A DNA stretch of 64,000 nt from Asterionellopsis glacialis (Eukaryota; Bacillariophyta; Plagiogrammaphyceae; Rhaphoneidales; Asterionellopsidaceae): the NCBI GenBank assembly GCA_014885115.2, contig WKLE02000418.1, positions 1 to 64,000 on the forward strand. The letters run 5' to 3'. Below the pieces are notes generated by a model. That model did no database searches. It was not told the origin of the DNA and worked only from the letters and a program-made list of their open reading frames with translations. The position numbers and the translations under genes were made by a program. Position 1 is the stretch's first letter. Each line of letters starts with the position of its first letter. Of the stretch, positions 1-64,000 are shown piece by piece.

Positions 1-208
1 CCTTTCGCATTCCAAAGTAAAATTCATCGGGGTTTCTTTGTGATGCCTTTGTTTGCATAGATTTAATGCGATCTTCCTTGTTATGATAATCACGAGCACG
101 GACGCGATAATCTTTTTTCTTTTCTAATATCCCTAAATGTTGCCGAGCCTGAGGTTGAGACCGCTCCTTGTGCGCTATGCGCTTAACGGCATTCCGAAGA
201 GACGACAT
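1..208 (-). CDS. UTP11: UTP11-like U3 snoRNA-associated protein (N-terminal part, cut by window edge)
   Basis: A reading frame opens at the ATG complementary to 206-208 and stays open to the window edge, giving 69 residues. It begins [20 protein letters not shown] and later reads NPDEFYFGM. Both blocks are hallmarks of UTP11, a component of the small-subunit processome. UTP11 binds U3 snoRNP in the nucleolus and is needed for early cleavage of 18S pre-rRNA. The ATG is chosen because the MSSLRNA start is where the family begins. The C-terminal roughly 180 residues expected for the family lie outside the window. The fragment is basic and rich in Lys and Arg, as usual. The identification is firm even though only the N-terminus is visible. 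Confidence 0.9.
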
Positions 209-1097
209 GGTATGTCGACTTTATGTTCAACTTTGTTCTAGATTGTGACAAATGGTCAAGCGTATGCAACAATTTTTGGTGCAACTCTGCTGCGATTAAA
301 GAGAATGCTCAACCGTCAACGCCAAGCTCTTTCTTGTATGTAGCAAGGTTTCACAGAAAATCGCAATCTGTACTCGTACCTTGCAAAAAAGAAGAAAATT
401 GAAAAAATGGCGGGTTGGACGACCTTTAGTCTGTACTTTGTCCGTTTTCTTGAAAACATATTATTAAGGTGAGGGTTAATAAAAATATCTTTTTTCCTTC
501 CGTCTGAATTGTCAAGCACTATGCTGGGGAGCTTCTTCTCTACCTCATCCTCCTATCACTACATACTACAACACGTCTGCACCTGAAAAAGTGTCACTGG
601 TAATTAAGTTGATTAGTAGCTATTTACTTCTTACCAATGTCTTGGTAGTCCGACATCACACATTTCGTAAAAAATCCCTTTAAGCGAAGACATATGCTGA
701 CTGGAAAAATATAGCCCATGCGTTGCAAGTGAAAAATAAGTTTGAGTAAAATACATACTATGTATGGGTGAAGACCTTTAAATGACTTTGATTTCGTCTT
801 GAAATGTATATAAAACGTTGGGGGAGTGTGCACACCAGTGTGTTCCGTAAACATGGAATTCCCAATAATATGAAATAAATCGTTTCTTTCAATTGTCTGC
901 ATCGCGGTACTATTTGCATTGTCCTCACGATAGAACATGTGCAGAATCTAGAAAAGCTAAACAATTGACGGGTCATATTCAATGTTATTTTCCCAGTTAT
1001 AATGATTTAAATATTATACAAGTCTTCATGCTCGTTTGGTTTCTTATTCCGTACACTTTGTTTACTTTCTTGATACTCTTTCTTTTAATTATTGGCT
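209..1097. other. Intergenic region without a supported gene
   Basis: It lies upstream of UTP11 and downstream of the glycine-zipper gene, both on the minus strand. Only short overlapping frames without recognisable domains occur. It should contain the UTP11 promoter and the 3' UTR of the upstream gene. I see no RNA gene or repeat. Confidence 0.6.
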
Positions 1098-1583
1098 TTA
1101 TGCAAAGCTAGCGTGGCGAATGCCCCTTCTCGAATCGGATGCTTCATCTTGGACTAATTGTTGTTCCATCTTGCGTACTTTACGCTTTTCTCCAGCTTTA
1201 CAAATTTTACGTGTTGCAGCTGCAGCACCTGCTCCTCCAACGACCATTCCAAGTGGTCCAAGAATGATACCTCCTACAATAGTTCCACCCACTGCGGCAC
1301 CAGCAGTGCGACGTTGTCTTTGCTTCTTCATTTTCTTACGAAGAGGATGGCTCTTGCTCAGAGCTGTATTTTGGGGATTATAAGGGACAACAGCTGTTGT
1401 ATACTCAGAGTACCTTGGTGATGAGTTGACCATTGAAGGTGGCGGCGGAACTGGTGCTGGCTGTTTCTGAAGTTGTGTCTCGTCGTAAGGAACAATGGCA
1501 GTATTGTATGCCGATGTTTTATTCATCTGGGGGGCAAAGGGATCGTGGAAGGTGCTGTCAAATTGTTGGTAGGTGGTAGTCAT
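1098..1583 (-). CDS. Small glycine-zipper protein, function unknown
   Basis: The frame extends upstream to 1697, but I take the ATG complementary to 1581-1583 (MTTTYQQFD) as the likely start, giving 161 aa. The N-terminal 85 residues are polar and rich in Pro, Tyr and Gln, with two related segments (TAIVPYDE and TAVVPYNP). A basic stretch (LRKKMKKQRQRR) is followed by a Gly/Ala-rich hydrophobic segment (AAVGGTIVGGIILGPLG) of glycine-zipper type, then a basic amphipathic tail. Glycine zippers pack in membranes or oligomers, so membrane association is plausible. I recognise no family. The alternative is the 199-residue form starting at 1697. Confidence 0.6.
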   Translation of the reverse strand: MTTTYQQFDSTFHDPFAPQMNKTSAYNTAIVPYDETQLQKQPAPVPPPPSMVNSSPRYSEYTTAVVPYNPQNTALSKSHPLRKKMKKQRQRRTAGAAVGGTIVGGIILGPLGMVVGGAGAAAATRKICKAGEKRKVRKMEQQLVQDEASDSRRGIRHASFA

Positions 1584-1697
1584 GGTTGTCTTGTTAGTTT
1601 GAGAAGTTGTTTGAAAACGAATGAATTTGTTGTGAGTCAACTGAATAAATTTATGATCTGATCTTAGTCTTTGAACCCCTTCGATGGGACTTGACAC

Positions 1698-2492
1698 GTC
1701 GATGGGGTTTAATCTTGGATATTTTGTGTGCGAATGAATTTCGCAACTGTTTTTGTTCTTTGACTCGTTTTTTGTGTCTTGCGCGGACCGTGGACGACAG
1801 GCGCGAATCAGTGGATGGAATTGGCTTTTTTCGTGGGAATGGAGGGAATATTATCGTCTATCAGTAAAGAAAAGCTAAGTCAAGTATTGAATCTGTCTTA
1901 TCGTATAATTCAGTATTATTTCTACAAATTAACCGGAGTATCCATGTGTATCCTTATGTATTGGCACATAGCATAATCGTGTATGTATAAACAATGAATT
2001 TCCAAATTTCTCTACGAATCAGTCGATTATCCCTTCCGCTTGATCCAAGAAATCGATTCATTCGAATCATTTCCCACATTCGTTTGTCACCCCAATCTTA
2101 TCTTGCGTAGCCATGTCCCGATTCCCAGATCTGGATCTTGGGTGCAATCTGCATTAGTTCGTCTTTTGCTGAATCTTGTTTCGACTTGTGATTGATTGTT
2201 TCTTTTGATGTATTTGTTGACAGCAATACTTCTCCACAGGAAAACCGTCGCCACTGAAGTAGGTGATCTGTTTTACGTTGAACACCCAAAGCTAAGCATT
2301 ATCTTAAATATTCGTATTCGACTAAAGGATATCTTGGAATTACAATAGTCCCCAATCAACGTCTCAACGATATTTTACAGGGATCATTTAGCGTGCCATC
2401 AATCAGTTGATTACTCAATAAAGAGTTCTTTGACTGACAACTGAATTCATAGAAGACAAAATATAGGTATATATTGTTTAGAAGGACGCATC
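1698..2492. other. Intergenic region without a supported gene
   Basis: It lies between a minus-strand gene and a plus-strand gene, so it should hold both promoters. The short frames at 1779-1976 and 2098-2289 have no recognisable features and look accidental. A TATA-like run (tataggtatatatt) sits about 25 bases before the next start codon. Confidence 0.5.
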
Positions 2493-2750
2493 ATGTCGTC
2501 AACAGAGAAAGCAGTGCCCTCAAAAAAGGATGATTATTCCCCTACGGCTCTCCAAATTACATTAGGTATAATTCTTGTAGGTGCATCAGCTGGTCTTACA
2601 CTGTATACTAAAAAGACACAATCCATGCTGAGCCACATGGACAAACTTAAGAAACAAAAATTAATTAGGGAACCTCCCAAGTATGGACCACAGTCAAAGA
2701 AAGAATATGAAAAAATGAAACCCAGAATAGACAAGGATGAATTCTTTTAA
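2493..2750 (+). CDS. Small single-pass membrane protein, function unknown
   Basis: The product is 85 aa. A polar N-terminus of about 18 residues precedes one hydrophobic segment (residues 20-38, ITLGIILVGASAGLTLY). A basic, soluble tail follows and ends in KDEFF. The arrangement, a short N-terminus, one membrane anchor and a Lys-rich tail, resembles small mitochondrial or ER membrane proteins. I cannot assign a family. The ATG is preceded by a TATA-like run and no earlier in-frame ATG is evident. The stop codon is followed by AT-rich DNA. It is likely to be real because the codons are normal and the protein has a coherent architecture, but no homologue was checked. Confidence 0.55.
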   Translation: MSSTEKAVPSKKDDYSPTALQITLGIILVGASAGLTLYTKKTQSMLSHMDKLKKQKLIREPPKYGPQSKKEYEKMKPRIDKDEFF

Positions 2751-3296
2751 AACATCAAAAAAGGAGATCCATATGAATGTAGATCGAAAGAAAAAATGAC
2801 CAATTTTCTTTTGAAATGGACCGTGTATATGTAATAAGTATTTCGTTACTGAAAAGATTGATTCAGTGATCAAAGTGAATCTCTAGTGCCATAATTTCGC
2901 GTTCAAGTAGGCTTCTGAATCGTATGCTCACAAAATACATAGATCCCAAACTATAAAATCATAACATTATTACAACAATAATTCCAAAAACAAATGGATT
3001 CCAGAGCATTTGTGATGCATTTACAAGATTTCTAATTTCATGCGTGGCAAAGTACCCATGCGTTTCACAATAATTACATTTTTTGGCAATCCTGCTTGAG
3101 CATATTTGGTGCAGGAACACAAAAGAAACCCTTTTGCCAGTCGTGTAGTCACAATATGAGCACGCGTCGAATTCTGTAATCTTCCATCGTACATAGGGAC
3201 AGACTCCCGTGCGCCATGTCCTATCGTCCCAAAGCGGTTCCCCCCTCTGGCTGTCATTATTCTTTCTTACTCTGTGTGCGTTCTTGAACAATCACC
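2751..3296. other. Intergenic region upstream of thioredoxin reductase
   Basis: No gene is supported. The frames on the minus strand at 2959-3291 have no recognisable domain. The last part should be the promoter and 5' UTR of the selenoprotein gene, whose ATG lies in a good context (atcaccATGG). Confidence 0.5.
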
Positions 3297-5486
3297 ATGG
3301 CGTCGCCACAGATCCTGCACATTGCAGGGTGGAGTACTTGTGAGTATCTTTAAGTTGTTGATCTATTGATCTTCATGCTATTATCATTTCCTTGACCTTC
3401 CGCATCGACTGTTTACAATTGCATCATTGGCGCACCGGAACCTCATTCGTCAGTCGTGAGATCCGACATTTTTTTTTTCGGATACGTAGAAAACGTCCGT
3501 GCTATTACCAAGAACAGCGATATATTTTTTTGTCGGGGGAACATTTTCTCCGAGAAAACTTTCCAGTTTCCAACATGTTGTTACATTTTTTATGGCAGTA
3601 TTCATTTGCTACTGATATTATAACACTTTCTCTAACTATCTGACTGCACAATTGTTTTTCTTCAATATTCCATAGGTGGCTTTTATCGAAGAGCTAGCAG
3701 TGTTCTTGGCTCTCTTGCTTTACTTTTCCCAACCAAATTGAAGGTCGTGGATCATGATATGGGTTCTCGTGCAGATTATCGCAGCTGGTTGATTGAGGGA
3801 GGCTTCCGTGACAAGTTTCCGGACTCTCGTGCACACAGTCACTCTTCTTCTCCTTTCGTTTGGGTTGGCGATTCCCAATCAATTGATGATCCTCCCAAGG
3901 ACTATGTTGGTGGTCATGACGACACGCTTGCATGGTGCCGTTCATTTATGAAACCTGCTGAGGCTTCCACCTCAGAAGCCGCTGAACTCATGGCAGAAGA
4001 TGGTCATACAAGCGACCATTCTTATGACTATGATTTGGTTGTTATCGGAGGTGGTTCTGGTGGTATGGCAGCTGCCAAAGAGGCAGCAAGCTTTGGTGCC
4101 AAAGTTGCCTGTCTTGACTTTGTCAAACCTTCCCCTCAAGGAACTACATGGGGATTAGGAGGTACTTGTGTCAATGTAGGTTGCATCCCGAAAAAGCTTA
4201 TGCACCAGGGAGCGCTTATCCGTGAGGGCATTCACCTCGACTCGGAGGCATTTGGTATTTCTTTGGGAGAAACAAACGGTGATGAACCTGTTACTCAACA
4301 CAGTTGGGAAACTATGAGGGAAAACGTGATCAATTACATTCGCGGACTTAACTTCAAATACCGGGTTCGTCTTCGTGAAAAGTCGGTCACATACTTGAAT
4401 AAGCTTGGAAAGTTCGTTGATAAGCATACACTCGAGTGCACAGACAAGAAGGGACGTGTCTCTCAAATTACTTCATCTCGCTTCCTCATTGCTGTCGGTG
4501 GCCGTCCCACTCCACTTGACTGTGAAGGTGGAGAGCTTGCTATTTCATCCGATGATATTTTCTCTCGTGAAAAGAGTCCCGGAAAGACTCTTTGTGTTGG
4601 AGCATCTTATATCAGTTTGGAGTGTGCTGGTTTCTTGGCAGGAATTGGTCTTGACGTGACTGTGGCTGTTCGTAGTATCCTCCTTCGTGGCTTCGATAGG
4701 GAATGCGCTGAACTTATTGGTGACTATATGGAAGACCATGGTATCAAATTTAAGAAGCAAAACCTCCCGAAAAAGCTCGAAAAGGTTGAAGGTGACAAAA
4801 TCCAAGTTACCTTCACAGACGACTCTGTCGATGTGTTCGACACTGTTCTCGTCGCCATTGGCCGTCAGGCAGACACTGACAAACTCGGTCTTGAAAATGT
4901 TGGTATCGAAGTCAACCCTAAAAATAAGAAAATCCCAGCTAAGCTTGAGCAGACCGCCTGCCCAAATATCTACGCTGTAGGAGATGTTATGCAGGGTTGT
5001 CCTGAATTAACTCCTGTTGCCATCCAGGCGGGTCTATTCTTAGCACGCCGTCTTTTCAATGGTGCTACGGAGCCATTGGATTATCAAAACATTTGCACAA
5101 CCGTCTTCACTCCTATTGAATATGCATGTGTTGGACTTTCTGAAGATGATGCTATTGAAAAATTCGGAGCGGAAAACATTGAAGTTTATCACAGTTCCTT
5201 CATGCCTCTTGAGTGGTCATTATCAAGCGGACGCAGTGGTCACAATGCATTTACGAAGGTTATTGTTGACAAAAGCCCAGATGAGAATGTACTTGGTATT
5301 CACTTCGCTGGACCCAATGCCGGAGAAGTTATGCAGGGATATGGTGTTGCAATGAAGGACGGTTTGACGTTCAAGTCGTTAGTGAATACAGTTGGCATTC
5401 ACCCCACTTCATCTGAAGAGATCGTAACGTTGGCGGTTACAAAGAGCAGTGGCGAGGATGCCGCTGCTGGTGGATGCTGAGGTTAA
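3297..5486 (+). CDS. Selenoprotein thioredoxin reductase with a fused N-terminal glutaredoxin-like domain
   Basis: Two exons, 3297-3339 and 3676-5486, are joined by a GT-AG intron (3340-3675). Read through the in-frame TGA at 5478-5480, the product is 617 aa. Residues 1-106 look like a glutaredoxin or thioredoxin fold with one active-site-like cysteine (STCGFYRR, Cys15), a PFVWVGD strand and a YVGGHDD turn. From about 133 it is a high-molecular-weight thioredoxin reductase: FAD motif GGGSGG (139-144), redox disulfide CVNVGC (179-184), the VAIGR and YAVGDV segments, and the catalytic HPTSSEE (His about 590). It ends Gly-Cys-TGA-Gly-TAA, exactly the Gly-Cys-Sec-Gly terminus of animal and algal enzymes, so the TGA is almost certainly selenocysteine. 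It should reduce thioredoxin with NADPH. The order of domains resembles thioredoxin-glutathione reductase, but the N-terminal domain has lost the second CxxC cysteine. An automatic call would stop one codon early and would also miss exon 1. Confidence 0.93.
3340..3675 (+). other. Intron 1 of the thioredoxin reductase gene
   Basis: The donor is T/GTGAGT at 3340 and the acceptor is ATAG at 3675. Removing it joins TG-type phase so that codon 15 becomes TGT (Cys), followed by GGC TTT TAT. The frame then runs open into the reductase. At 336 bases it is the longest intron I find in the window. It is supported by the resulting glutaredoxin-like sequence. Confidence 0.8.
5478..5480 (+). other. UGA selenocysteine codon (recoded stop)
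   Basis: The codon order TGC-TGA-GGT-TAA gives Cys-Sec-Gly-stop. This is the invariant C-terminus of large thioredoxin reductases that contain selenocysteine. Coincidence is unlikely because both the preceding Gly-Cys and the following Gly-stop match the family. Confidence 0.92.
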
Positions 5487-5550
5487 GCCCTTCGAGAACC
5501 CGGTTTGATTTTCAGAATTAAATCTGTAAGTAAACTGGACTCGAAGGGCT
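5486..5550 (+). promoter_or_regulatory. Strong stem-loop just after the Sec UGA
   Basis: Positions 5486-5496 and 5540-5550 are perfect 11-base inverted repeats (AGCCCTTCGAG and CTCGAAGGGCT). A second inner pairing of CCGGTTT with AAACTGG closes most of the intervening region. The stem begins 6 bases after the UGA and overlaps the TAA. That is too close for a usual eukaryotic SECIS, but it is the position of known selenocysteine redefinition elements, which slow the ribosome at UGA. I see no clean SECIS GA quartet in it. The pairing is seen directly; the role is inferred. Confidence 0.6.
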
Positions 5551-5616
5551 ACGTCGGAGAGATTCGACGCAGTGTTTTACAAAATAGGAAAGGCTGAATA
5601 GCAGAATATGATGTTT

Positions 5617-5682
5617 CACGAGAATGACGGTTCAGTTCCTTGTTTGGGATTCCTATCCCCGGGACAATACCTGAGCATCGTG
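5617..5682 (+). promoter_or_regulatory. Candidate SECIS element in the thioredoxin reductase 3' UTR
   Basis: Helix I would be CACGA (5617-5621) with TCGTG (5678-5682). It is followed by a short internal loop and a K-turn-like core with ATGAC (5624-5628) opposite CTGAG (5671-5675), which supplies the tandem G-A pairs. The upper helix pairs GGT with ACC and GTTCC with GGGAC, and an apical hairpin GGGAT-TCCT-ATCCC sits on top. The usual AA of the apical loop is not evident. Some SECIS elements carry CC instead, and a CC occurs about ten bases after the quartet. The location, about 150 bases past the UGA, is suitable. Helix II is imperfect, so confidence is moderate. Confidence 0.5.
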
Positions 5683-5806
5683 TAGACGGACTGTGTCCTC
5701 ATGCTTTTTAATTCGATGTAACTAAAAATACGTAATAATATTTATTATTTGAAACATACTTCTTTAGTTTCGTTTTCATTATTGATTTTGTTTCGATCAC
5801 ATTCCT

Positions 5807-6910
5807 CTATCTGTTTGAATTTAACCAACGTAGCTCACCGTCATGTAGACGTCCAGCCTTCTCCAAATTCCCGTCCAACCATGATAGGTGAAGTTGAACA
5901 TATTCATTGTAAAGTTTTGACATGGGATCGCCATCTTTCAAACTATTAAGTATTTCTCCCGGAAGTACAGCAGACTCTTCCAAATCGGAAGTCTCCTTTT
6001 TCTCAAATCTCGTGGATATATAAAACCTTGACGAAAGCTCCTCTATTCTCTCGTCCTTAACTACCCAACCCATGTTTTGAAGGTCATCATAAAGCTGAAC
6101 AAGGTTTCTAGGCTTGGTATTTGTTGGTTGTAGAATTAGTTGCTGACAATCAAGTCGAGATAATTCTGTATCTGTCAATATTTTCAACATTGTGTTAATT
6201 CCCATTCCTGCAATACATACTGCGTCCGCTTCACCAGGCTGAAGAATTTTCAAACCATCCCCCACTCTGAACTCTACAGGGATTAGGTATTGGTCGGTAG
6301 CATCATAATCGCGTCCTTCTGATTGTTCCTCTGTCTTGGTGCGAAGAATAGAAAGCACTTCCTCGTGGAGCGATATGGCACCATTCTCAAGTGCCTGTTG
6401 AGATACATCCACTCCAGTAACACGATCAAAACAACCTGTGACGGACAAACCTACTGACAAAAGACCATGATCACAGCCAATATCAGCAACACTTATAATA
6501 CCTGTTGTGCTATTTTTGTGACCCTCAACTACCAAATCTACTAAATGTCCCAATCGTCGCCAACTACGCCCTTTTCGAGCTAATACATTAAAGGCATCTT
6601 GGGCAAGGGATATGGGGTCCGGTGAATTATTATTATTTGAAATACTACTTTTTTCATGAAGTGATATTGATCGACGTCCCACAACAATATGTCTCTGTTG
6701 GTTCCATGAGTAGTTTGGTTGATGTTGGCTTCTAAATAATGTTCCTTGGCATAACGGTTTACAGTAATTCTTCCGACATATTCCACTTATTGGCAATGAT
6801 GATGACGTCGAAAAGATCGAAAGTAAAGCGACTGCATGATGCCTTGGTGTTTTCAATCGTCTGACGAAATTTCTCATGGGTACCAAAATTTCCACTTCTA
6901 GCCGCAACAA
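5807..6910 (-). CDS. TrmK-like tRNA (adenine-N1) methyltransferase, probably organellar
   Basis: Single-exon frame of 367 aa. Residues 1-95 are a basic, Ser-rich leader; a second start at Met12 (MRNFVRRLKTPRH) would give a typical mitochondrial or plastid presequence. The remainder matches the bacterial TrmK family (m1A22 methyltransferase in tRNA): RLGHLVDLV, the SAM-binding motif DIGCDHGLLS, GVDVSQQALENG, the basic/acidic FRVGDGLKIL, and the diagnostic AGMGINTM. TrmK methylates N1 of adenine 22 in some bacterial tRNAs, so this protein would be expected to act on organellar tRNA. It is convergent with the selenoprotein gene, and the 320 bases between the stop codons hold both 3' UTRs. The family call is firm; substrate and location are inferred. 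Confidence 0.85.
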   Translation of the reverse strand: MLRLEVEILVPMRNFVRRLKTPRHHAVALLSIFSTSSSLPISGICRKNYCKPLCQGTLFRSQHQPNYSWNQQRHIVVGRRSISLHEKSSISNNNNSPDPISLAQDAFNVLARKGRSWRRLGHLVDLVVEGHKNSTTGIISVADIGCDHGLLSVGLSVTGCFDRVTGVDVSQQALENGAISLHEEVLSILRTKTEEQSEGRDYDATDQYLIPVEFRVGDGLKILQPGEADAVCIAGMGINTMLKILTDTELSRLDCQQLILQPTNTKPRNLVQLYDDLQNMGWVVKDERIEELSSRFYISTRFEKKETSDLEESAVLPGEILNSLKDGDPMSKLYNEYVQLHLSWLDGNLEKAGRLHDGELRWLNSNR

Positions 6911-7380
6911 CTTGGATAAGTTGAATCTGCAGTAGCACTAGAACAAAAGAACACAATTTGACACAACTGCTGTAACTAACACATGACATCGGTCGTCGAT
7001 CAGCCACCACCTGCCACCACCCATCTTCCACATATTTTTTTTGAAAATTTCCAAGAGTTTTTGGGTATCCCTATCTGTGCTGTTTGTTTGTATGTATAAT
7101 ATAATTTATATATGACTCTTATGAGCAGCGAAGTAGTTAACGTGTCTTACATTATCGAATAAAATTAACTGGTCCACAGCTCAGAAAACGGCTGAGACCA
7201 AAACAAAAATTCACTGAATCCCTAAAATGTTTTGATGATCGCTCCTCTGGCTTACCATCACATAATTTAAAACAAGGTGATCATTATCAAAATGGTATTC
7301 CATTTCCTTCTGTTTCGAAAACATCCCACAATGCTCTCCCTTCATTCACTGATATGAGTTCTGGAAGTTTGCACGAAGAG
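6911..7380. other. Upstream region of the TrmK-like gene
   Basis: No gene supported. It has normal CpG content at its left end and grades into the CpG-depleted island near 7377. It should contain the TrmK-like promoter. Confidence 0.5.
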
Positions 7381-10260
7381 CATGTTATCCAACAAAATAT
7401 CTCAAGTTTGATGTGATGCATGTGCTAGCAGTCACTATTCCTCTGATGAAGTTTGATAATGCTAGAACCCTAGCCCAATGAGATAGACAACCTTTAGTAT
7501 GGTGGTGGCATGCCTCTGGCTGGTTGTTGAGTTATGGTATTTTGCACTTGATTTTGAGAATGTCACCATGATGAACACCTCCATTTTCTGTCACAGATGC
7601 CTATCAAACAACAAAGAAACCAAGCAACAATCAACCAAGATATAAACAATTGGATGGGGAATTGAATGATCTCATTGATGCAATTGGATAATAGTATTAT
7701 TGTTGTGTTCTTGTCCAGAAGTTGATCAACATCAAAGTACATCAAAGTTCATTTTACAAAAAAACAGACTTCTCCTCCTTAATTCAGATTTGGAAATCAT
7801 CAACACACACTCAACAATCAATATGAATACTGAGAATTGATTGGTGTCCCTTGATGGTACCAAGAAGAGATTTATTGTCATGTTCTTGTGTAAAAGGAGT
7901 CATCTTGTCATGACAGCACCATGGTTGCTGTTTTTTTTGTTGTTCAATTTGATCAGTCAATTAGATCAGTCTAGTCTGTTTTTTCACTATAATCAGACAT
8001 TATATGGCAGTTATCATCTTTTTATGTAAACTTTCTAAAATTTGAGCTCAATTTAGTTCATCCTTCCATCCAGAAAATGCTGTATTTATGAGCTCTAAAA
8101 AATTTGAGTTCACTTTAGCCTGCTGTCCATCCAAAAAATGAAAAAAAGAATGCCTTTTATGTTCCAACAACAATCCAAGGCTTCAGAGGTATTTTTTATA
8201 TATATGGGAGGAGGTTTGGTGTGGTAGTCCAGTCAAAAATGGGGTTCCAATATTTTGATCTTGGTGGGTTGAGGAGTACATTTTTCTTGGCAATGGGTCA
8301 TATAAACAACCTGGACTTTAAAGGTGGTTTTTGTTATGATGCCTTTGATATATTTTTATAATGCTTTTTGTCTTTCATTTCTAGATACAGAAGGTAAATT
8401 TGGTAACTGCTATGCACATATTGTTTGCAAATTCAGCAATGACATTATTAAAAAACACAATGCAAAGACAAACAGTTTTTATCCAATGTAGCAATTCATT
8501 ATATCAGGAGGTTGGACATATGTACTACAAATGAATAATTTAAAAAAATGGCTTCATTGGTTCATCCAGTAGTTCCAGCCCTAGGTGGGACCTACAGGAA
8601 AAAAGTAACAAATTTCAGGTACCTCTTACTATGTAATGGCTTCCAAAGAAAATTGGTACAAATTTCATCTCATCAATCATGCTCTCTTTCAACTCTGATT
8701 TATTCTGTTTGCTGATTTGTGGTACGCATAATGGCCAAAGGTTCCCAAAGAGGGAATCTAGTACCTAATGCATACATCTTCCACTCATGTATGCATTTGT
8801 GGCTGTCCAGTCCCATGATATTGCACATTTTTTGAATTATGCGTGCTACAAGTCTGCACCTATTTTTTGTCACAATGACAATTATTATAAATCACCCAAA
8901 AACACAACAATAAACCTTTTTAATACTAACAATGATGATACCTTTCAAACCATCATCATTGATTTAGTCAGATGGAATGCTAATAGCCTTTGAAATGGAA
9001 GATTGTTGATTAAATTCAGCCATTTTGTGCAATAACAAAAAAAGCAGCCTTGCCCACAAAACAACCATTAACCATATTTTGGCTCCCAGGTCACCATTTT
9101 TTGTTATTCTTTGACATGGTGGTTTTGACATAGGTATGTTTGATGCATCAGGCATCAGGTGGGTTGTTGGGTTTGTGTTGGTTGATTGTAGCATGTAAAT
9201 GGCATTTTTTGTCATTGTTGATTCACAATCCTAATGAGAAAGTCTTCTGTTGCACTTTCTACAGAAAGACAACCTAGAAACTAATTTAAAATGTGCTCTC
9301 TGCCTTTCTGCAGTTGATTGTTGTTGTGATGATACTAGTGATGGTGCTGCTTCTCATCCCACAAGCAAAAATGTGGATTTTCCAGACAATGTTGTTGCTG
9401 ATTCTTGTTCTCCTGGTTCTATTACTACACTACCACCACAATCATCTAAACCAAATAAGGAGGCTGCACCACCACCATTGATAGATTTGACCGATGTAAA
9501 CTTGACCAAAGGTCTTGCCCAGGAATATGCCACAGATATCATACAGTCATGATCCATGAAAAGGAATACTATGATAACCTTCATAATAGAATGGTAAGGG
9601 GAGAAGAGATGAGAAGTGAATTAGAAAAAGAAAGAATCATGACAAAACTCACTGGTGGACAAATGTTCAAGATTGACATGGTTGCATAGGAAGATACTAT
9701 TCTGCAAGTTCAGTGCAGGAAGAAAAATGATAAGATAACAAATGCAGATCAGATTGTTAAAAATTCAATAGATGGATACAACAGTAGGAAAGGAGATTTT
9801 GAGAGAGTTTTTAATTTTGACAAGAGAGAAGAAAATTACATATTTGCAGAGTTCAAGGATATCATGTATTTTTAAAAGAGCATAAAGGGTGTCAAAGCTG
9901 TTCCTTGGATTGCCTTGAAAACACCTTATGAGTTGACAAAGCATAGGACAAATCTTACCCTTAGGCAATACCTAGAAATGGATAAAGGATATGATGCTGT
10001 GGTGGTAGAATGTGTCCCGAATGCTGTTGTGGAAGGGGAGGTTAGTGAGATCAACAATATATTAATGAATGAAGTTATCATTGTCAAAGCATTTTGTTAT
10101 GTTTGCAACTACCTGTTCTTGTGTTTATTTTAAAGGACAGAAATTTCTGAGAGTTTTTTTTTTGGGGGGGGGGGGGTGATACTGAGGCCTACACAAGTTC
10201 TACAGAGATGTGGTTCAAGGATGTACCATATTTTTTTCTTCTTCAAAAAATGCTGTTACT
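7381..10260. repeat. CpG-depleted AT-rich island, probably decayed and once-methylated transposon DNA
   Basis: Reading line by line I find only about four CG dinucleotides in roughly 2.9 kb (near 8725, 8841, 9489 and 10019), whereas flanking genes have many per 100 bases. TG and CA are frequent. Frames are short and broken. The longest on the plus strand (9250-9552) is a Ser/Pro-rich low-complexity sequence that I do not recognise. A T10-G13 homopolymer tract lies at 10154-10176. The pattern fits long-term cytosine methylation at CpG followed by deamination, as expected for silenced repeats. No transposon protein is recognisable here, so the origin is inferred. Confidence 0.7.
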
Positions 10261-10787
10261 TTAAACCAAAATAGAGTTGCAATCCGACAATTCTTGTACC
10301 AAAGTTGACACATCATACAAACCCTACCTAATTCTCTACAACTTACGCACTTCAGATTTACCATTTGGAGTATTTTTGGTTGATTGACGGGTACTTGCTT
10401 TTGTCGGGTTTCATTGCGGTTCAAGGAAGTTTTATTGGTACCGGCTTGTGTACCAGCAGGTGCATTTTGTGATATCAATACCTTTTAACGGTACGTCATC
10501 CGCGCGCAGGTCACGACTTTCCGCGTGAATGATTCGACACTTTTCGCGAGAGGGGCGGCGCAAAATAATTAACGGAATGTCCTCGGAGAAGATACGTAAG
10601 ATTCGGCTTCGTACTAGCACTGGTACTTTGTCGTTGAAAATGTCCTTGCTGCTCATCCTGGTGACGAGCCCTTTTTGTCCCCTCTTTCCTCCTTCCTCTT
10701 TCTTACTTCGTCGTCACACTCATTATCTTCGATTATTAGAACGCTGGAAACTAGGACAAAAGAACAGAGAAGCACTTACAAACAGGG

Positions 10788-11967
10788 ATGACCATGAGTT
10801 CTGCTACCGGAACCTCTTCTACGATGACAGCTGCGTTTCGCACGAAAGCTAATCAAATGAAATCGTGGAAACCTCAAAGTACACCATCTGTAAGTTATTT
10901 GAGGTTGGGTGATTCTCGCATGAATAGTCAACCTTCCGAAATCGACCGCAAAGACTCTTGATAAATTTTCTAACCGTATTTGATCAATGCGATTTTATTT
11001 AACTCAGAACCGGGACAGACTGGAGCTTTATGCATTGCACAAACAGGCAGTTAGTGGAGACGCACCTGTGAATGTACCTGTTGGAGCTAATTCAGTGTCA
11101 GACAAGGCAAAGTACCAGGCATGGAGGGGTAAACAGGGAATAAGCCAAGACGAGGCAATGGCAAGATATATTGAGGAATGTGATCGACAAATTCGTGTTT
11201 ATGGGAACATCCCACAAAATCCAACTAGTAGCAATACTGGAGGTACTAGTTCAGGACCAGTAAGTGGAACTCACATGCCACGAGGATTGGCTGCAATCCC
11301 CCTATTATGCGCTGCTGCTGCTGAATCTCGAACTGCATACTTGAGAAGAATGGCAAACTTAACTCCTCGAACTGCTTGGTGGAGTCGGCAAGAATCGCTA
11401 TGTGCTACTCCGGGTACAATCTGGTCCTTCCCCGAAACATGTATCATTACGGCAGCATCGTTGGTAGAGACAGGATCCTTGATGTGCGGTGATGTGATCC
11501 CTATCGTCCCTGTGACTGTGCTGCGTTCATTGCTATGGCCGATTCACAATTGTTTCCTCAGTATTTGGATGGCATTCATCCTAGTTTTTACTGCACTTGG
11601 ATCAGGATTCCTATCTCTACAAACAATTTTATTCGGTGCAAGGAGGACTGGAATTTCGTTGGAACAAATTTGGGTTGAAGAAATCCGACCTACTGTCAAT
11701 GCTGCAAATTCGTTATGTGAAGCTCATCAACCCATGTCTACTAGACTCGTTGGTTTGGCACTTATCCCTTTTGGGATATTGGTAGGGTTGACAGAAATCG
11801 TTTTGAGTTTCACAGGAGTTTTGTTTGGAAGTTTATCTTATACTGCAATATATTGTATGTTCACATGGTATTGGTTCTTTGTCATGCCTTGGATGGCAGT
11901 ATGTCTATTATGGGCGGCAGGCATAAGCGGAATTTTTTTCGCTCTGATTGAAGGGGCCAAAGTTTAA
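10788..11967 (+). CDS. Membrane-anchored acyl-CoA-binding protein
   Basis: Two exons, 10788-10889 and 11008-11967, with a 118-base GTAAGT-AG intron; the product is 353 aa. Residues 10-90 form an acyl-CoA-binding (ACBP) domain: LELYALHKQA corresponds to the family's YALYKQA helix, and KAKYQAWRGKQGISQDEAM followed by RYIEECD to the KAKWDAW...G.S.EEAM..YI block. These bind the CoA ester and acyl chain. The remaining 230 residues hold about four to five hydrophobic segments (around residues 180-215 and 260-350), so the ACBP domain is tethered to a membrane. ACBPs carry long-chain acyl-CoA between synthesis and use. Two in-frame ATGs (10788 and 10794) are possible starts. The multi-span C-terminus is not one I recognise from classical ACBDs. 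Confidence 0.82.
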
Positions 11968-12631
11968 AATAAGTCACTTTCTATTTTGTAGTTCTCATAA
12001 AAAGTAATGCGACATGGATAGATAAATCAAATTTTCGTACCTTGACACTTTGGTAGAGCCTCATATGTTTATAATGGACTCAAAAAAGAAACTGCAGTAA
12101 ATGTGCACTAGCCTACATCGCTTTTTCTGTCTTGGCTATCGAATGTGGGCTCTTGAGGAGAATTGTTTGCAAGACGCAAAGGTTAGAATCCAAAAACACC
12201 TCAGAGTTTCTCATGTGTTTACTTTTAAACAATATTATTTTACGATAAGGAGTTCATACTACTGGTGATGCACCTGACTGCGCAGCAGGACGTACCAGGT
12301 ACAACTAGAGTCAACTGTACCAGGAATCTCAAGACTAGAGAGGACCTCTAGAACCGAACACCAATTTTAAGTTATCCAACCAAACGTAGAGAATCTGTTC
12401 CCTCGAAATTTTTAATTAGGAACCTGACAACCTAACACACCAAATCAAAAGATATCACACTACAACAAATCACACGTTGAAATATCCTGATCTTCTCAGA
12501 TCTTCTCTTTCGCCAAACAAGCCAAGAGCTCACACAGAACAAAAGAGCACTTGACACCAAAAACGATCAACTATCATAATACATACTAGGACTAGGACCT
12601 AACAATAATACATATAAAACAGTAATCCACC
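11968..12631. other. Intergenic region
   Basis: No gene is supported. It contains one copy of the recurrent palindrome GTACCAGGTAC (12292-12302) and, close by, a ggacctctagaacc motif that recurs in variant form near 19800. The right half is the A-rich 5' leader of the next gene, with a TATA-like stretch (catataaaac) just before its ATG. Confidence 0.5.
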
Positions 12632-13399
12632 ATGACAAGAATCTTGTATCCAGTATCATCCGCACTTGTGCTTTTAGCACTAACCTCCCCATCTTTCACC
12701 AAGACGACGTTGGCATTCACACCAGTTGCCACGAAAAATTCAAAATTTAAATCTAATTGGTTCCTTTCATCCCAAGCAACGGGGGAAAGTGAGGCTGAGA
12801 GACTCCTTCGTAGGGCTCGTCAACTTGCTGCCGAAGCCGCTGCTGAAGAACAGGCGCTTCACGAAACACTCCTCGATAAGAAGAAGAGTAAAGATAGCGA
12901 GATGGATAGGTGTATTGACCAACTTTTGCCCACCGGTGAAATTGGAACAGCAGAACTAGTGGAAAGACTCAAGGGGAAGAAGTGGTCAACTGACAAATTG
13001 CTTTGCATTGTTGAGCGACTCCATGAGCGAGAAGTGATAGCTAGTGGGTTTGACCATGTCGAGCATGCGTCACATCAGAAACAAACGAAATTTACTCGAG
13101 TTGCCCAACCCGATGAAACGGAATTAGCACGTGTGACTGGGCTCATTGATAAAGTCATTGAGGCAGCTGAAATGATTGATGAGGAATATATGGAACAAAA
13201 GAGGAACAATAAGGATCTTGGACATCTCAATCATGTTGACATGGAACACTGGACTGTTGGTGAAGTTGCCTCTACTTTAAAGAACAAAATTCGTGAGATG
13301 AGAAGGGGGCATGATAAACAGTTCCAAGAACGGCTTGAATCGTTTTACGAGGCCCAGCGTAAGAAAGATTTGCCCCCACCTGAAAACTTCAGGCCCTAG
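12632..13399 (+). CDS. Plastid-targeted coiled-coil protein, function unknown
   Basis: Single exon, 255 aa. Residues 1-29 are a signal peptide (basic start, then LVLLALTSPSF) and end in LAFTP, the diatom plastid cleavage context with phenylalanine after it. A short transit-like stretch follows. The mature part is almost wholly charged helix. Residues 52-90 (EAERLLRRARQLAAEAAAEE) are a likely coiled coil. Residues 100-140 could be a small winged-helix-like segment (ELVERLKGKKWSTDKLLCIVERLHE). A second helical region follows at 170-245. I do not recognise the family. The targeting presequence gives good reason to think that it acts in the plastid stroma. Confidence 0.75.
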   Translation: MTRILYPVSSALVLLALTSPSFTKTTLAFTPVATKNSKFKSNWFLSSQATGESEAERLLRRARQLAAEAAAEEQALHETLLDKKKSKDSEMDRCIDQLLPTGEIGTAELVERLKGKKWSTDKLLCIVERLHEREVIASGFDHVEHASHQKQTKFTRVAQPDETELARVTGLIDKVIEAAEMIDEEYMEQKRNNKDLGHLNHVDMEHWTVGEVASTLKNKIREMRRGHDKQFQERLESFYEAQRKKDLPPPENFRP

Positions 13400-13501
13400 A
13401 GCCAAAACCCATTTCGAAAGCTACTTTTAAAAGAACAATACGTAGACGCGATTTTGAATTTACCCTAGAAGACATAATATGATAGCCGATAGCAGAGCAA
13501 T

Positions 13502-15631
13502 TTATTTTACTTTGTTGCTGAGGAGTCCAGCTGCAGAATTTATATTGCCCAACAGGACTGAAGACAATGGTGCCTCACGTACTGACTGTGCATATTCTTC
13601 TCTTGCTGCCGCTGATTTTTCCGAAACCATTTTTTTCAGCAGCTCTAAAAATTGTTGTCTTTGCGGGTACATGTGTTTTTTGTAGTGTTCTGTAATTTGT
13701 TTCCTTGAAACGCCACATGACTGTTCGACAACAGCAACAGTGCGAGACCAAGGCATTTGTTCAGACCATGCATCCCAAATTCGTCTAGCTTCGTATTCTT
13801 GCTTAGCTGCGGGGTCCTCATCTACCGGTGCATGTGAAAACACATCAAATACTGCTTCCTGCTTAATATTAATATCATCAGAATTGGTCGATGACGAGGA
13901 TGTTTCAGACACAACAGATGAACCATCTCCATCAAATACAGCACTACTTTTGGGCATGGATGATAAAATTTCAGGTTTTTCTTCTTCCTTCTTGACGACA
14001 GGAATTGCCTCCGTTTTTTGCCTTTTCGTGGGTCGGTCTGATTCTAGTGAAGCCGCGCGTGGCAAGACTGGCACAGCGGATCGCGAGGATTCTGCCTGCT
14101 GTGCTAATTTTTGCATGGTAGCACCTGCTGAGCATACAAAGTATGTCACAGAGGCACAAATGATAGACAATTTTGTACCACTGTCAACACCACTATTAAT
14201 CTGTTCCTTTCGACAATGTGCCACGAGACTTCGAATCGATGCTAAGGCAACTGGTGGTAAATCCAATTTACGAGTCGCATAATCCACAAAGTTACCGGTC
14301 GATATAACATCCAAAATAGCTCCAGAGGTACCACGGCTATTAGTATTTGCTAAAGCTGTTCTCTTCATATTCATGGCCGGTACTGGTACAGGTCGTACGT
14401 AATCTGGAAACAATCCCTTTATTTCATTAATGGCTTTGGAACAATGTTTGGCTTTGATCGCAGTACCTGTTGTATCTGGTTTGCTCGCATTGGTATCAGC
14501 ATCATCTTCCTTTTGATGAAAGCTAGAGCATACTTCGGCCAGTGGCCTTGCCCATCCAAGATTCCTTGCTGTCAAATAAAGTAAGGCCGACCCGAGGGAT
14601 GCCATTTGTTTCGCTTTATTAAATTCTCGTAGCCGGTCCATAGCTTCTGTTTCTTCCTTCGTTGGTGGTTGTTTCTTTTCTCCTTTTTCGTTACCACTGT
14701 CTTTTGTGGATAACCTACTGGATACTCCTCTAACGGAAAAGCCATCTTTTCTTGCTGCATATTTACATAGCATTGTAATTGCCTCACGCAGGACTCGTTC
14801 GGGTAAATGTAACTTTCGGAAGGCATAATTAAGCATACTATAAGCTTGATACAAGTCTGAAGCTGATCGTTTCATCGGTTTGTCCAGTCGCTGCAGCAAT
14901 TCATCGCGTTCTGTTTCTCTATCAAATGGATGATGATGTGCATCGTGATGATTTTTGGTAATTTGTTCTTCATCTGTTCCGTGTAGTAGTATTGCGCGTT
15001 CTAAAGACCATCTATCTGAATTCAATGCCTCCTGAGCACGATGTGCATCTTCCTCTTCTTGTATTAAGAGTTGTTCATGTTCAGGAAGGAAATATTTGTC
15101 ATTATCATTGTCTTCTTGTTGTACTTCATCTTCTGTAACATCTGTTTCGGTATGATCACCACCTAAAATATGACTGCTTAATCGTCGTTTATGATGTATC
15201 TTTCGTACAAGCTTTGCTTCATTCAAGGCATCCTTTCTATGTCGATCAATCAAGGAATCAATTTTTCGACTTGCTCGAATTAATTTCTTCCTCACAAGTA
15301 TTCCCGATGGAGCACGTCCTGTTGCTGCGGAGGAGGAGGATCCACCAAAAACTGTCCTGGACAAGGATGTTGGTTCAAGTCCACCTACGTACCGTGTTTC
15401 ATCTACAACAGCACCACAACGAGCTAATGCAGGACCACCCTTGGCACGGTCATTATCATCGTTAAATTCTCTCCATTCTGGACGATCGTCACGTATGTGG
15501 TCTTCATGCACTACACCACAATTTGTACATACACGATCACCAGCAGCCCAATCCACATGTAAGGATTGTGTCTGACAATGAAGACATCGATCATCTTCAT
15601 CAAGATAACTCAGCACAGAGGCTGATGCCAT
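13502..15631 (-). CDS. Transcription initiation factor TFIIB with large insertions
   Basis: Single exon, 709 aa, about twice the usual 320. The N-terminal zinc ribbon has C16-x2-C19 and C35-x2-C38 (CLHC and CTNCG), followed by the B-reader/B-linker signature EWREF. Two cyclin repeats can be recognised: residues about 260-420 (LYQAYSMLNYAFRKLHLPERV and SLGSALLYLTARNLGWARPL) and 460-690 (FVDYATRKLDLPP, KLSIICASVTYFVC, then CGVSRKQITEHYKKHMYP). Long acidic or Ser-rich insertions split linker and repeats, at about 95-240, 315-345, 370-400 and 545-630. TFIIB bridges TBP and RNA polymerase II in promoter recognition. BRF-type or plant-specific TFIIB-like factors are alternatives, but no BRF extension is seen. 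It shares a divergent upstream region with the helicase gene. Confidence 0.82.
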   Translation of the reverse strand: MASASVLSYLDEDDRCLHCQTQSLHVDWAAGDRVCTNCGVVHEDHIRDDRPEWREFNDDNDRAKGGPALARCGAVVDETRYVGGLEPTSLSRTVFGGSSSSAATGRAPSGILVRKKLIRASRKIDSLIDRHRKDALNEAKLVRKIHHKRRLSSHILGGDHTETDVTEDEVQQEDNDNDKYFLPEHEQLLIQEEEDAHRAQEALNSDRWSLERAILLHGTDEEQITKNHHDAHHHPFDRETERDELLQRLDKPMKRSASDLYQAYSMLNYAFRKLHLPERVLREAITMLCKYAARKDGFSVRGVSSRLSTKDSGNEKGEKKQPPTKEETEAMDRLREFNKAKQMASLGSALLYLTARNLGWARPLAEVCSSFHQKEDDADTNASKPDTTGTAIKAKHCSKAINEIKGLFPDYVRPVPVPAMNMKRTALANTNSRGTSGAILDVISTGNFVDYATRKLDLPPVALASIRSLVAHCRKEQINSGVDSGTKLSIICASVTYFVCSAGATMQKLAQQAESSRSAVPVLPRAASLESDRPTKRQKTEAIPVVKKEEEKPEILSSMPKSSAVFDGDGSSVVSETSSSSTNSDDINIKQEAVFDVFSHAPVDEDPAAKQEYEARRIWDAWSEQMPWSRTVAVVEQSCGVSRKQITEHYKKHMYPQRQQFLELLKKMVSEKSAAAREEYAQSVREAPLSSVLLGNINSAAGLLSNKVK

Positions 15632-16221
15632 CTTTTAGTATAAATTTTACTGAGGTTTTACACCACACGTTTCACAATTCAAACACAACAAACAAGAACA
15701 AAATCAATCTGTCTCTCGGTGTCGTACGACAGGTACTTTGGCTGTTGGCCTTCGACGTTTGGCTTTTTTGTGTCTTTCTGTACACTTTTCTGAACGAATG
15801 AATTTCTCAAACTTCCCACTCGAGAAAAAGATAGACAGCTGCGAACTCAATCAAAATCTCGGCGGAAAACACTGCTGGTTCTGAGGAATGTCATTCGCGC
15901 ACAACAAACTGCGCGTATACGACCCTTCGCCCAATTCGTTCGGTTAACACTGACCCTGACAGACGCACCCAGCAGAACCAGCGAAAAAATACGTGTTGAT
16001 GTAACGGTACAAGTCCATGTTCAGCGCCGCACATCAGATCCGAGCCATCACACACCCTTGCATCAAACAGTGAAGAACAAATTGCTGGGTCCTACAACAC
16101 CTCATTGTGTTGGACAGACACCTCTCTCTCTCTACACACACACAAGTGCAGAACTATAAAATCAACCATATAATATAGTGTCAAACTGTATTCTGTCACT
16201 GCACTCAACACAAAATTTATA
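15632..16221. promoter_or_regulatory. Shared divergent promoter region (TFIIB and helicase)
   Basis: A 590-base head-to-head interval. It includes a CT/AC dinucleotide microsatellite (about 16122-16147) and a TATA-like run (aaccatataatatagtg near 16165-16180) about 50 bases upstream of the helicase ATG. I see no coding sequence. Confidence 0.5.
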
Positions 16222-18084
16222 ATGGTGACAAACCAAAACTCTCTACTTTGTTTAATAGTAGCACTGGTGACAGTACCGTTGATTCAATCATTTTCTATCA
16301 GTCAGATATCATCATCATCAAAACCATCATTCTATGATCATCGTACAGCAGCCTCTAGATCACGTCTATTTGTAGCTGCTACGCGTAATGAGAATCGAAG
16401 ATCTTTTGACTATGATGATGATGATGACGATGATCCATTCGGTGATTATGAAGATGATGGACCCTATGATGATTACAGCAGTGACATGAATTATGATGAC
16501 GACGACGAAGAAGATGATGAGTTTTATGGTGTTTCAAATGGACCCAGTCGTCGTTCTAGTTCTAGTCGTCCAGTAGAGGAATCTCGAAGCATAGAAGGAG
16601 GTGCGATACCCAAGTCACATTTTTTCAGTAAGAAACCCTTGACAGATCCAAATTTTTCATCACGTGCCAGTAAAGCCATATTTCAAAATTTATGTCAGGC
16701 GGCTGGTATTACACGCCCCTCAAGGATACAATCCCTCGCTTGGCCAGTTTTACTAGAGGGTAAGGCTGCTATTGTGGCGGATCAAACTGGATCAGGTAAA
16801 ACATTGGCATATTTGATTCCATTACTTCAACGTGCTATAATGCAAATTCAAAAGGAGGGAAGTAGCAACAACAAACGTCCTAATGGTGCACCGCGGTTGT
16901 TGATCTTATCACCCACAGCTGAATTGGCGGATCAAATTCGTGTGGTGTGTGATAAACTAAGTGACAGTGTCCCCTTTAAAACAGCCGTCATTACTGCGAC
17001 GGGAAGTCACAACACAAACATTCGTGATCAAATCCGTTTACTCCAACGCCAACCTGTGGATGTTCTTATATCCACACCTGGACGGATTGCTACCATATTA
17101 CGATCCAAGGATTCAGGTGGGTTAGATTTAACATCACTTCAATCGATTGTATTAGATGAGGTGGATGTATTGTTGATTGATGAAACCTTTGGTCCCCAAT
17201 TACGTACGGTTGGTGTGGCTGCACCTGTTGAACAGACACAATTTGTATTTGTCACGGCGACGTTACCTGATGCGGTTGTGGAAACGGTCCAACGTGAATT
17301 CCGTGATGTGGAACAGGTCAAAGGGCCAGGATTGCATCGTGTCGCACCTACTGTGAAGGAGCATTTGATAGATGTTTCTGTGGATTCGAAATCGAATCGT
17401 GATCCTAAACTATGCTTTGAAGTGAAAGCGAAACAATTGTTAAAAGCTTTACGTACCAACCGATGTAAACGCACACTGATCTTTTGCAATACAGTGGAGA
17501 ATTGTCGCATGGTGGAAAACTTACTTCGGCGGAATGATCGACGTGGACAAATTTATGAAGTAGGTGCTTACCATAACGCCATGTCTGCTGAATCACGGAA
17601 TCGTAATCTTCATACCTTTTCACATGGAATTAAGAATGATAGAGATGGCAATGGAAAGCGTAATAAAAAGAACGCAGGTGATTCCGATTATGTTTTGGTT
17701 TGTACGGATCGTGCTGCTCGTGGTGTTGACTTTGATGCTGCACCTGTCGACCATGTAGTGTTGTTTGATTTTCCCAAGGACCCTGCAGAATACGTCCGTC
17801 GTGTCGGACGTACTGCACGAGCTGGACGGGCTGGTACTAGCACTGTGTTTGCATATGGTTGGCAATTACCTATTGCTCGTAAGATTATGGGAAGCAAATT
17901 GGATAGCTTTACTGTAGCATCTGATGACATAGATGATGATGAAGACAAAGAATACCTTGGTGGAGTTCAGGGTAGGAAACAACAAAAGAAAGGATCTCGA
18001 AAACGAAAAGCAGAAAAGGATAGAGTCATCAAGGGTAATATCGAAGGTGGTCGAGTATGGAAAGAGCAAAAAAACAGGGATTAA
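16222..18084 (+). CDS. Plastid-targeted DEAD-box-family RNA helicase (DEVD variant)
   Basis: Single exon, 620 aa. Residues 1-24 are a signal peptide ([17 protein letters not shown]) and the sequence continues into a basic, Ser-rich stretch, as for diatom plastid import. Residues 62-100 are extremely acidic, with runs of Asp. The helicase core has a Q-motif region ([14 protein letters not shown]), motif [10 protein letters not shown] (186-194), Ia SPTAEL, Ib TPGR, motif II DEVD (312-315) instead of DEAD, III TAT, IV LIFCNT, V ARGVDFD and VI GRTARAG. All catalytic positions are kept; the DE of motif II is intact. It is expected to unwind RNA with ATP, probably in plastid ribosome assembly or RNA metabolism. 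The basic C-terminus ([16 protein letters not shown]) may bind RNA. Confidence 0.87.
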
Positions 18085-18342
18085 TAAATATTGATATATA
18101 ATTTACGAGACATATCAGCATAAAACATTTTGGCATGGAATGAGTTTAAGAATTACGGGATAAAATGCTATTATTTTTACTCTGTGTAAATGTTTATATA
18201 TATGTGAAAATTGTACAAGTGATGCTTTCAAAGAGACATATAGACATGTAAGGAGTGATGATCACGATCATCACTATCTGTTTGGTAGCTATGGTAATAT
18301 GTAGAGAGTGATTTTCCACAGGCTGAAGTAGTGACAAGTCAC

Positions 18343-19428
18343 CTAGCAAACTTTTGAGTACGTGCGTTTTCGTTGAACAGATTCGAACGGTTGTTGTAAT
18401 CTTTCATCGCGCACGCACACTGGAGAGGATCCAGCAAATTCTTCGGGGAACTCTTGATCCAAGTGTTCCGACACGTCCATATCCTTGGGGAAAGCTCCTA
18501 GTTTATCTTCTGGCCAGATTCGTTGTAGCACAGTGGACGCTTGTTGAATTTGTTCCATTCCAGGTGACAAGGGCGTTGTTATAAGGAGGTCGAAAATTTC
18601 TCTCCGTAGAGAAGAGGGTATAGGGGTGATTTCTATAGAATATAGAATAGATACGTAAGCAATCACAGATGGCTTAGTGTGGAACATGAGGTCAGGCGAG
18701 AATATGGCCAGTTCGGTGAGAAATCGAGCCGCTTGGAAGACAGTATCAGATGCCTTTTGGAATGGATGGTCAGCCTGCTCGAGGAGAGGCTGAAATAGGC
18801 ATTTCAAAAAGACAGTAACGGTGGGAGGATTGAGACGCCATTCAAGCGTTTTCAACAGATCCATTTCCATCTTTTCGATGGTAGAAGCATCGAACATGCC
18901 TTTACTCATAGAGACATAATCTTGGATAGGAAAGCCCAATGATAGAGAATATTTTCCATCTATGCACTGTCTTCCATGGAGTTTGATTGCAACGTAGAGA
19001 CTTGTCATGGCGACGAGGTAGAATTCTTTCATCGACGACGACTTTCCCGTGGATTCATGTTTAAATGATAGGTACCTATCAAAGTAATTCATTGAGAAAG
19101 ACACTACTTCCCGATCAAAACCGAACGTATCAACAACATCGTAGATCCAGACACTTATCCGGCGGCGCCAGTCTTGGGCCTTATCTTTGGTTGCACCCGT
19201 TGATGGGTGGTGGAAGCTTTGCAGATAATCCGGACCCATGTTATAGCAACTCAAGGATTCCTGATGAAGCATAGCCCGAAGGTGATCGGATCTTCTCTCT
19301 TCTTCATTGCAGTTACCAGTTGTTGAAAGATCGAGGCGCGCCATCGTTGTGATTTGTGTCTCTAACATTGTGATGTCGTCTCGTTTTTTCTTTTTCTGCG
19401 CCGTGATCATTAACCGGCGTGAGAACAA
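18343..19428 (-). CDS. Cyclin (probably diatom-specific type)
   Basis: Single exon, 361 aa. The cyclin N-fold spans roughly residues 80-215: RRRISVWIYDVVDTFGFDREVVSFSMNYFDRYLS resembles the cyclin box with its conserved Arg, Asp and YFDRYL. It continues with LVAMTSLYVAIKLH and a final MEMDLLKTLEWRLNPPT. A C-fold follows (about 215-300). Cyclins activate CDKs; the numerous dsCYC proteins of diatoms are tied to nutrient and light control of division, and this sequence resembles them more than A, B or D cyclins. The first in-frame ATG (19426-19428) is used. Met21 and Met29 (MARLDLS) are credible alternatives. A GC-rich upstream region carries a duplicated motif (19676 and 19771). Confidence 0.82.
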   Translation of the reverse strand: MFSRRLMITAQKKKKRDDITMLETQITTMARLDLSTTGNCNEEERRSDHLRAMLHQESLSCYNMGPDYLQSFHHPSTGATKDKAQDWRRRISVWIYDVVDTFGFDREVVSFSMNYFDRYLSFKHESTGKSSSMKEFYLVAMTSLYVAIKLHGRQCIDGKYSLSLGFPIQDYVSMSKGMFDASTIEKMEMDLLKTLEWRLNPPTVTVFLKCLFQPLLEQADHPFQKASDTVFQAARFLTELAIFSPDLMFHTKPSVIAYVSILYSIEITPIPSSLRREIFDLLITTPLSPGMEQIQQASTVLQRIWPEDKLGAFPKDMDVSEHLDQEFPEEFAGSSPVCVRDERLQQPFESVQRKRTYSKVC

Positions 19429-20917
19429 AAAATATTATGAAGCGAAAGATATCTATTTTTGATTTTTCACGGAAGTAGAGGTAATATAACAGCCCGGTAG
19501 ATAAATTCCGACAGAACGGCGGCGTGTGGTTATGGCGGCCCTTCTGAGTGTTGTCTTGATCATAACATGTCACTTTTTGTGTCTTCCGTTACATTAAAAC
19601 CTTCACATTTCGAATGTATGGGTCACGATGTGTAGAAATGCTGTAGAATGGTCAGTTCGCTTGTGCGACTGGCTACTCCCATTTCGGAGCGGCGCAGAAA
19701 GATTCCGGCCGCCGCGCCGCGCTATATAACGTGAATCCCGGATACACGGTACTAGAAAACGTGAGCGTTTCTCCCATTTCGCGGCGCGGAGTACTGTAGT
19801 CCTCTAGGACCTCTAGACCTCTCTCTAAAACTGACAGAACAATTTGTCTCGTTTCTATCTACACCTTCTCTTCAAGTACAGACAAATTATCTAGTTCACT
19901 TCTAGTTTAGCTGATCAAGCAGTAGATTTAATCGAGAGTCATGCAGCAATACATACCTTAATTGTACAATGCCAGATGTGCGATTAAGTAACGCACAAAA
20001 GTAAGGCTAAAAACTTCCGTGATCAAAGATATATACATGCATGCAGTAACCTCTAACCCTCAAGTGACTCATTGAAAGTCATTTGTTCTATTCAAGTTCG
20101 TTCCGGTGTTGCGCCGTGATTTATGTGTAGAGACAACTAACTATTTATTTATCACAATGTCAGCACACGGCTCGAGAACAAGATTCACGCTCTCCAATTT
20201 TGTGATTGGGTCTATGTAGAGTGCCAGAGAATACATAGTGGTCAAAGTAACATGTAAATTTGATTCACTACCGAAAGAAGATTGATTATATGAAACTCCG
20301 TCACGCACCTCCAGACTCCAGAAAAATAGAGTCTATAGCTAGATCAAGGACACAGTCAGTACCTAAAGACTGTTAAGAAACACCAAATTCTTTCTGCACC
20401 AAAACTAAACATGGAAGAATTAGATCAAATCTGACCCATGTTTACGCATATGATAATTGAAACACATGCATAAAGTACTTATTGCACCCTTTGTCAACCA
20501 GAGCTCGTGTACCAAGAGTGGAGGCGGTCTCGTTTAGGCTGTGGTGAAGAGTTCTCCAACTTGTCCACAGAGAAAGACAAAACTTTTTACGGCAAAGGAA
20601 AGTACGCGTGAAAAAGTGAGAGAGTATCGTTAAATTGCCATAATGAAACCTCTCTTTCAGGTTCATCTTGCCACAGCCAATCTCTATTGTTCAGTTTTTT
20701 CTTGTTATTTGTTGAGTTAAAAACGTCTGTCTGCAACCCGATCGTTTTGGATTTTACGTACGCCATACAGACTCAAAACCCACACCACAAAAAACTGGAC
20801 TGTGGCCTGACTTACTGTATGATCTACATCATTTTTTAACAGAAAGGCGTCACAAACCAAAAAAACGAAGAACTGGATTCCGACGCTTCACACTCTGATT
20901 TGATCAAACGACTGACA
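19429..20917. promoter_or_regulatory. Divergent intergenic region with GC-rich cyclin-proximal promoter
   Basis: About 1.5 kb between the cyclin and TRM7, which are transcribed away from each other. At 19676-19695 and 19771-19787 the motif ctcccatttcg is repeated, each time followed by a GC box (gcggcgc). A TATATAA lies at 19723-19729 between them. The rest (19850-20900) is AT-rich, and I see no gene in it. Which gene the motif pair serves is not decided; it lies 250-360 bases from the cyclin start. Confidence 0.45.
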
Positions 20918-22043
20918 ATGGGGAGACTGTCTCGCGATAAACGCGATGTGTTTTACAGAAGAGCGAAAGAAACGGGATACCGTGCTAGATCAGCCTTCAA
21001 GCTGCTACAAATTGATGCAGAATTTGATTTGTTTGGAATGAAACAGGATGGTCTCAAGGTCGAACGAGCTGTAGACTTGTGTGCGGCACCGGGAAGTTGG
21101 TCACAAGTACTGAGTGATCGATTATTGAATCAAGAGCAAGAATCGACAGCCACACTCCAAACAAAGAATATCAATTCAGATGAAAGTACTACCCATTCAG
21201 TAGAGGATCATGGACCCAAAATTGTAGCTGTAGACCTTCAACCTATGGCACCACTACCTGGCGTACATTGTATCCAGGGTGACATTACATCCTTAGACAC
21301 TGCGAAATCAATCATTCAACATTTTGAGGGGGAAAGAGCTGAGCTTGTAGTTTGTGATGGTGCTCCAGATGTGACAGGTACGTTCCTTTTACAGAATGGA
21401 ATTAAACTATGGTTTATCATGCAAATACCTCTAATCCACAAACGTTACTTTAATTTTACTTGTGACCCTGAAACTTGGGATGAAAGGTTTGCATGATATT
21501 GATGAATATATTCAAGGACAATTGCTATTAAGTGCGGTAAACATTACGACTCATGTGCTGTCACCAGGAGGTTCATTTGTTGCGAAGATTTTTCGTGGAA
21601 GAGATGTAGGATTACTATATGCTCAACTTCGATTACTTTTTTCACGTGTGAGTGTTGCCAAGCCAACTAGTTCTCGTAATTCATCCATTGAAGCGTTTGT
21701 TGTTTGTCAAGGCTTTTATGGAGAACCTTACCTAAATCTACCCTTAGAGGGCGGATTTGATATTGATGCAAACGAAAACATGAGGGGCGCTGGTTGTCTT
21801 CCGACAAATTCAATGCATCCTTCAATTGTACCATTTGTAGCGTGCGGGGACTTGTCTGGGTTTGAAGCACCGGAACTAGGAGTATTAGATGCTGATAAGA
21901 GTTACCCTATCCATGATTCGTCAACAAATAAGGCAGGCCAATCAAGTTCAAGTACTTACATTGCTCCGTTGGCTCCTCCAATTCGACCACCTTACGAAAC
22001 TAGTATTGCAAAAGAAAAGGAAGACAAAGCAAAGCGTTCATGA
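20918..22043 (+). CDS. TRM7: TRM7/FTSJ1-type tRNA 2'-O-methyltransferase
   Basis: Two exons, 20918-21377 and 21487-22043, with a 109-base GTACGT-AG intron; 338 aa. The start is the ATG opening [18 protein letters not shown], which matches the family N-terminus. Key blocks are the catalytic Lys in [13 protein letters not shown]-binding [37 protein letters not shown] (catalytic Asp) joined by splicing to [14 protein letters not shown], and the catalytic Lys in [11 protein letters not shown]. This is the K-D-K-E set of RrmJ/FtsJ enzymes. TRM7 methylates the ribose of residues 32 and 34 in the anticodon loop of tRNA-Phe, Trp and Leu with partner proteins. Residues 230 onward (Ser/Pro-rich) are a poorly conserved tail. 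SPB1-type rRNA enzymes are longer, so tRNA is favoured. Confidence 0.9.
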
Positions 22044-22202
22044 CCATGGTTTCTGTCAAATCAGGGGTACGTAAACCAGCTCCTTTAGTTAATGTACGAG
22101 CGCTATTGCAGTTCTATAGCACGGTTTAGGTTGTCAAGACCGTTTTTATTTGTAACCTTTGCTGTTTTGAATTCATGCGCAAGAAGAACGCGTCCATTTT
22201 GC

Positions 22203-22634
22203 CCTTGAACGCCATGTCTTAACTTGTTGAGACCAGTTGGCGTGCAAGCTTTACACTCGGATCCACATTTACTTGTATAAAATTAGAGGTTTGATCAGAT
22301 CTCACCTTTAAATGTTTTTCGTTACGTGCACTATAGGTACATGCTGAATACTAGTTATGCCGGACTTATTCTTCTGAAAAATAGATAGTCCCGGCACCAC
22401 TAGTAGATTGTAAGCATTCACAAACTCGACGATACGAATCAGGGCGTTCACAGGAACAAGAAACCATGTTATTGCAATTCATATTCTAATTAAAGTTGCA
22501 CCCCCTCTACTCTACTCAAGCGCTGAACTGAAATATTGTTTTCACTGGCTGTGTTCTCATTCGAATTCTGAAGACAAACAAGACCTGTCAATTTGCTATG
22601 TCAGTGACCTAAATAGCGTAATCTTTCTAGCGAC
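22203..22634. repeat. Left copy of a long direct repeat (about 0.4 kb)
   Basis: Nearly identical to 35055-35441 in the same orientation, beginning ccttgaacRccatgtcttaac and ending taatctttctagYgac. The left copy carries about 45 extra bases after the sequence ggatccacattta. Its right end overlaps the last codons of the DUF4116 pseudogene, and the right copy overlaps the kinesin stop codon. It could be an LTR or another terminal sequence of a mobile element, or a segmental duplication of gene 3' flanks. The two copies bracket about 12.4 kb. Confidence 0.85.
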
Positions 22635-23537
22635 GAGGCAAATTGAGTTGCACTTCCATCGCTCTTTACTGCTGTAAGTAATACCTGCTCCTCCGCCTTG
22701 AATTTGTCACAAACATATCCAAGTGCACTTCCGTAGCTCTCCACAGCTTAAAGCACTACATCCCTATTTGCTTTTAGTTCATTAGAGACAAATTGAATTG
22801 CCCTGTATGGCTCGAAGTACCACTTCTTTATCTGCGCGAAGATCATTAGAAACACGGTCAAGATTGTAACTCTGATTTTTCACTACAATAAGTACTAACT
22901 CTTTGTCTGCTTCAAGCACGTCCGAAGCCCGTTGAAGATCTGCAATATTCAAGGGCATCTCCATCATTCTCTACAGTTGCAAGAACTACAATTTTGTCTC
23001 GTAGAAGCTCATCAGATACATGACGAAGTGCATATCTACAATTTCTAAAAGCCACAAGTACTACATCTCTATCTGCTCTAATTTCACCTGAAGCATATTC
23101 AAGGGTATATCCGCGATTCTCTATTGCTGCAGGCACTACATCTTTGTCTCGTCCAACCCCATCAGATGCATATTGAAAGGCATCCCCGCCATTCTCTACA
23201 GACGCAAGCAGTACATCTTTGTCTCGTCGAAGCTCATAATATGCATGACAAAGTGCCTTTCCATTATTTCTCAAAGCCACAAGTACTACATCTGTGCCTA
23301 CTTTCATTTCATCTGAAGCATATTCAAAGGCGTCTGCTCATTCTCTACAGCTGTAAGCACTACATCTTTGTCTTGTAGAAGCTCACCAGATACATGACGA
23401 AGTGTATGCGGATTTCCAGTCATCTTACACGCAGCGCGAATGATGGAGTAGGGTCCTACCGTATTTCTGCCATTACAGATTTGGTTTACATACAGATTGC
23501 TGAGTATTTTGGGGGAGGTTGCGACACCGAGATACAC
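22601..23537 (-). pseudogene. Broken DUF4116 repeat protein gene
   Basis: In three frames on the minus strand I read about ten tandem copies of a 25-residue unit of the form (ALxYASDELRADKDVVLxAVxNNG), which is the DUF4116 repeat. Examples are YALRHVSDELLRDKIVVLAT and YTLEYASGEIRADRDVVLVA. Frame changes occur near 23310 and 22930, and an in-frame TAA lies near 22749 within a unit that otherwise fits. No ATG is found before the first unit; the frame opens with GTG. It ends in a TGA at 22601-22603. Function of DUF4116 is unknown; the repeats are common in large arrays in protists and giant viruses. It lies 63 bases past the stop of the CHAT gene on the same strand. Confidence 0.85.
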
Positions 23538-23600
23538 AATCCCTCACTCAAAATCACTTCCTAAATGGTGGCATCTATGGCATATCTGTATCGAATGCTC

Positions 23601-26332
23601 TTATGCCACGTCCTCAAAAACATCTAGCTCTTCCATAACTTGTTCCAAGATATCGCATTCAACTTTTGAAAATGCACAAATAGTTATCTGTTTCAATTCT
23701 TTGTAACCTTTAAAATTTTTTATTGCTTCGACAGCAATACGCAAGGTCCGATTCAAATCTCCACCGGACCTATTTCCTGCAGAAATTAGACTAAATCCAA
23801 CTAAATGATTTAGATGGATGGAACAAAAGATTCACATATAATTTAGCTTCAAGAAAATTTGGCCTATGAAAATGAAAAGCAAATAAAAAAGGAGATTACA
23901 GACGTACCTGCCTCCAACTTATGTTCCTTAGCCCGCTCGAGGCTTGCGTAGTAAGCGCCACGAAGCTTCTCATCTTTTCGTAGTTTTTCTCCCTCACTTT
24001 CACTTTCTCTGTTATAGTAGGTGGGTCCTACCGCAAAGATAATGTAGGGAGCTTTGATGCTGCCGTATGACTTGGTATCAGAACCTATGATTACCGCATC
24101 TCCAGTACTGCAACGTGCCGTCCCCCATTCTGTTTTCACTCCTGTGATTTTCGAAACATCATTTTTCAATTCATTGCCACCAGCTGTCTCTACGGCCATA
24201 TTGACTCCACCGCAAAGTGGGTGGCATGATTCATTTGTTGCGCAGACAATTCCAACACTTTTCGAAGATTCATATGAAAAGTCTACGATTGAGGCACCTC
24301 TTGATATCTTCAAAGAAAATGAGGAGTTGTTCGAGCTGGCGGGGTCATTTTTTGTTCTTTCACTAGGATTTGTCAACATGTCAGGTGTGGTGAACTGCTT
24401 AGAGCCTCCACTGGAATGAGATTTGATAATTTTCTTAAGCCTTTTTATTTCCATCTTTAGCATTTTGATTTCTCGGTCTTTTTCATCTCCCGGTTGATTT
24501 GGATTTTCTGTTACTACCATTGCTCGATTCACATCCATTTCTTTCTTTATACGAGCTTTTATCTCTGCGGCTTCTGCATATTGATCGCTTTCATAAAATT
24601 CGTTATACTTTTTTTCAAGATCTGATTGGTATGGAAGTTTTTCGCGGAACTTCTTCAATTCTTCCAAGAGCTCTGCTAGATCTGTAGCCTTCAGGAATTG
24701 GCCTTCCACGGCGCATGTGTTTTTGTCCTCTTCTATCTTCCCGATTTCTAGCTCGAGATGGTGGCGGGTGTCGATACGTCTGCTGACTTCAGGTTTTTCT
24801 TCGATGGTGATGAGTGCTTGGAATTCTTCTTTTTTTATGCTCCGTGCCTTTTTATGTATATCTACTGGAATGCCATTTCCAACAGTGCACCAAATTTTTT
24901 TACTTCTTTCAGACATGAACTCCCTCTCTCCTTGTGGGTCAATATCCTGAACTATTATTCCCCATCCTTTCCGCATTTCAAGTTCTGATGCTCGTGTCTT
25001 TGAAATTATCCTCGTAAACAATCGTGCAGAATGTTTGAGATCCAAAGGAGGGAGTACAACGTTTTCGTAGTTTTGAACCTGCTCAAGCACGAGCAATTTT
25101 GAGGGAGGACAAATAGTCATGACTTTCACATCCTTCGTTTGTTCAAATATGTTTCCAACAATTTGTTCTAACTTCTTGATAGCATCCAAATTTAAATTTC
25201 TGGCGTCAATAACCAGCAAAGCCCGTTGTTTGTCTAGCGCTTTTGAGACCTTGTTACAATACTCAACTAAAGCATACTCTGCAGCATTCTCCGTGACAAC
25301 TTGAAAGAGCTTCGGAAATTCGCTATAGGGCGTGCCGTTGTACTGAGCACCATTTTGCCTGTCGTCAAGCCAAATTATAGGTTTTATGAGGAACTGACGA
25401 GGTCGTTCATATATGTACTTACAGACAGCTTTGGCAAAGCTAGACTTCCCTATCCCACGCGGTCCAGTAATCTGGACAAATCGAGTTGTCCTGATTTTAA
25501 AAGCTTTGACCATCTCTTCTTGCCTCCCCCAGAAAATATCTGGTGGCTCATAAGGGAGTTTCAAAGAATCAATCTTGGGGCGTTTAATAGAACTTTTTTG
25601 GAAAAATATATCGACATTGTGGTAGTCTTCTCCTTTCTCCTTTGGGTCAGGTAAAAGAATTATTTTTTTAAGTTCAGATTTGCTGATGTATTGAAAATTG
25701 ACTTCCCGTGCAGCATTGAAAGACTTGAGAAGACTGTAACCACAAGCAAGACCATGATAGAAATTTCTTGCAAACTCAACCACGGCTTTATCGTTTAAGT
25801 TATTATTTTTTTTGCAACAAAGAACATGAGGAACACCAGCTGCAAGAATTTCTCTGCCCATATCTTCAGAGTCGCACATGGACAAAAATACAACCTTGAC
25901 CATGCCTTTATGATTCTGGAAAAGTTTAGTCATGTCACTGCCGAATACGTGGTGTCGGATCCCATCACCTTGCTCACTTTCAAAACAAGCAAATGATCCA
26001 TATTTCTTATTAAATCCACCATGAGCTGAAATCTGTACAACAGAATTTTGACCGTATCTTAGAATATAGCTCATATCAGACATGCTGCAACCAGAAAAGT
26101 CTAATTCGATGTCATTATCAGAGCGATCGATTACCTCCTGTACAGCATCAGTCAAGAGATCTTTTTCCCACTCCAAGTCGGGAGCATCTTGTGGTCTTAT
26201 AACGCCCGATCTATCAATATAAGCAACTGGCTTTGCTTGGCATACTGTAATACGTCCAAACTTTTCCTTTCCCATCGTAGTTAGTAGAGTTCGAGGCGTG
26301 TTTGTGGTTTTTATGTCAAATAGGTGGATCAT
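23601..26332 (-). CDS. CHAT protease-STAND NTPase-macrodomain protein (NLR-like)
   Basis: Exon 1 is 26332-23908 and exon 2 is 23800-23601, with a 107-base GTACGT-TTTAG intron; 874 aa (855 if Met20, MGKEKFG, is the start). Residues about 30-215 resemble a CHAT caspase-like domain: QISAHGGF with candidate catalytic His104, VVFLSMCDSE with candidate Cys153, and ARNFYHGLACGYSLLKSF. Residues 265-500 are a P-loop STAND/NB-ARC-like NTPase with Walker A GPRGIGKSS (290-298), Walker-B-like ALLVID (371-376) and a VGNGIPVDI block like GLPL. Residues 510-640 are charged coiled coil. From about 676 to 874 there is a macrodomain: IVCATNESCHPLCGGVNMAV, GDAVIIG, YIIFAVGP, and after splicing VGFSLISAGNRSGGDL, which fits the ADP-ribose-binding loops. 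The intron is needed to complete this fold. Protease, NTPase switch and ADP-ribose reader in one chain suggest a cell-death or immune sensor. Domain calls are firm; function is inferred. Confidence 0.85.
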
Positions 26333-26640
26333 TCGAGCCTGCTATGTACCAGTACCAGTTCGATCTGCTGCTGACTATCGCGGATAAAAGTTTTTTTTTC
26401 AGCATATTTCTCGCACGCATCTATCGTACCAGGTACAGCAGCCTCAGTCGTGGATCCGGAGACTCTGGTATGTCTACGTGCGTAGGACCTAAATAAGTTG
26501 AGTCTGTCCTTCTTTCTGGCTAACCAAAAGATGCAAATCGCCACTCGAAAAATCGCGAACGTCGAGGAACTATTGAATCCGGTGGACGTGTATTGATTGT
26601 AAGCCTCACCCACTCAGCAGTTGGTGAACCATGGTATCGA
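26333..26640. other. Upstream region of the CHAT gene
   Basis: Short region with normal CpG content, containing one GTACCAGGTAC palindrome at 26426-26436. It ends where the CpG-depleted island begins (about 26640). It presumably holds the CHAT gene promoter. Confidence 0.4.
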
Positions 26641-28098
26641 ATGATTCCTAATTATTTTGGTGGAGATATGGGGATCTTTTTTCAATCTATTCATCAAACA
26701 TTTGTACAACCATTTTTACAATTTAATCATCAGAGATTCTTTAAGATGGTTCATATAACACTAAGACTAGCACCAACGTTCCTTCTGGAAACAGATCACC
26801 AATGTAGAAAGATTAAGTAAGGCTTTAAATGAAGAACAAGAAGAAGTCACCACTACCAGCTCTAGACTCTCATATCCTCATGAGAACCATCATGTCTGTC
26901 ATGGTCTCCCCTTGATGATTATGGTCTTGAGGCCTGTCATCAAGGAGACGAAGCAAAAGCAAACTAATACTCAGATGAACCAGAAGACACACGAAAGGCA
27001 TTTTATAGGTAAGAAAGTTGTTGGCCATTGAGTGTTACTTCTTCATTAACAAAACTTATCCCCTCCCGTGACATTTTTAAGTATTCTATCATGATCATGC
27101 TTGTTACTAGTGAATACTCTTGTGCACATGAACTCAAAGAAGCACAGGCTGTCATCCGTCCAGATGGGATTATTGGAAGTAATTTTGTTGCATCCCTTCA
27201 CACAAATGACAATGGGATGCAAAATTTCTCTGGACTGTGCAATTATCTGGAAGAAGTTTGGAAAACTATTACCTCTAGATTTCTGATTCTACCTGGCTCT
27301 ATATTCTTATAAAATATTTTGTCTCACTTCAACTAGTATGATCGGACCATTTTGGTCTTATAATCCTGAACATCAGAGGATCAACCATTTATTGTCAACA
27401 ATTAGGATTGCAATTGAGTACTTGTTTGCTCATCACAAAAATGTGCTCAGATTGTTTCTAATTGAAATCACTACATGTATATGTGAAGGACAAGGAGTAA
27501 CAGCTGCATGACTTTTGTTTGTTGTTTCGTTTTTTATTTTGAACTGCCACACTTGCCTTCACAACAATATGGCTGATACAACAAGAGTTGCTGGACATGG
27601 TGATAATGTGGAACAGGAAGACAAAGCAACAGAAGAAACATTTCACTAACATCATAGTAATCTCCTTCATAAGTATTTCAATTGCCTTCATATATTAATA
27701 CATATTGTTGTGGCTGAAATGAAACTCTTCCTGCTGATGTACCAGACATTGTAGTACCTCCTTCTGACTAATACCAATATGGTAATAATGGTAATAATTT
27801 AAAAAAATAGTAGAAGGAGACTAGTAATCAAGATGAAGCTTTTCATTACAAAAAGTCATTTCAAACTTATTTGGAAATGTTGCACAAGATACATGTGAAT
27901 CAAAATTAGATTGTTCCCATCTACCACAAGTCTGTTGTCATTGTGGTTTCATGAAGAAATGTTGTTCATCAGGGAAGCATATACCAGTCACATCATTGGT
28001 TGGTGTCATCAGTCAATCCTATTAATGTTCGAGTGATACAGGCAATATTATGATTTATAATGAACAAGATTATTTAGATGATAGTACATTAAAGATAC

Positions 28099-28616
28099 AA
28101 GAAGATGATTTAGAAGAAAGCATATCCAATATATGATCCAAATTAGGGTATGATGAATATGCTGTCACATTGTTGGTATTAACAACAGATGAAGAAGTGC
28201 AACAAACAAATTATGAACAACATCATGTCAATGCAACTACTGATAGATTGAGTTCTTAGCCATTATATTCACATGATGCACAAGGTACAATTCTAGAACC
28301 AAGGTTACCTATACCTGATTTATATGTCTTGGGGGATATGATGATTGATGTCCCCTATGTCATGCATTGTTGTCAGGAAGATATCATAGACACTACACCT
28401 CAAGAACGACAAGAACAAATAGTAGTTGAGACATATGTATCAGGTGCCATGACAACTATTGAGGATCCTGTTGTGCTTATCCATATGTTACTTATTCATG
28501 GAGTGTTACATTTAGTGGGGTACAATCATATTGAAGATGATGATTTTGAATCAATGCTGACACAGGAAGAAGAATTATTACACAAATTACAACTTGGTCA
28601 TCCTACTACCAAATAA
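28099..28616 (+). pseudogene. YbeY-like endoribonuclease pseudogene
   Basis: In one frame (28149-28616 and upstream) I read YDEYAVTLLVLTTDEEVQQ, then TDRLSS-stop-P in place of the family TDVLSFP block, then [12 protein letters not shown], and finally the metal-binding region [11 protein letters not shown] followed by [14 protein letters not shown]. This order is that of YbeY, the zinc-dependent rRNA maturation factor of bacteria and organelles. The frame has a TGA near 28133 and a TAG near 28257, and no convincing 5' end. The metal-binding histidines are still recognisable. The gene is in a CpG-depleted island, and at least one stop could come from CGA by deamination. I judge it a dead copy. 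A functional YbeY should exist elsewhere in the genome. Confidence 0.8.
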
Positions 28617-30464
28617 TACAATACAGAACAAGAACAAAAGCCAAGTAATATCAACATGTATATCTATATACATATACATATCTATTTCTTTTTTCCCAAT
28701 GTGTCTGGACAACTCTATACTTGTGTGGAGGATCAATCTTTTTACCAAGAGACAACTACATGTATTCAAAAGAGTCATACAATTTTGAACTGTACAAAAG
28801 TTTAAAAAAATGCTAGGTATAAGAAGAGGAAGAATTAGGATAAATTTGTACTACTACTTTCTTTTCTTCTTGACTTACAATACCCAACATTTGGAGATAT
28901 TCTAAGATCCAATATGCATATTGTCAATAGGAATCCATTTGAATAAAATTATCATGATAATCTTGATCATCATGTTGTTCTACTTCTTTTTGTTATTTAT
29001 GATGGTGTTGCTCCTCTTTCTTATTTGTTTCATTGTTATTCCTACTCAAAGAGGGATGTGATTTAGATGTATATATAATCTATAAAGTAATTGTTCAAGA
29101 GAGCTTCTAATCATGTGTTGCTTCTTGAGTATTCAATTGCTGTTGATTGATAATGCTAGAAAGATTGCTGTTAATGCTATTTAATGATCTCATTGTTTTT
29201 ATTCAATGATACTTCAACATCATCAGCTAGAGGATGTACACACATCCTTCTTCTACCTCCTCTTCTTGTTCTTGGAGTAGGGGTGGTTGCAGTGGATCTT
29301 AAAACATTTGTTGTTGAAGATGCCAAACCACAGGAGTATCAGTAGTACCAGTACTGTACAATAATACATATCTTGGCCAACAATAATGACCATGTGGATC
29401 ACAACTGTAGCAGGAAAGTACAAGTAATGTATTTTTACAGTAGGCAACCATGTGGATGACATGAAACATGGAAAGTACAAATAAAATTAATTATGGATTA
29501 TGGCCAAAATTTCAAAATTAGAAAATTCATATTAAAGAGTTATGTAAATAGTATAAGGCATGTTGTGGAAGCCTCTGGGCAATCAACCATGTTTGACAAC
29601 TTTGAGAGTGGGAAGTACCAATCCACTATATGGGATTGTAGCCCTTCTGTGTTGGGAATGTTTGATGTACTTTGGTGGTGGTGTGGACAAGCAATACAAG
29701 GCAAATACAATAGTTGTTACCATCATCACAAACCCAGTGAATGCAAAGGGGAAGCATTCAAAAAGAAGGAGAAAACTTAAATGACAAATTAAAGGATGAA
29801 AAGCTGGTGAAACTCTATCCAAATCTTTTTAAGCCATTCAAACTCATGACCAGATAATGGTAGCAACTATGAATGAAACAAACTGCAATGGTAGTACCCA
29901 AAACAAGGGACCAAAATATAAACAAACAAGTTAACCAATTGGTTTAATAACTTTCACATGCACCTCAATGAAAACATCAAAGAGTGATTTTAGAGGTCAA
30001 AACCTCACTCCTTTGATGGCACTTAGTGCTGTACTTGCCATGCAAGCAGAAGGAATGGAGTTAGGAGACAATGGGTGTCACAGAAACCAAAGTATCCATG
30101 ATATTATACACTAACCATAATATTATACTTTTTTTGCCATAAAATGCATTTAATTATACAACTTTCTCCATTAAATCCCCATCTAATTAATGGTTTCTGT
30201 TTTTGCCCCTTTTTCACATGCCAGCCTCCCCCTCTTGAAAAAAGTCAATCTCCATCCTGATTTTTTGTCTCACTTCTCATTATTTTTCTGGTTTTAATAC
30301 TTAACTATTATAAGTGATAAAATTTTCTCTTGCAATAGCTGTGATAAAGATTAAATACCTCTCTACCCTGCAAAATTTGCTCTCTAAAACCACTACAGCA
30401 GTCAGTCATCATGCTGCACAAAAATCATCTTTGTAATTTTATTGTTTTTATTCTGTGTTGCTGA

Positions 30465-30734
30465 TTGAGACATTTATTTTTTTACTGTTCTACACCCACA
30501 ATACCTCATTCTTGTTGCCACTCTACCATACCAACCTCATTTGCTAGAAATCATGAACATTGTTGCTACTGTGATCAAAGCTTTTCTAACAAGAAAGTGA
30601 ATCTTGAATGGCACTTGCAACACTATTATCATGGAAAAAGAGGTTCTTTAGACAATGTCCAAGTTGACAATGATGATCTGTCACTGTCTAATGATGGGAT
30701 TCCCAAAAGTATACTCAAGTCAATATCACAATGA
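30465..30734 (+). pseudogene. Zinc-finger-like fragment
   Basis: An 89-residue frame with the segment HCCYCDQSFSNKKVNLEWHL resembling a C2H2 finger (Cys-x2-Cys, then His-x4-His). It stops soon after and the following frames do not continue it convincingly. It lies in the CpG-poor island and is probably a transposon-derived relic. Identification rests on one finger only. Confidence 0.3.
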
Positions 30735-31331
30735 TAGTAATTTGGGACAGTCCATTGACGGCAAAGGAAAAAGTCATAGTAAAGTCATTTTGGAGCACCA
30801 GTGGGCTTGGTTCTCATGATCAGGAACAAAACCAACTTCAAGCTCCTGAATATGATAGTGATTACTGTATAAACCATTACACAGAAGAATTAGTGAAAGT
30901 GATGAAGAATCTCACAAGTCTTCTATCCATAGTTCATATTATGCCTCTCATGATCATGTTCCTCATGCAAATCCATTGCAGGTTTTGAGTAGGTATCAGA
31001 CACTGAAGAACAACATGACTCTGATAATGATTCAAATGAGCCTTGTGGAGGCTCATCTTTTACATCTCATTATACAATACTCCATTCAATGGTGTACAAT
31101 GGTTGATTGGCATTAATGAATATTATCATAGGACCACAGGAACTGATGACAGATTGATCATAAGATGTCATCTGCACTTCACAGATAAGCATAAGAAGCA
31201 ATATTAGTGAAACCGTTTATCTGACTTTAAAGTGAGAGTCAATTTCAGACAACTATATTTGCATGACAGTTGTTTGGTTGAAGCAAAAGGCACAAGATGG
31301 TCTACTCTAACAGCTAACAGCACATGATGAG

Positions 31332-31450
31332 GATTGTTTGGTTTTAAGTGCAAACCCTCTGTCTGCACTAGGGTGTTTGGATTTTAGTGCAAGACCTCTA
31401 AATCCACTAGGTTCATTTGATTTAAGTGCAAGACCTCTAATTACACTGCA
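31332..31450. repeat. Three-copy tandem repeat of about 40 bases
   Basis: Three imperfect copies of a unit like ttgatttTAGTGCAAGACCTCTaaatcCACTagg start near 31332, 31374 and 31412. Copies 2 and 3 share gtgcaagacctctaa exactly. I see no coding sequence in it. Confidence 0.7.
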
Positions 31451-31624
31451 TTAAAAATAGCACCAATTGAGAATTAATGAAGCAACTATAGCCATGGCAC
31501 TCTTCATAGGAGGCATTATGGCAAGCACACTTTCATCAGGGTTCTCTAGTTAAATGCCTGGTTATAATAGGTCCACACCACCAGTTGGTTGTATCTTTTA
31601 GTATTTTTTTCTATATGATGATTT

Positions 31625-31905
31625 TGGTTGTCATATTTGGCACATGCTCAATTTAGTACTTGAACCGACTGTCCTAAAAATTTGGAGATCCTGTAGCACT
31701 GGGTACCATCATTCCAAGCTCTGATATTATTGATACTTAACATTCTAAAAATTGCTGAATTTTTCTACCTCAATATTTTGTTTTATTTATGGTTGTTTGT
31801 CATGATGCTGGTTGCCATATTTGACACGTGCTCAATTTAGCACTTGAACTGACTGTCCTCACAATTTGGAGATCCCATGGCACTGGTTGCCATTGTTCCA
31901 AGCTC
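31625..31905. repeat. Tandem duplication of a 97-base sequence
   Basis: 31625-31721 and 31810-31905 are about 80% alike and lie 185 bases apart (tggttgYcatatttgRcac and atttggagatccYRtRgcact). At two sites one copy has CG where the other has CA or TG, consistent with CpG deamination after the duplication. Confidence 0.75.
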
Positions 31906-33689
31906 ACAAATCTTGTTATCAGAAATATGAAGTTCCAGCCACTTTGGGTCTTATTATAGGATGACAGATAAATTGGTGTTACAATACTCCATGCTATGGG
32001 AATTTCCTTGTTGCAACTTGTGGTAACAAAGAATAATAAGTTATTAGGCTGATTCATTTTTTTCAGTAACAGGTATCTTTCTAGCATAGTATCCAGTACA
32101 GATCCTACTATAAAATTGCAGTCAAAGTCGTCTACATCGAAATATATAAAAAGTGTACAAAGAAATTCAATAAATGTTTGAAAAGGGGGTATAATACAAT
32201 TTGCATATATTTAAATGCAACAGTGCCTTTAATTATTACCATTGTATGAAATAAATGCAGTTTTACATTTTATTAATGGACATAATTACAAAATGTAAAA
32301 ATAGAAGCTCTTATAATTGTCTAATTGTGAATGCTAAGCATGGTTTAAAAAAATTAGTTACTAGGGAGTAGTCATCTAGCAAGTACTTGATCACACAAGT
32401 TTAACTTGTATAATTAATATTGAAAGTCAATCAATAGTGAGATATATTGTCTTTAAAATTCATGAATTCAAAAAAAGAGCCCTAAATACAAATTGTAAAG
32501 CATTGTAGTGACAGGTAAATTCAGAAGCAACAAAGAAGTGCTGCAAGTGCAATAGAAAACTAAGCATGCCAAAGTGCTAGTTGGGGAGGGGGGGCTACAC
32601 AAAAATGTGAGGAACACCAAGAAGTCCAAAAGGGACACACATGAGAGACAACTGTATCATCAACAACAATTACAAGAACAAGAAGAGTATCATTTCCATC
32701 AACTACTGGTAGTGAAGCCAATACCAACAGCTTTAATTCACATATGACCTTCTTTGCTTTTGCCATTGTGTATGTATATCACCTGGAAATAGTTAACAAG
32801 TAGCAGGGTCTCTCTTATGTGCTTTTGCTTGTTGTCAAGAATGAACATAGAAATAATGGACAAGTACTTGGGAGTCTTGCATGATTTGCAAAAATTCAAA
32901 ACTAGAGTAAGTATATACTACTTTCAAAAAGGGCCTACTATTGTCTGTCTCATTTTATTGTATTGTCAGTAAGAACCTTCTAAGGATGACTAATTCATCA
33001 AACTTTGATTCCACCTTTCCTTCTTAACAGTGACACTTGTGTAATAAAGTACTGATAGAAAGCTTTGCTACCAAAGATGCTGTTTTCTATACACATAATA
33101 CTGTATGATAATATTTGGGAGGAAGATGTAGAAAAGAGGAAAATAAACACACTAGTTTGATTACAGTTGAGAGCAAAAGATATAAGTTTAAGGTCTACAG
33201 ACAAATCACCCAATCTCCTCCTAGTAGCAGTCATGGCAATGATTCATCACCACATCTAGTAGAGGAGGAACCAGGTAATGTATGGCTTACACCAGTCAAC
33301 ATCAACTTGGGCATTAATGGTATACATCTGATCAAAGTCCATGTGACTTGCCAACCTTCATCAAAGATGAAGAAGATGACCAATAACCAACCAACAAATC
33401 TGCAGAACTTATGCATTACCATCACAAATATACACACATACAATTCTTCAAATTACAGAAAATGGCAGAGTAAACTAGTTCCAAAATTAGGTAAACTACT
33501 CCAGTACTGGAGTGTGACAATTTTAGTACAATTAATCAAAGCTAGTAATTTTACTAGCATTTTTTAAAAAAATTTCTGGTGCAAGCTACTGACTTGCATC
33601 AAAGAAAACTTGTACCACAATTGTTTTACCCCCCCTCCCCAACATGGGATATGGGTATATTCTCTGTAATCCTGAATTAGAATTTATTT

Positions 33690-35040
33690 AGGCTGCTCAC
33701 CAATACATGCACAAAATGTGGCACTAGTACTGGATCCAGAAACAGGAAATGTGAGTCCTTATTTTCATGTCAAATTTGACCCATGCTTTCACATGGTTAA
33801 AGAATGGAAAAAACAAGATTTCAATTCATCAATGTGTTCGTTAAATGCAGGATTTGTAAGCCACACTACCCCTCCTTTCAAATGGAAGGAAACAACAAAC
33901 CCTTCACAAGAGGCTGCCAATGATGAAAATGTATTAGAAGCACCAAATGGGTTAGAATACAGGAAACAGAGCTACAGCAAAACACAGCTGCCACTCCATC
34001 ATCTAATGATAACAACCAATCTCCTGATATTCTCAAACACAACAGAACCACACCTACACATCATATTACCCAGCCGGAGGGAGGTATTATCAACCCACAC
34101 CCATCAACACAGCAACTACTGTTCCTCCACCTGCTCCACATTGATCACCTTGCACCTGTAAACCCACATAATGACTCATCAATACCACAATGGTTGAGAT
34201 GTAAGAAGTAACTAGCAGAAATGTTGAAGGTGAGATATTCTGCATTAAGGCCATCTATCCTGACTCCCAAGTCAATGATAACATACCCTGACCATCTATC
34301 AAAACAACAGCTAATCCAGATATGATGTATATGCACCCAGCTCTCAAAGAACCTGATTGAGCTGAATTCATCAAAGCAATGGAAAAGGAATGGGAGGATC
34401 ATTCAAAAATGGCAATTATGAAATCCTTTTACAGTCACACTTACCAGAAGGAGAAGTGGTACTACCTGCACTACCAGCAGTGTGGCAAATTTAGTGCAAA
34501 CATGATATCAAAACTTGCAAAATAAAGAAATACAAAGCAGGACTCAACATGGATGGCTCACAAATGCAACAAGGTGTACACTACAATCAAAGTTATGCAC
34601 CAGTTGCCACATGGAACTCCATTAAAACATTATTGATCCTTTCATTAATCAACAGAAGGCACACATTTCCCCAAGCAGAAGTTGAGGAAGGTAGAAACTT
34701 ATTCATGCAAATTCCAAAAGGATTTGAAATAGAAGAAGGAAACTCTAAAGACTATTGTCTTAAACTTAAACAAAATCTATACCACCATAAGCAAGCCGGA
34801 CGAGTATGGAATCAACATCTCGCCAAGAAATTCATCAACGAGGTAGGCTTTACACAATCCAAAGTAGACGAATGCGACTTCTACAAAGGCAAATCGATGT
34901 ATGTTTTATATACGGACGACTCCATCCTAGTAGGACCCCGTGAGAAGGAGCTGAAAGAAATCACGGACGAAATGAAACAATGCAAACTCGACATCACCAT
35001 TGACGATGGACTTTAAGACTTCTTAGGAGTAGAAAGTGCT
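33690..35040 (+). mobile_element. Ty1/copia (CoDi-like) retrotransposon remnant
   Basis: Three pieces of one pol gene are in order on the plus strand. At 33718 there is VALVLDPETGNVSPYFHVKF, the integrase-to-reverse-transcriptase linker typical of diatom copia elements. At about 34290-34410 there is TANPDMMYMHPALKEPD-stop-AEFIKAM. At 34549-35016 the reverse transcriptase has YAPVATWNSIKTLLILSLIN, IPKGF, KQNLYHHKQAGR and VLYTDDSILVGP, in which the catalytic YVDD is YTDD. In-frame stops separate the pieces, one of them just after DDGL and before DFLGVE. RNase H, gag, protease and the complete integrase core are not visible. The element is dead. The right edge lies 39 bases from the right copy of the long direct repeat. 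Confidence 0.88.
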
Positions 35041-35054
35041 GTAATGAAAATGAT

Positions 35055-35441
35055 CCTTGAACACCATGTCTTAACTTAATGAGACCAGTTGGCGTGCAAG
35101 CTTTACACTCGGATCCACATTTAATTACGTGCACTATAGGTACATGCTGGGTGCTAGTGATGTCGGACTTATTCTTCTGAAAAATAGATGGTCCCGGCAC
35201 CACTAGTAGATTGTAAGCATTCACAAACACGACGATACGAATCAAGGCGTTCACAGGAACAAGAAATCATGTTATTGCAATTCATATTCTAATTAAAGTT
35301 GCACCCCCTCTACTCTACTCAAGCGCTGAACTGAAATATCGTTTTCACTGGCTGTGTTTTTATTCGGATTCTGAAGACAAAGAAAGAAGACCCGTCAATT
35401 TGCTATTTCAGTGACTTAAATTGTTTAATCTTTCTAGTGAC
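35055..35441. repeat. Right copy of the long direct repeat (about 0.4 kb)
   Basis: Matches 22203-22634 in the same orientation and with high identity over its whole length, with one deletion of about 45 bases relative to the left copy. It begins soon after the copia remnant and ends in the stop codon region of the kinesin gene (35434-35436). See the left copy for possible origins. Confidence 0.85.
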
Positions 35442-38199
35442 CCGAATACTCAATGTGCTTTGTAGCTTTGCCTAACTCTACCTGATTCACTCTCTGAGCA
35501 AAGCGCAGAGAGCATACACTCTCGCTGCTGCTTGCAGTCGTTGGACTCAAGTTGACAAACATCAATGCCTTTCCATCTCCACTGAGACAATCTTGCAATA
35601 GGTAGGTAAGCTTTGAATTTCTGTATGGCACATGAGGCGCTCCGGTAGCAAGTGCATTAAACACGTCTCCCAAGCAGCTAAGACTCTTGTTGATGGCTTG
35701 TGTTTCTTTCAGGCGTTTAATATCAGATCCTGCTCCACTACGGTCAAGCCGTTCACTTCCTGCCAAATCGCACAAGTTTAAAGCCCCACGAACGATAGCT
35801 CCACTTGCTTCATTGACACCGTGAAGGTGAAGCATGAATACAGAGTGACTTCGGGAACTCTGAGCGTTCATCTTTGTGCTTGCGACTGATCGAGAGCGTG
35901 CTGCGGATGCCATGAGTTCCTCTAACTGTTGCATTCCAATTGCGGAATCATTTGTTTCGATCAAATGTTCAGTTAGACCGTCTACGTAGCTCTTGCCCTC
36001 TCTATTCCTCTTAATGGCAAGCTTTTGAGGCTTTGCTTTTGAATTTGAGGAACCTCCGTTATTCAATTTTGCCAATAAATCTTTCAAATCTTCGTTGTAG
36101 ATCTCGAGAAAACTCGCCCTAAGCTGGAATGTCCAATTCTGACCCTTGAGAGACTTCGCTTGGGTAAGAATTTGTTCCACAGCTCGAGGAATAATACCTC
36201 TCATGGCACCATTTCCACTACCCTGCATTGTGTGTGTCTTTCCGGATCCTGTTTGACCGTAGGAAAACAAGCAAACGTGGTATCCATCCAAGGCACTCTG
36301 AACAAAGTCGCAGACCTCGTCGAAGACAGCATCTTGACCCGCAGAGGGGGGAAAGACTTGGTCGAACTTGAATTGAAGGCGTTTAGTACTTCGAGTATCC
36401 GCAATTGAAAGACTTTCTCCGTCCGGTGAGGCTTCGATGGATGATACGTGATTATTGCCGTCCCCTGGCAAGAATGGTCTCGTCCTAACAAAGACACGGA
36501 TATTTCCTCTTAGTTCTTGAATACGATTATGCATCTGGCGGCGGAGTTGCTCGCCCTTGAGAAGCTGTGCCTCTAGCTCTGCAATTTTTCGATCGCGTTC
36601 TTCGATCCGAGCTTTCATTACGGCTGCATCATCTTCATCATCCTCAGCAGATGATGCTTCATCAAGATCTACAACTCGTCCAGCACGAGTCTTCAAAACA
36701 CTCATGTCAAAATGCAATTTTTCTATTTCCCTTTTGTGCTCCTCTTCCATAGCCTCCCTCGAGGCCTGGGCGCGTGCCTTGGTCGCTGCTAGGTCGGAAC
36801 ACACTGCATTGAGTTGTGCTGACGTTGCTACATGCTCTGTAGTTAGAACCTGTAGTTTAATCTCAGCTTCACTGTTTTCAGAACTCGATGCTTCAATGGT
36901 ATCGTACTCTTCTTGCAATTCATCGTAGTTTCGGATCAAAGCGTCGAGCTCGATTTTGGTCGCATTGACTTCTTTTTCTACCGACACCTTTTCCAGCCGT
37001 AAAAACCTAATTTCGTCTTCGGCATGACGCAGCTTCTCTTTCAAGTCTGCTACGTCCCTATCGTTTTGGAGTTGACGTGAAAAAACACTATTATCTGTCT
37101 GGTTAGTGTTCAAAGAGCTGGCGGCCTTTCTAGCTGCAAAGCGAAGCTCCTTGCATTCTTTTTCAAGAGAATCGTACTTTTCCTGTAAATCTCTGCAGCG
37201 TTCATCAGCTGCCCTGGATGCATGCATCAATGATTCAATTTCTTGTACTAGTCGAGTTTGTTCCTTCATCCAAGCATCTTCCTTTTGACGAAAGCGTGCC
37301 TCAAGTGGTGCTTTGGAAAGGAAGAGTTCCCTTTTTTCCTTTTCAAGTTGTTCGATACGGTGACCCATTTCCTTTAAGCGGGAGCGTAGCCCAGCTCCTT
37401 CAACTGAGTCTACTTCAGATTCAACTTGCTTTGTAGGTGTTGGTGCAGATTGAGTTGTGAGCTGGCTTAGAGGAAGAGATTGGTGTTCTGCCGAAAAGTA
37501 ACGCAAGAAGGAAAAATGTTAGAAACTGAGGAAGTATCAAGAGCTGCTAGTATAGAGACTTATTGCTCTACAGCGAAACTTACCATCTTCTTGAGAGTGG
37601 GCCTGTGGCCTTGGAACAAAACTTCTTCGCCTTGCTCTGGCACCACCACCTAGTCCTAGTCCTCTGCTGGGCGTTCCACGTAACTTTCTGCCAGGCGTTC
37701 CTCCTAAAATGAGACTATTTGATGCGTGACTATAATCGCTCGTGTTATCATCATCGTCGTCGTAATAACATAGAGTAGTTTTTTGCTGAGTCGGATGTTG
37801 TGGAGGTAGTGTATTTTCATGGTTCATAGCCTGTTGCTGCTGTTGCAGTTTTTGCTGCTTTCTCATACGTATACGTTCCAAGGCTGACGTGCCCTCAGGA
37901 ATGTTATAACCTGGTGAGGCCGCCTGAAAAGAGGAAGTCGAAGCAGAACGTGGAATTTGAGAAAATTCCTGTACTTTCATGCGTTTGTTACTTTCTTCTT
38001 CTTCATGGCCCCGCACATTACGATCTCTGCGCCATTCGTCCAAGAGAGCACGGCGATCTTTACCAGGAGTCTCAGGCTTCAAAAGTGCACCTCCTAGTGA
38101 TTTTCGGCGAGAGGTCGAAGAGGATCGAGCGTTCTGACGCGAGCTAGAGTCGCGTAATCCACCGCCATGACCTCCCAACGACATTCGGTTCGAACTCAT
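35434..38199 (-). CDS. Kinesin-14 family C-terminal motor
   Basis: Exon 1 is 38199-37584 and exon 2 is 37487-35434, with a 96-base GTAAGT-GCAG intron; 889 aa. Residues 1-205 are a basic, Ser/Arg/Gly-rich tail with repeats of GGTPGRKLRGTP type, probably a second microtubule or chromatin-binding site. About 230-530 is continuous coiled coil. The neck ELRGNIRVFVRTRPF leads directly into a C-terminal motor: P-loop GQTGSGKT (616-623), switch I SSRSHSV, switch II DLAGSER and YLLQDCLSGDGKALM. A C-terminal motor with this neck is diagnostic for kinesin-14, minus-end-directed motors of the spindle. The ATG at 38197-38199 is chosen because the reading frame upstream of it has no kinesin-like sequence. 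The stop lies in the shared long direct repeat. Confidence 0.92.
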
Positions 38200-38893
38200 A
38201 ATTTCGCCCGACTTGTTCGATAACAACCTTTGACACTTTGATTTCAATTCAGACACAACAAAGCTCTCCAAACTTCTAAAAGCTGAAAGCGTGCAAACAC
38301 CTTCACAATTAAATCTATGCCTTGGTGCAGAATAGAGTGAGTGAACACAGAAATAAAGCAAAACAACAAGAGTTATATAACTCTGAAAAGCTAAAAAAGG
38401 CCAACAGGGAAGAAAAACTGTGAGCGCAAAAAAAAGAAACGGTTAGTTCCTTCCGATGGCAGTACACCATACGTAGAATCACACGTTCACATTGTTTTCC
38501 ATCCACAACGGTCCTATTCCAAGTGTTTTATACCGCTCGCAAGTGTAACAATTAATGTAGACTGGACAAAATGTTCTGCTCTTTGTGTCAACACGGTGTC
38601 AGAAGCACACCCGCCAAATACTGCAAATGTCAATCTTATCATCTGCTCGGGTCCTCCCAGAAGAATGCGGTCCAACCAAAGAAAAAAGGGAAAACCCTCA
38701 AAAGAAAAATCAAAAGCTTACGACAGCTGCACAAACGCACACACACACGACACGCTAAAGGGCATCATAATAATAATTATTACAGCTTGCATACCTGGTA
38801 CTGTCGGAAGTTCCATTTGACCTACAAATCGACTTGGGGACGGATCAAAATCATATATGATTCATCACTTTTCAATTTTCGAGTGGGTGGAAA
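38200..38893. other. Divergent intergenic region
   Basis: It lies between the kinesin and the primase gene, which are transcribed away from one another, and should hold both promoters. The frames at 38571-38906 have no recognisable features. A short stretch of AC/CA repeats lies near 38735. Confidence 0.5.
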
Positions 38894-41800
38894 ATGTCGA
38901 GCATAGATAGCGGTTGTAATTTCTGCAATGGATCAAGACAATGGAATATGAAAGTGATGGGTTGGATCCGATTTGGCATATTGACCATTTGGACTGTAAT
39001 ATTGTTTACTGATCCAGTGCATTCACTGAACAACAATGCATTCTTTTTATTGGATAAGAGATCATTTCTTACAGGTCTACGTGGGGCACATGATGTAACA
39101 GAGCCACGCAATAAATGTACGCTATCGGAGGTATACAGAAGTCGATTGGATATGAAACTGCATCAGAGTATGACACCTTCAGGAAGAGGAGATGGAACCC
39201 AGGTTGAAAACTCACAGGAGAAAACATTTAGGAAATCCTCCTCCTCATATTGGATTTCTCCCGACCAACTTGAACACCTCAAGGAATCAGTAAATATTGT
39301 TTCTGTTGTGGAAACTTATGGACTGTCGCAATTCCAACGAAAAAGTGACGACAAAGCTGTCGCTGTTTGTCCATTTCACAATGACCATAATCCATCGCTA
39401 AGCATTGATGGTACTCGGGGATTATACAAGTGCTTTTCTTGTGGTGCTGGTGGCGACGTCTTCAACTTTGTTCGAGAATACAGTGCTATTCAAGACGGAG
39501 AAGATTCGAAGCTCACCTTTGCTCAGGCTGTAAGACACGTAGCAAAGGAATTTGGTGATTCGTCAATATCCATAGATGGACTAGATGATCTAAAAAAGGA
39601 TAAAGGCAGGAATCGTATGAGCGATGAAGAAAAGAAAGTAATACATGCTAAAAAGCAGCGACTGATGCTAGCTAATGCAGCCGCGGCTGCTTTTTATGGG
39701 GATTGTCTCATGACAAGGCCATCTGCTGGATTGGCACGGTCTCATCTCATAGATCGTGGGATCTCACCGGGAACAGTTCGAAAATTTGCAATTGGTTATG
39801 CACCTGATGTGTACTATGGTACTGAAAAAGCAAAAGGTCCATGGGGTACTGGTAGTTTAGTAAATCGATTACGTGAGATGGGTTTCACAGCCGAAGAAAT
39901 AGTTGACGCTGGTCTGGCAACAAGAACCAAAAAAAAAGTCAAACTAGAAGACATTGAAGAAAAAAAAGGAACCAAAGCGAAGACTGGAAACAGAACTGGT
40001 AAGGATCTACCCGAATGTTATATGCCTACTAATAGTTTGGATGATTCGAAAGACACAGCAAAATGCTTCCCAATTTTCCTTTTCCTTTGTTAAACACTGA
40101 TATTCTATTTTTGTCATTTTTTCTCTTTCAGCGACGTCAACAAACACAACCAATGTCGAGGCTATGGATTTTTCAAACGTGATGGATAGATTTAGAGGAC
40201 GGCTTATGGTGCCGATCTTTGATTCAAATGGGAAGCATGTTCTTGGGTTTGGTGGCAGAATACTGGCAAGCTCAGATGGCAGCAAGGATGGGGATCACAA
40301 AACACCAAAGTATATAAATAGCCCCGAATCCTTAGTTTTCTCAAAGAAGCAAATTCTGTTTGGTCAACACCATGCACGGGAAGCAGTGAAAAAAGCGAAC
40401 GTTGAAGCATTTAAAGAATCAAAAGCCACCGGATTACAAAGAAAAGGTGGAGAAATTATCATCGTTGAAGGATACCTTGATGCAATAACTCTCTCAGATG
40501 CAGGTTTGGACGAAGTGGTTGCTTGTATGGGAACGGCGTTGACAACTGAGCAGCTCTCGAATGCAGCGGTAACCGCGGGTACGCGAGGTGGTAAGTTGTC
40601 GAGACCTGCTATATGTCAAACGTTTGAATGTCCTCTCTAATATGCAGACACAATAAATTTTGTTTATATTTAGGTCGGATCATCTTGTGCCTTGATGGCG
40701 ACGAGGCTGGTATAAATGCAGTTGAGCGTCTTTGTAATAGCAAGCTTCTTTTAAGCACTTGCGAATCATACGTCGTTGAAGTTTTTGTCGCAGAATTGCC
40801 CGACGGAATTAAAGATCCTGCTGAATTCATAGAGGAAATGGAAGAGAAAGAAAATCCTATAGAACTATTCCGATCGGAGGTATTGGAAACGGCGAAAGAA
40901 TGGACAGTATGGTATTTAGATAGACTCATGTCAGACTATGACCCAAATGCAACCAGGGGTGAAAAGGGAACATTCTCGGACGTTTGCGAACGAATTTCTA
41001 ATTTTCTATCAACCTTCCCAAATCCAGCAGATCGAACAAAGAGAGCATTTGAAGCAGCTGGAACTCTGGCAGACACTATAGCAAAAGGTTCTAGTGGGTC
41101 AAGTGGGTCAAACAACGCCCTTAGGATTCAGTTAGAATCTGACTTGGTTTCTATGACATCCAGAAAAGCTAGCGCTCGTGAATCCGTTGAGCGAAGGATT
41201 GAGTCGGTAGATGGAATATCTCCTGACGGAATCAAGCAGAAGCTTGCCAACATCGCAAGTGGAGAAGGTTTGAGCGGTAGCGATGACGATTCAAAATTAT
41301 CTTACAAATATCTCAATAAAGCAAATAAACTTTCGTCGCTACATACATACAAGAAGCGACCACCCAAATTCCAAGGTCAAAAACAGCAGGCAGGTGTCAA
41401 TTATTCTGTTCCTCCCAAAGGTGACAGAAGAAGGAAAATGCAGCGTGGATCACCTCGGGCGCCTCCGCCTTTGACACCTCATTTTTCTGGTTTCGAATTT
41501 GATAATCAGAATGATGCTGACTGGCTTGGCATCACGAAAGGGAAAGTGAGTGAAATTTCTAACCATTTTATGACCATTATCCTTTTATTTTAATACCTCA
41601 TTTGATTGCCTCACGTTTGCTCTGTGATTTTCGCAGAAAAAGTTGGACCAACTGACGCTAGGTACGGGACCAGAATTCATGATGACCGAGAAACAGGCGG
41701 CATACTTTGGAAAGACACGTCACGCAGATGCAGTCGCGATGGTAACGACTGATAAAATCGTATATTTCAACTCGAATACATTCCACGGGAACCAGTTTCT

Positions 41801-43487
41801 GACGCCGGAAGCAGTGAATGCTGGATACACGAATAAAGAAATCACCGTCAAAAATAGTAAAGTGCTTGAGCACGGCGTTGGCAGCTTGATTGCACGAGAT
41901 GCTCATAGGCTTCATGTTGCTTCAGAGGAAAATTTACTCCGGACATTGGTTGAATACAGGCCTGCTAGGATGGCAATGAAGGCCGCATTGTCGACAAGTG
42001 AAGCGACAGGCTCTCATGCCTTAATCGACTGGAGCTGTCCTGAAAGACAATGGCTATTTGAACGCCTGATAGAATCATCACTTGATGATGCAGCTCAGGT
42101 ACTAGATTCGGAGAACGTACAGCAACTGTGGGAATATCTTTCTGGTAGAGATGATGCTCCGGATGGTGCATTTGGTAATATTGCGTCAGTTTTTCGTGTG
42201 GCGCCCACACAAGAAGTTCGAATAGGTGATGCGAAATCAAAGATTGAAAAAGAAACCAACAACGCGGTACAACAATCGCTGATTGGAGATATAGAAAGTG
42301 TTGCAGAACCGAAAACGACACTGCTGGGCAGCACAGTTGAAATGGCAAATTCAGACGAGCACGAGGGTCCTTCTGAAATGGAAGATATCGATGATTGGGC
42401 TTCCTCGTACGATCCCTCACTTTTTGATGATGATTTTAATCATATGGGCAACCAAGACCTTGACGTCCAAGGATCAATCACAACAGAGGCGGAGGTAATA
42501 CCAAGTAACAGTGACGAACAACTTGGGGAGCAAGAGCCAATAAAAGTAGAGGAAGGGGTACTTGATGTTTTCTTTGTTCCAAAGGAAGACCTTTTCATTC
42601 ATACATACGACGAGTCCATCCCTCGCGAGGTTCGTGCCGAGCTTATGGTTCAAGAATCTCTTTCAATACTCTTGCGAGAAACTGCTGCAAAGGAGTTGAC
42701 GTACCTGAAACGTGAATTGGTTGCTGTATCTGAACTTCTCGACTCGAGGCTTGCGCTTGAAGGTACCAACGAAGACGTGCCTCAGAATAGAAAGCTAGTA
42801 TCTTCGAACGGAGAGGCTAAAAATGGTGATACAATTGAGATGGAATCCGTGGAATCTTTAGACCTGAAGAAACAAAAGGAATTTCTTGCTCAACAAGTTG
42901 CGGAAACCTCTCAGAGAGTCAATGATCTTACGGCTTCTTCCAAGCGTATATCTTCACGGCTCTTAGATTATAGTAGTTCAGGTGGAATTGAAGGTACTCT
43001 TTCTCATCGGCAACAAGAGGAACTTGCGAAAGATCTCGATGATTACTTGGAGAACCTCCCTGATGATACGAATAGACCTAAGATTCCCGGATTTGATGAT
43101 CGATATTCGTTTGGGGACGACCAATATGATGACGTGATTGATCCCAGTTTTGGTGGATCTCGTATGACAAACGATGGCATAAGCCAAGAAGAGGCTTTAG
43201 AATATGACCTGAAAAGAATCGAGGACGAATGGGGAGAATGGTCAAATGATAAGTTTGATTGGTCTCCCGAAACGAAGTTGTCTGTCGGAGGGCAAAACTA
43301 CGTCCCGACAGGAAGTATGCTGGATGAGTCGTTGACTGATTTGATGACTAAGTCTGCATCAGAATTAGGTGACAGTGTTTCCATTGAAGAAGGGTATGGT
43401 CCAGAAAACGAGGAAGAGCCACTAGACGATACTATGGCAAGAATAGATGAAGAATGGGCAGATTGGGATTCTCATGAAATGTTTTAA
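38894..43487 (+). CDS. DnaG-type DNA primase, plastid-targeted, with a long C-terminal extension
   Basis: Four exons: 38894-39998, 40132-40590, 40674-41545 and 41637-43487; about 1428 aa. Each junction is GT-AG and keeps the frame. The N-terminus has a hydrophobic segment (FGILTIWTVILF) and so fits a signal peptide, with a plastid destination probable. The zinc-binding domain is CPFHNDHNPSLS to KCFSCG, followed by GGDVFNFV. The TOPRIM core has DRFRGRLMVPIFD, GFGGR, KYINSPES, IIVEGYLDAI with the catalytic Glu, MGTALT, and after splicing IILCLDGDEAG. This is the bacterial primase order. It makes RNA primers for DNA replication, presumably of the plastid genome. Bacterial DnaG is about 600 aa; here another 600 residues (exon 4 and the end of exon 3) are mostly acidic and I recognise no domain in them. 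An in-frame start farther down (MKVMGWIRF) is an alternative. Confidence 0.88.
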
Positions 43488-44364
43488 AATTTACTATAGA
43501 GAATTCTACAATTACTTTTACAACAACTATTAAAAAAATAAAAAATGGCGAGCGAGAGGTTGCAAGGGGGCTTGGGAACAATTTTGTATTGTCAGCTTTG
43601 TTTGGTATTGATATCAGTTGTTTCATCTCAAACGTAGCTGAACTTCAATACCAGCATCTTCAGAATCCAACTGACAGGGACCAAGGGTACAAGACCCGAG
43701 TTTGCATCCCTTAATAAAATGGACTTCTTGAAATACGAAATAACTTTGAAATACCCAGAAAAATTCACAGGAAATCTTCACAAACCTAATCATAAAAGAA
43801 TGAAGCACCGACATGGTTTTCTTTCACTATCAGTGCATTTCTTCGCTTTATATTTTAGATGCATTGTAGAGTATGCTTTTTAATTAAATTCTACACGACA
43901 CTTTGTGTCCTCAACATAAACTTTATCGGAAAAATCCCTTCACCAAGTCGTAGCATTGCTCCTCCCCTTCAGATTAAAGTCTGACCCCCTTTTCAACCAC
44001 CTAAAATGAAGGATATATTCAAATCATAAATACTTAAAACATCGTTATCGACTGTTGGCTGGAAACAATAGGGAATAGTAACAGTTGACTTCCGCCTTGT
44101 AAGGAACAATGCGAGGAACAACGAATACCAATTGTATAATCCAACTACGATTTATTTTCAGCTCTCCAGTTACATATCATCCTTACGCGCACACAACAAA
44201 CAGATGAGAACATGTTTTTGTATTACTGCTCTTCCCTGGTGCTGTAGCCTCTAGAGACTAGTCCTAGGATTACTGTTAGGACGAACTGGTGCAACAAAGT
44301 CACTCCCCGTCTATGATCGAAAAAAAAAAAAAATGAGGACAATTTTGCGTTTTTCGAGCAAGCC
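43488..44364. other. Intergenic region left of the assembly gap
   Basis: I see no supported gene. It contains AT-rich 3' flanking DNA of the primase gene, some CpG-normal stretches and an A13 run at 44320-44332 just before the gap. The minus-strand frames at 43432-43814 have no recognisable domains. Confidence 0.5.
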
Positions 44365-44586
44365 NNNNNNNNNNNNNNNNNNNNNNNNNNNNNNNNNNNN
44401 NNNNNNNNNNNNNNNNNNNNNNNNNNNNNNNNNNNNNNNNNNNNNNNNNNNNNNNNNNNNNNNNNNNNNNNNNNNNNNNNNNNNNNNNNNNNNNNNNNNN
44501 NNNNNNNNNNNNNNNNNNNNNNNNNNNNNNNNNNNNNNNNNNNNNNNNNNNNNNNNNNNNNNNNNNNNNNNNNNNNNNNNNNNNNN
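44365..44586. other. Assembly gap of Ns
   Basis: A run of 222 undetermined bases. Frames that cross it are meaningless. It lies next to a homopolymer and a dense palindromic repeat cluster, which could explain the failure to assemble. Confidence 0.99.
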
Positions 44587-44639
44587 ACACAATAAACGCG
44601 TTGCGCCAAAAAATGACAGGGTTCATCCACCCTGGTACA

Positions 44640-44900
44640 TGTTTCTAGCTACCGGTACCGTACCAGGTACCAGGTACATAGGTCATATACCGGTACTGTC
44701 ATACCATACCTGGAATACTTAGGTATTAATACCAGTTGCAGGTTCTGATGATACCTGGTACAGGTAACCTGATTACCCTACCAGGCACGTCCAAGACTAG
44801 AAATGTATGTCAGAGCTAGCTAGGTCGGGACTCACATACGATAACCAGCGTTCAACCAGTACCAGGTAGGTCTAAAGTACCTGTTTGCTGGGAACGTAAA
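44640..44900. repeat. Dense cluster of GGTACC/TACCAGGTA palindromic motifs
   Basis: Within 260 bases there are two overlapping GTACCAGGTAC palindromes (44660-44670 and 44667-44677), and many related forms: accggtacc, ataccggtac, tacctggtac, accaggtagg. The same 11-base palindrome also occurs at single sites elsewhere in the window. A miniature element or a fold-back sequence is possible. Confidence 0.65.
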
Positions 44901-45747
44901 ATAGTCCTGTATCAATTCACCAGTAAAACGATTTTACTGGCTGACGGGCAGAAACTCAAAATCTGTATGATTTACTGAGTACAGGTACACAATAGATTTA
45001 AACGTTGAATTCTACACCTAAGAATTAATAAAAAGATTTTTGCCCAATCATTTTTGGCGCGAGTCGGCTCGCGAGGAGAAATCTTTTGCACCGGTGAATC
45101 ACTCACTTCTCTGAAATTGTTGTTGCTGGTACAAAAACTGCGTGGAAACAGCGTAATCAGTGGTGATCAGTCATTCTTTTACGTCGCCCCGGGAGAAAAA
45201 GGCGATCAACCAACACGCTTTGCTTTAAGAACTCGACCACCAATTGGGGTATTAAAGTGATCGTTAAAAACATCAAGAAGAGTTATCAAAAGCCGCTCTG
45301 ATCTTGAGAACAGCGCCGCTACCCGTCCAAACTTTGAATATCAGTCTGCATCTTGTTTATAGTTGCTGTTGATCGATCTCGACACAAGATAATTGAAAAG
45401 ACGCTTCCATTGCGGTATCAATTCTCATTTCGAGGTCCGCTGTCCGTAGAATTTACGTAAGTTCCAGTACACTCTCTCCTACCCAGAATAGTCGTGTGAG
45501 CAAGGTGAAGGAGTTTAGTTTACTCTAAAAACAGCGTTGCCGCGTTTCGCGCATTTTCTCACGCTGGTTTGCGCCTTTCTTGGCAACCACACACACTACG
45601 CAATTTTATGAAATTTACAGCGTAGAAGAATTCTTTCAGGAGTGCTTTTTTGTACTTGCATCGTTGGGTTGAGGACTCCATAGCACTCTCTATTATTTAA
45701 AAATAAGATTTGGTATTCGAAAGGATTAAAAAGAAGTTGTTGCTTAC
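44901..45747. other. Upstream region of the Nudix gene
   Basis: No supported gene. It holds a perfect E2F-type site (TTTTTGGCGCG, 45051-45061) and a further E2F-like TTTCGCGC near 45546. The frame at 45054-45260 is probably accidental. Confidence 0.4.
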
Positions 45748-46983
45748 ATGGCACAACCAGCAAGCATAATCATGTCAGATGTACCTCCAATCGTTATCAA
45801 CCCCGGATGTGTTATCCCAGCAGCTTCGCCAAGTGCTATTAGCCCCTCAGTCAAGGACGAAGGAATTGGTCGCATCAAGGCTCCGCCGCAATGCCTTGTT
45901 CCAGAGCTAAGGAAAGAGTCTCTTTCAACTGTGGAACTTAATAAGATGTGCTTCCCTTCGGACACTGTTGACAAAAATGCTGGAGAGCAAGAAGACGCTG
46001 CCCATGTTTCTTGCTCATCCTCTTCGTCAACTTGCTCAAGGGAGAGTATCGGCCATGGAATTGGACAAGACATGAAGTCACAAAGATCGAAACTTATTCG
46101 TCAAACATCTGCCGTGTTGAATGCCAAGGTACTCGGACAAAAAAATTCTCGCCAGGGCCGAAGTGGTCAGCGATGGGTTACAGACCCTAAAAGCCACCAG
46201 AACATTAGACTTACCACAGGTTGCGTCCCAATCATGAAAGATGGAAGGATCCTATTCATTACTGCTAGTCGCAAGCATGAATGGATTCTCCCTAAGGGTG
46301 GGTGGGAAATGGATGAAACTATGGAGGAAAGCGCTATCCGAGAAACTTTTGAAGAAGCCGGAGTTGTCGGTGTTTTGGGTCAAAAGTTATGTGAAGTGGA
46401 ATATGAAACACGCAAGTCAAAGAAAAGAAGGTTAGAGATGCAAGATTCACTCAAGAAGGCCAAAAAGCACGCAGCAGATGTAGATTTGTCATCAGGTTGC
46501 TCTGATGTTGCAGATGAAGACCACCCTCCGAAGGATCTGGCATATTCGGTAAATATCGCTACTACAACCGACAATATAAACAATACAGGTTCTTGTACAA
46601 CGGAAGACAAGCTTACCAAACCACAACACCAAAATATTGATGAGGCCCACTCTTCATCTGATGCCTTAGCGAGAATACGTGGGCTATCATCCAAAACAGC
46701 GGGTTTATCAGACGAAACTTCATCACTGGCTTCTGACGGATCAGCATCATACTCTTTTGTACGAATGAGACTCTTCCCCCTTTATGTGTCTGAAGTAAAG
46801 AAGGATTGGCCTGAAAGTGGTCGATTACGAAAAGTTCTTCATATCGATGAAGCGATCAAAATGCTAGAATCGAGACCTGAATTTCGCGCTTGCCTTCTTG
46901 AGGTAAAAGAAAAGGGTCTTCATCTACTAAATGACCCAGTAGAACAGGTTGGAGCTAGCAATTTAGAAAATATTAAGGATTGA
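45748..46983 (+). CDS. Nudix hydrolase of the diphosphoinositol polyphosphate phosphohydrolase type
   Basis: Single exon, 411 aa. The N-terminal 145 residues are polar and disordered. The Nudix domain starts at about 150 (RLTTGCVPIM). It carries the full Nudix box (G-x5-E-x7-REUxEExGU) at 184-206 as GGWEMDETMEESAIRETFEEAG, preceded by ILPKGG. The lysine-glycine-glycine and ETFEEAG context is like DIPP and Aps1 enzymes, which cleave inositol pyrophosphates and diadenosine polyphosphates. The fold is completed much later by SFVRMRLFPLYVSEVKKDWPE and RKVLHIDEAIKML at about 331-370, so a disordered insertion of about 100 residues (225-330) splits the domain. The first Met is used. MSDVPPIV is an alternative start. 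Confidence 0.82.
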   Translation: MAQPASIIMSDVPPIVINPGCVIPAASPSAISPSVKDEGIGRIKAPPQCLVPELRKESLSTVELNKMCFPSDTVDKNAGEQEDAAHVSCSSSSSTCSRESIGHGIGQDMKSQRSKLIRQTSAVLNAKVLGQKNSRQGRSGQRWVTDPKSHQNIRLTTGCVPIMKDGRILFITASRKHEWILPKGGWEMDETMEESAIRETFEEAGVVGVLGQKLCEVEYETRKSKKRRLEMQDSLKKAKKHAADVDLSSGCSDVADEDHPPKDLAYSVNIATTTDNINNTGSCTTEDKLTKPQHQNIDEAHSSSDALARIRGLSSKTAGLSDETSSLASDGSASYSFVRMRLFPLYVSEVKKDWPESGRLRKVLHIDEAIKMLESRPEFRACLLEVKEKGLHLLNDPVEQVGASNLENIKD

Positions 46984-47364
46984 AATGTTCCCGTCTGCAA
47001 AATACAGTATATGCAACTGCTTCTACCATATTAAGACGCTATTGAACCGTAGGGACAATTACATGCACCAACCTCAATAGGACCATGTTATAATAGAGAC
47101 TGGTTTCTTAGTTTTGCGTTTAGCACTACTCTGATAACTTCACAACGAGCGCATTTTTATCCCCTTTTAAGTCCTTTTGGAAATGTCACATTAACGCTAT
47201 TTTTTACGCTCAAAGCGAACCGTTGAACAAGCCTACAAACATCGTCATTGGACGAAGGCTTAGCAGTAAACATAACTATAAAATAGATATAAAAGAATCA
47301 TAGAAATAACAGCAGTGCTTTTAAATCTCTTTTAATACTCTTTTAAACATCTTGGTCTAGTGGG
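46984..47364. other. Convergent intergenic region
   Basis: About 380 bases between the Nudix gene and seipin, which face each other. AT-rich, with ttttaa repeats near 47330. No gene or hairpin stands out. Confidence 0.5.
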
Positions 47365-48808
47365 TCAATCGATGGAAACTATGCTGGTGGCATCATGATT
47401 ACTTCCTTGATGTGTTCTCTGAGACTCCTCGTTAGTGTTTTCGGCATCATCTCGACCATTTTGTGAATCTTCCTGCGGGCTAGTAGGTTCCCACGAATCA
47501 CCATCCCATTGTCCTCCTACCGAGGCGTACTCCCAGCGTTGTGGCCGCTGCTCTTCCCCTTCTCCTTCGTTGCCTTCTCTAGCGTCGTGAAAATCTTGAC
47601 CGTTCACGTAACCAACCGTAGGCTCCTCTTCCCATTCTGGATTGGACTGTCGTCGTTGCCTGCGTTCTCCCCTCCAACTTTGCAACATTGCATCCAATAC
47701 TAACCATATTAAAGTATAAATGGAAAAGAAGACCCCAGTCCCAATTACGAAGCAGGTATAGAACCATTCCCTAACGATAGTTTGAACAAGGTTTAACTCT
47801 TTGCCGATACGGATTTCACCTGACTCAACTTCAACTGTATCTGCGCCACCTGTCGTTTCATCTTGCATTATGAGTTGAACTTTCACGCGACGCTACAAAG
47901 ATTCGACAAATCACTTGTAAGGGTCATTGATTACAAGAAGAAAGGTTTGAACACAATTTGTCGGAATAAAATAGACAATCAGAATTAATTCTTACCAAAG
48001 GATAGTTTTTGCTTTCCACAAAATGACGAAACGAAGGGATCACAATGGTTCGACTTTCTTTCATTCCTCCTAGCAACAACGGCAGTATGAAAAATGATTT
48101 TCGTGCGGATTCAATCATGGGGCTTTCGTAGGGTAGAATGGCCGACCGGGTGGATCTCGCCAAGGGCGTCATCATTTCATCTCCACTACTCAATTCACAG
48201 GATACCCCGAAGACACCAGCATTTCTATTCCTTTTGCTCTCAGGTATGACTAAGGCTATCTCAAAAAAGTATTCTTGACCAGGATTCAATAAGTTTGGCA
48301 TTGTGATTGAAGGGGACGCGTCGGTATGCAAAGCTTCCCATTGTACATGCCTTGCAAACAGATCCACTTCCGCAATTGGTCTGTGATGGGTCTTCTTGAG
48401 ATCAGCATCGGCGGACTCTAAAAGTGTTTTTTTGAAGTAACTGCTCACTTCTTCCGCAAGACAACCAGTTTTATTTATGAGATCATCCTGCTTGCTGTAA
48501 ATACATGATTTGCTTTTTGCCGAGCTTTTTGTATAATCAAAATAGAGTGGTTTGGTGACATAATTTGATGGCATAATAAAAACATAAAGAAAAGAATACG
48601 TTGCAGCCGAGAGTACCAAAAGAAAGCATGTAACAGCTGCAAGATACAGCATGCGTTTAATCCATGGCACGACACCTACAAACGTATCCTGAACTATATG
48701 GGAAGCTTCAGCAGCGTATTCTTCATACCGGCTCCTTGCATCATTAAAGTTATCTCTCGCCTCTATCAAAGCTGTGGCTGTCGCAACAAGTTGCTCGGCT
48801 GATGTCAT
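47365..48808 (-). CDS. Seipin-like lipid droplet protein
   Basis: Exon 1 is 48808-47996 and exon 2 is 47892-47365, with a 103-base GTAAGA-TAG intron; 446 aa. A first membrane segment lies at about 52-80 (MLYLAAVTCFLLVLSAATYSF). The lumenal domain has seipin features: EYFFEIALVIPESKRNRNAGVF, then FGVSCELSSG, RSAILPYESPMI, FFILPLLLGGMKESRTIVI. A second membrane segment follows in exon 2 (WFYTCFVIGTGVFFSIYTLIW). The acidic C-terminal tail (about 120 residues rich in Glu, Gln and Gly) faces the cytosol. Seipin forms ER rings at lipid droplet contact sites, and diatoms accumulate triacylglycerol. Exon 2 read alone would start at a GTG, so the two exons could be misannotated as two genes. Confidence 0.85.
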
Positions 48809-49488
48809 AATATAGTGACAGCCACTCTACAATATCAAAAGCTTTAGTCAAGGGTGAACTTCGAAATCATCGCATACGTCTGTCTCCGTCACAAGCAGTC
48901 TCTTCATTAAAGAAGTGGAACTACCTGCTGTCAATGATGATGCAATGAGGAAGAAGAAAGAAGCCGACGACCGGGAGGGAGCACCAAAAAAGGCCAAAAA
49001 CGAAACACGAACCAAAAGCGGACAATCTGAGCTGTGGTTCCAAAAATTCACGCCATAGGTAGTATGTCCTACCTAACTACATATCCTTGAAACTTACTTG
49101 GTAAAAGTATTAATAGGACTATTTTAGATATTTACTGTAGGTCATAGTAAATGTACCATGAACACAAGATATATGACGATAGGGAGCTGATAGCTCATGT
49201 TTGGAGTTCACGTTTCACTTTCCCTCGAAGATTCTCTTCGCAGGAATATGTCCTCTAATGTAGAACTAGCTAATAGGATCATTGATGCAGTGTTTTCTAT
49301 ACCAAGACTAGCTTGAGATAATAAAATTGACATGTTGAAAAACTCTAACATAAAAAAATACCAACAGTCAAGATCAAGATCAATGCATTGACAACTCATA
49401 GAAGTTCAAACAATCAAAACTGCAAGTACTAAAGTGAACTAAGGGTGCATTATGCATATTTTATTTGAATAGATCGCATATTGCTTCC
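48809..49488. other. Intergenic region with a coding-like fragment
   Basis: On the plus strand 48859-49057 a frame with no upstream ATG reads VELPAVNDDAMRKKKEADD and continues with KSGQSELWFQKFTP before a stop. It looks like the end of an exon, but no start, intron or family was found. The remainder (49060-49488) is AT-rich and appears empty. Confidence 0.35.
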
Positions 49489-51367
49489 TCAATAAATAGG
49501 GAACGAACTGTCAACTTCTTTGCTCCATGCTTCAAGACCTCCACGGATATTTCGCACAGAGTGTAATTTTGGATTATATTGAGCGATATCATTTAACATT
49601 CGTGTTGCTTCCGCTGAATAAATTCCTCTCCGGCAAACGCAAAAGATAGGTTTTTCCGCTTCCGATAATTCAGCAATCTGTCTAACATTTATACGTCCAA
49701 CTTCCCCTTTTAGCTTATCCAGGGGCATATTGACTGCTCCATCTAATGCACATATTTCAAATTGCTGCTTCACTCGGACGTCAACTAAAACATAAGATTC
49801 ACCACTCTTTCTGAGTTCATCAAATTCTTTGCAAGAAATATTAAGCTCTTCTGGTAAATCTGGAAGAGGGCGGACGCACATATTTTGACCAGCCTGAACA
49901 ACATCAGTTGGACCACGCGCCTCCTTCGATAGTTCATTACTATCTTCCATTGACTTAATGGTAGCATTTGGACCACACATTGGGCATTTCTTTTTTTGGG
50001 AAGGCTTCTTGATGCTCATAAAAGAGCAACCAAGAGAGTCATACATCAGTAATCGATTGTGCATTGGAGTACTTTGGTAAGAAATGCAAAAGAGTAGGAG
50101 AATGATGTGAGAGTCTCGCCGTTAAAAAGTCTCTGACAAAAAAATATTTTTATTTTGCAGCCAATTTATCGCTCATGCTTACCCAATACCCGTCAGAATC
50201 TTTAAAACTTCGACTGTTTGTAAAACACCAATCAGCCCAGGAACAGGTCCAAGCACACCGTTGTCGGAACAACTCTTATTTCCTTCTGAAACATTCGGTT
50301 TGGGGTAGAGACATCGATAGCAACCACCGCCATTCAAATTGTACACAGTCAATTGCCCCTCTGTTCCCATGGCACTACCCGAGACAAGAGGTTTGTCTGC
50401 CAGGACGCATGCGTCGTTGATAAGATACCGAGTTCGAGGATTGTCAGTGGCGTCTACAACAATGTCATGTTGAGAAACAAGTTCTAAAATATTCTCATGC
50501 GTCATCTTTTCTTCCACTGGAATACACTTAATTGTTGGATTTAAGTCTTTGATGGCCTGGCAAGCTGATTTTGCTTTATGCACTCCAATATTTTTGTCTT
50601 TGTGAATAATCTGCCGATGTAGATTAGATCGGTCAACTTCATCCAGGTCAGCAATACTTATTCGACCGATACCCGATGCCGCCAAATACAGCAGAACTAA
50701 CAATTAACAGATTTAAAAAATGTGAGAAGGTCACGCATTCCCTAGAAACTAAAGGGCAATCTCTTTCAATGAGTACCTGGTACTTACCAGTGGAGCCTAT
50801 TCCGCCAGCTCCCACAACTAATACGGAAGACGACAACAGCTTGCACTGTCCTTCCACTCCAAAACCATCGGCCAGCAATAGCTGCCTCGAATACCGTTCG
50901 ATTTGATCATTGTTTAACTTTATTACTCTTGTCATTTCATCTTCAGTGTTCTCTGTACCTGGTTCTACACCGTTCGAAGTCGGCTTTTCCACTTGTGGTT
51001 TTGCCTCTGCCATTTTTTCTGACCCATTTTCATCCACATTGTACACTAAACGTTTATTTTCAGCTTGAAGATATTGCACCTGATCTTCCAAATCTTGGAT
51101 ACGATCTCTCCATTGCTTTTGTCGCATTTCCTGTAATATTTCTCTGCGACTCAGCTCAAGTTCTAATTCCTCAACTCGACTTGCAAGTGTTTCATAAGGG
51201 ACGTAGGCAGGATCGGCCGCGCCATGGTTGCCGGTATTGCGACGACCATTTCCCATTGTAGAGCCCATGTGAGAATGCGCGCCTCTTTTCAACAACGCAC
51301 TTGTACTCTTCGACTTCGACCACTCAAGCCTTCCCCAAAATGGAGGTTTGTTACGATCTGTCATCAC
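49489..51367 (-). CDS. MOCS3/UBA4-like sulfur carrier activating enzyme (ThiF-rhodanese)
   Basis: Three exons: 51367-50788, 50696-50183 and 50071-49489; 558 aa. Both introns are GT-AG and restore the frame. The N-terminal 140 residues include an unusual long coiled coil ([17 protein letters not shown]). The E1-like adenylylation domain has [58 protein letters not shown] and CYRCLYP. The conserved [13 protein letters not shown] bears the thioester-site cysteine. CPMCG is the second zinc pair. The rhodanese domain at the C-terminus has LVDVR and the persulfide loop CVCRRGIYS. It adenylates and thiolates URM1-like and MOCS2A-like carriers for tRNA thiolation and molybdenum cofactor synthesis. 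The exon-2/3 junction gives [17 protein letters not shown], as in the family. Confidence 0.92.
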
Positions 51368-52485
51368 TAAATGCTGTATTTATTTTCCGTACCTGGGTAA
51401 GGTTCGATAAACTATTATAGAGCAACAGAGAGTCGTCGAAATAAAGCTGTCCGGCATGCAAGGAATCGGGAGCCCTTGTCTATGTTACCGATACTGCTGG
51501 TATGATAACCCTTTGGTCGATTGGTCCTGGACTGTTGTGCTACTAGAGGTCCTACTGTCTGTGGTCCTACTCTGAAGATCGAGTAGAAGATCCCATGATT
51601 CTCAAAGTACCTGGTAGCGTCTAATCGTAAATATTAATAAATAATTAATAAGCAAGTCTCCTATGTACGCTTAATTGATACAGATATTTATTGGTGGGAC
51701 TTTTTCCATGACCAGGTACTGTACGATGTAGCACCAACAGTGTGACTGTAAAAGAGATATCTACTGTAGGAGTGAAGACGGTAGATTATTATTTATTGTA
51801 TGTGGTGGAGAGCGAACAAACAAAGACACGCCGCCGGATAACGAACCAAGTGAGTGTACCAGCATCGCTTCACGTTTCATCAGAAATCCTCCAGTACGGT
51901 TAAATACTGCATATAATAAGTAAAACAATGTTTGAGTGTGCATCTCTAAAACAAGGCACACAAATTTAAGAAAAGAAGTATGTATCTAAAAAGGAGATAA
52001 CAACACCGTTTGACGATGAAGCCAAGCAATCATGCTTTTCATATTCATTGTTTCGTAAATGATGTTTGTTTCTTTCTATGACATGAAATGTGCAAAAAAG
52101 TACTGGAACGCGCTAGACAAGAAAAACAAAAGGATTCCATAAAAATTGAACATATCACTTTACAAGGGGCAAATTTAGTACTGTCTCAAATGTTTCTGAA
52201 AGTTGAACAAAGATTTGAAAATACAGTTAGATGTTTGTGCGCAATGAAAGTGTCAAAGCGCATTGTAGTACAGCAATTGAACACAGTCATCGATCTAATC
52301 GACACAAGAAAAAATACTCAGACTGTGTTGCTTCTCCGGTACATCTTCGCTATCACTTAATGGCACACCATTGTGCTCCAGATGATTTCGATTAACATTT
52401 TAAAAATAACGCTATGTATGAAGCCAAATTTCTCAACTGTACCCCCAAAATATTATGATTGTCCTTTTTATGTCAACGAACTGCA
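51368..52485. other. Intergenic region
   Basis: No gene is well supported. A plus-strand frame (52088-52360, 90 aa, MCKKVLERARQEKQ) has no recognisable features. The left part carries variants of the palindrome motif (tacctggta, ccaggtactgtac) and paired tctagaggtcc-like sequences, as near 12340 and 19800. Confidence 0.4.
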
Positions 52486-53976
52486 TTACGCTGAAGTGGC
52501 GTGACTTTTCTTAGCTTCAAAAACCATTTCTGCTAAATCTTTTGCAATATCTAGCGTAGCAGAGGGCCTAGCCGCTTCAAGTGCGGCATTTTGCATTGCT
52601 TTCATTTTTTCGGGATTTGCCAGCCACGAAGTGACAGTTTCAGCAATTTTATTTGGTTCACCACTATAGGTTCCGAAGCCTGCATTCTCCACGTACGGTA
52701 TGTTACCTGCTTCTTGACCCGGACTGTAAGAAAAACAAAATAATGAGAATTGTTGAGCTAACAACAAACAAAGTGACAGTTTTGGTCTACATGCCTCCAA
52801 GATAACAAAAAAAACTCACAGGAATGAAAACATCATACAGGGCAATCCACAGATAGAAGCCTCAGCAATGGTTCCTGGTCCTGCTTTTGTAATAAGAGCA
52901 TCAGATGCTTTCATCCATTCATCCATATTGTAGACAAATCCCTTTACATCGACTTTTACACCAGGTCCAAATGTAGTAGATTCTAAAGTTTTCTTAGCAT
53001 TTTCATTCTTTCCACAAACAACGACCATTTCATAGGTGGGTGCATTGGCACTGGACCCTAGTTTGTCTCCTACAGCTTTGGCAATATCAACAATACCACC
53101 CATTCCATCACCACCGCCTACGATAAGGACAGAGGGTAGGTCTGATTCCATTCCGACCTTGGCTCTGAATTCCATTTTTTCTGCATCTGATTCAGGTTTT
53201 GCCTCTGCTGCCCAAAATCCCTTACGAATTGGTAATCCGTGTTCTATAAGTTGAGAGGGTTGTAAACCACGATCCCGAGCACACTGGTACAAGACATCTG
53301 ATGGGACAAAACATTTGTCTACACCAGGATTGAACCAAGTTGGATGCGCACCACCTAAATCAGTCACAACAGTTGCAAAGGGCGTACTACGGTCCGTAGG
53401 ATTACGTGATTTGCCACTTGTATCTAAATCAGATAAAATCTTAAGTGGAATGTCTTGACAAAGTGGATGAACAGATACAACCATATCTGCACGTTTGTCT
53501 GTTGTTCCAGATGGTCGTGCCATGCATTTTTTAAATGAATCGAAGCAAAACGTTTCAAGCAAGAATTCATTCAACCATAAACCAAAAGGTGTGGCTCCAA
53601 AGTGATAAAAGATATCCCACAAAAAGCTATACTCTGCCATGATTTTGTACATTGCTACGTAATCATTGTAAGGCCAAAATGGCCCATAATCTGTATAAAG
53701 ATCAACAATATCAACTTCAATCTTTCCTGGATGGAGAACGTCAAATGCATCTCTCAAAGCATTGGCAGATGCACGATGCCCACCTCCTGTATCAGACATA
53801 AGAATCTGAATGGTACATACATCATCACCACTACTAGTAGATTCCGCATACAAAGGTTGTGACACTGATTTTCTAATGTTCAACGTTTTCTGACTTGTTC
53901 CCCATGGTTGAGATGAAAATGCCGTTGCAGACGAAGAAAGCAAGGATAATACAGCTAACTTTGTTAACAACTTCAT
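52486..53976 (-). CDS. Monogalactosyldiacylglycerol (MGDG) synthase, plastid-targeted
   Basis: Exon 1 is 53976-52820 and exon 2 is 52723-52486, with a 96-base GTGAGT-ACAG intron; 464 aa. I use the ATG at 53974-53976 because it gives a signal peptide followed by SATAFSSQP, a classic diatom plastid presequence. An upstream ATG (54036) would give an unlikely leader. The GT28-family core has ILMSDTGGGHRASANALRDA, VVTDLGGAHPTWF, GLPIRKGFW, VLIVGGGDGMGG, FVYNMDEWM and ITKAGPGTIAEAS. The intron is needed to reach FLPGQEAGNIPYV. MGDG synthase transfers galactose from UDP-galactose to diacylglycerol, making the main thylakoid lipid. Family and localization are firm. Confidence 0.92.
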
Positions 53977-54542
53977 TATTATAGGATACTTTTGTCTAGC
54001 CTTATAGTGAAAAGGGAGAGAGATGTCAAATGCCAAAAAAAAGTTGTTGATTGCGCTTGTTATTTTCCCTGAGAATGGTACTGTTTGACACGCACAAAGA
54101 GTTTGTTGATGTTTTGATTCTGTGCTTCAAGCAGAAAGACAAAAGATTCTTGAAAAGGAGAAATCAACCATCCATGCCACGCACGTGTTTCAGGCACATG
54201 GCGCGCGTAATCTAAAAAATCATAAGGTTCAGGCTCATTCTGCGCGAAATCCACGCGTAAGCATGAAAACGCGCGGCCGCACAAAATCGGATCTTTACAT
54301 CATGACAAGATGATATTGTGTGATATGTATGATGTGTGGGTGCTGGATGACGAGGACATCTTGCTTAAGCTGACAACCAAAACTTGCTTCGACCTCAATC
54401 AAGCGTTGTAGACTACAGCTTTGTCATTGAAGACGACAGAAAGGGGAAAAGGGAGTGAAGTAACAACGACGTCAACCGGGGAGGAAGTTAATATTCGTTA
54501 CAGGTTGATTTTTGGTCGAAACTTTTATTAACGAGGATTGCA
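53977..54542. promoter_or_regulatory. Divergent promoter region (MGDG synthase and ThiD-ThiE)
   Basis: The two genes are head to head. I looked for the conserved core of a TPP riboswitch (ctgaga and the pyrophosphate-sensor loop) and did not find it here. The frames in it lack recognisable domains. Confidence 0.45.
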
Positions 54543-56315
54543 ATGCATCGATTTTTCTTTACCGTTGTTAGCATTATTATTGTCTGCGTCATGTCATCGA
54601 CTCCATCTTCTTCTCTCGCTACACCAGCACAGGACCAACGTTCTCAAGTACCACCGCCAATTGTTTACACAATTGCAGGTTCTGATTCAGGTGGAGGTGC
54701 TGGTATTCAAGCTGATTTACATGCAATTCATTCCATGGGATGTCATGGATGTTCGGCTGTTACATGTTTGACAGCACAGAATTCTTGTGGCGTCACTGCA
54801 GTCCATTCTCCTCCAGGCACATTTTTACAATCTCAGCTTGATGCACTTGCAACTGACTTGCCACCACGTGCGATTAAAATTGGAATGTTGGGGACAAGTG
54901 AATTGGCGATCACAGTAGGATCGTTTTTGAAAGAAATGGCCAAAACGGCAAAACCATACGTAGTCTTAGATCCTGTCATGATTAGTACCTCTGGCCATAA
55001 GCTTATTGATGATGAAGCCAAAGCTGCCATGATTGAACATGTATTTCCCATGTGCGATGTCCTGACTCCAAACAAATATGAAGCTGAAGCATTATTAGAG
55101 AGGAAGTTACTCACTCCAGAAGATATTGAACAAGGAGCCCGAGATATGCTTGCGATGGGAGCGAAGGCAGTTTTGATTAAGGGTGGACATACACTTGCAG
55201 AATCTGAATCCTCAGATGGTGAAGGGGTATCTCCTGATGTCAATGCAACTCTTGGATTTGCACAGGATTACTTCTTAACATCTATACAACCAGATGGTGA
55301 AGAACGGCTTTGTGACGGACACAATGGTGTTTGGCTCCGTGCAAATCGATATGATTCGGAGCACACACATGGGACAGGTTGTACCTTATCAAGTGCAATG
55401 GCTAGTGCTCTTGCATTGGGGCATCAAAGTAGAGAATTAGCATCTGACGGTAGTACCTATGAGGGTGCAACTAGTGCAATTCATCCAGTGGATGCCTGTT
55501 GTTTGGCTAAAGCGTATGTAACAGCTGGTATTGGACGTGGTGTAGGGCTCGGAAAAGGTCCGGGACCTGTGGTTCATACCGAATTCCCGTCGACGTCACA
55601 ACACTATCCGTCGGTAGCTGTTGATCCTACTTCTGAACCAACTGCTTTCTTACGAATGAAAGCTTATTCGACAAAAGATAATGGCGATGAGTGTCCTACA
55701 ATAGGGCGTATTTTACCAATCGTCGATACGGCCGAATGGGTTGAAAGGCTATGCTCAGTACCAGGGGTAACCGATATTCAACTAAGGATCAAGGATGAAA
55801 CAGACCCACAAAAAATACTAGAACGAGTACAAAATTGCCAAGACATGTGCAAAAATGTAGGAATACGCCTTTGGATCAATGATCATTGGGAAGCTGCTGT
55901 GAAGACTAGATGTTTTGGAGTACACGTTGGGCAGGAGGACTTGGTCAAATGCATGAAGGCAGGAGGTCTGGAGGAAATGAAAAAACATGATATCGCTCTT
56001 GGAATTTCTACACATTCATATGGAGAACTTTCGGCGGCATTGGCTGTCAAACCAAGTTATATTAGCATGGGCCCTGTATTCGGGACATCGAGTAAAAAGG
56101 TTGCATTTGATCCTCAAGGTCTTGCTATTGTTTCCAAATGGCGACAATTAATACCTCCTGACATCCCATTCGTAGCTATCGGAGGGATTGGAGACCCAGA
56201 GACGGCAAAATTGGTAAAAGAAGCGGGCGCAGACAATGTCGCTGTGATCGGAGCTGTTACTCAAGCCGATGATACTGCTGAAGCTGTGAGAAAATTGAAT
56301 GAAGCTATGGTCTAG
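54543..56315 (+). CDS. Bifunctional HMP-P kinase/thiamine phosphate synthase (ThiD-ThiE)
   Basis: Single exon, 590 aa. A hydrophobic leader (residues 1-28, FFFTVVSIIIVCVM) suggests targeting through the secretory route, possibly to the plastid. ThiD (about 40-340): YTIAGSDSGGGAGIQADLHA, SAVTCLTAQNSCGV, KIGMLGT, VLDPVMISTSG, LTPNKYEAEAL, LIKGGH and HGTGCTLSSAMAS. ThiE (about 390-590): GRILPIVD, DIQLRIKD, LWINDHW, GVHVGQEDL, LGISTHS, YISMGPVFGTSSK, FVAIGGIG. ThiD phosphorylates hydroxymethylpyrimidine phosphate, and ThiE joins it to the thiazole phosphate. The family pattern is that of plant and algal TH1 genes. Confidence 0.92.
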   Translation: MHRFFFTVVSIIIVCVMSSTPSSSLATPAQDQRSQVPPPIVYTIAGSDSGGGAGIQADLHAIHSMGCHGCSAVTCLTAQNSCGVTAVHSPPGTFLQSQLDALATDLPPRAIKIGMLGTSELAITVGSFLKEMAKTAKPYVVLDPVMISTSGHKLIDDEAKAAMIEHVFPMCDVLTPNKYEAEALLERKLLTPEDIEQGARDMLAMGAKAVLIKGGHTLAESESSDGEGVSPDVNATLGFAQDYFLTSIQPDGEERLCDGHNGVWLRANRYDSEHTHGTGCTLSSAMASALALGHQSRELASDGSTYEGATSAIHPVDACCLAKAYVTAGIGRGVGLGKGPGPVVHTEFPSTSQHYPSVAVDPTSEPTAFLRMKAYSTKDNGDECPTIGRILPIVDTAEWVERLCSVPGVTDIQLRIKDETDPQKILERVQNCQDMCKNVGIRLWINDHWEAAVKTRCFGVHVGQEDLVKCMKAGGLEEMKKHDIALGISTHSYGELSAALAVKPSYISMGPVFGTSSKKVAFDPQGLAIVSKWRQLIPPDIPFVAIGGIGDPETAKLVKEAGADNVAVIGAVTQADDTAEAVRKLNEAMV

Positions 56316-56416
56316 ACGCGTATAGATTTTTAAACATCATTAATTCTACCCAACAAATGTTTGCGAGTATAAAATATCCTCGGGCAATTAGTGGCTAGTT
56401 GAAAGTTGTAAAGGTC

Positions 56417-58163
56417 TTACCCCAGGAAATTAGCAACTTCTTTCAAAAGTTTTTTCTTTTCAATACGAAACACTACTGGAATTGTATCCTCAGCATCAGA
56501 ATCCATACTTTTATTGGATTTCATGCGTTTCAATAATTCTTCATCTTCTTCAAGAGATGTCGATTTTGATGCTAATTCTAATTCTAAAGCAGTACGTGCA
56601 GCAAGTCGAGCCAACCTTTCATTTTCTACACCCCCTGCCATTTCCTCGGAAAAGTTACCTTTCGAAAGCAAAGGAATGATTCAAAGGCTGGGTTCAATCA
56701 GAAGTTCTGAACGCAAGGGAGAAAGTGGTATTGTCCTTCACTAGATATTACAAGAACAGGTACTTACCAATTGCTTCGCCAGCAGCCGCCCACTCTTCAT
56801 CTGAAGATACTAGTGCTCTTAAAGCTTGCATAACAGCAGGATCAACTCCTCCAGCACGGCTTACTACAACCCCTCCCAGTGGATTAGCTGCACCGTCGCC
56901 ATCTGATCCGGATGCAAGAACAATCGTACTTCCAAGCAATCCTGCCCGGCTCAATTTTTCTAATCTTCCCGCTGCAAATGTTCTTCCGCAAGCTTTTTCG
57001 AGTGCATCAATATCCCATTCTTTCAGAGGCGGCATAACGTATACATCGTGAGGATTGTTAGGTTCGACGAATCCATAATACTGCAACAATTGGTCGTTAG
57101 AGCGAGCCCCATACGAGATGAATAGTTCCGATCCGTTCGGAACCTGTGTCCCAGGATTGACAGCAAGGCTATAGGAATCCCCAAAGAACTCGAAAGATAC
57201 ATCAGCAGTCGTTCCCAAGCTCCGGTGATTGGCCATATCAATAAGTGGACAAATGGCATACTTCTTCTTTTTAAAGAGTTTTGGTATAACAAAATCTTTT
57301 AGAATTGAAGCACAAAGCACAAGGCCAGCACCATTGGCAGCTTGCTCTAATGTTCCTAGGTTCAACCCAACATAAACTGTCACCAAAAATAATGTAAATG
57401 CATAAGGCAAAGGATTGAAGGCAGATCCAGTAAATGCGCCTGAAAACACACGTGACCTTGCACATTCACAACCCCACACAAAGTCATCGAAAGACATTTT
57501 AGAACTGATCTGAGGCGTAGCACCTTTCACTAGATTATCGTACAGTCGCTTCCACTCCGTCTCTTGTCGAGTGACAGCATCAGATAAGTGCGAATACTGC
57601 AATTCATCTCTGGTTGCCTGTGACCAATGAATTGGTGTATCAAATTTTCTGGGTAGCGAATCTAACCATGGTCTCATATCCGTATCACCCTTTTTCCCAG
57701 AAAGGTCCAAAGCATTCAGGTAAGCTGAAAACTGTACAAACCAAGGGGCATCACGTAATTCCTTTTTATCAAACAAATCAAGAACAGTTCGATCATCAGG
57801 TCCATCACCGGGTGTCTCCACGGTCAAAGCCATATCAGTGGGAACTGTCACAACCAAGCTGTTGGGTGGCAAATCCTTATTAGCTACCAATCCCAAACCG
57901 CCAAAGGAACTTTGTTCAACAGCAACACCTCCAGTTTGAATCTCGTTAGCCTTTGCCCAATCCGTGAGACTAGAAATCCGTTTCATTCTGGATGCATCGG
58001 TCGTTGTCTGTGTTTGTGCTGAAAGATGAATTGTTCTAAGACCAGCACCACATCTTTTGAAAGGTGTTGTTGGGCAAAATGCACCTACAGAATACTGATC
58101 CAACAACAGATGCACAACCAAGGATGCGATCACGCATCTACTTGATACCTCTACCTTCATCAT
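56417..58163 (-). CDS. Rubisco-LSMT-like SET domain lysine methyltransferase
   Basis: Exon 1 is 58163-56768 and exon 2 is 56658-56417, with a 109-base GTAAGT-AG intron; 545 aa. The N-terminal signal peptide ends VGAFCP, the plastid context. The SET core has GGLGLVANKDLPPNSLVVTVP, SFDDFVWGCECARSRVFS, CPLIDMANHR, ELFISYGARSNDQLLQYYGFV. These are the SAM and lysine-channel elements found in plastid LSMT and SETD3 enzymes. A hydrophobic insertion of about 50 residues (YAFTLFLVTVYVGLNL to FVIPKLFKKKK) separates SET-I from SET-C and could be a membrane anchor. The C-terminal ENERLARLAARTALELEL in exon 2 belongs to the LSMT substrate-binding domain. Known targets of relatives are Rubisco large subunit and aldolase; the target here is not known. 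Confidence 0.85.
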
Positions 58164-58763
58164 CAGATTATCTTATGTAGATAAAGATTTTATAAAACCG
58201 ATACATAAAAATGTAATGATGGGGATGGTGGCATGAAACGCACACACAAATCCCACACACACAAAATTATTGAAATAGATCTTGAGTGTCAGGGAAAAAA
58301 CGTCAGTTCAGTGTCCCTCTACTAGAGACACATCAACATCATACTCTCTTTGTTATCGATTCGAAGTTCTAGATTCCATATAAAAATTTAGAGTTCGCAT
58401 TGACCAGGGCTTTCAGATTTTTCATTGGTTTGCGAACCAAAGTTGTTTTTAGCCAGTGAGTACTGGTTATGCGTGTCCCCGCGCCGTACCGGTAGATCCT
58501 AGTTGTGATCCTCTTTGCGCGCTCGAATGAAGAGGGAAAAAGCGGGTGAGATTACAGTGTAAGGCTCGTACTGTACGAGCTCGTACCTGTACATTCATTC
58601 TGACTTCTGACAGCAAGCTGACAGACATCTTGTCAGCCATCGATCAATAAAAAATAGCGCTAGTAGCAACCAGCGAAAAAAATAGAACATTGTGAACTAA
58701 AGTTCCTCACCTTTGTATGCGGTGACCACTTTTCTCGAGACGTTCAAAAATAAAGCTATCAAG
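58164..58763. promoter_or_regulatory. Divergent intergenic region (SET gene and PurF)
   Basis: Six hundred bases head to head. It contains the perfect 17-base palindrome GCTCGTACTGTACGAGC at 58564-58580, about 190 bases upstream of the PurF ATG, and other GTAC-rich sequence. No gene supported. Confidence 0.5.
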
Positions 58764-60555
58764 ATGTGCGGGATTGTGGGCCTGCTCCTAGCCGATGAAA
58801 ATGCATTTGTAAGTCTTTCATGGAAAGTTGGAAATTTCTATCAAACAGGAAATGATCATTTTTCTAATTCTGTGAAAATTTGCGTGTGAATGACTTTTTT
58901 CTCTGGTGCTGCTACAGGTGAATCAAATGCTTTTTGATGGTTTGACAGTTCTTCAACATCGTGGTCAAGACGCCGCAGGTATCGTCACCGCCGAACGTCA
59001 ACGTTTGCATCTTCGCAAGGAGAACGGACTTGTTAAGGATGTTTTCCAAACTCATCACATGATTGATTTAAGGGGTAATGTAGGTTTGGGGCACGTTCGG
59101 TACCCCACTGCAGGTTCTTCATCCTGCGCCGAAGCACAACCTCTCTACACCAATTTCCCATATGGTATTTGCGTAGCTCACAATGGAAACCTTACAAATA
59201 CTGAAGAACTTGCCGAACACATTGGCAAGACCAACCGTAGACATCTCAACACAGACTCAGACTCTGAAATGTTGCTCAACGTATTTGCTGAGTACCTTAC
59301 GGCTGCTGATTCGGATAATATGGTTGAGTCTGTATTCAACGCAATTACAGGAGTTATGAAGGAATGCAAAGGGGGCTACGCGGGAATGTACCTCATCAAC
59401 GGAGTGGGACTCGTGGGATTCCGTGATCCTCATGGTATCCGCCCCATGGTCTTTGGAAGTAGAAAATCTCCAACGGCTTGCGAGGAAAAGGAAAACAACT
59501 TTGACGCAAGTGGCGTCCCCAAAACTCCATCAAAAATGAAGAATACGGGAAATAAACTTGACTACGTGATGGCGAGTGAATCTGTTGCTATCGACACTCT
59601 TGGATTTGATCTTGTCAGGGACATCAAGGCTGGCGAAGCCATTTTTGTTGACATGAACACAGGCGAATGCCACACTCGTATTTGTGCTATAGAATCTAGC
59701 AAGGCACCTTGCATTTTCGAATATGTATACTTTGCTCGTCCGGACTCCATCATGGACGGTGTTAGTGTGTACGAATCACGTCTCAAAATGGGAGAAAAAC
59801 TTGCCGAGAAAATTATCAGAACATACCCAGATCATGATATTGATGTTGTTATTCCTATCCCTGACACCTCTCGTACATCCGCTTTACAGGCAGCATACAG
59901 GTTGAACCGTCCCTTTCGTGAGGGATTTATCAAGAACAGATACATTGCCAGAACGTTCATTATGCCAGGACAAGCCACAAGAAAAAAGAGTGTCAGACTC
60001 AAGCTCAACACTATCAAGAGTGAGTTTGCGGGAAAGAACGTACTCTTAGTGGACGACTCGATCGTCCGCGGAACTACTGCAAATGAGATTGTTGACATGG
60101 CACGTGAAGCTGGGGCCAAAAAGGTCTACTTTACAAGTGCAGCACCGCCCATCCGTTACCCCAACATTTACGGAATTGATATCCCAACAAGGCAGGAATT
60201 GGTTGCCTACGAACGGACCGAAGACGAAATCGCCAAGCACATTGGGTGTGATTGGGTAGTTTACCAAGATTTAGAGGACCTTGTAGAATCGGTGGCATGT
60301 GTTGCAAAACCAGAGGATAATCTGACACAGTTTGACACGAGCTGTTTCAGTGGTGAATATGTGACTGGGGAAAGTATTGGAGACCCATACTTTAACAAAC
60401 TTTTTGATTTGAGAAATGATGAAGCGAAGCAGAATAAATTGAAAAAAACAGAGCAAAGTAACGATGGCTGCGAGGGTATGTCAAACGACAAAAGAGAACA
60501 ATCGCTCAAGGACGAAGGCTGCGAAGGATTGCAGAATAAGATTACTGCCCATTAG
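58764..60555 (+). CDS. Amidophosphoribosyltransferase (PurF)
   Basis: Exon 1 is 58764-58808 (15 codons) and exon 2 is 58918-60555, with a 109-base GTAAGT-CAG intron; 560 aa. The very short first exon encodes MCGIVGLLLADENAF and brings the nucleophile Cys2 right after Met, so no propeptide is needed. Glutaminase domain: LQHRGQDAAGI, GHVRYPTAG, VAHNGNL, NTDSDSEM. Phosphoribosyltransferase domain: FEYVYFARPDS, VVIPIPDTSRTSA, FIMPGQATRKKSVRLKLN, VLLVDDSIVRGTT (PRPP loop) and SAAPPIRYPN. It catalyses the first committed step of purine synthesis, from PRPP and glutamine. The C-terminal 60 residues are polar and unconserved. A gene model that lacks exon 1 would appear to lack the catalytic cysteine. 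Confidence 0.93.
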
Positions 60556-60989
60556 TATATAATTTAGTGTTTTGGAATTTTAAAAGTCAGTATTCTAGTT
60601 TCAATTTATTTTTGATGTATATTTTATAAAAAGGAAATGGTTAATAATACCTTGTTTAGTAAAAGTCTACACTTCTTTGCAAATGTTGTTACTGAATCGG
60701 ACCTGTGTTTCTTATTTTTGGACTGCGCAAACTTGCTACGTACCAGGTATAATAGATGAAAATGTCCTTCCGTTGTTGACTCATAACCATAATAACATCA
60801 TAATAATAATATATCATCTCTTGGTCTGCCCTTCGTAGGACTATAGGACTACGGTACCATCAACAGAATAATTTTGATGTCGCATTCACAGAAAGGCGGA
60901 AAAGCAACAATTTTTTATAAACCGGAATCATTGCTTGTCAACACTGATCTCTTCCGACAACAACGAACAATCGCAGTATTCAGTAAAAT
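60556..60989. other. Intergenic region
   Basis: No gene is supported. It contains the PurF 3' UTR, a near-copy of the palindrome (gtaccaggtat, 60740-60750), an ataataata run near 60800 and the TRM13 leader. Confidence 0.5.
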
Positions 60990-62731
60990 ATGCCTTCTGT
61001 TCAAGACCAAGATCAATCAGAAGACAAAATTCCTGAACCCCCCAAGGATTGGGACAGATGTCATTTCTTTGTAAAACACAAGCGTCGTTTTTGTAAACAG
61101 CATCCAATCGAATTTTATGCCAGTACTAACGGTGGACCTAAATATTGTGGCAACCATGCTCATTTATTCCAGAAAGAAAAAGAGCAAGAGCGCAAACGAA
61201 TTCCCTGTCCAATAGATCCATCACATTATATCTATGAAGATGCCCTTGCAAAGCATGTGCAGATATGCCCTCGTGCGAAGCGTAGAAGGATCCAAGAACA
61301 ACACTCTTACTACAAAGAAAGTGTGAACGTCGGTGGGCATGGGAAGAAATTGTGCCATCTGAATGACGAGAAGGGAGAAATAAATGTCGATCAAGCGAAG
61401 CGTCTTGCACAGAGAATAATAGAAGCGTATCAGCGCATTTTTCCCTCAGATTCAACCACTTCTGAAAGTTTCACCTCGGTAACATTTGATCAAATGCAAA
61501 GTTCAATTCCACTGCTAGATCTGTCAAAATCTGAACTCGAAGCGGGGCTGCCAAACGATATTGCACACCATCGCATCAGATCGGGAGGAGAGCGGCATTT
61601 AGTGCAACACGCAAGTCTCGGTAAGTTAACACCTTTACATCCGTCTCTCCACCTTCAACGTGATCTTTACTTACAATTTCATGTTTCATTTGAATGACAG
61701 TTGGTCATCTACGCCGCATTGGCATATTACCCAGTCTAAAGGAAAAAGGAACTGGGAAGAATAACGAAAAAATGGTAATTCTCGAAATGGGAGCTGGACG
61801 TGGGATTCTTGGTCTGGTAGCTGCAGGAACAGCAGCAGCATCCCGTTCGAATGGGAAAGTCCGATTAGTTCTTGTGGAACGAGCTGGAGGTCGTTCCAAA
61901 GCTGATACAGTGCTTCGGGTAGTCAAACGGGATAAAGATGGTGCAAAAACACCTTCATCTTATCTTCACCTTGACAAACTAGAATGGCTACGAGTTCAGT
62001 GCGATTTGGCTCACGTTCACATGCCCACTGTATTTGTTGAATTGAAAGACCAAAATAAATCCGCCAGCGATAACAATGAAGCTAAGCCAAAACTAGTCGG
62101 ACTCAAACCAGAAAATTCTGAAGATGACTCTGGAATAGTAGTTGTTGCGAAACATTTGTGTGGAGCCGGAACAGACTTGGCATTACGATCTTTGCAGGAA
62201 GTTTCAAAACAAGTGGATGCATGTGTTATGGCTACATGTTGTCACGGACTGTGTAACTGGAACGACTACGTTGGGAGAGATTTTTTATGTCGCGAACTTT
62301 CAGCAAGCGGGGACAATGCATCTTCTTTCAGTGAGAAAGAATTTGAATTAATGTGCCGATGGACCTCTGGTACAGTGGCAGTGGAACGTTCTTCTCAAAA
62401 AAATACAACCAATGATAACACTGCTTCAGATAACACAGACACGAAAGCTGACGATGAGGCCGTAGAACACAGCGTGATAGAAATAGACGATGCAAAAAGC
62501 CCTTGCGGCATTAATTCGATTGTAGCAGAACTGAAGCTGGCATGCGGTGTGCATGGGCTAGGTAGAGCATGCCAACGTCTTATAGATCAAGGACGTTGTG
62601 AGTATCTAAGAGGAGAATTATTTCGGAAAGAGGAAAGCGAAGAAAAAGGGAGCTCTGTCGAATTGTTTCATTATGTCCCTCCAATCATTACACCTCAAAA
62701 TGCTGTTCTAGTGGCCCACAAAACGAAATAA
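60990..62731 (+). CDS. TRM13: TRM13 tRNA 2'-O-methyltransferase
   Basis: Exon 1 is 60990-61620 and exon 2 is 61701-62731, with an 80-base GTAAGT-ACAG intron; 553 aa. The N-terminus has the TRM13 CCCH zinc knuckle (C24, C35, C53, H57: DRCHFFVKHKRRFC to YCGNH) and then the CHHC U11-48K-like finger (C73, H79, H89, C93: RIPCPIDPSHYIYEDALAKH). The catalytic domain shows ILEMGAGRGILGL (SAM), LVERAGGRSKADT, VVAKHLCGAGTDL, and MATCCHGLCNW. TRM13 methylates the 2'-hydroxyl of residue 4 in tRNA-Gly, His and Pro acceptor stems. Acidic insertions (about 355-375 and 460-490) are longer than in yeast. The family call is firm. Confidence 0.92.
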
Positions 62732-62843
62732 TTTACAACGCTGGTTTTCATATTTTTTGTTACAGCGCTAAATAGCTTCAACGTTTAGATGTTAAAAAGT
62801 TAGAAAGACGTCTTGCTATGACTTCATCCAGTCTCTCCTTCAG

Positions 62844-64000
62844 CTATGTTGTTACCAACGAAGTTGCAAGTAGTTCCTCTTGCGATACTTCAGGACGACC
62901 TACCGCAATACTCATACATCGAATGAGCAGGATAACCGTCCCAACAACTGCACTGTGTACTGGAAGAAACCACGGCAATTGTCTCCTAAAGAAAATGCCA
63001 GCAAGGACTCCAGATACAGCATAAACTAAACCCCGACCGATTGTCAAAACAAATTTAGTACCAGGGATCCGTATTAAAGGCTCGTGCAATGCCCACTTTA
63101 AGGTAACTCCAGAGTAATTATCCACCATAATTGTGTCTGGCAACCAGGTCTCCGGTCCCCATGGGATGACTCCAATTGTAGATGCCGCATTCATATTCTG
63201 ACGAACCAGAACTGGATCACAGGAGAGTAAGTTGAGGTCCTTGACACCCCACATTACACAATCCGCATGACCCGCCGCGAACCATGCCTTTCTTAGTAGC
63301 TTTTCTGCTCCGCGTTTTGTGATTGCATATGCATACGTCCCAAATGGACGACGTGGTACTTGGCAGTGCTTTGTAACTCTCCGTCGTTTACGACCACCTC
63401 CAGCAACAATAGCATTAGCACGACTTGCACCGTGTTTCCCCTCCGGATGGATAGGCCCAAATGCTCCCAGCACTAGAACGTCCCAACTGTTTTTGAATTC
63501 TTCGTTTTGTTCTAATTCATTAATAACTTGATTTACTTTGTCACAGAAATTATCGTCCACAAGGACATCGTCTTCAAGAACGATCTGCCATGGTTCAGAT
63601 TCACGAAATATCTTTTGCCAGGCTTTTCTATGTGACAAATAACAGCCTAACATTGCGGGTGTACAAAAAATACGAGCCAGTGGAGTTGCGTTGGATTGAA
63701 GTTCTTCTTTTGAGAGATGTTTCCCATATACTGCAGGAATTCGTTTCTGGAATGAAGAATAAAAGAACATGGCTCAATTGCGCGTGAGTATTTTCAGTAT
63801 TGCGGTTGTTACGCTGGTTTTTGTTACCGAAGAAAGATACATTTTGCAAGTAAATGATTCAAAATCAGAAATCTGTCTTACAATTTGTTCTGCTGGAACT
63901 CCGTTTGAGAGAAGCTCGTGGTTTACTGTTTTCCATCTTTCTTTATCCTTCTCTAAGTTAATTATGTTGATTGGGACATGAAAAGCTAAGCCGAATTGGA
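62844..64000 (-). CDS. Family 25 glycosyltransferase-like protein (5' end beyond the window)
   Basis: Last exon is 63746-62844; the previous exon runs from 63882 to the window edge, with a 135-base GTAAGA-CCAG intron. The partial product reads HVPINIINLEKDKERW, then after splicing RIPAVYGKHLSKEEL, GCYLSHRKAWQKI, WQIVLEDDVLV and GTYAYAITKRGAEKLL. This order is that of GT25 (bacterial LPS and procollagen galactosyltransferases), with the DxD-like EDD. The C-terminus has a hydrophobic stretch (LVYAVSGVLAGIFF, then a second one), unusual for the family and perhaps a membrane anchor. No start codon is seen in the visible part. The product is probably in the Golgi or ER. Confidence 0.85.

Follow-up and report, generated by a model that had tools for sequence, protein, structure and literature searches.

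The diatom Asterionellopsis glacialis carries a gene that joins in one chain, and in this order, a CHAT domain with an intact candidate His-Cys dyad, a probable STAND NTPase with an intact P-loop, a coiled-coil linker and a C-terminal macrodomain. This order, which was proposed in an earlier sequence-only reading of the same DNA, is supported by profile matches, by fold comparison of the CHAT and STAND regions, by a paralogue in the same genome and by two relatives from metagenomes. Under the best explanation, to which we give an even chance, the protein is a diatom NLR-like receptor in which a ligand of the macrodomain would cause the STAND domain to oligomerize and the CHAT domain to become proteolytic.

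Results

Gene structure and genomic setting

Within the window (the whole stretch of 64,000 nucleotides that was analyzed), the gene runs on the minus strand, and the sequence-only reading had located its frame, intron, motifs and domains correctly (Table 1). A frame of 825 codons is open up to the GT..AG intron 23907-23801, and joining 26332..23908 to 23800..23601 gives 874 codons and then the stop. The predicted length of 874 residues was thus recovered in the spliced frame, although translation probably begins at the second Met, yielding 855 residues, because the similarity to the paralogue on contig C930 begins there. The proposed intron has the expected GT..AG ends and a counterpart in this paralogue, a 95-nt intron in the same codon and the same phase. 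Because the paralogue resumes at identical codons, with both second exons starting VGFSLIS, the acceptor at 23801 is preferred, and others, such as that at 23777, were set aside. The suggestion that the macrodomain becomes complete only after splicing holds as well, with an alignment to the archaeal AF1521 that extends to residue 846 of the 855-residue spliced protein.

Table 1. Features of the CHAT-STAND-Macro gene, in positions of the window
Feature	Positions	Strand	Remarks
Whole gene	23601..26332	-	probable start 26275 (855 aa); alternative ATG 26332 (874 aa); stop 23601-23603
Exon 1, coding part counted from the probable start	23908..26275	-	
CHAT domain, residues 30-215 of 874	25688..26245	-	
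Candidate catalytic His, His104 of 874 = His85 of 855	26021..26023	-	
Candidate catalytic Cys, Cys153 of 874 = Cys134 of 855	25874..25876	-	
STAND/NB-ARC-like NTPase, residues 262-505	24818..25549	-	P-loop, LLVID Walker B, GNGIP
P-loop GPRGIGKSS	25439..25465	-	
Helical and coiled-coil linker, residues 506-675	24308..24817	-	lowest identity to C930 along the chain (28%)
Macro domain, residues 676-874, split by the intron	23604..24307	-	Pfam, AF1521, C930
Intron, 107 nt, GT..AG, donor CAG/GTACGT	23801..23907	-	position and phase as in the 95-nt intron of C930
Exon 2	23601..23800	-	opens with VGFSLIS, completes the macrodomain and carries the stop

The GC3 of the gene (0.380) is inside the range of the seven neighboring genes measured (0.297-0.464), which speaks against a foreign composition, and its GC content (0.411) is slightly under theirs (0.423-0.462). 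Just downstream of the gene, a 141-codon frame on the same strand (22915-23337, minus) holds four DUF4116 repeats (Pfam E 7.4e-41) and is possibly the remnant of a DUF4116 gene. On the 5' side of the gene lies a Copia-type reverse-transcriptase fragment (34495-35013, plus strand; RVT_2 E 8.5e-21), surrounded by a low-GC stretch (0.35-0.38 in 4-kb blocks, 28 to 36 kb). The genome also encodes a silicon transporter (PF03842, E 7.3e-82), in keeping with a diatom host.

A full-length paralogue

The C930 gene has the same CHAT-STAND-Macro order and matches the window gene over the whole length, with 43% identity by BLAST (residues 17-808) and 44% over 837 aligned residues. Identity varies along the chain, from 56% in Macro through 46% in STAND and 45% in CHAT to 28% in the linker. 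The overall dN is 0.48 (NG86) and dS is saturated (3.8 and 3.4 for the only two regions, out of five, with a computable value), which indicates that both copies are held by selection; C930 is thus a full-length paralogue under purifying selection. These comparisons bear on the possibility that the window gene is an artefact, either two neighboring genes misjoined or a gene in decay, which we consider largely refuted and hardly credible. The join is a prediction from sequence, and low-GC DNA with a reverse-transcriptase fragment is found about 8 kb off, but a single unbroken frame of 825 codons covers CHAT, STAND and the larger part of Macro, a paralogue has the same exon structure, and the same order recurs in two metagenome proteins. 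Chance, like artefact, is rejected: besides the paralogue and its matching intron, the shuffle controls given below speak against it.

The CHAT-STAND family and its relatives

The genome contains at least seven genes of this CHAT-STAND-type family, with at least eight CHAT copies, and the macrodomain is present in two of the genes, the one in the window and C930. As for the other members, C1350 ends in a long C-terminal part that shows no Pfam match and C1082 in a hydrophobic tail; C853 has LRR repeats, scored by Pfam under the cut-off, ahead of CHAT-STAND, and C296 has WD40 repeats between two CHAT copies; C1358 is a further family gene. Directly upstream of the LRR-CHAT-STAND frame of C853 is an Arm-repeat frame, and the two (L011, 3916-9773, minus strand) are possibly a single gene. 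One 1445-codon frame (L013, 4437-8774, plus strand) encodes both CHAT copies of C296, and neither copy has the His-Cys dyad or the Walker A Lys; this protein is a possible pseudo-protease receptor. Eight more NB-ARC matches, in frames of 543-2578 codons on contigs C480, C1323, C1386, C699, C965, C1220 and C906, none of them at CHAT loci, suggest that the diatom has a wider set of STAND proteins.

Outside this genome, a single-sequence protein search gave no relative among 8000 scored candidates, whereas two alignment searches, again with 8000 scored candidates each, gave the same six (P0001-P0006). The recurrence of the domain order was of interest in other diatoms in particular, which were poorly sampled because of the limit of 8000 candidates, so that the six relatives are those among the candidates scored; it was found in two proteins from JGI metagenomes, P0001 and P0003, each with CHAT-STAND-Macro in one chain (the Macro match of P0003, at 20.0 bits, is slightly below the 22-bit cut-off). 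P0002, P0004 and P0005 are LRR-CHAT-STAND proteins, and in P0006 a stretch that resembles LRR proteins of the PDB precedes CHAT-STAND. P0006 comes from a transcriptome record whose taxid is that of Durinskia baltica, a dinoflagellate that harbors a diatom as endosymbiont. In the tree, where C296a, C296b and C1082 have long branches, C853 forms a group of starred support together with P0002, P0004 and P0005, which indicates that the LRR-CHAT-STAND architecture is conserved, too. For the two pairs with Macro (window and C930, P0001 and P0003), the tree gives two changes, against one change in 16% of the bootstrap trees, and it is compatible with one origin of Macro as well as with two. A viral or prokaryotic origin was rejected, as tblastn scans of viral contigs and genome contigs gave no relative, these scans resting on few peptide patterns that distant relatives may escape.

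The CHAT domain and its dyad

The Pfam profile (CHAT at 61-204, E 1.4e-4, 21.9 bits, slightly below the 24-bit cut-off) and comparison of the predicted model with PDB structures agree on the CHAT fold that had been assigned to residues 30-215; the 'pdb' library was used for the window model and 'pdb_via' for the window and P0001 models. Against the seven other CHAT copies of the genome, the window domain scores 35 to 197 bits, compared to a best score of 8.7 bits for 200 shuffles of one copy, 142 of which were scored. The residues put forward as the catalytic pair, His104 and Cys153, are matched by a His and a Cys in the aligned bacterial SAVED-CHAT chain (8tl0). Across the 14 CHAT copies (none dropped), both residues are present in ten and neither in four (C296a, C296b, P0001 and P0003), with no copy having one alone, and this paired keeping and loss in all 14 fits the expectation for a catalytic pair. 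On these alignments, the window CHAT domain, with its intact candidate dyad, is a predicted protease.

The copies lacking the dyad also bear on a different reading, unlikely in our view although far from negligible, in which the protein is an NLR-like scaffold and no protease. CHAT would then serve as an oligomerization or adaptor module, the macrodomain would recruit the complex to ADP-ribosylated targets, and catalysis would be incidental or, in some branches of the family, lost. Two of the four dyad-less copies, P0001 and P0003, are the same-order metagenome proteins and retain the STAND P-loop Lys; that they keep the Macro-bearing order is what speaks most against seeing the protein simply as a protease. 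Furthermore, caspase-like domains are often inactive in conflict systems of a related type; in one such system, this applies to about 70% of the caspase domains in the effector position (PMC7159879). However, the CHAT domains of the window protein and of C930 have diverged at 55% of aligned positions, and both still have the dyad.

The predicted STAND switch

The P-loop GPRGIGKSS is indeed present at the site noted for it, between CHAT and Macro, together with the LLVID Walker B motif and a GNGIP motif that we read as the GxP motif of STAND proteins. Several Pfam ATPase models match from residue 265 onward, all below cut-off, the best being AAA_16 (272-343, E 5.3e-4), and plant NLR and Avs4 entries stand near the top of the fold lists, after the CHAT match, in favor of a probable STAND fold. 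A PADLOC match to mads_8 (E 2.3e-5), which spans only 60 residues round the P-loop, was rejected. Judging by the Walker A Lys, which is kept in seven of the 14 family copies and in four of the eight of this genome (window, C930, C1350 and C1082), not every family member is an intact switch.

The macrodomain

The macrodomain assigned to residues 676-874 is confirmed by Pfam (Macro at 698-819, E 1.8e-13, 50.9 bits against a cut-off of 22) and by the match of the spliced domain to AF1521 (E 8.6e-9), the alignment of which crosses the intron; the NCBIfam matches of the protein are to macrodomain models only, far below their cut-offs. The window macrodomain scores 223 bits against C930 and 55 bits, with 30% identity, against P0001, whereas the third of the three Macro loci found in the genome, the free macrodomain C209, scores 4.2 bits and is not above the shuffles (200 made, 160 scored, best 4.9 bits). 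These scores argue that the macrodomains of the window protein and P0001 are specifically related. In the AlphaFold models, pLDDT is below 50 throughout 611-789 of window exon 1, where the macrodomain is incomplete, and mostly below 50 in the macrodomain region of P0001 (50-67 near the C-terminus), so that the fold assignment rests on sequence.

Among the features that we take to contact ADP-ribose, the window macrodomain keeps the Asn of the NAAN motif (as CATN) and the SAG phosphate loop and lacks the GDIT Asp; the full GGGVDG loop is missing as well. The corresponding loop is GGVNMAV in the window protein, with an Asn presumably at the place of the Asp of MacroD hydrolases, as opposed to GGVDWAV in C930, which keeps this Asp and is, we assume, close to the hydrolase loop; P0001 and P0003 have lost the loop. 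With modest confidence, we regard the window macrodomain as a putative binder rather than an eraser. The opposite view, which we hold to be improbable, is that the protein is an ADP-ribose eraser or a DNA-damage factor and not an immune receptor, with the macrodomain removing ADP-ribose by hydrolysis from PARP-modified proteins and STAND-CHAT regulating it. The best solved sequence relatives of the macrodomain, AF1521 (an ADP-ribose glycohydrolase by name) and MacroD1, point in this direction, as do two PARP loci in the genome and the C930 loop, but the Asn of the window loop and the missing loop of P0001 and P0003 argue against it, and the presence of other modules in Macro's place in other family members fits a sensor slot.

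Possible sources of the signal

Possible ligand makers in the genome are the PARP loci and two proteins with bacterial-type TIR domains, which a TIR_2 search located on contigs C1420 (L035, 250-1962, minus strand) and C807 (L036, 715-2007, minus strand). Both keep the Glu of an SSDYVM(T/K)EE motif, presumably the catalytic residue of TIR proteins. The PADLOC ThsB1 model, the specificity of which among bacterial-type TIRs is uncalibrated, matches the C1420 protein with E 6.9e-27 and the C807 protein with E 1.8e-14. The C1420 protein has no NCBIfam match and no PDB sequence match at E 0.01; that of C807 has a weak NCBIfam match to ThcB4 of type III Thoeris (E 2.6e-5, 23 of 220 bits). On the gene's own contig, C179, the TIR_2 search found no TIR gene, whereas in Thoeris the TIR gene (ThsB) shares an operon with the ADP-ribose-sensing effector. 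Because the TIR genes are on other contigs and the ThsB1 model has no control, a Thoeris-like pathway is only a lead, and it would be a long shot to see in the protein a one-chain eukaryotic counterpart of Thoeris, where an ADP-ribose-derived messenger made by the TIR proteins on infection would reach the macrodomain receptor and CHAT would execute a regulated death of the algal cell.

Discussion

Parts of this architecture have parallels in known systems. In SAVED-CHAT, the sensor is SAVED and there is no STAND NTPase. Plant and animal NLRs (NRC2, other resistosomes and Apaf-1) appear among the fold matches of the diatom protein and have, as is likely for it too, an NB-ARC/STAND switch between output and sensor; the sensor position is occupied by LRR or WD40 in these receptors and by Macro in the diatom protein, and Apaf-1, unlike the latter, has its protease on a separate chain. 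In the fungal gene clusters presented in PMC12881547 and PMC10197012, CHAT proteases are N-terminal modules of NLRs and occur beside gasdermins, one of which is activated by a TPR-bearing CHAT protease. Fungal CHAT-NLRs, like the window protein, employ a caspase-related CHAT protease as the output of an NLR-type receptor, but the accessory modules named for those clusters are repeats (ANK, TPR, WD40) and that of the diatom protein is a macrodomain (PMC12881547, PMC10197012). Our gasdermin search gave no match, and its controls were equally silent.

In Thoeris, a macrodomain is the receptor of TIR-made nucleotides, and its ligand contacts are described in PMC11204291. The macrodomain of type II ThsA (TM-macro) resembles that proposed here in receiving an ADP-ribose-type signal that triggers oligomerization, but ThsA is bacterial, its output is a transmembrane domain and, in the portrayal given there, it has neither STAND nor a protease (PMC11204291). 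Type IV Thoeris, as told in PMC12847820, has a TIR signal that activates a caspase-like protease and thus likewise ties an ADP-ribose-derived signal to caspase-like proteolysis, but it is a bacterial operon, and no STAND-Macro chain is described in that account. Two eLife surveys (PMC8195603, PMC7159879) mention macro domains among the variable parts of bacterial conflict systems, and one of them also names caspase-like domains there. Accordingly, CHAT output in fungal NLRs, nucleotide reception by bacterial macrodomains and bacterial signaling from TIR to caspase-like proteases are all known already. The sequence-only reading knew of no described algal system with the same order; in the open-licence literature, none of the matches listed dealt with a CHAT-STAND-Macro protein or with diatom CHAT receptors. 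Within its genome, the gene has a companion of the same order in C930.

Under the receptor model that we favor, the C-terminal macrodomain would bind an ADP-ribose-type ligand, be it a protein that carries ADP-ribose or a derivative of ADP-ribose in free form, and this binding would release the STAND NTPase for nucleotide binding and oligomerization. The oligomer would bring the N-terminal CHAT domains together and turn on a caspase-like His-Cys protease, which would cut cellular targets, probably as part of a stress, infection or cell-death response. Ligand binding, oligomerization, proteolysis, the substrate and the biological role are what we infer for the window protein, and so is the link from ADP-ribose to proteolysis.

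When blooms collapse or viruses attack, diatoms die in an organized manner that is accompanied by caspase-like activity. By combining a domain of the ADP-ribose-reader type, an NLR-like switch and a caspase-clan protease, the protein described here offers a directly testable candidate. If the model is true, eukaryotic microbes have reached the ADP-ribose-to-protease logic that bacteria use, and our results suggest that ADP-ribose signals may be linked to proteolysis in unicellular algae, in the manner of bacterial and animal cell-death systems.
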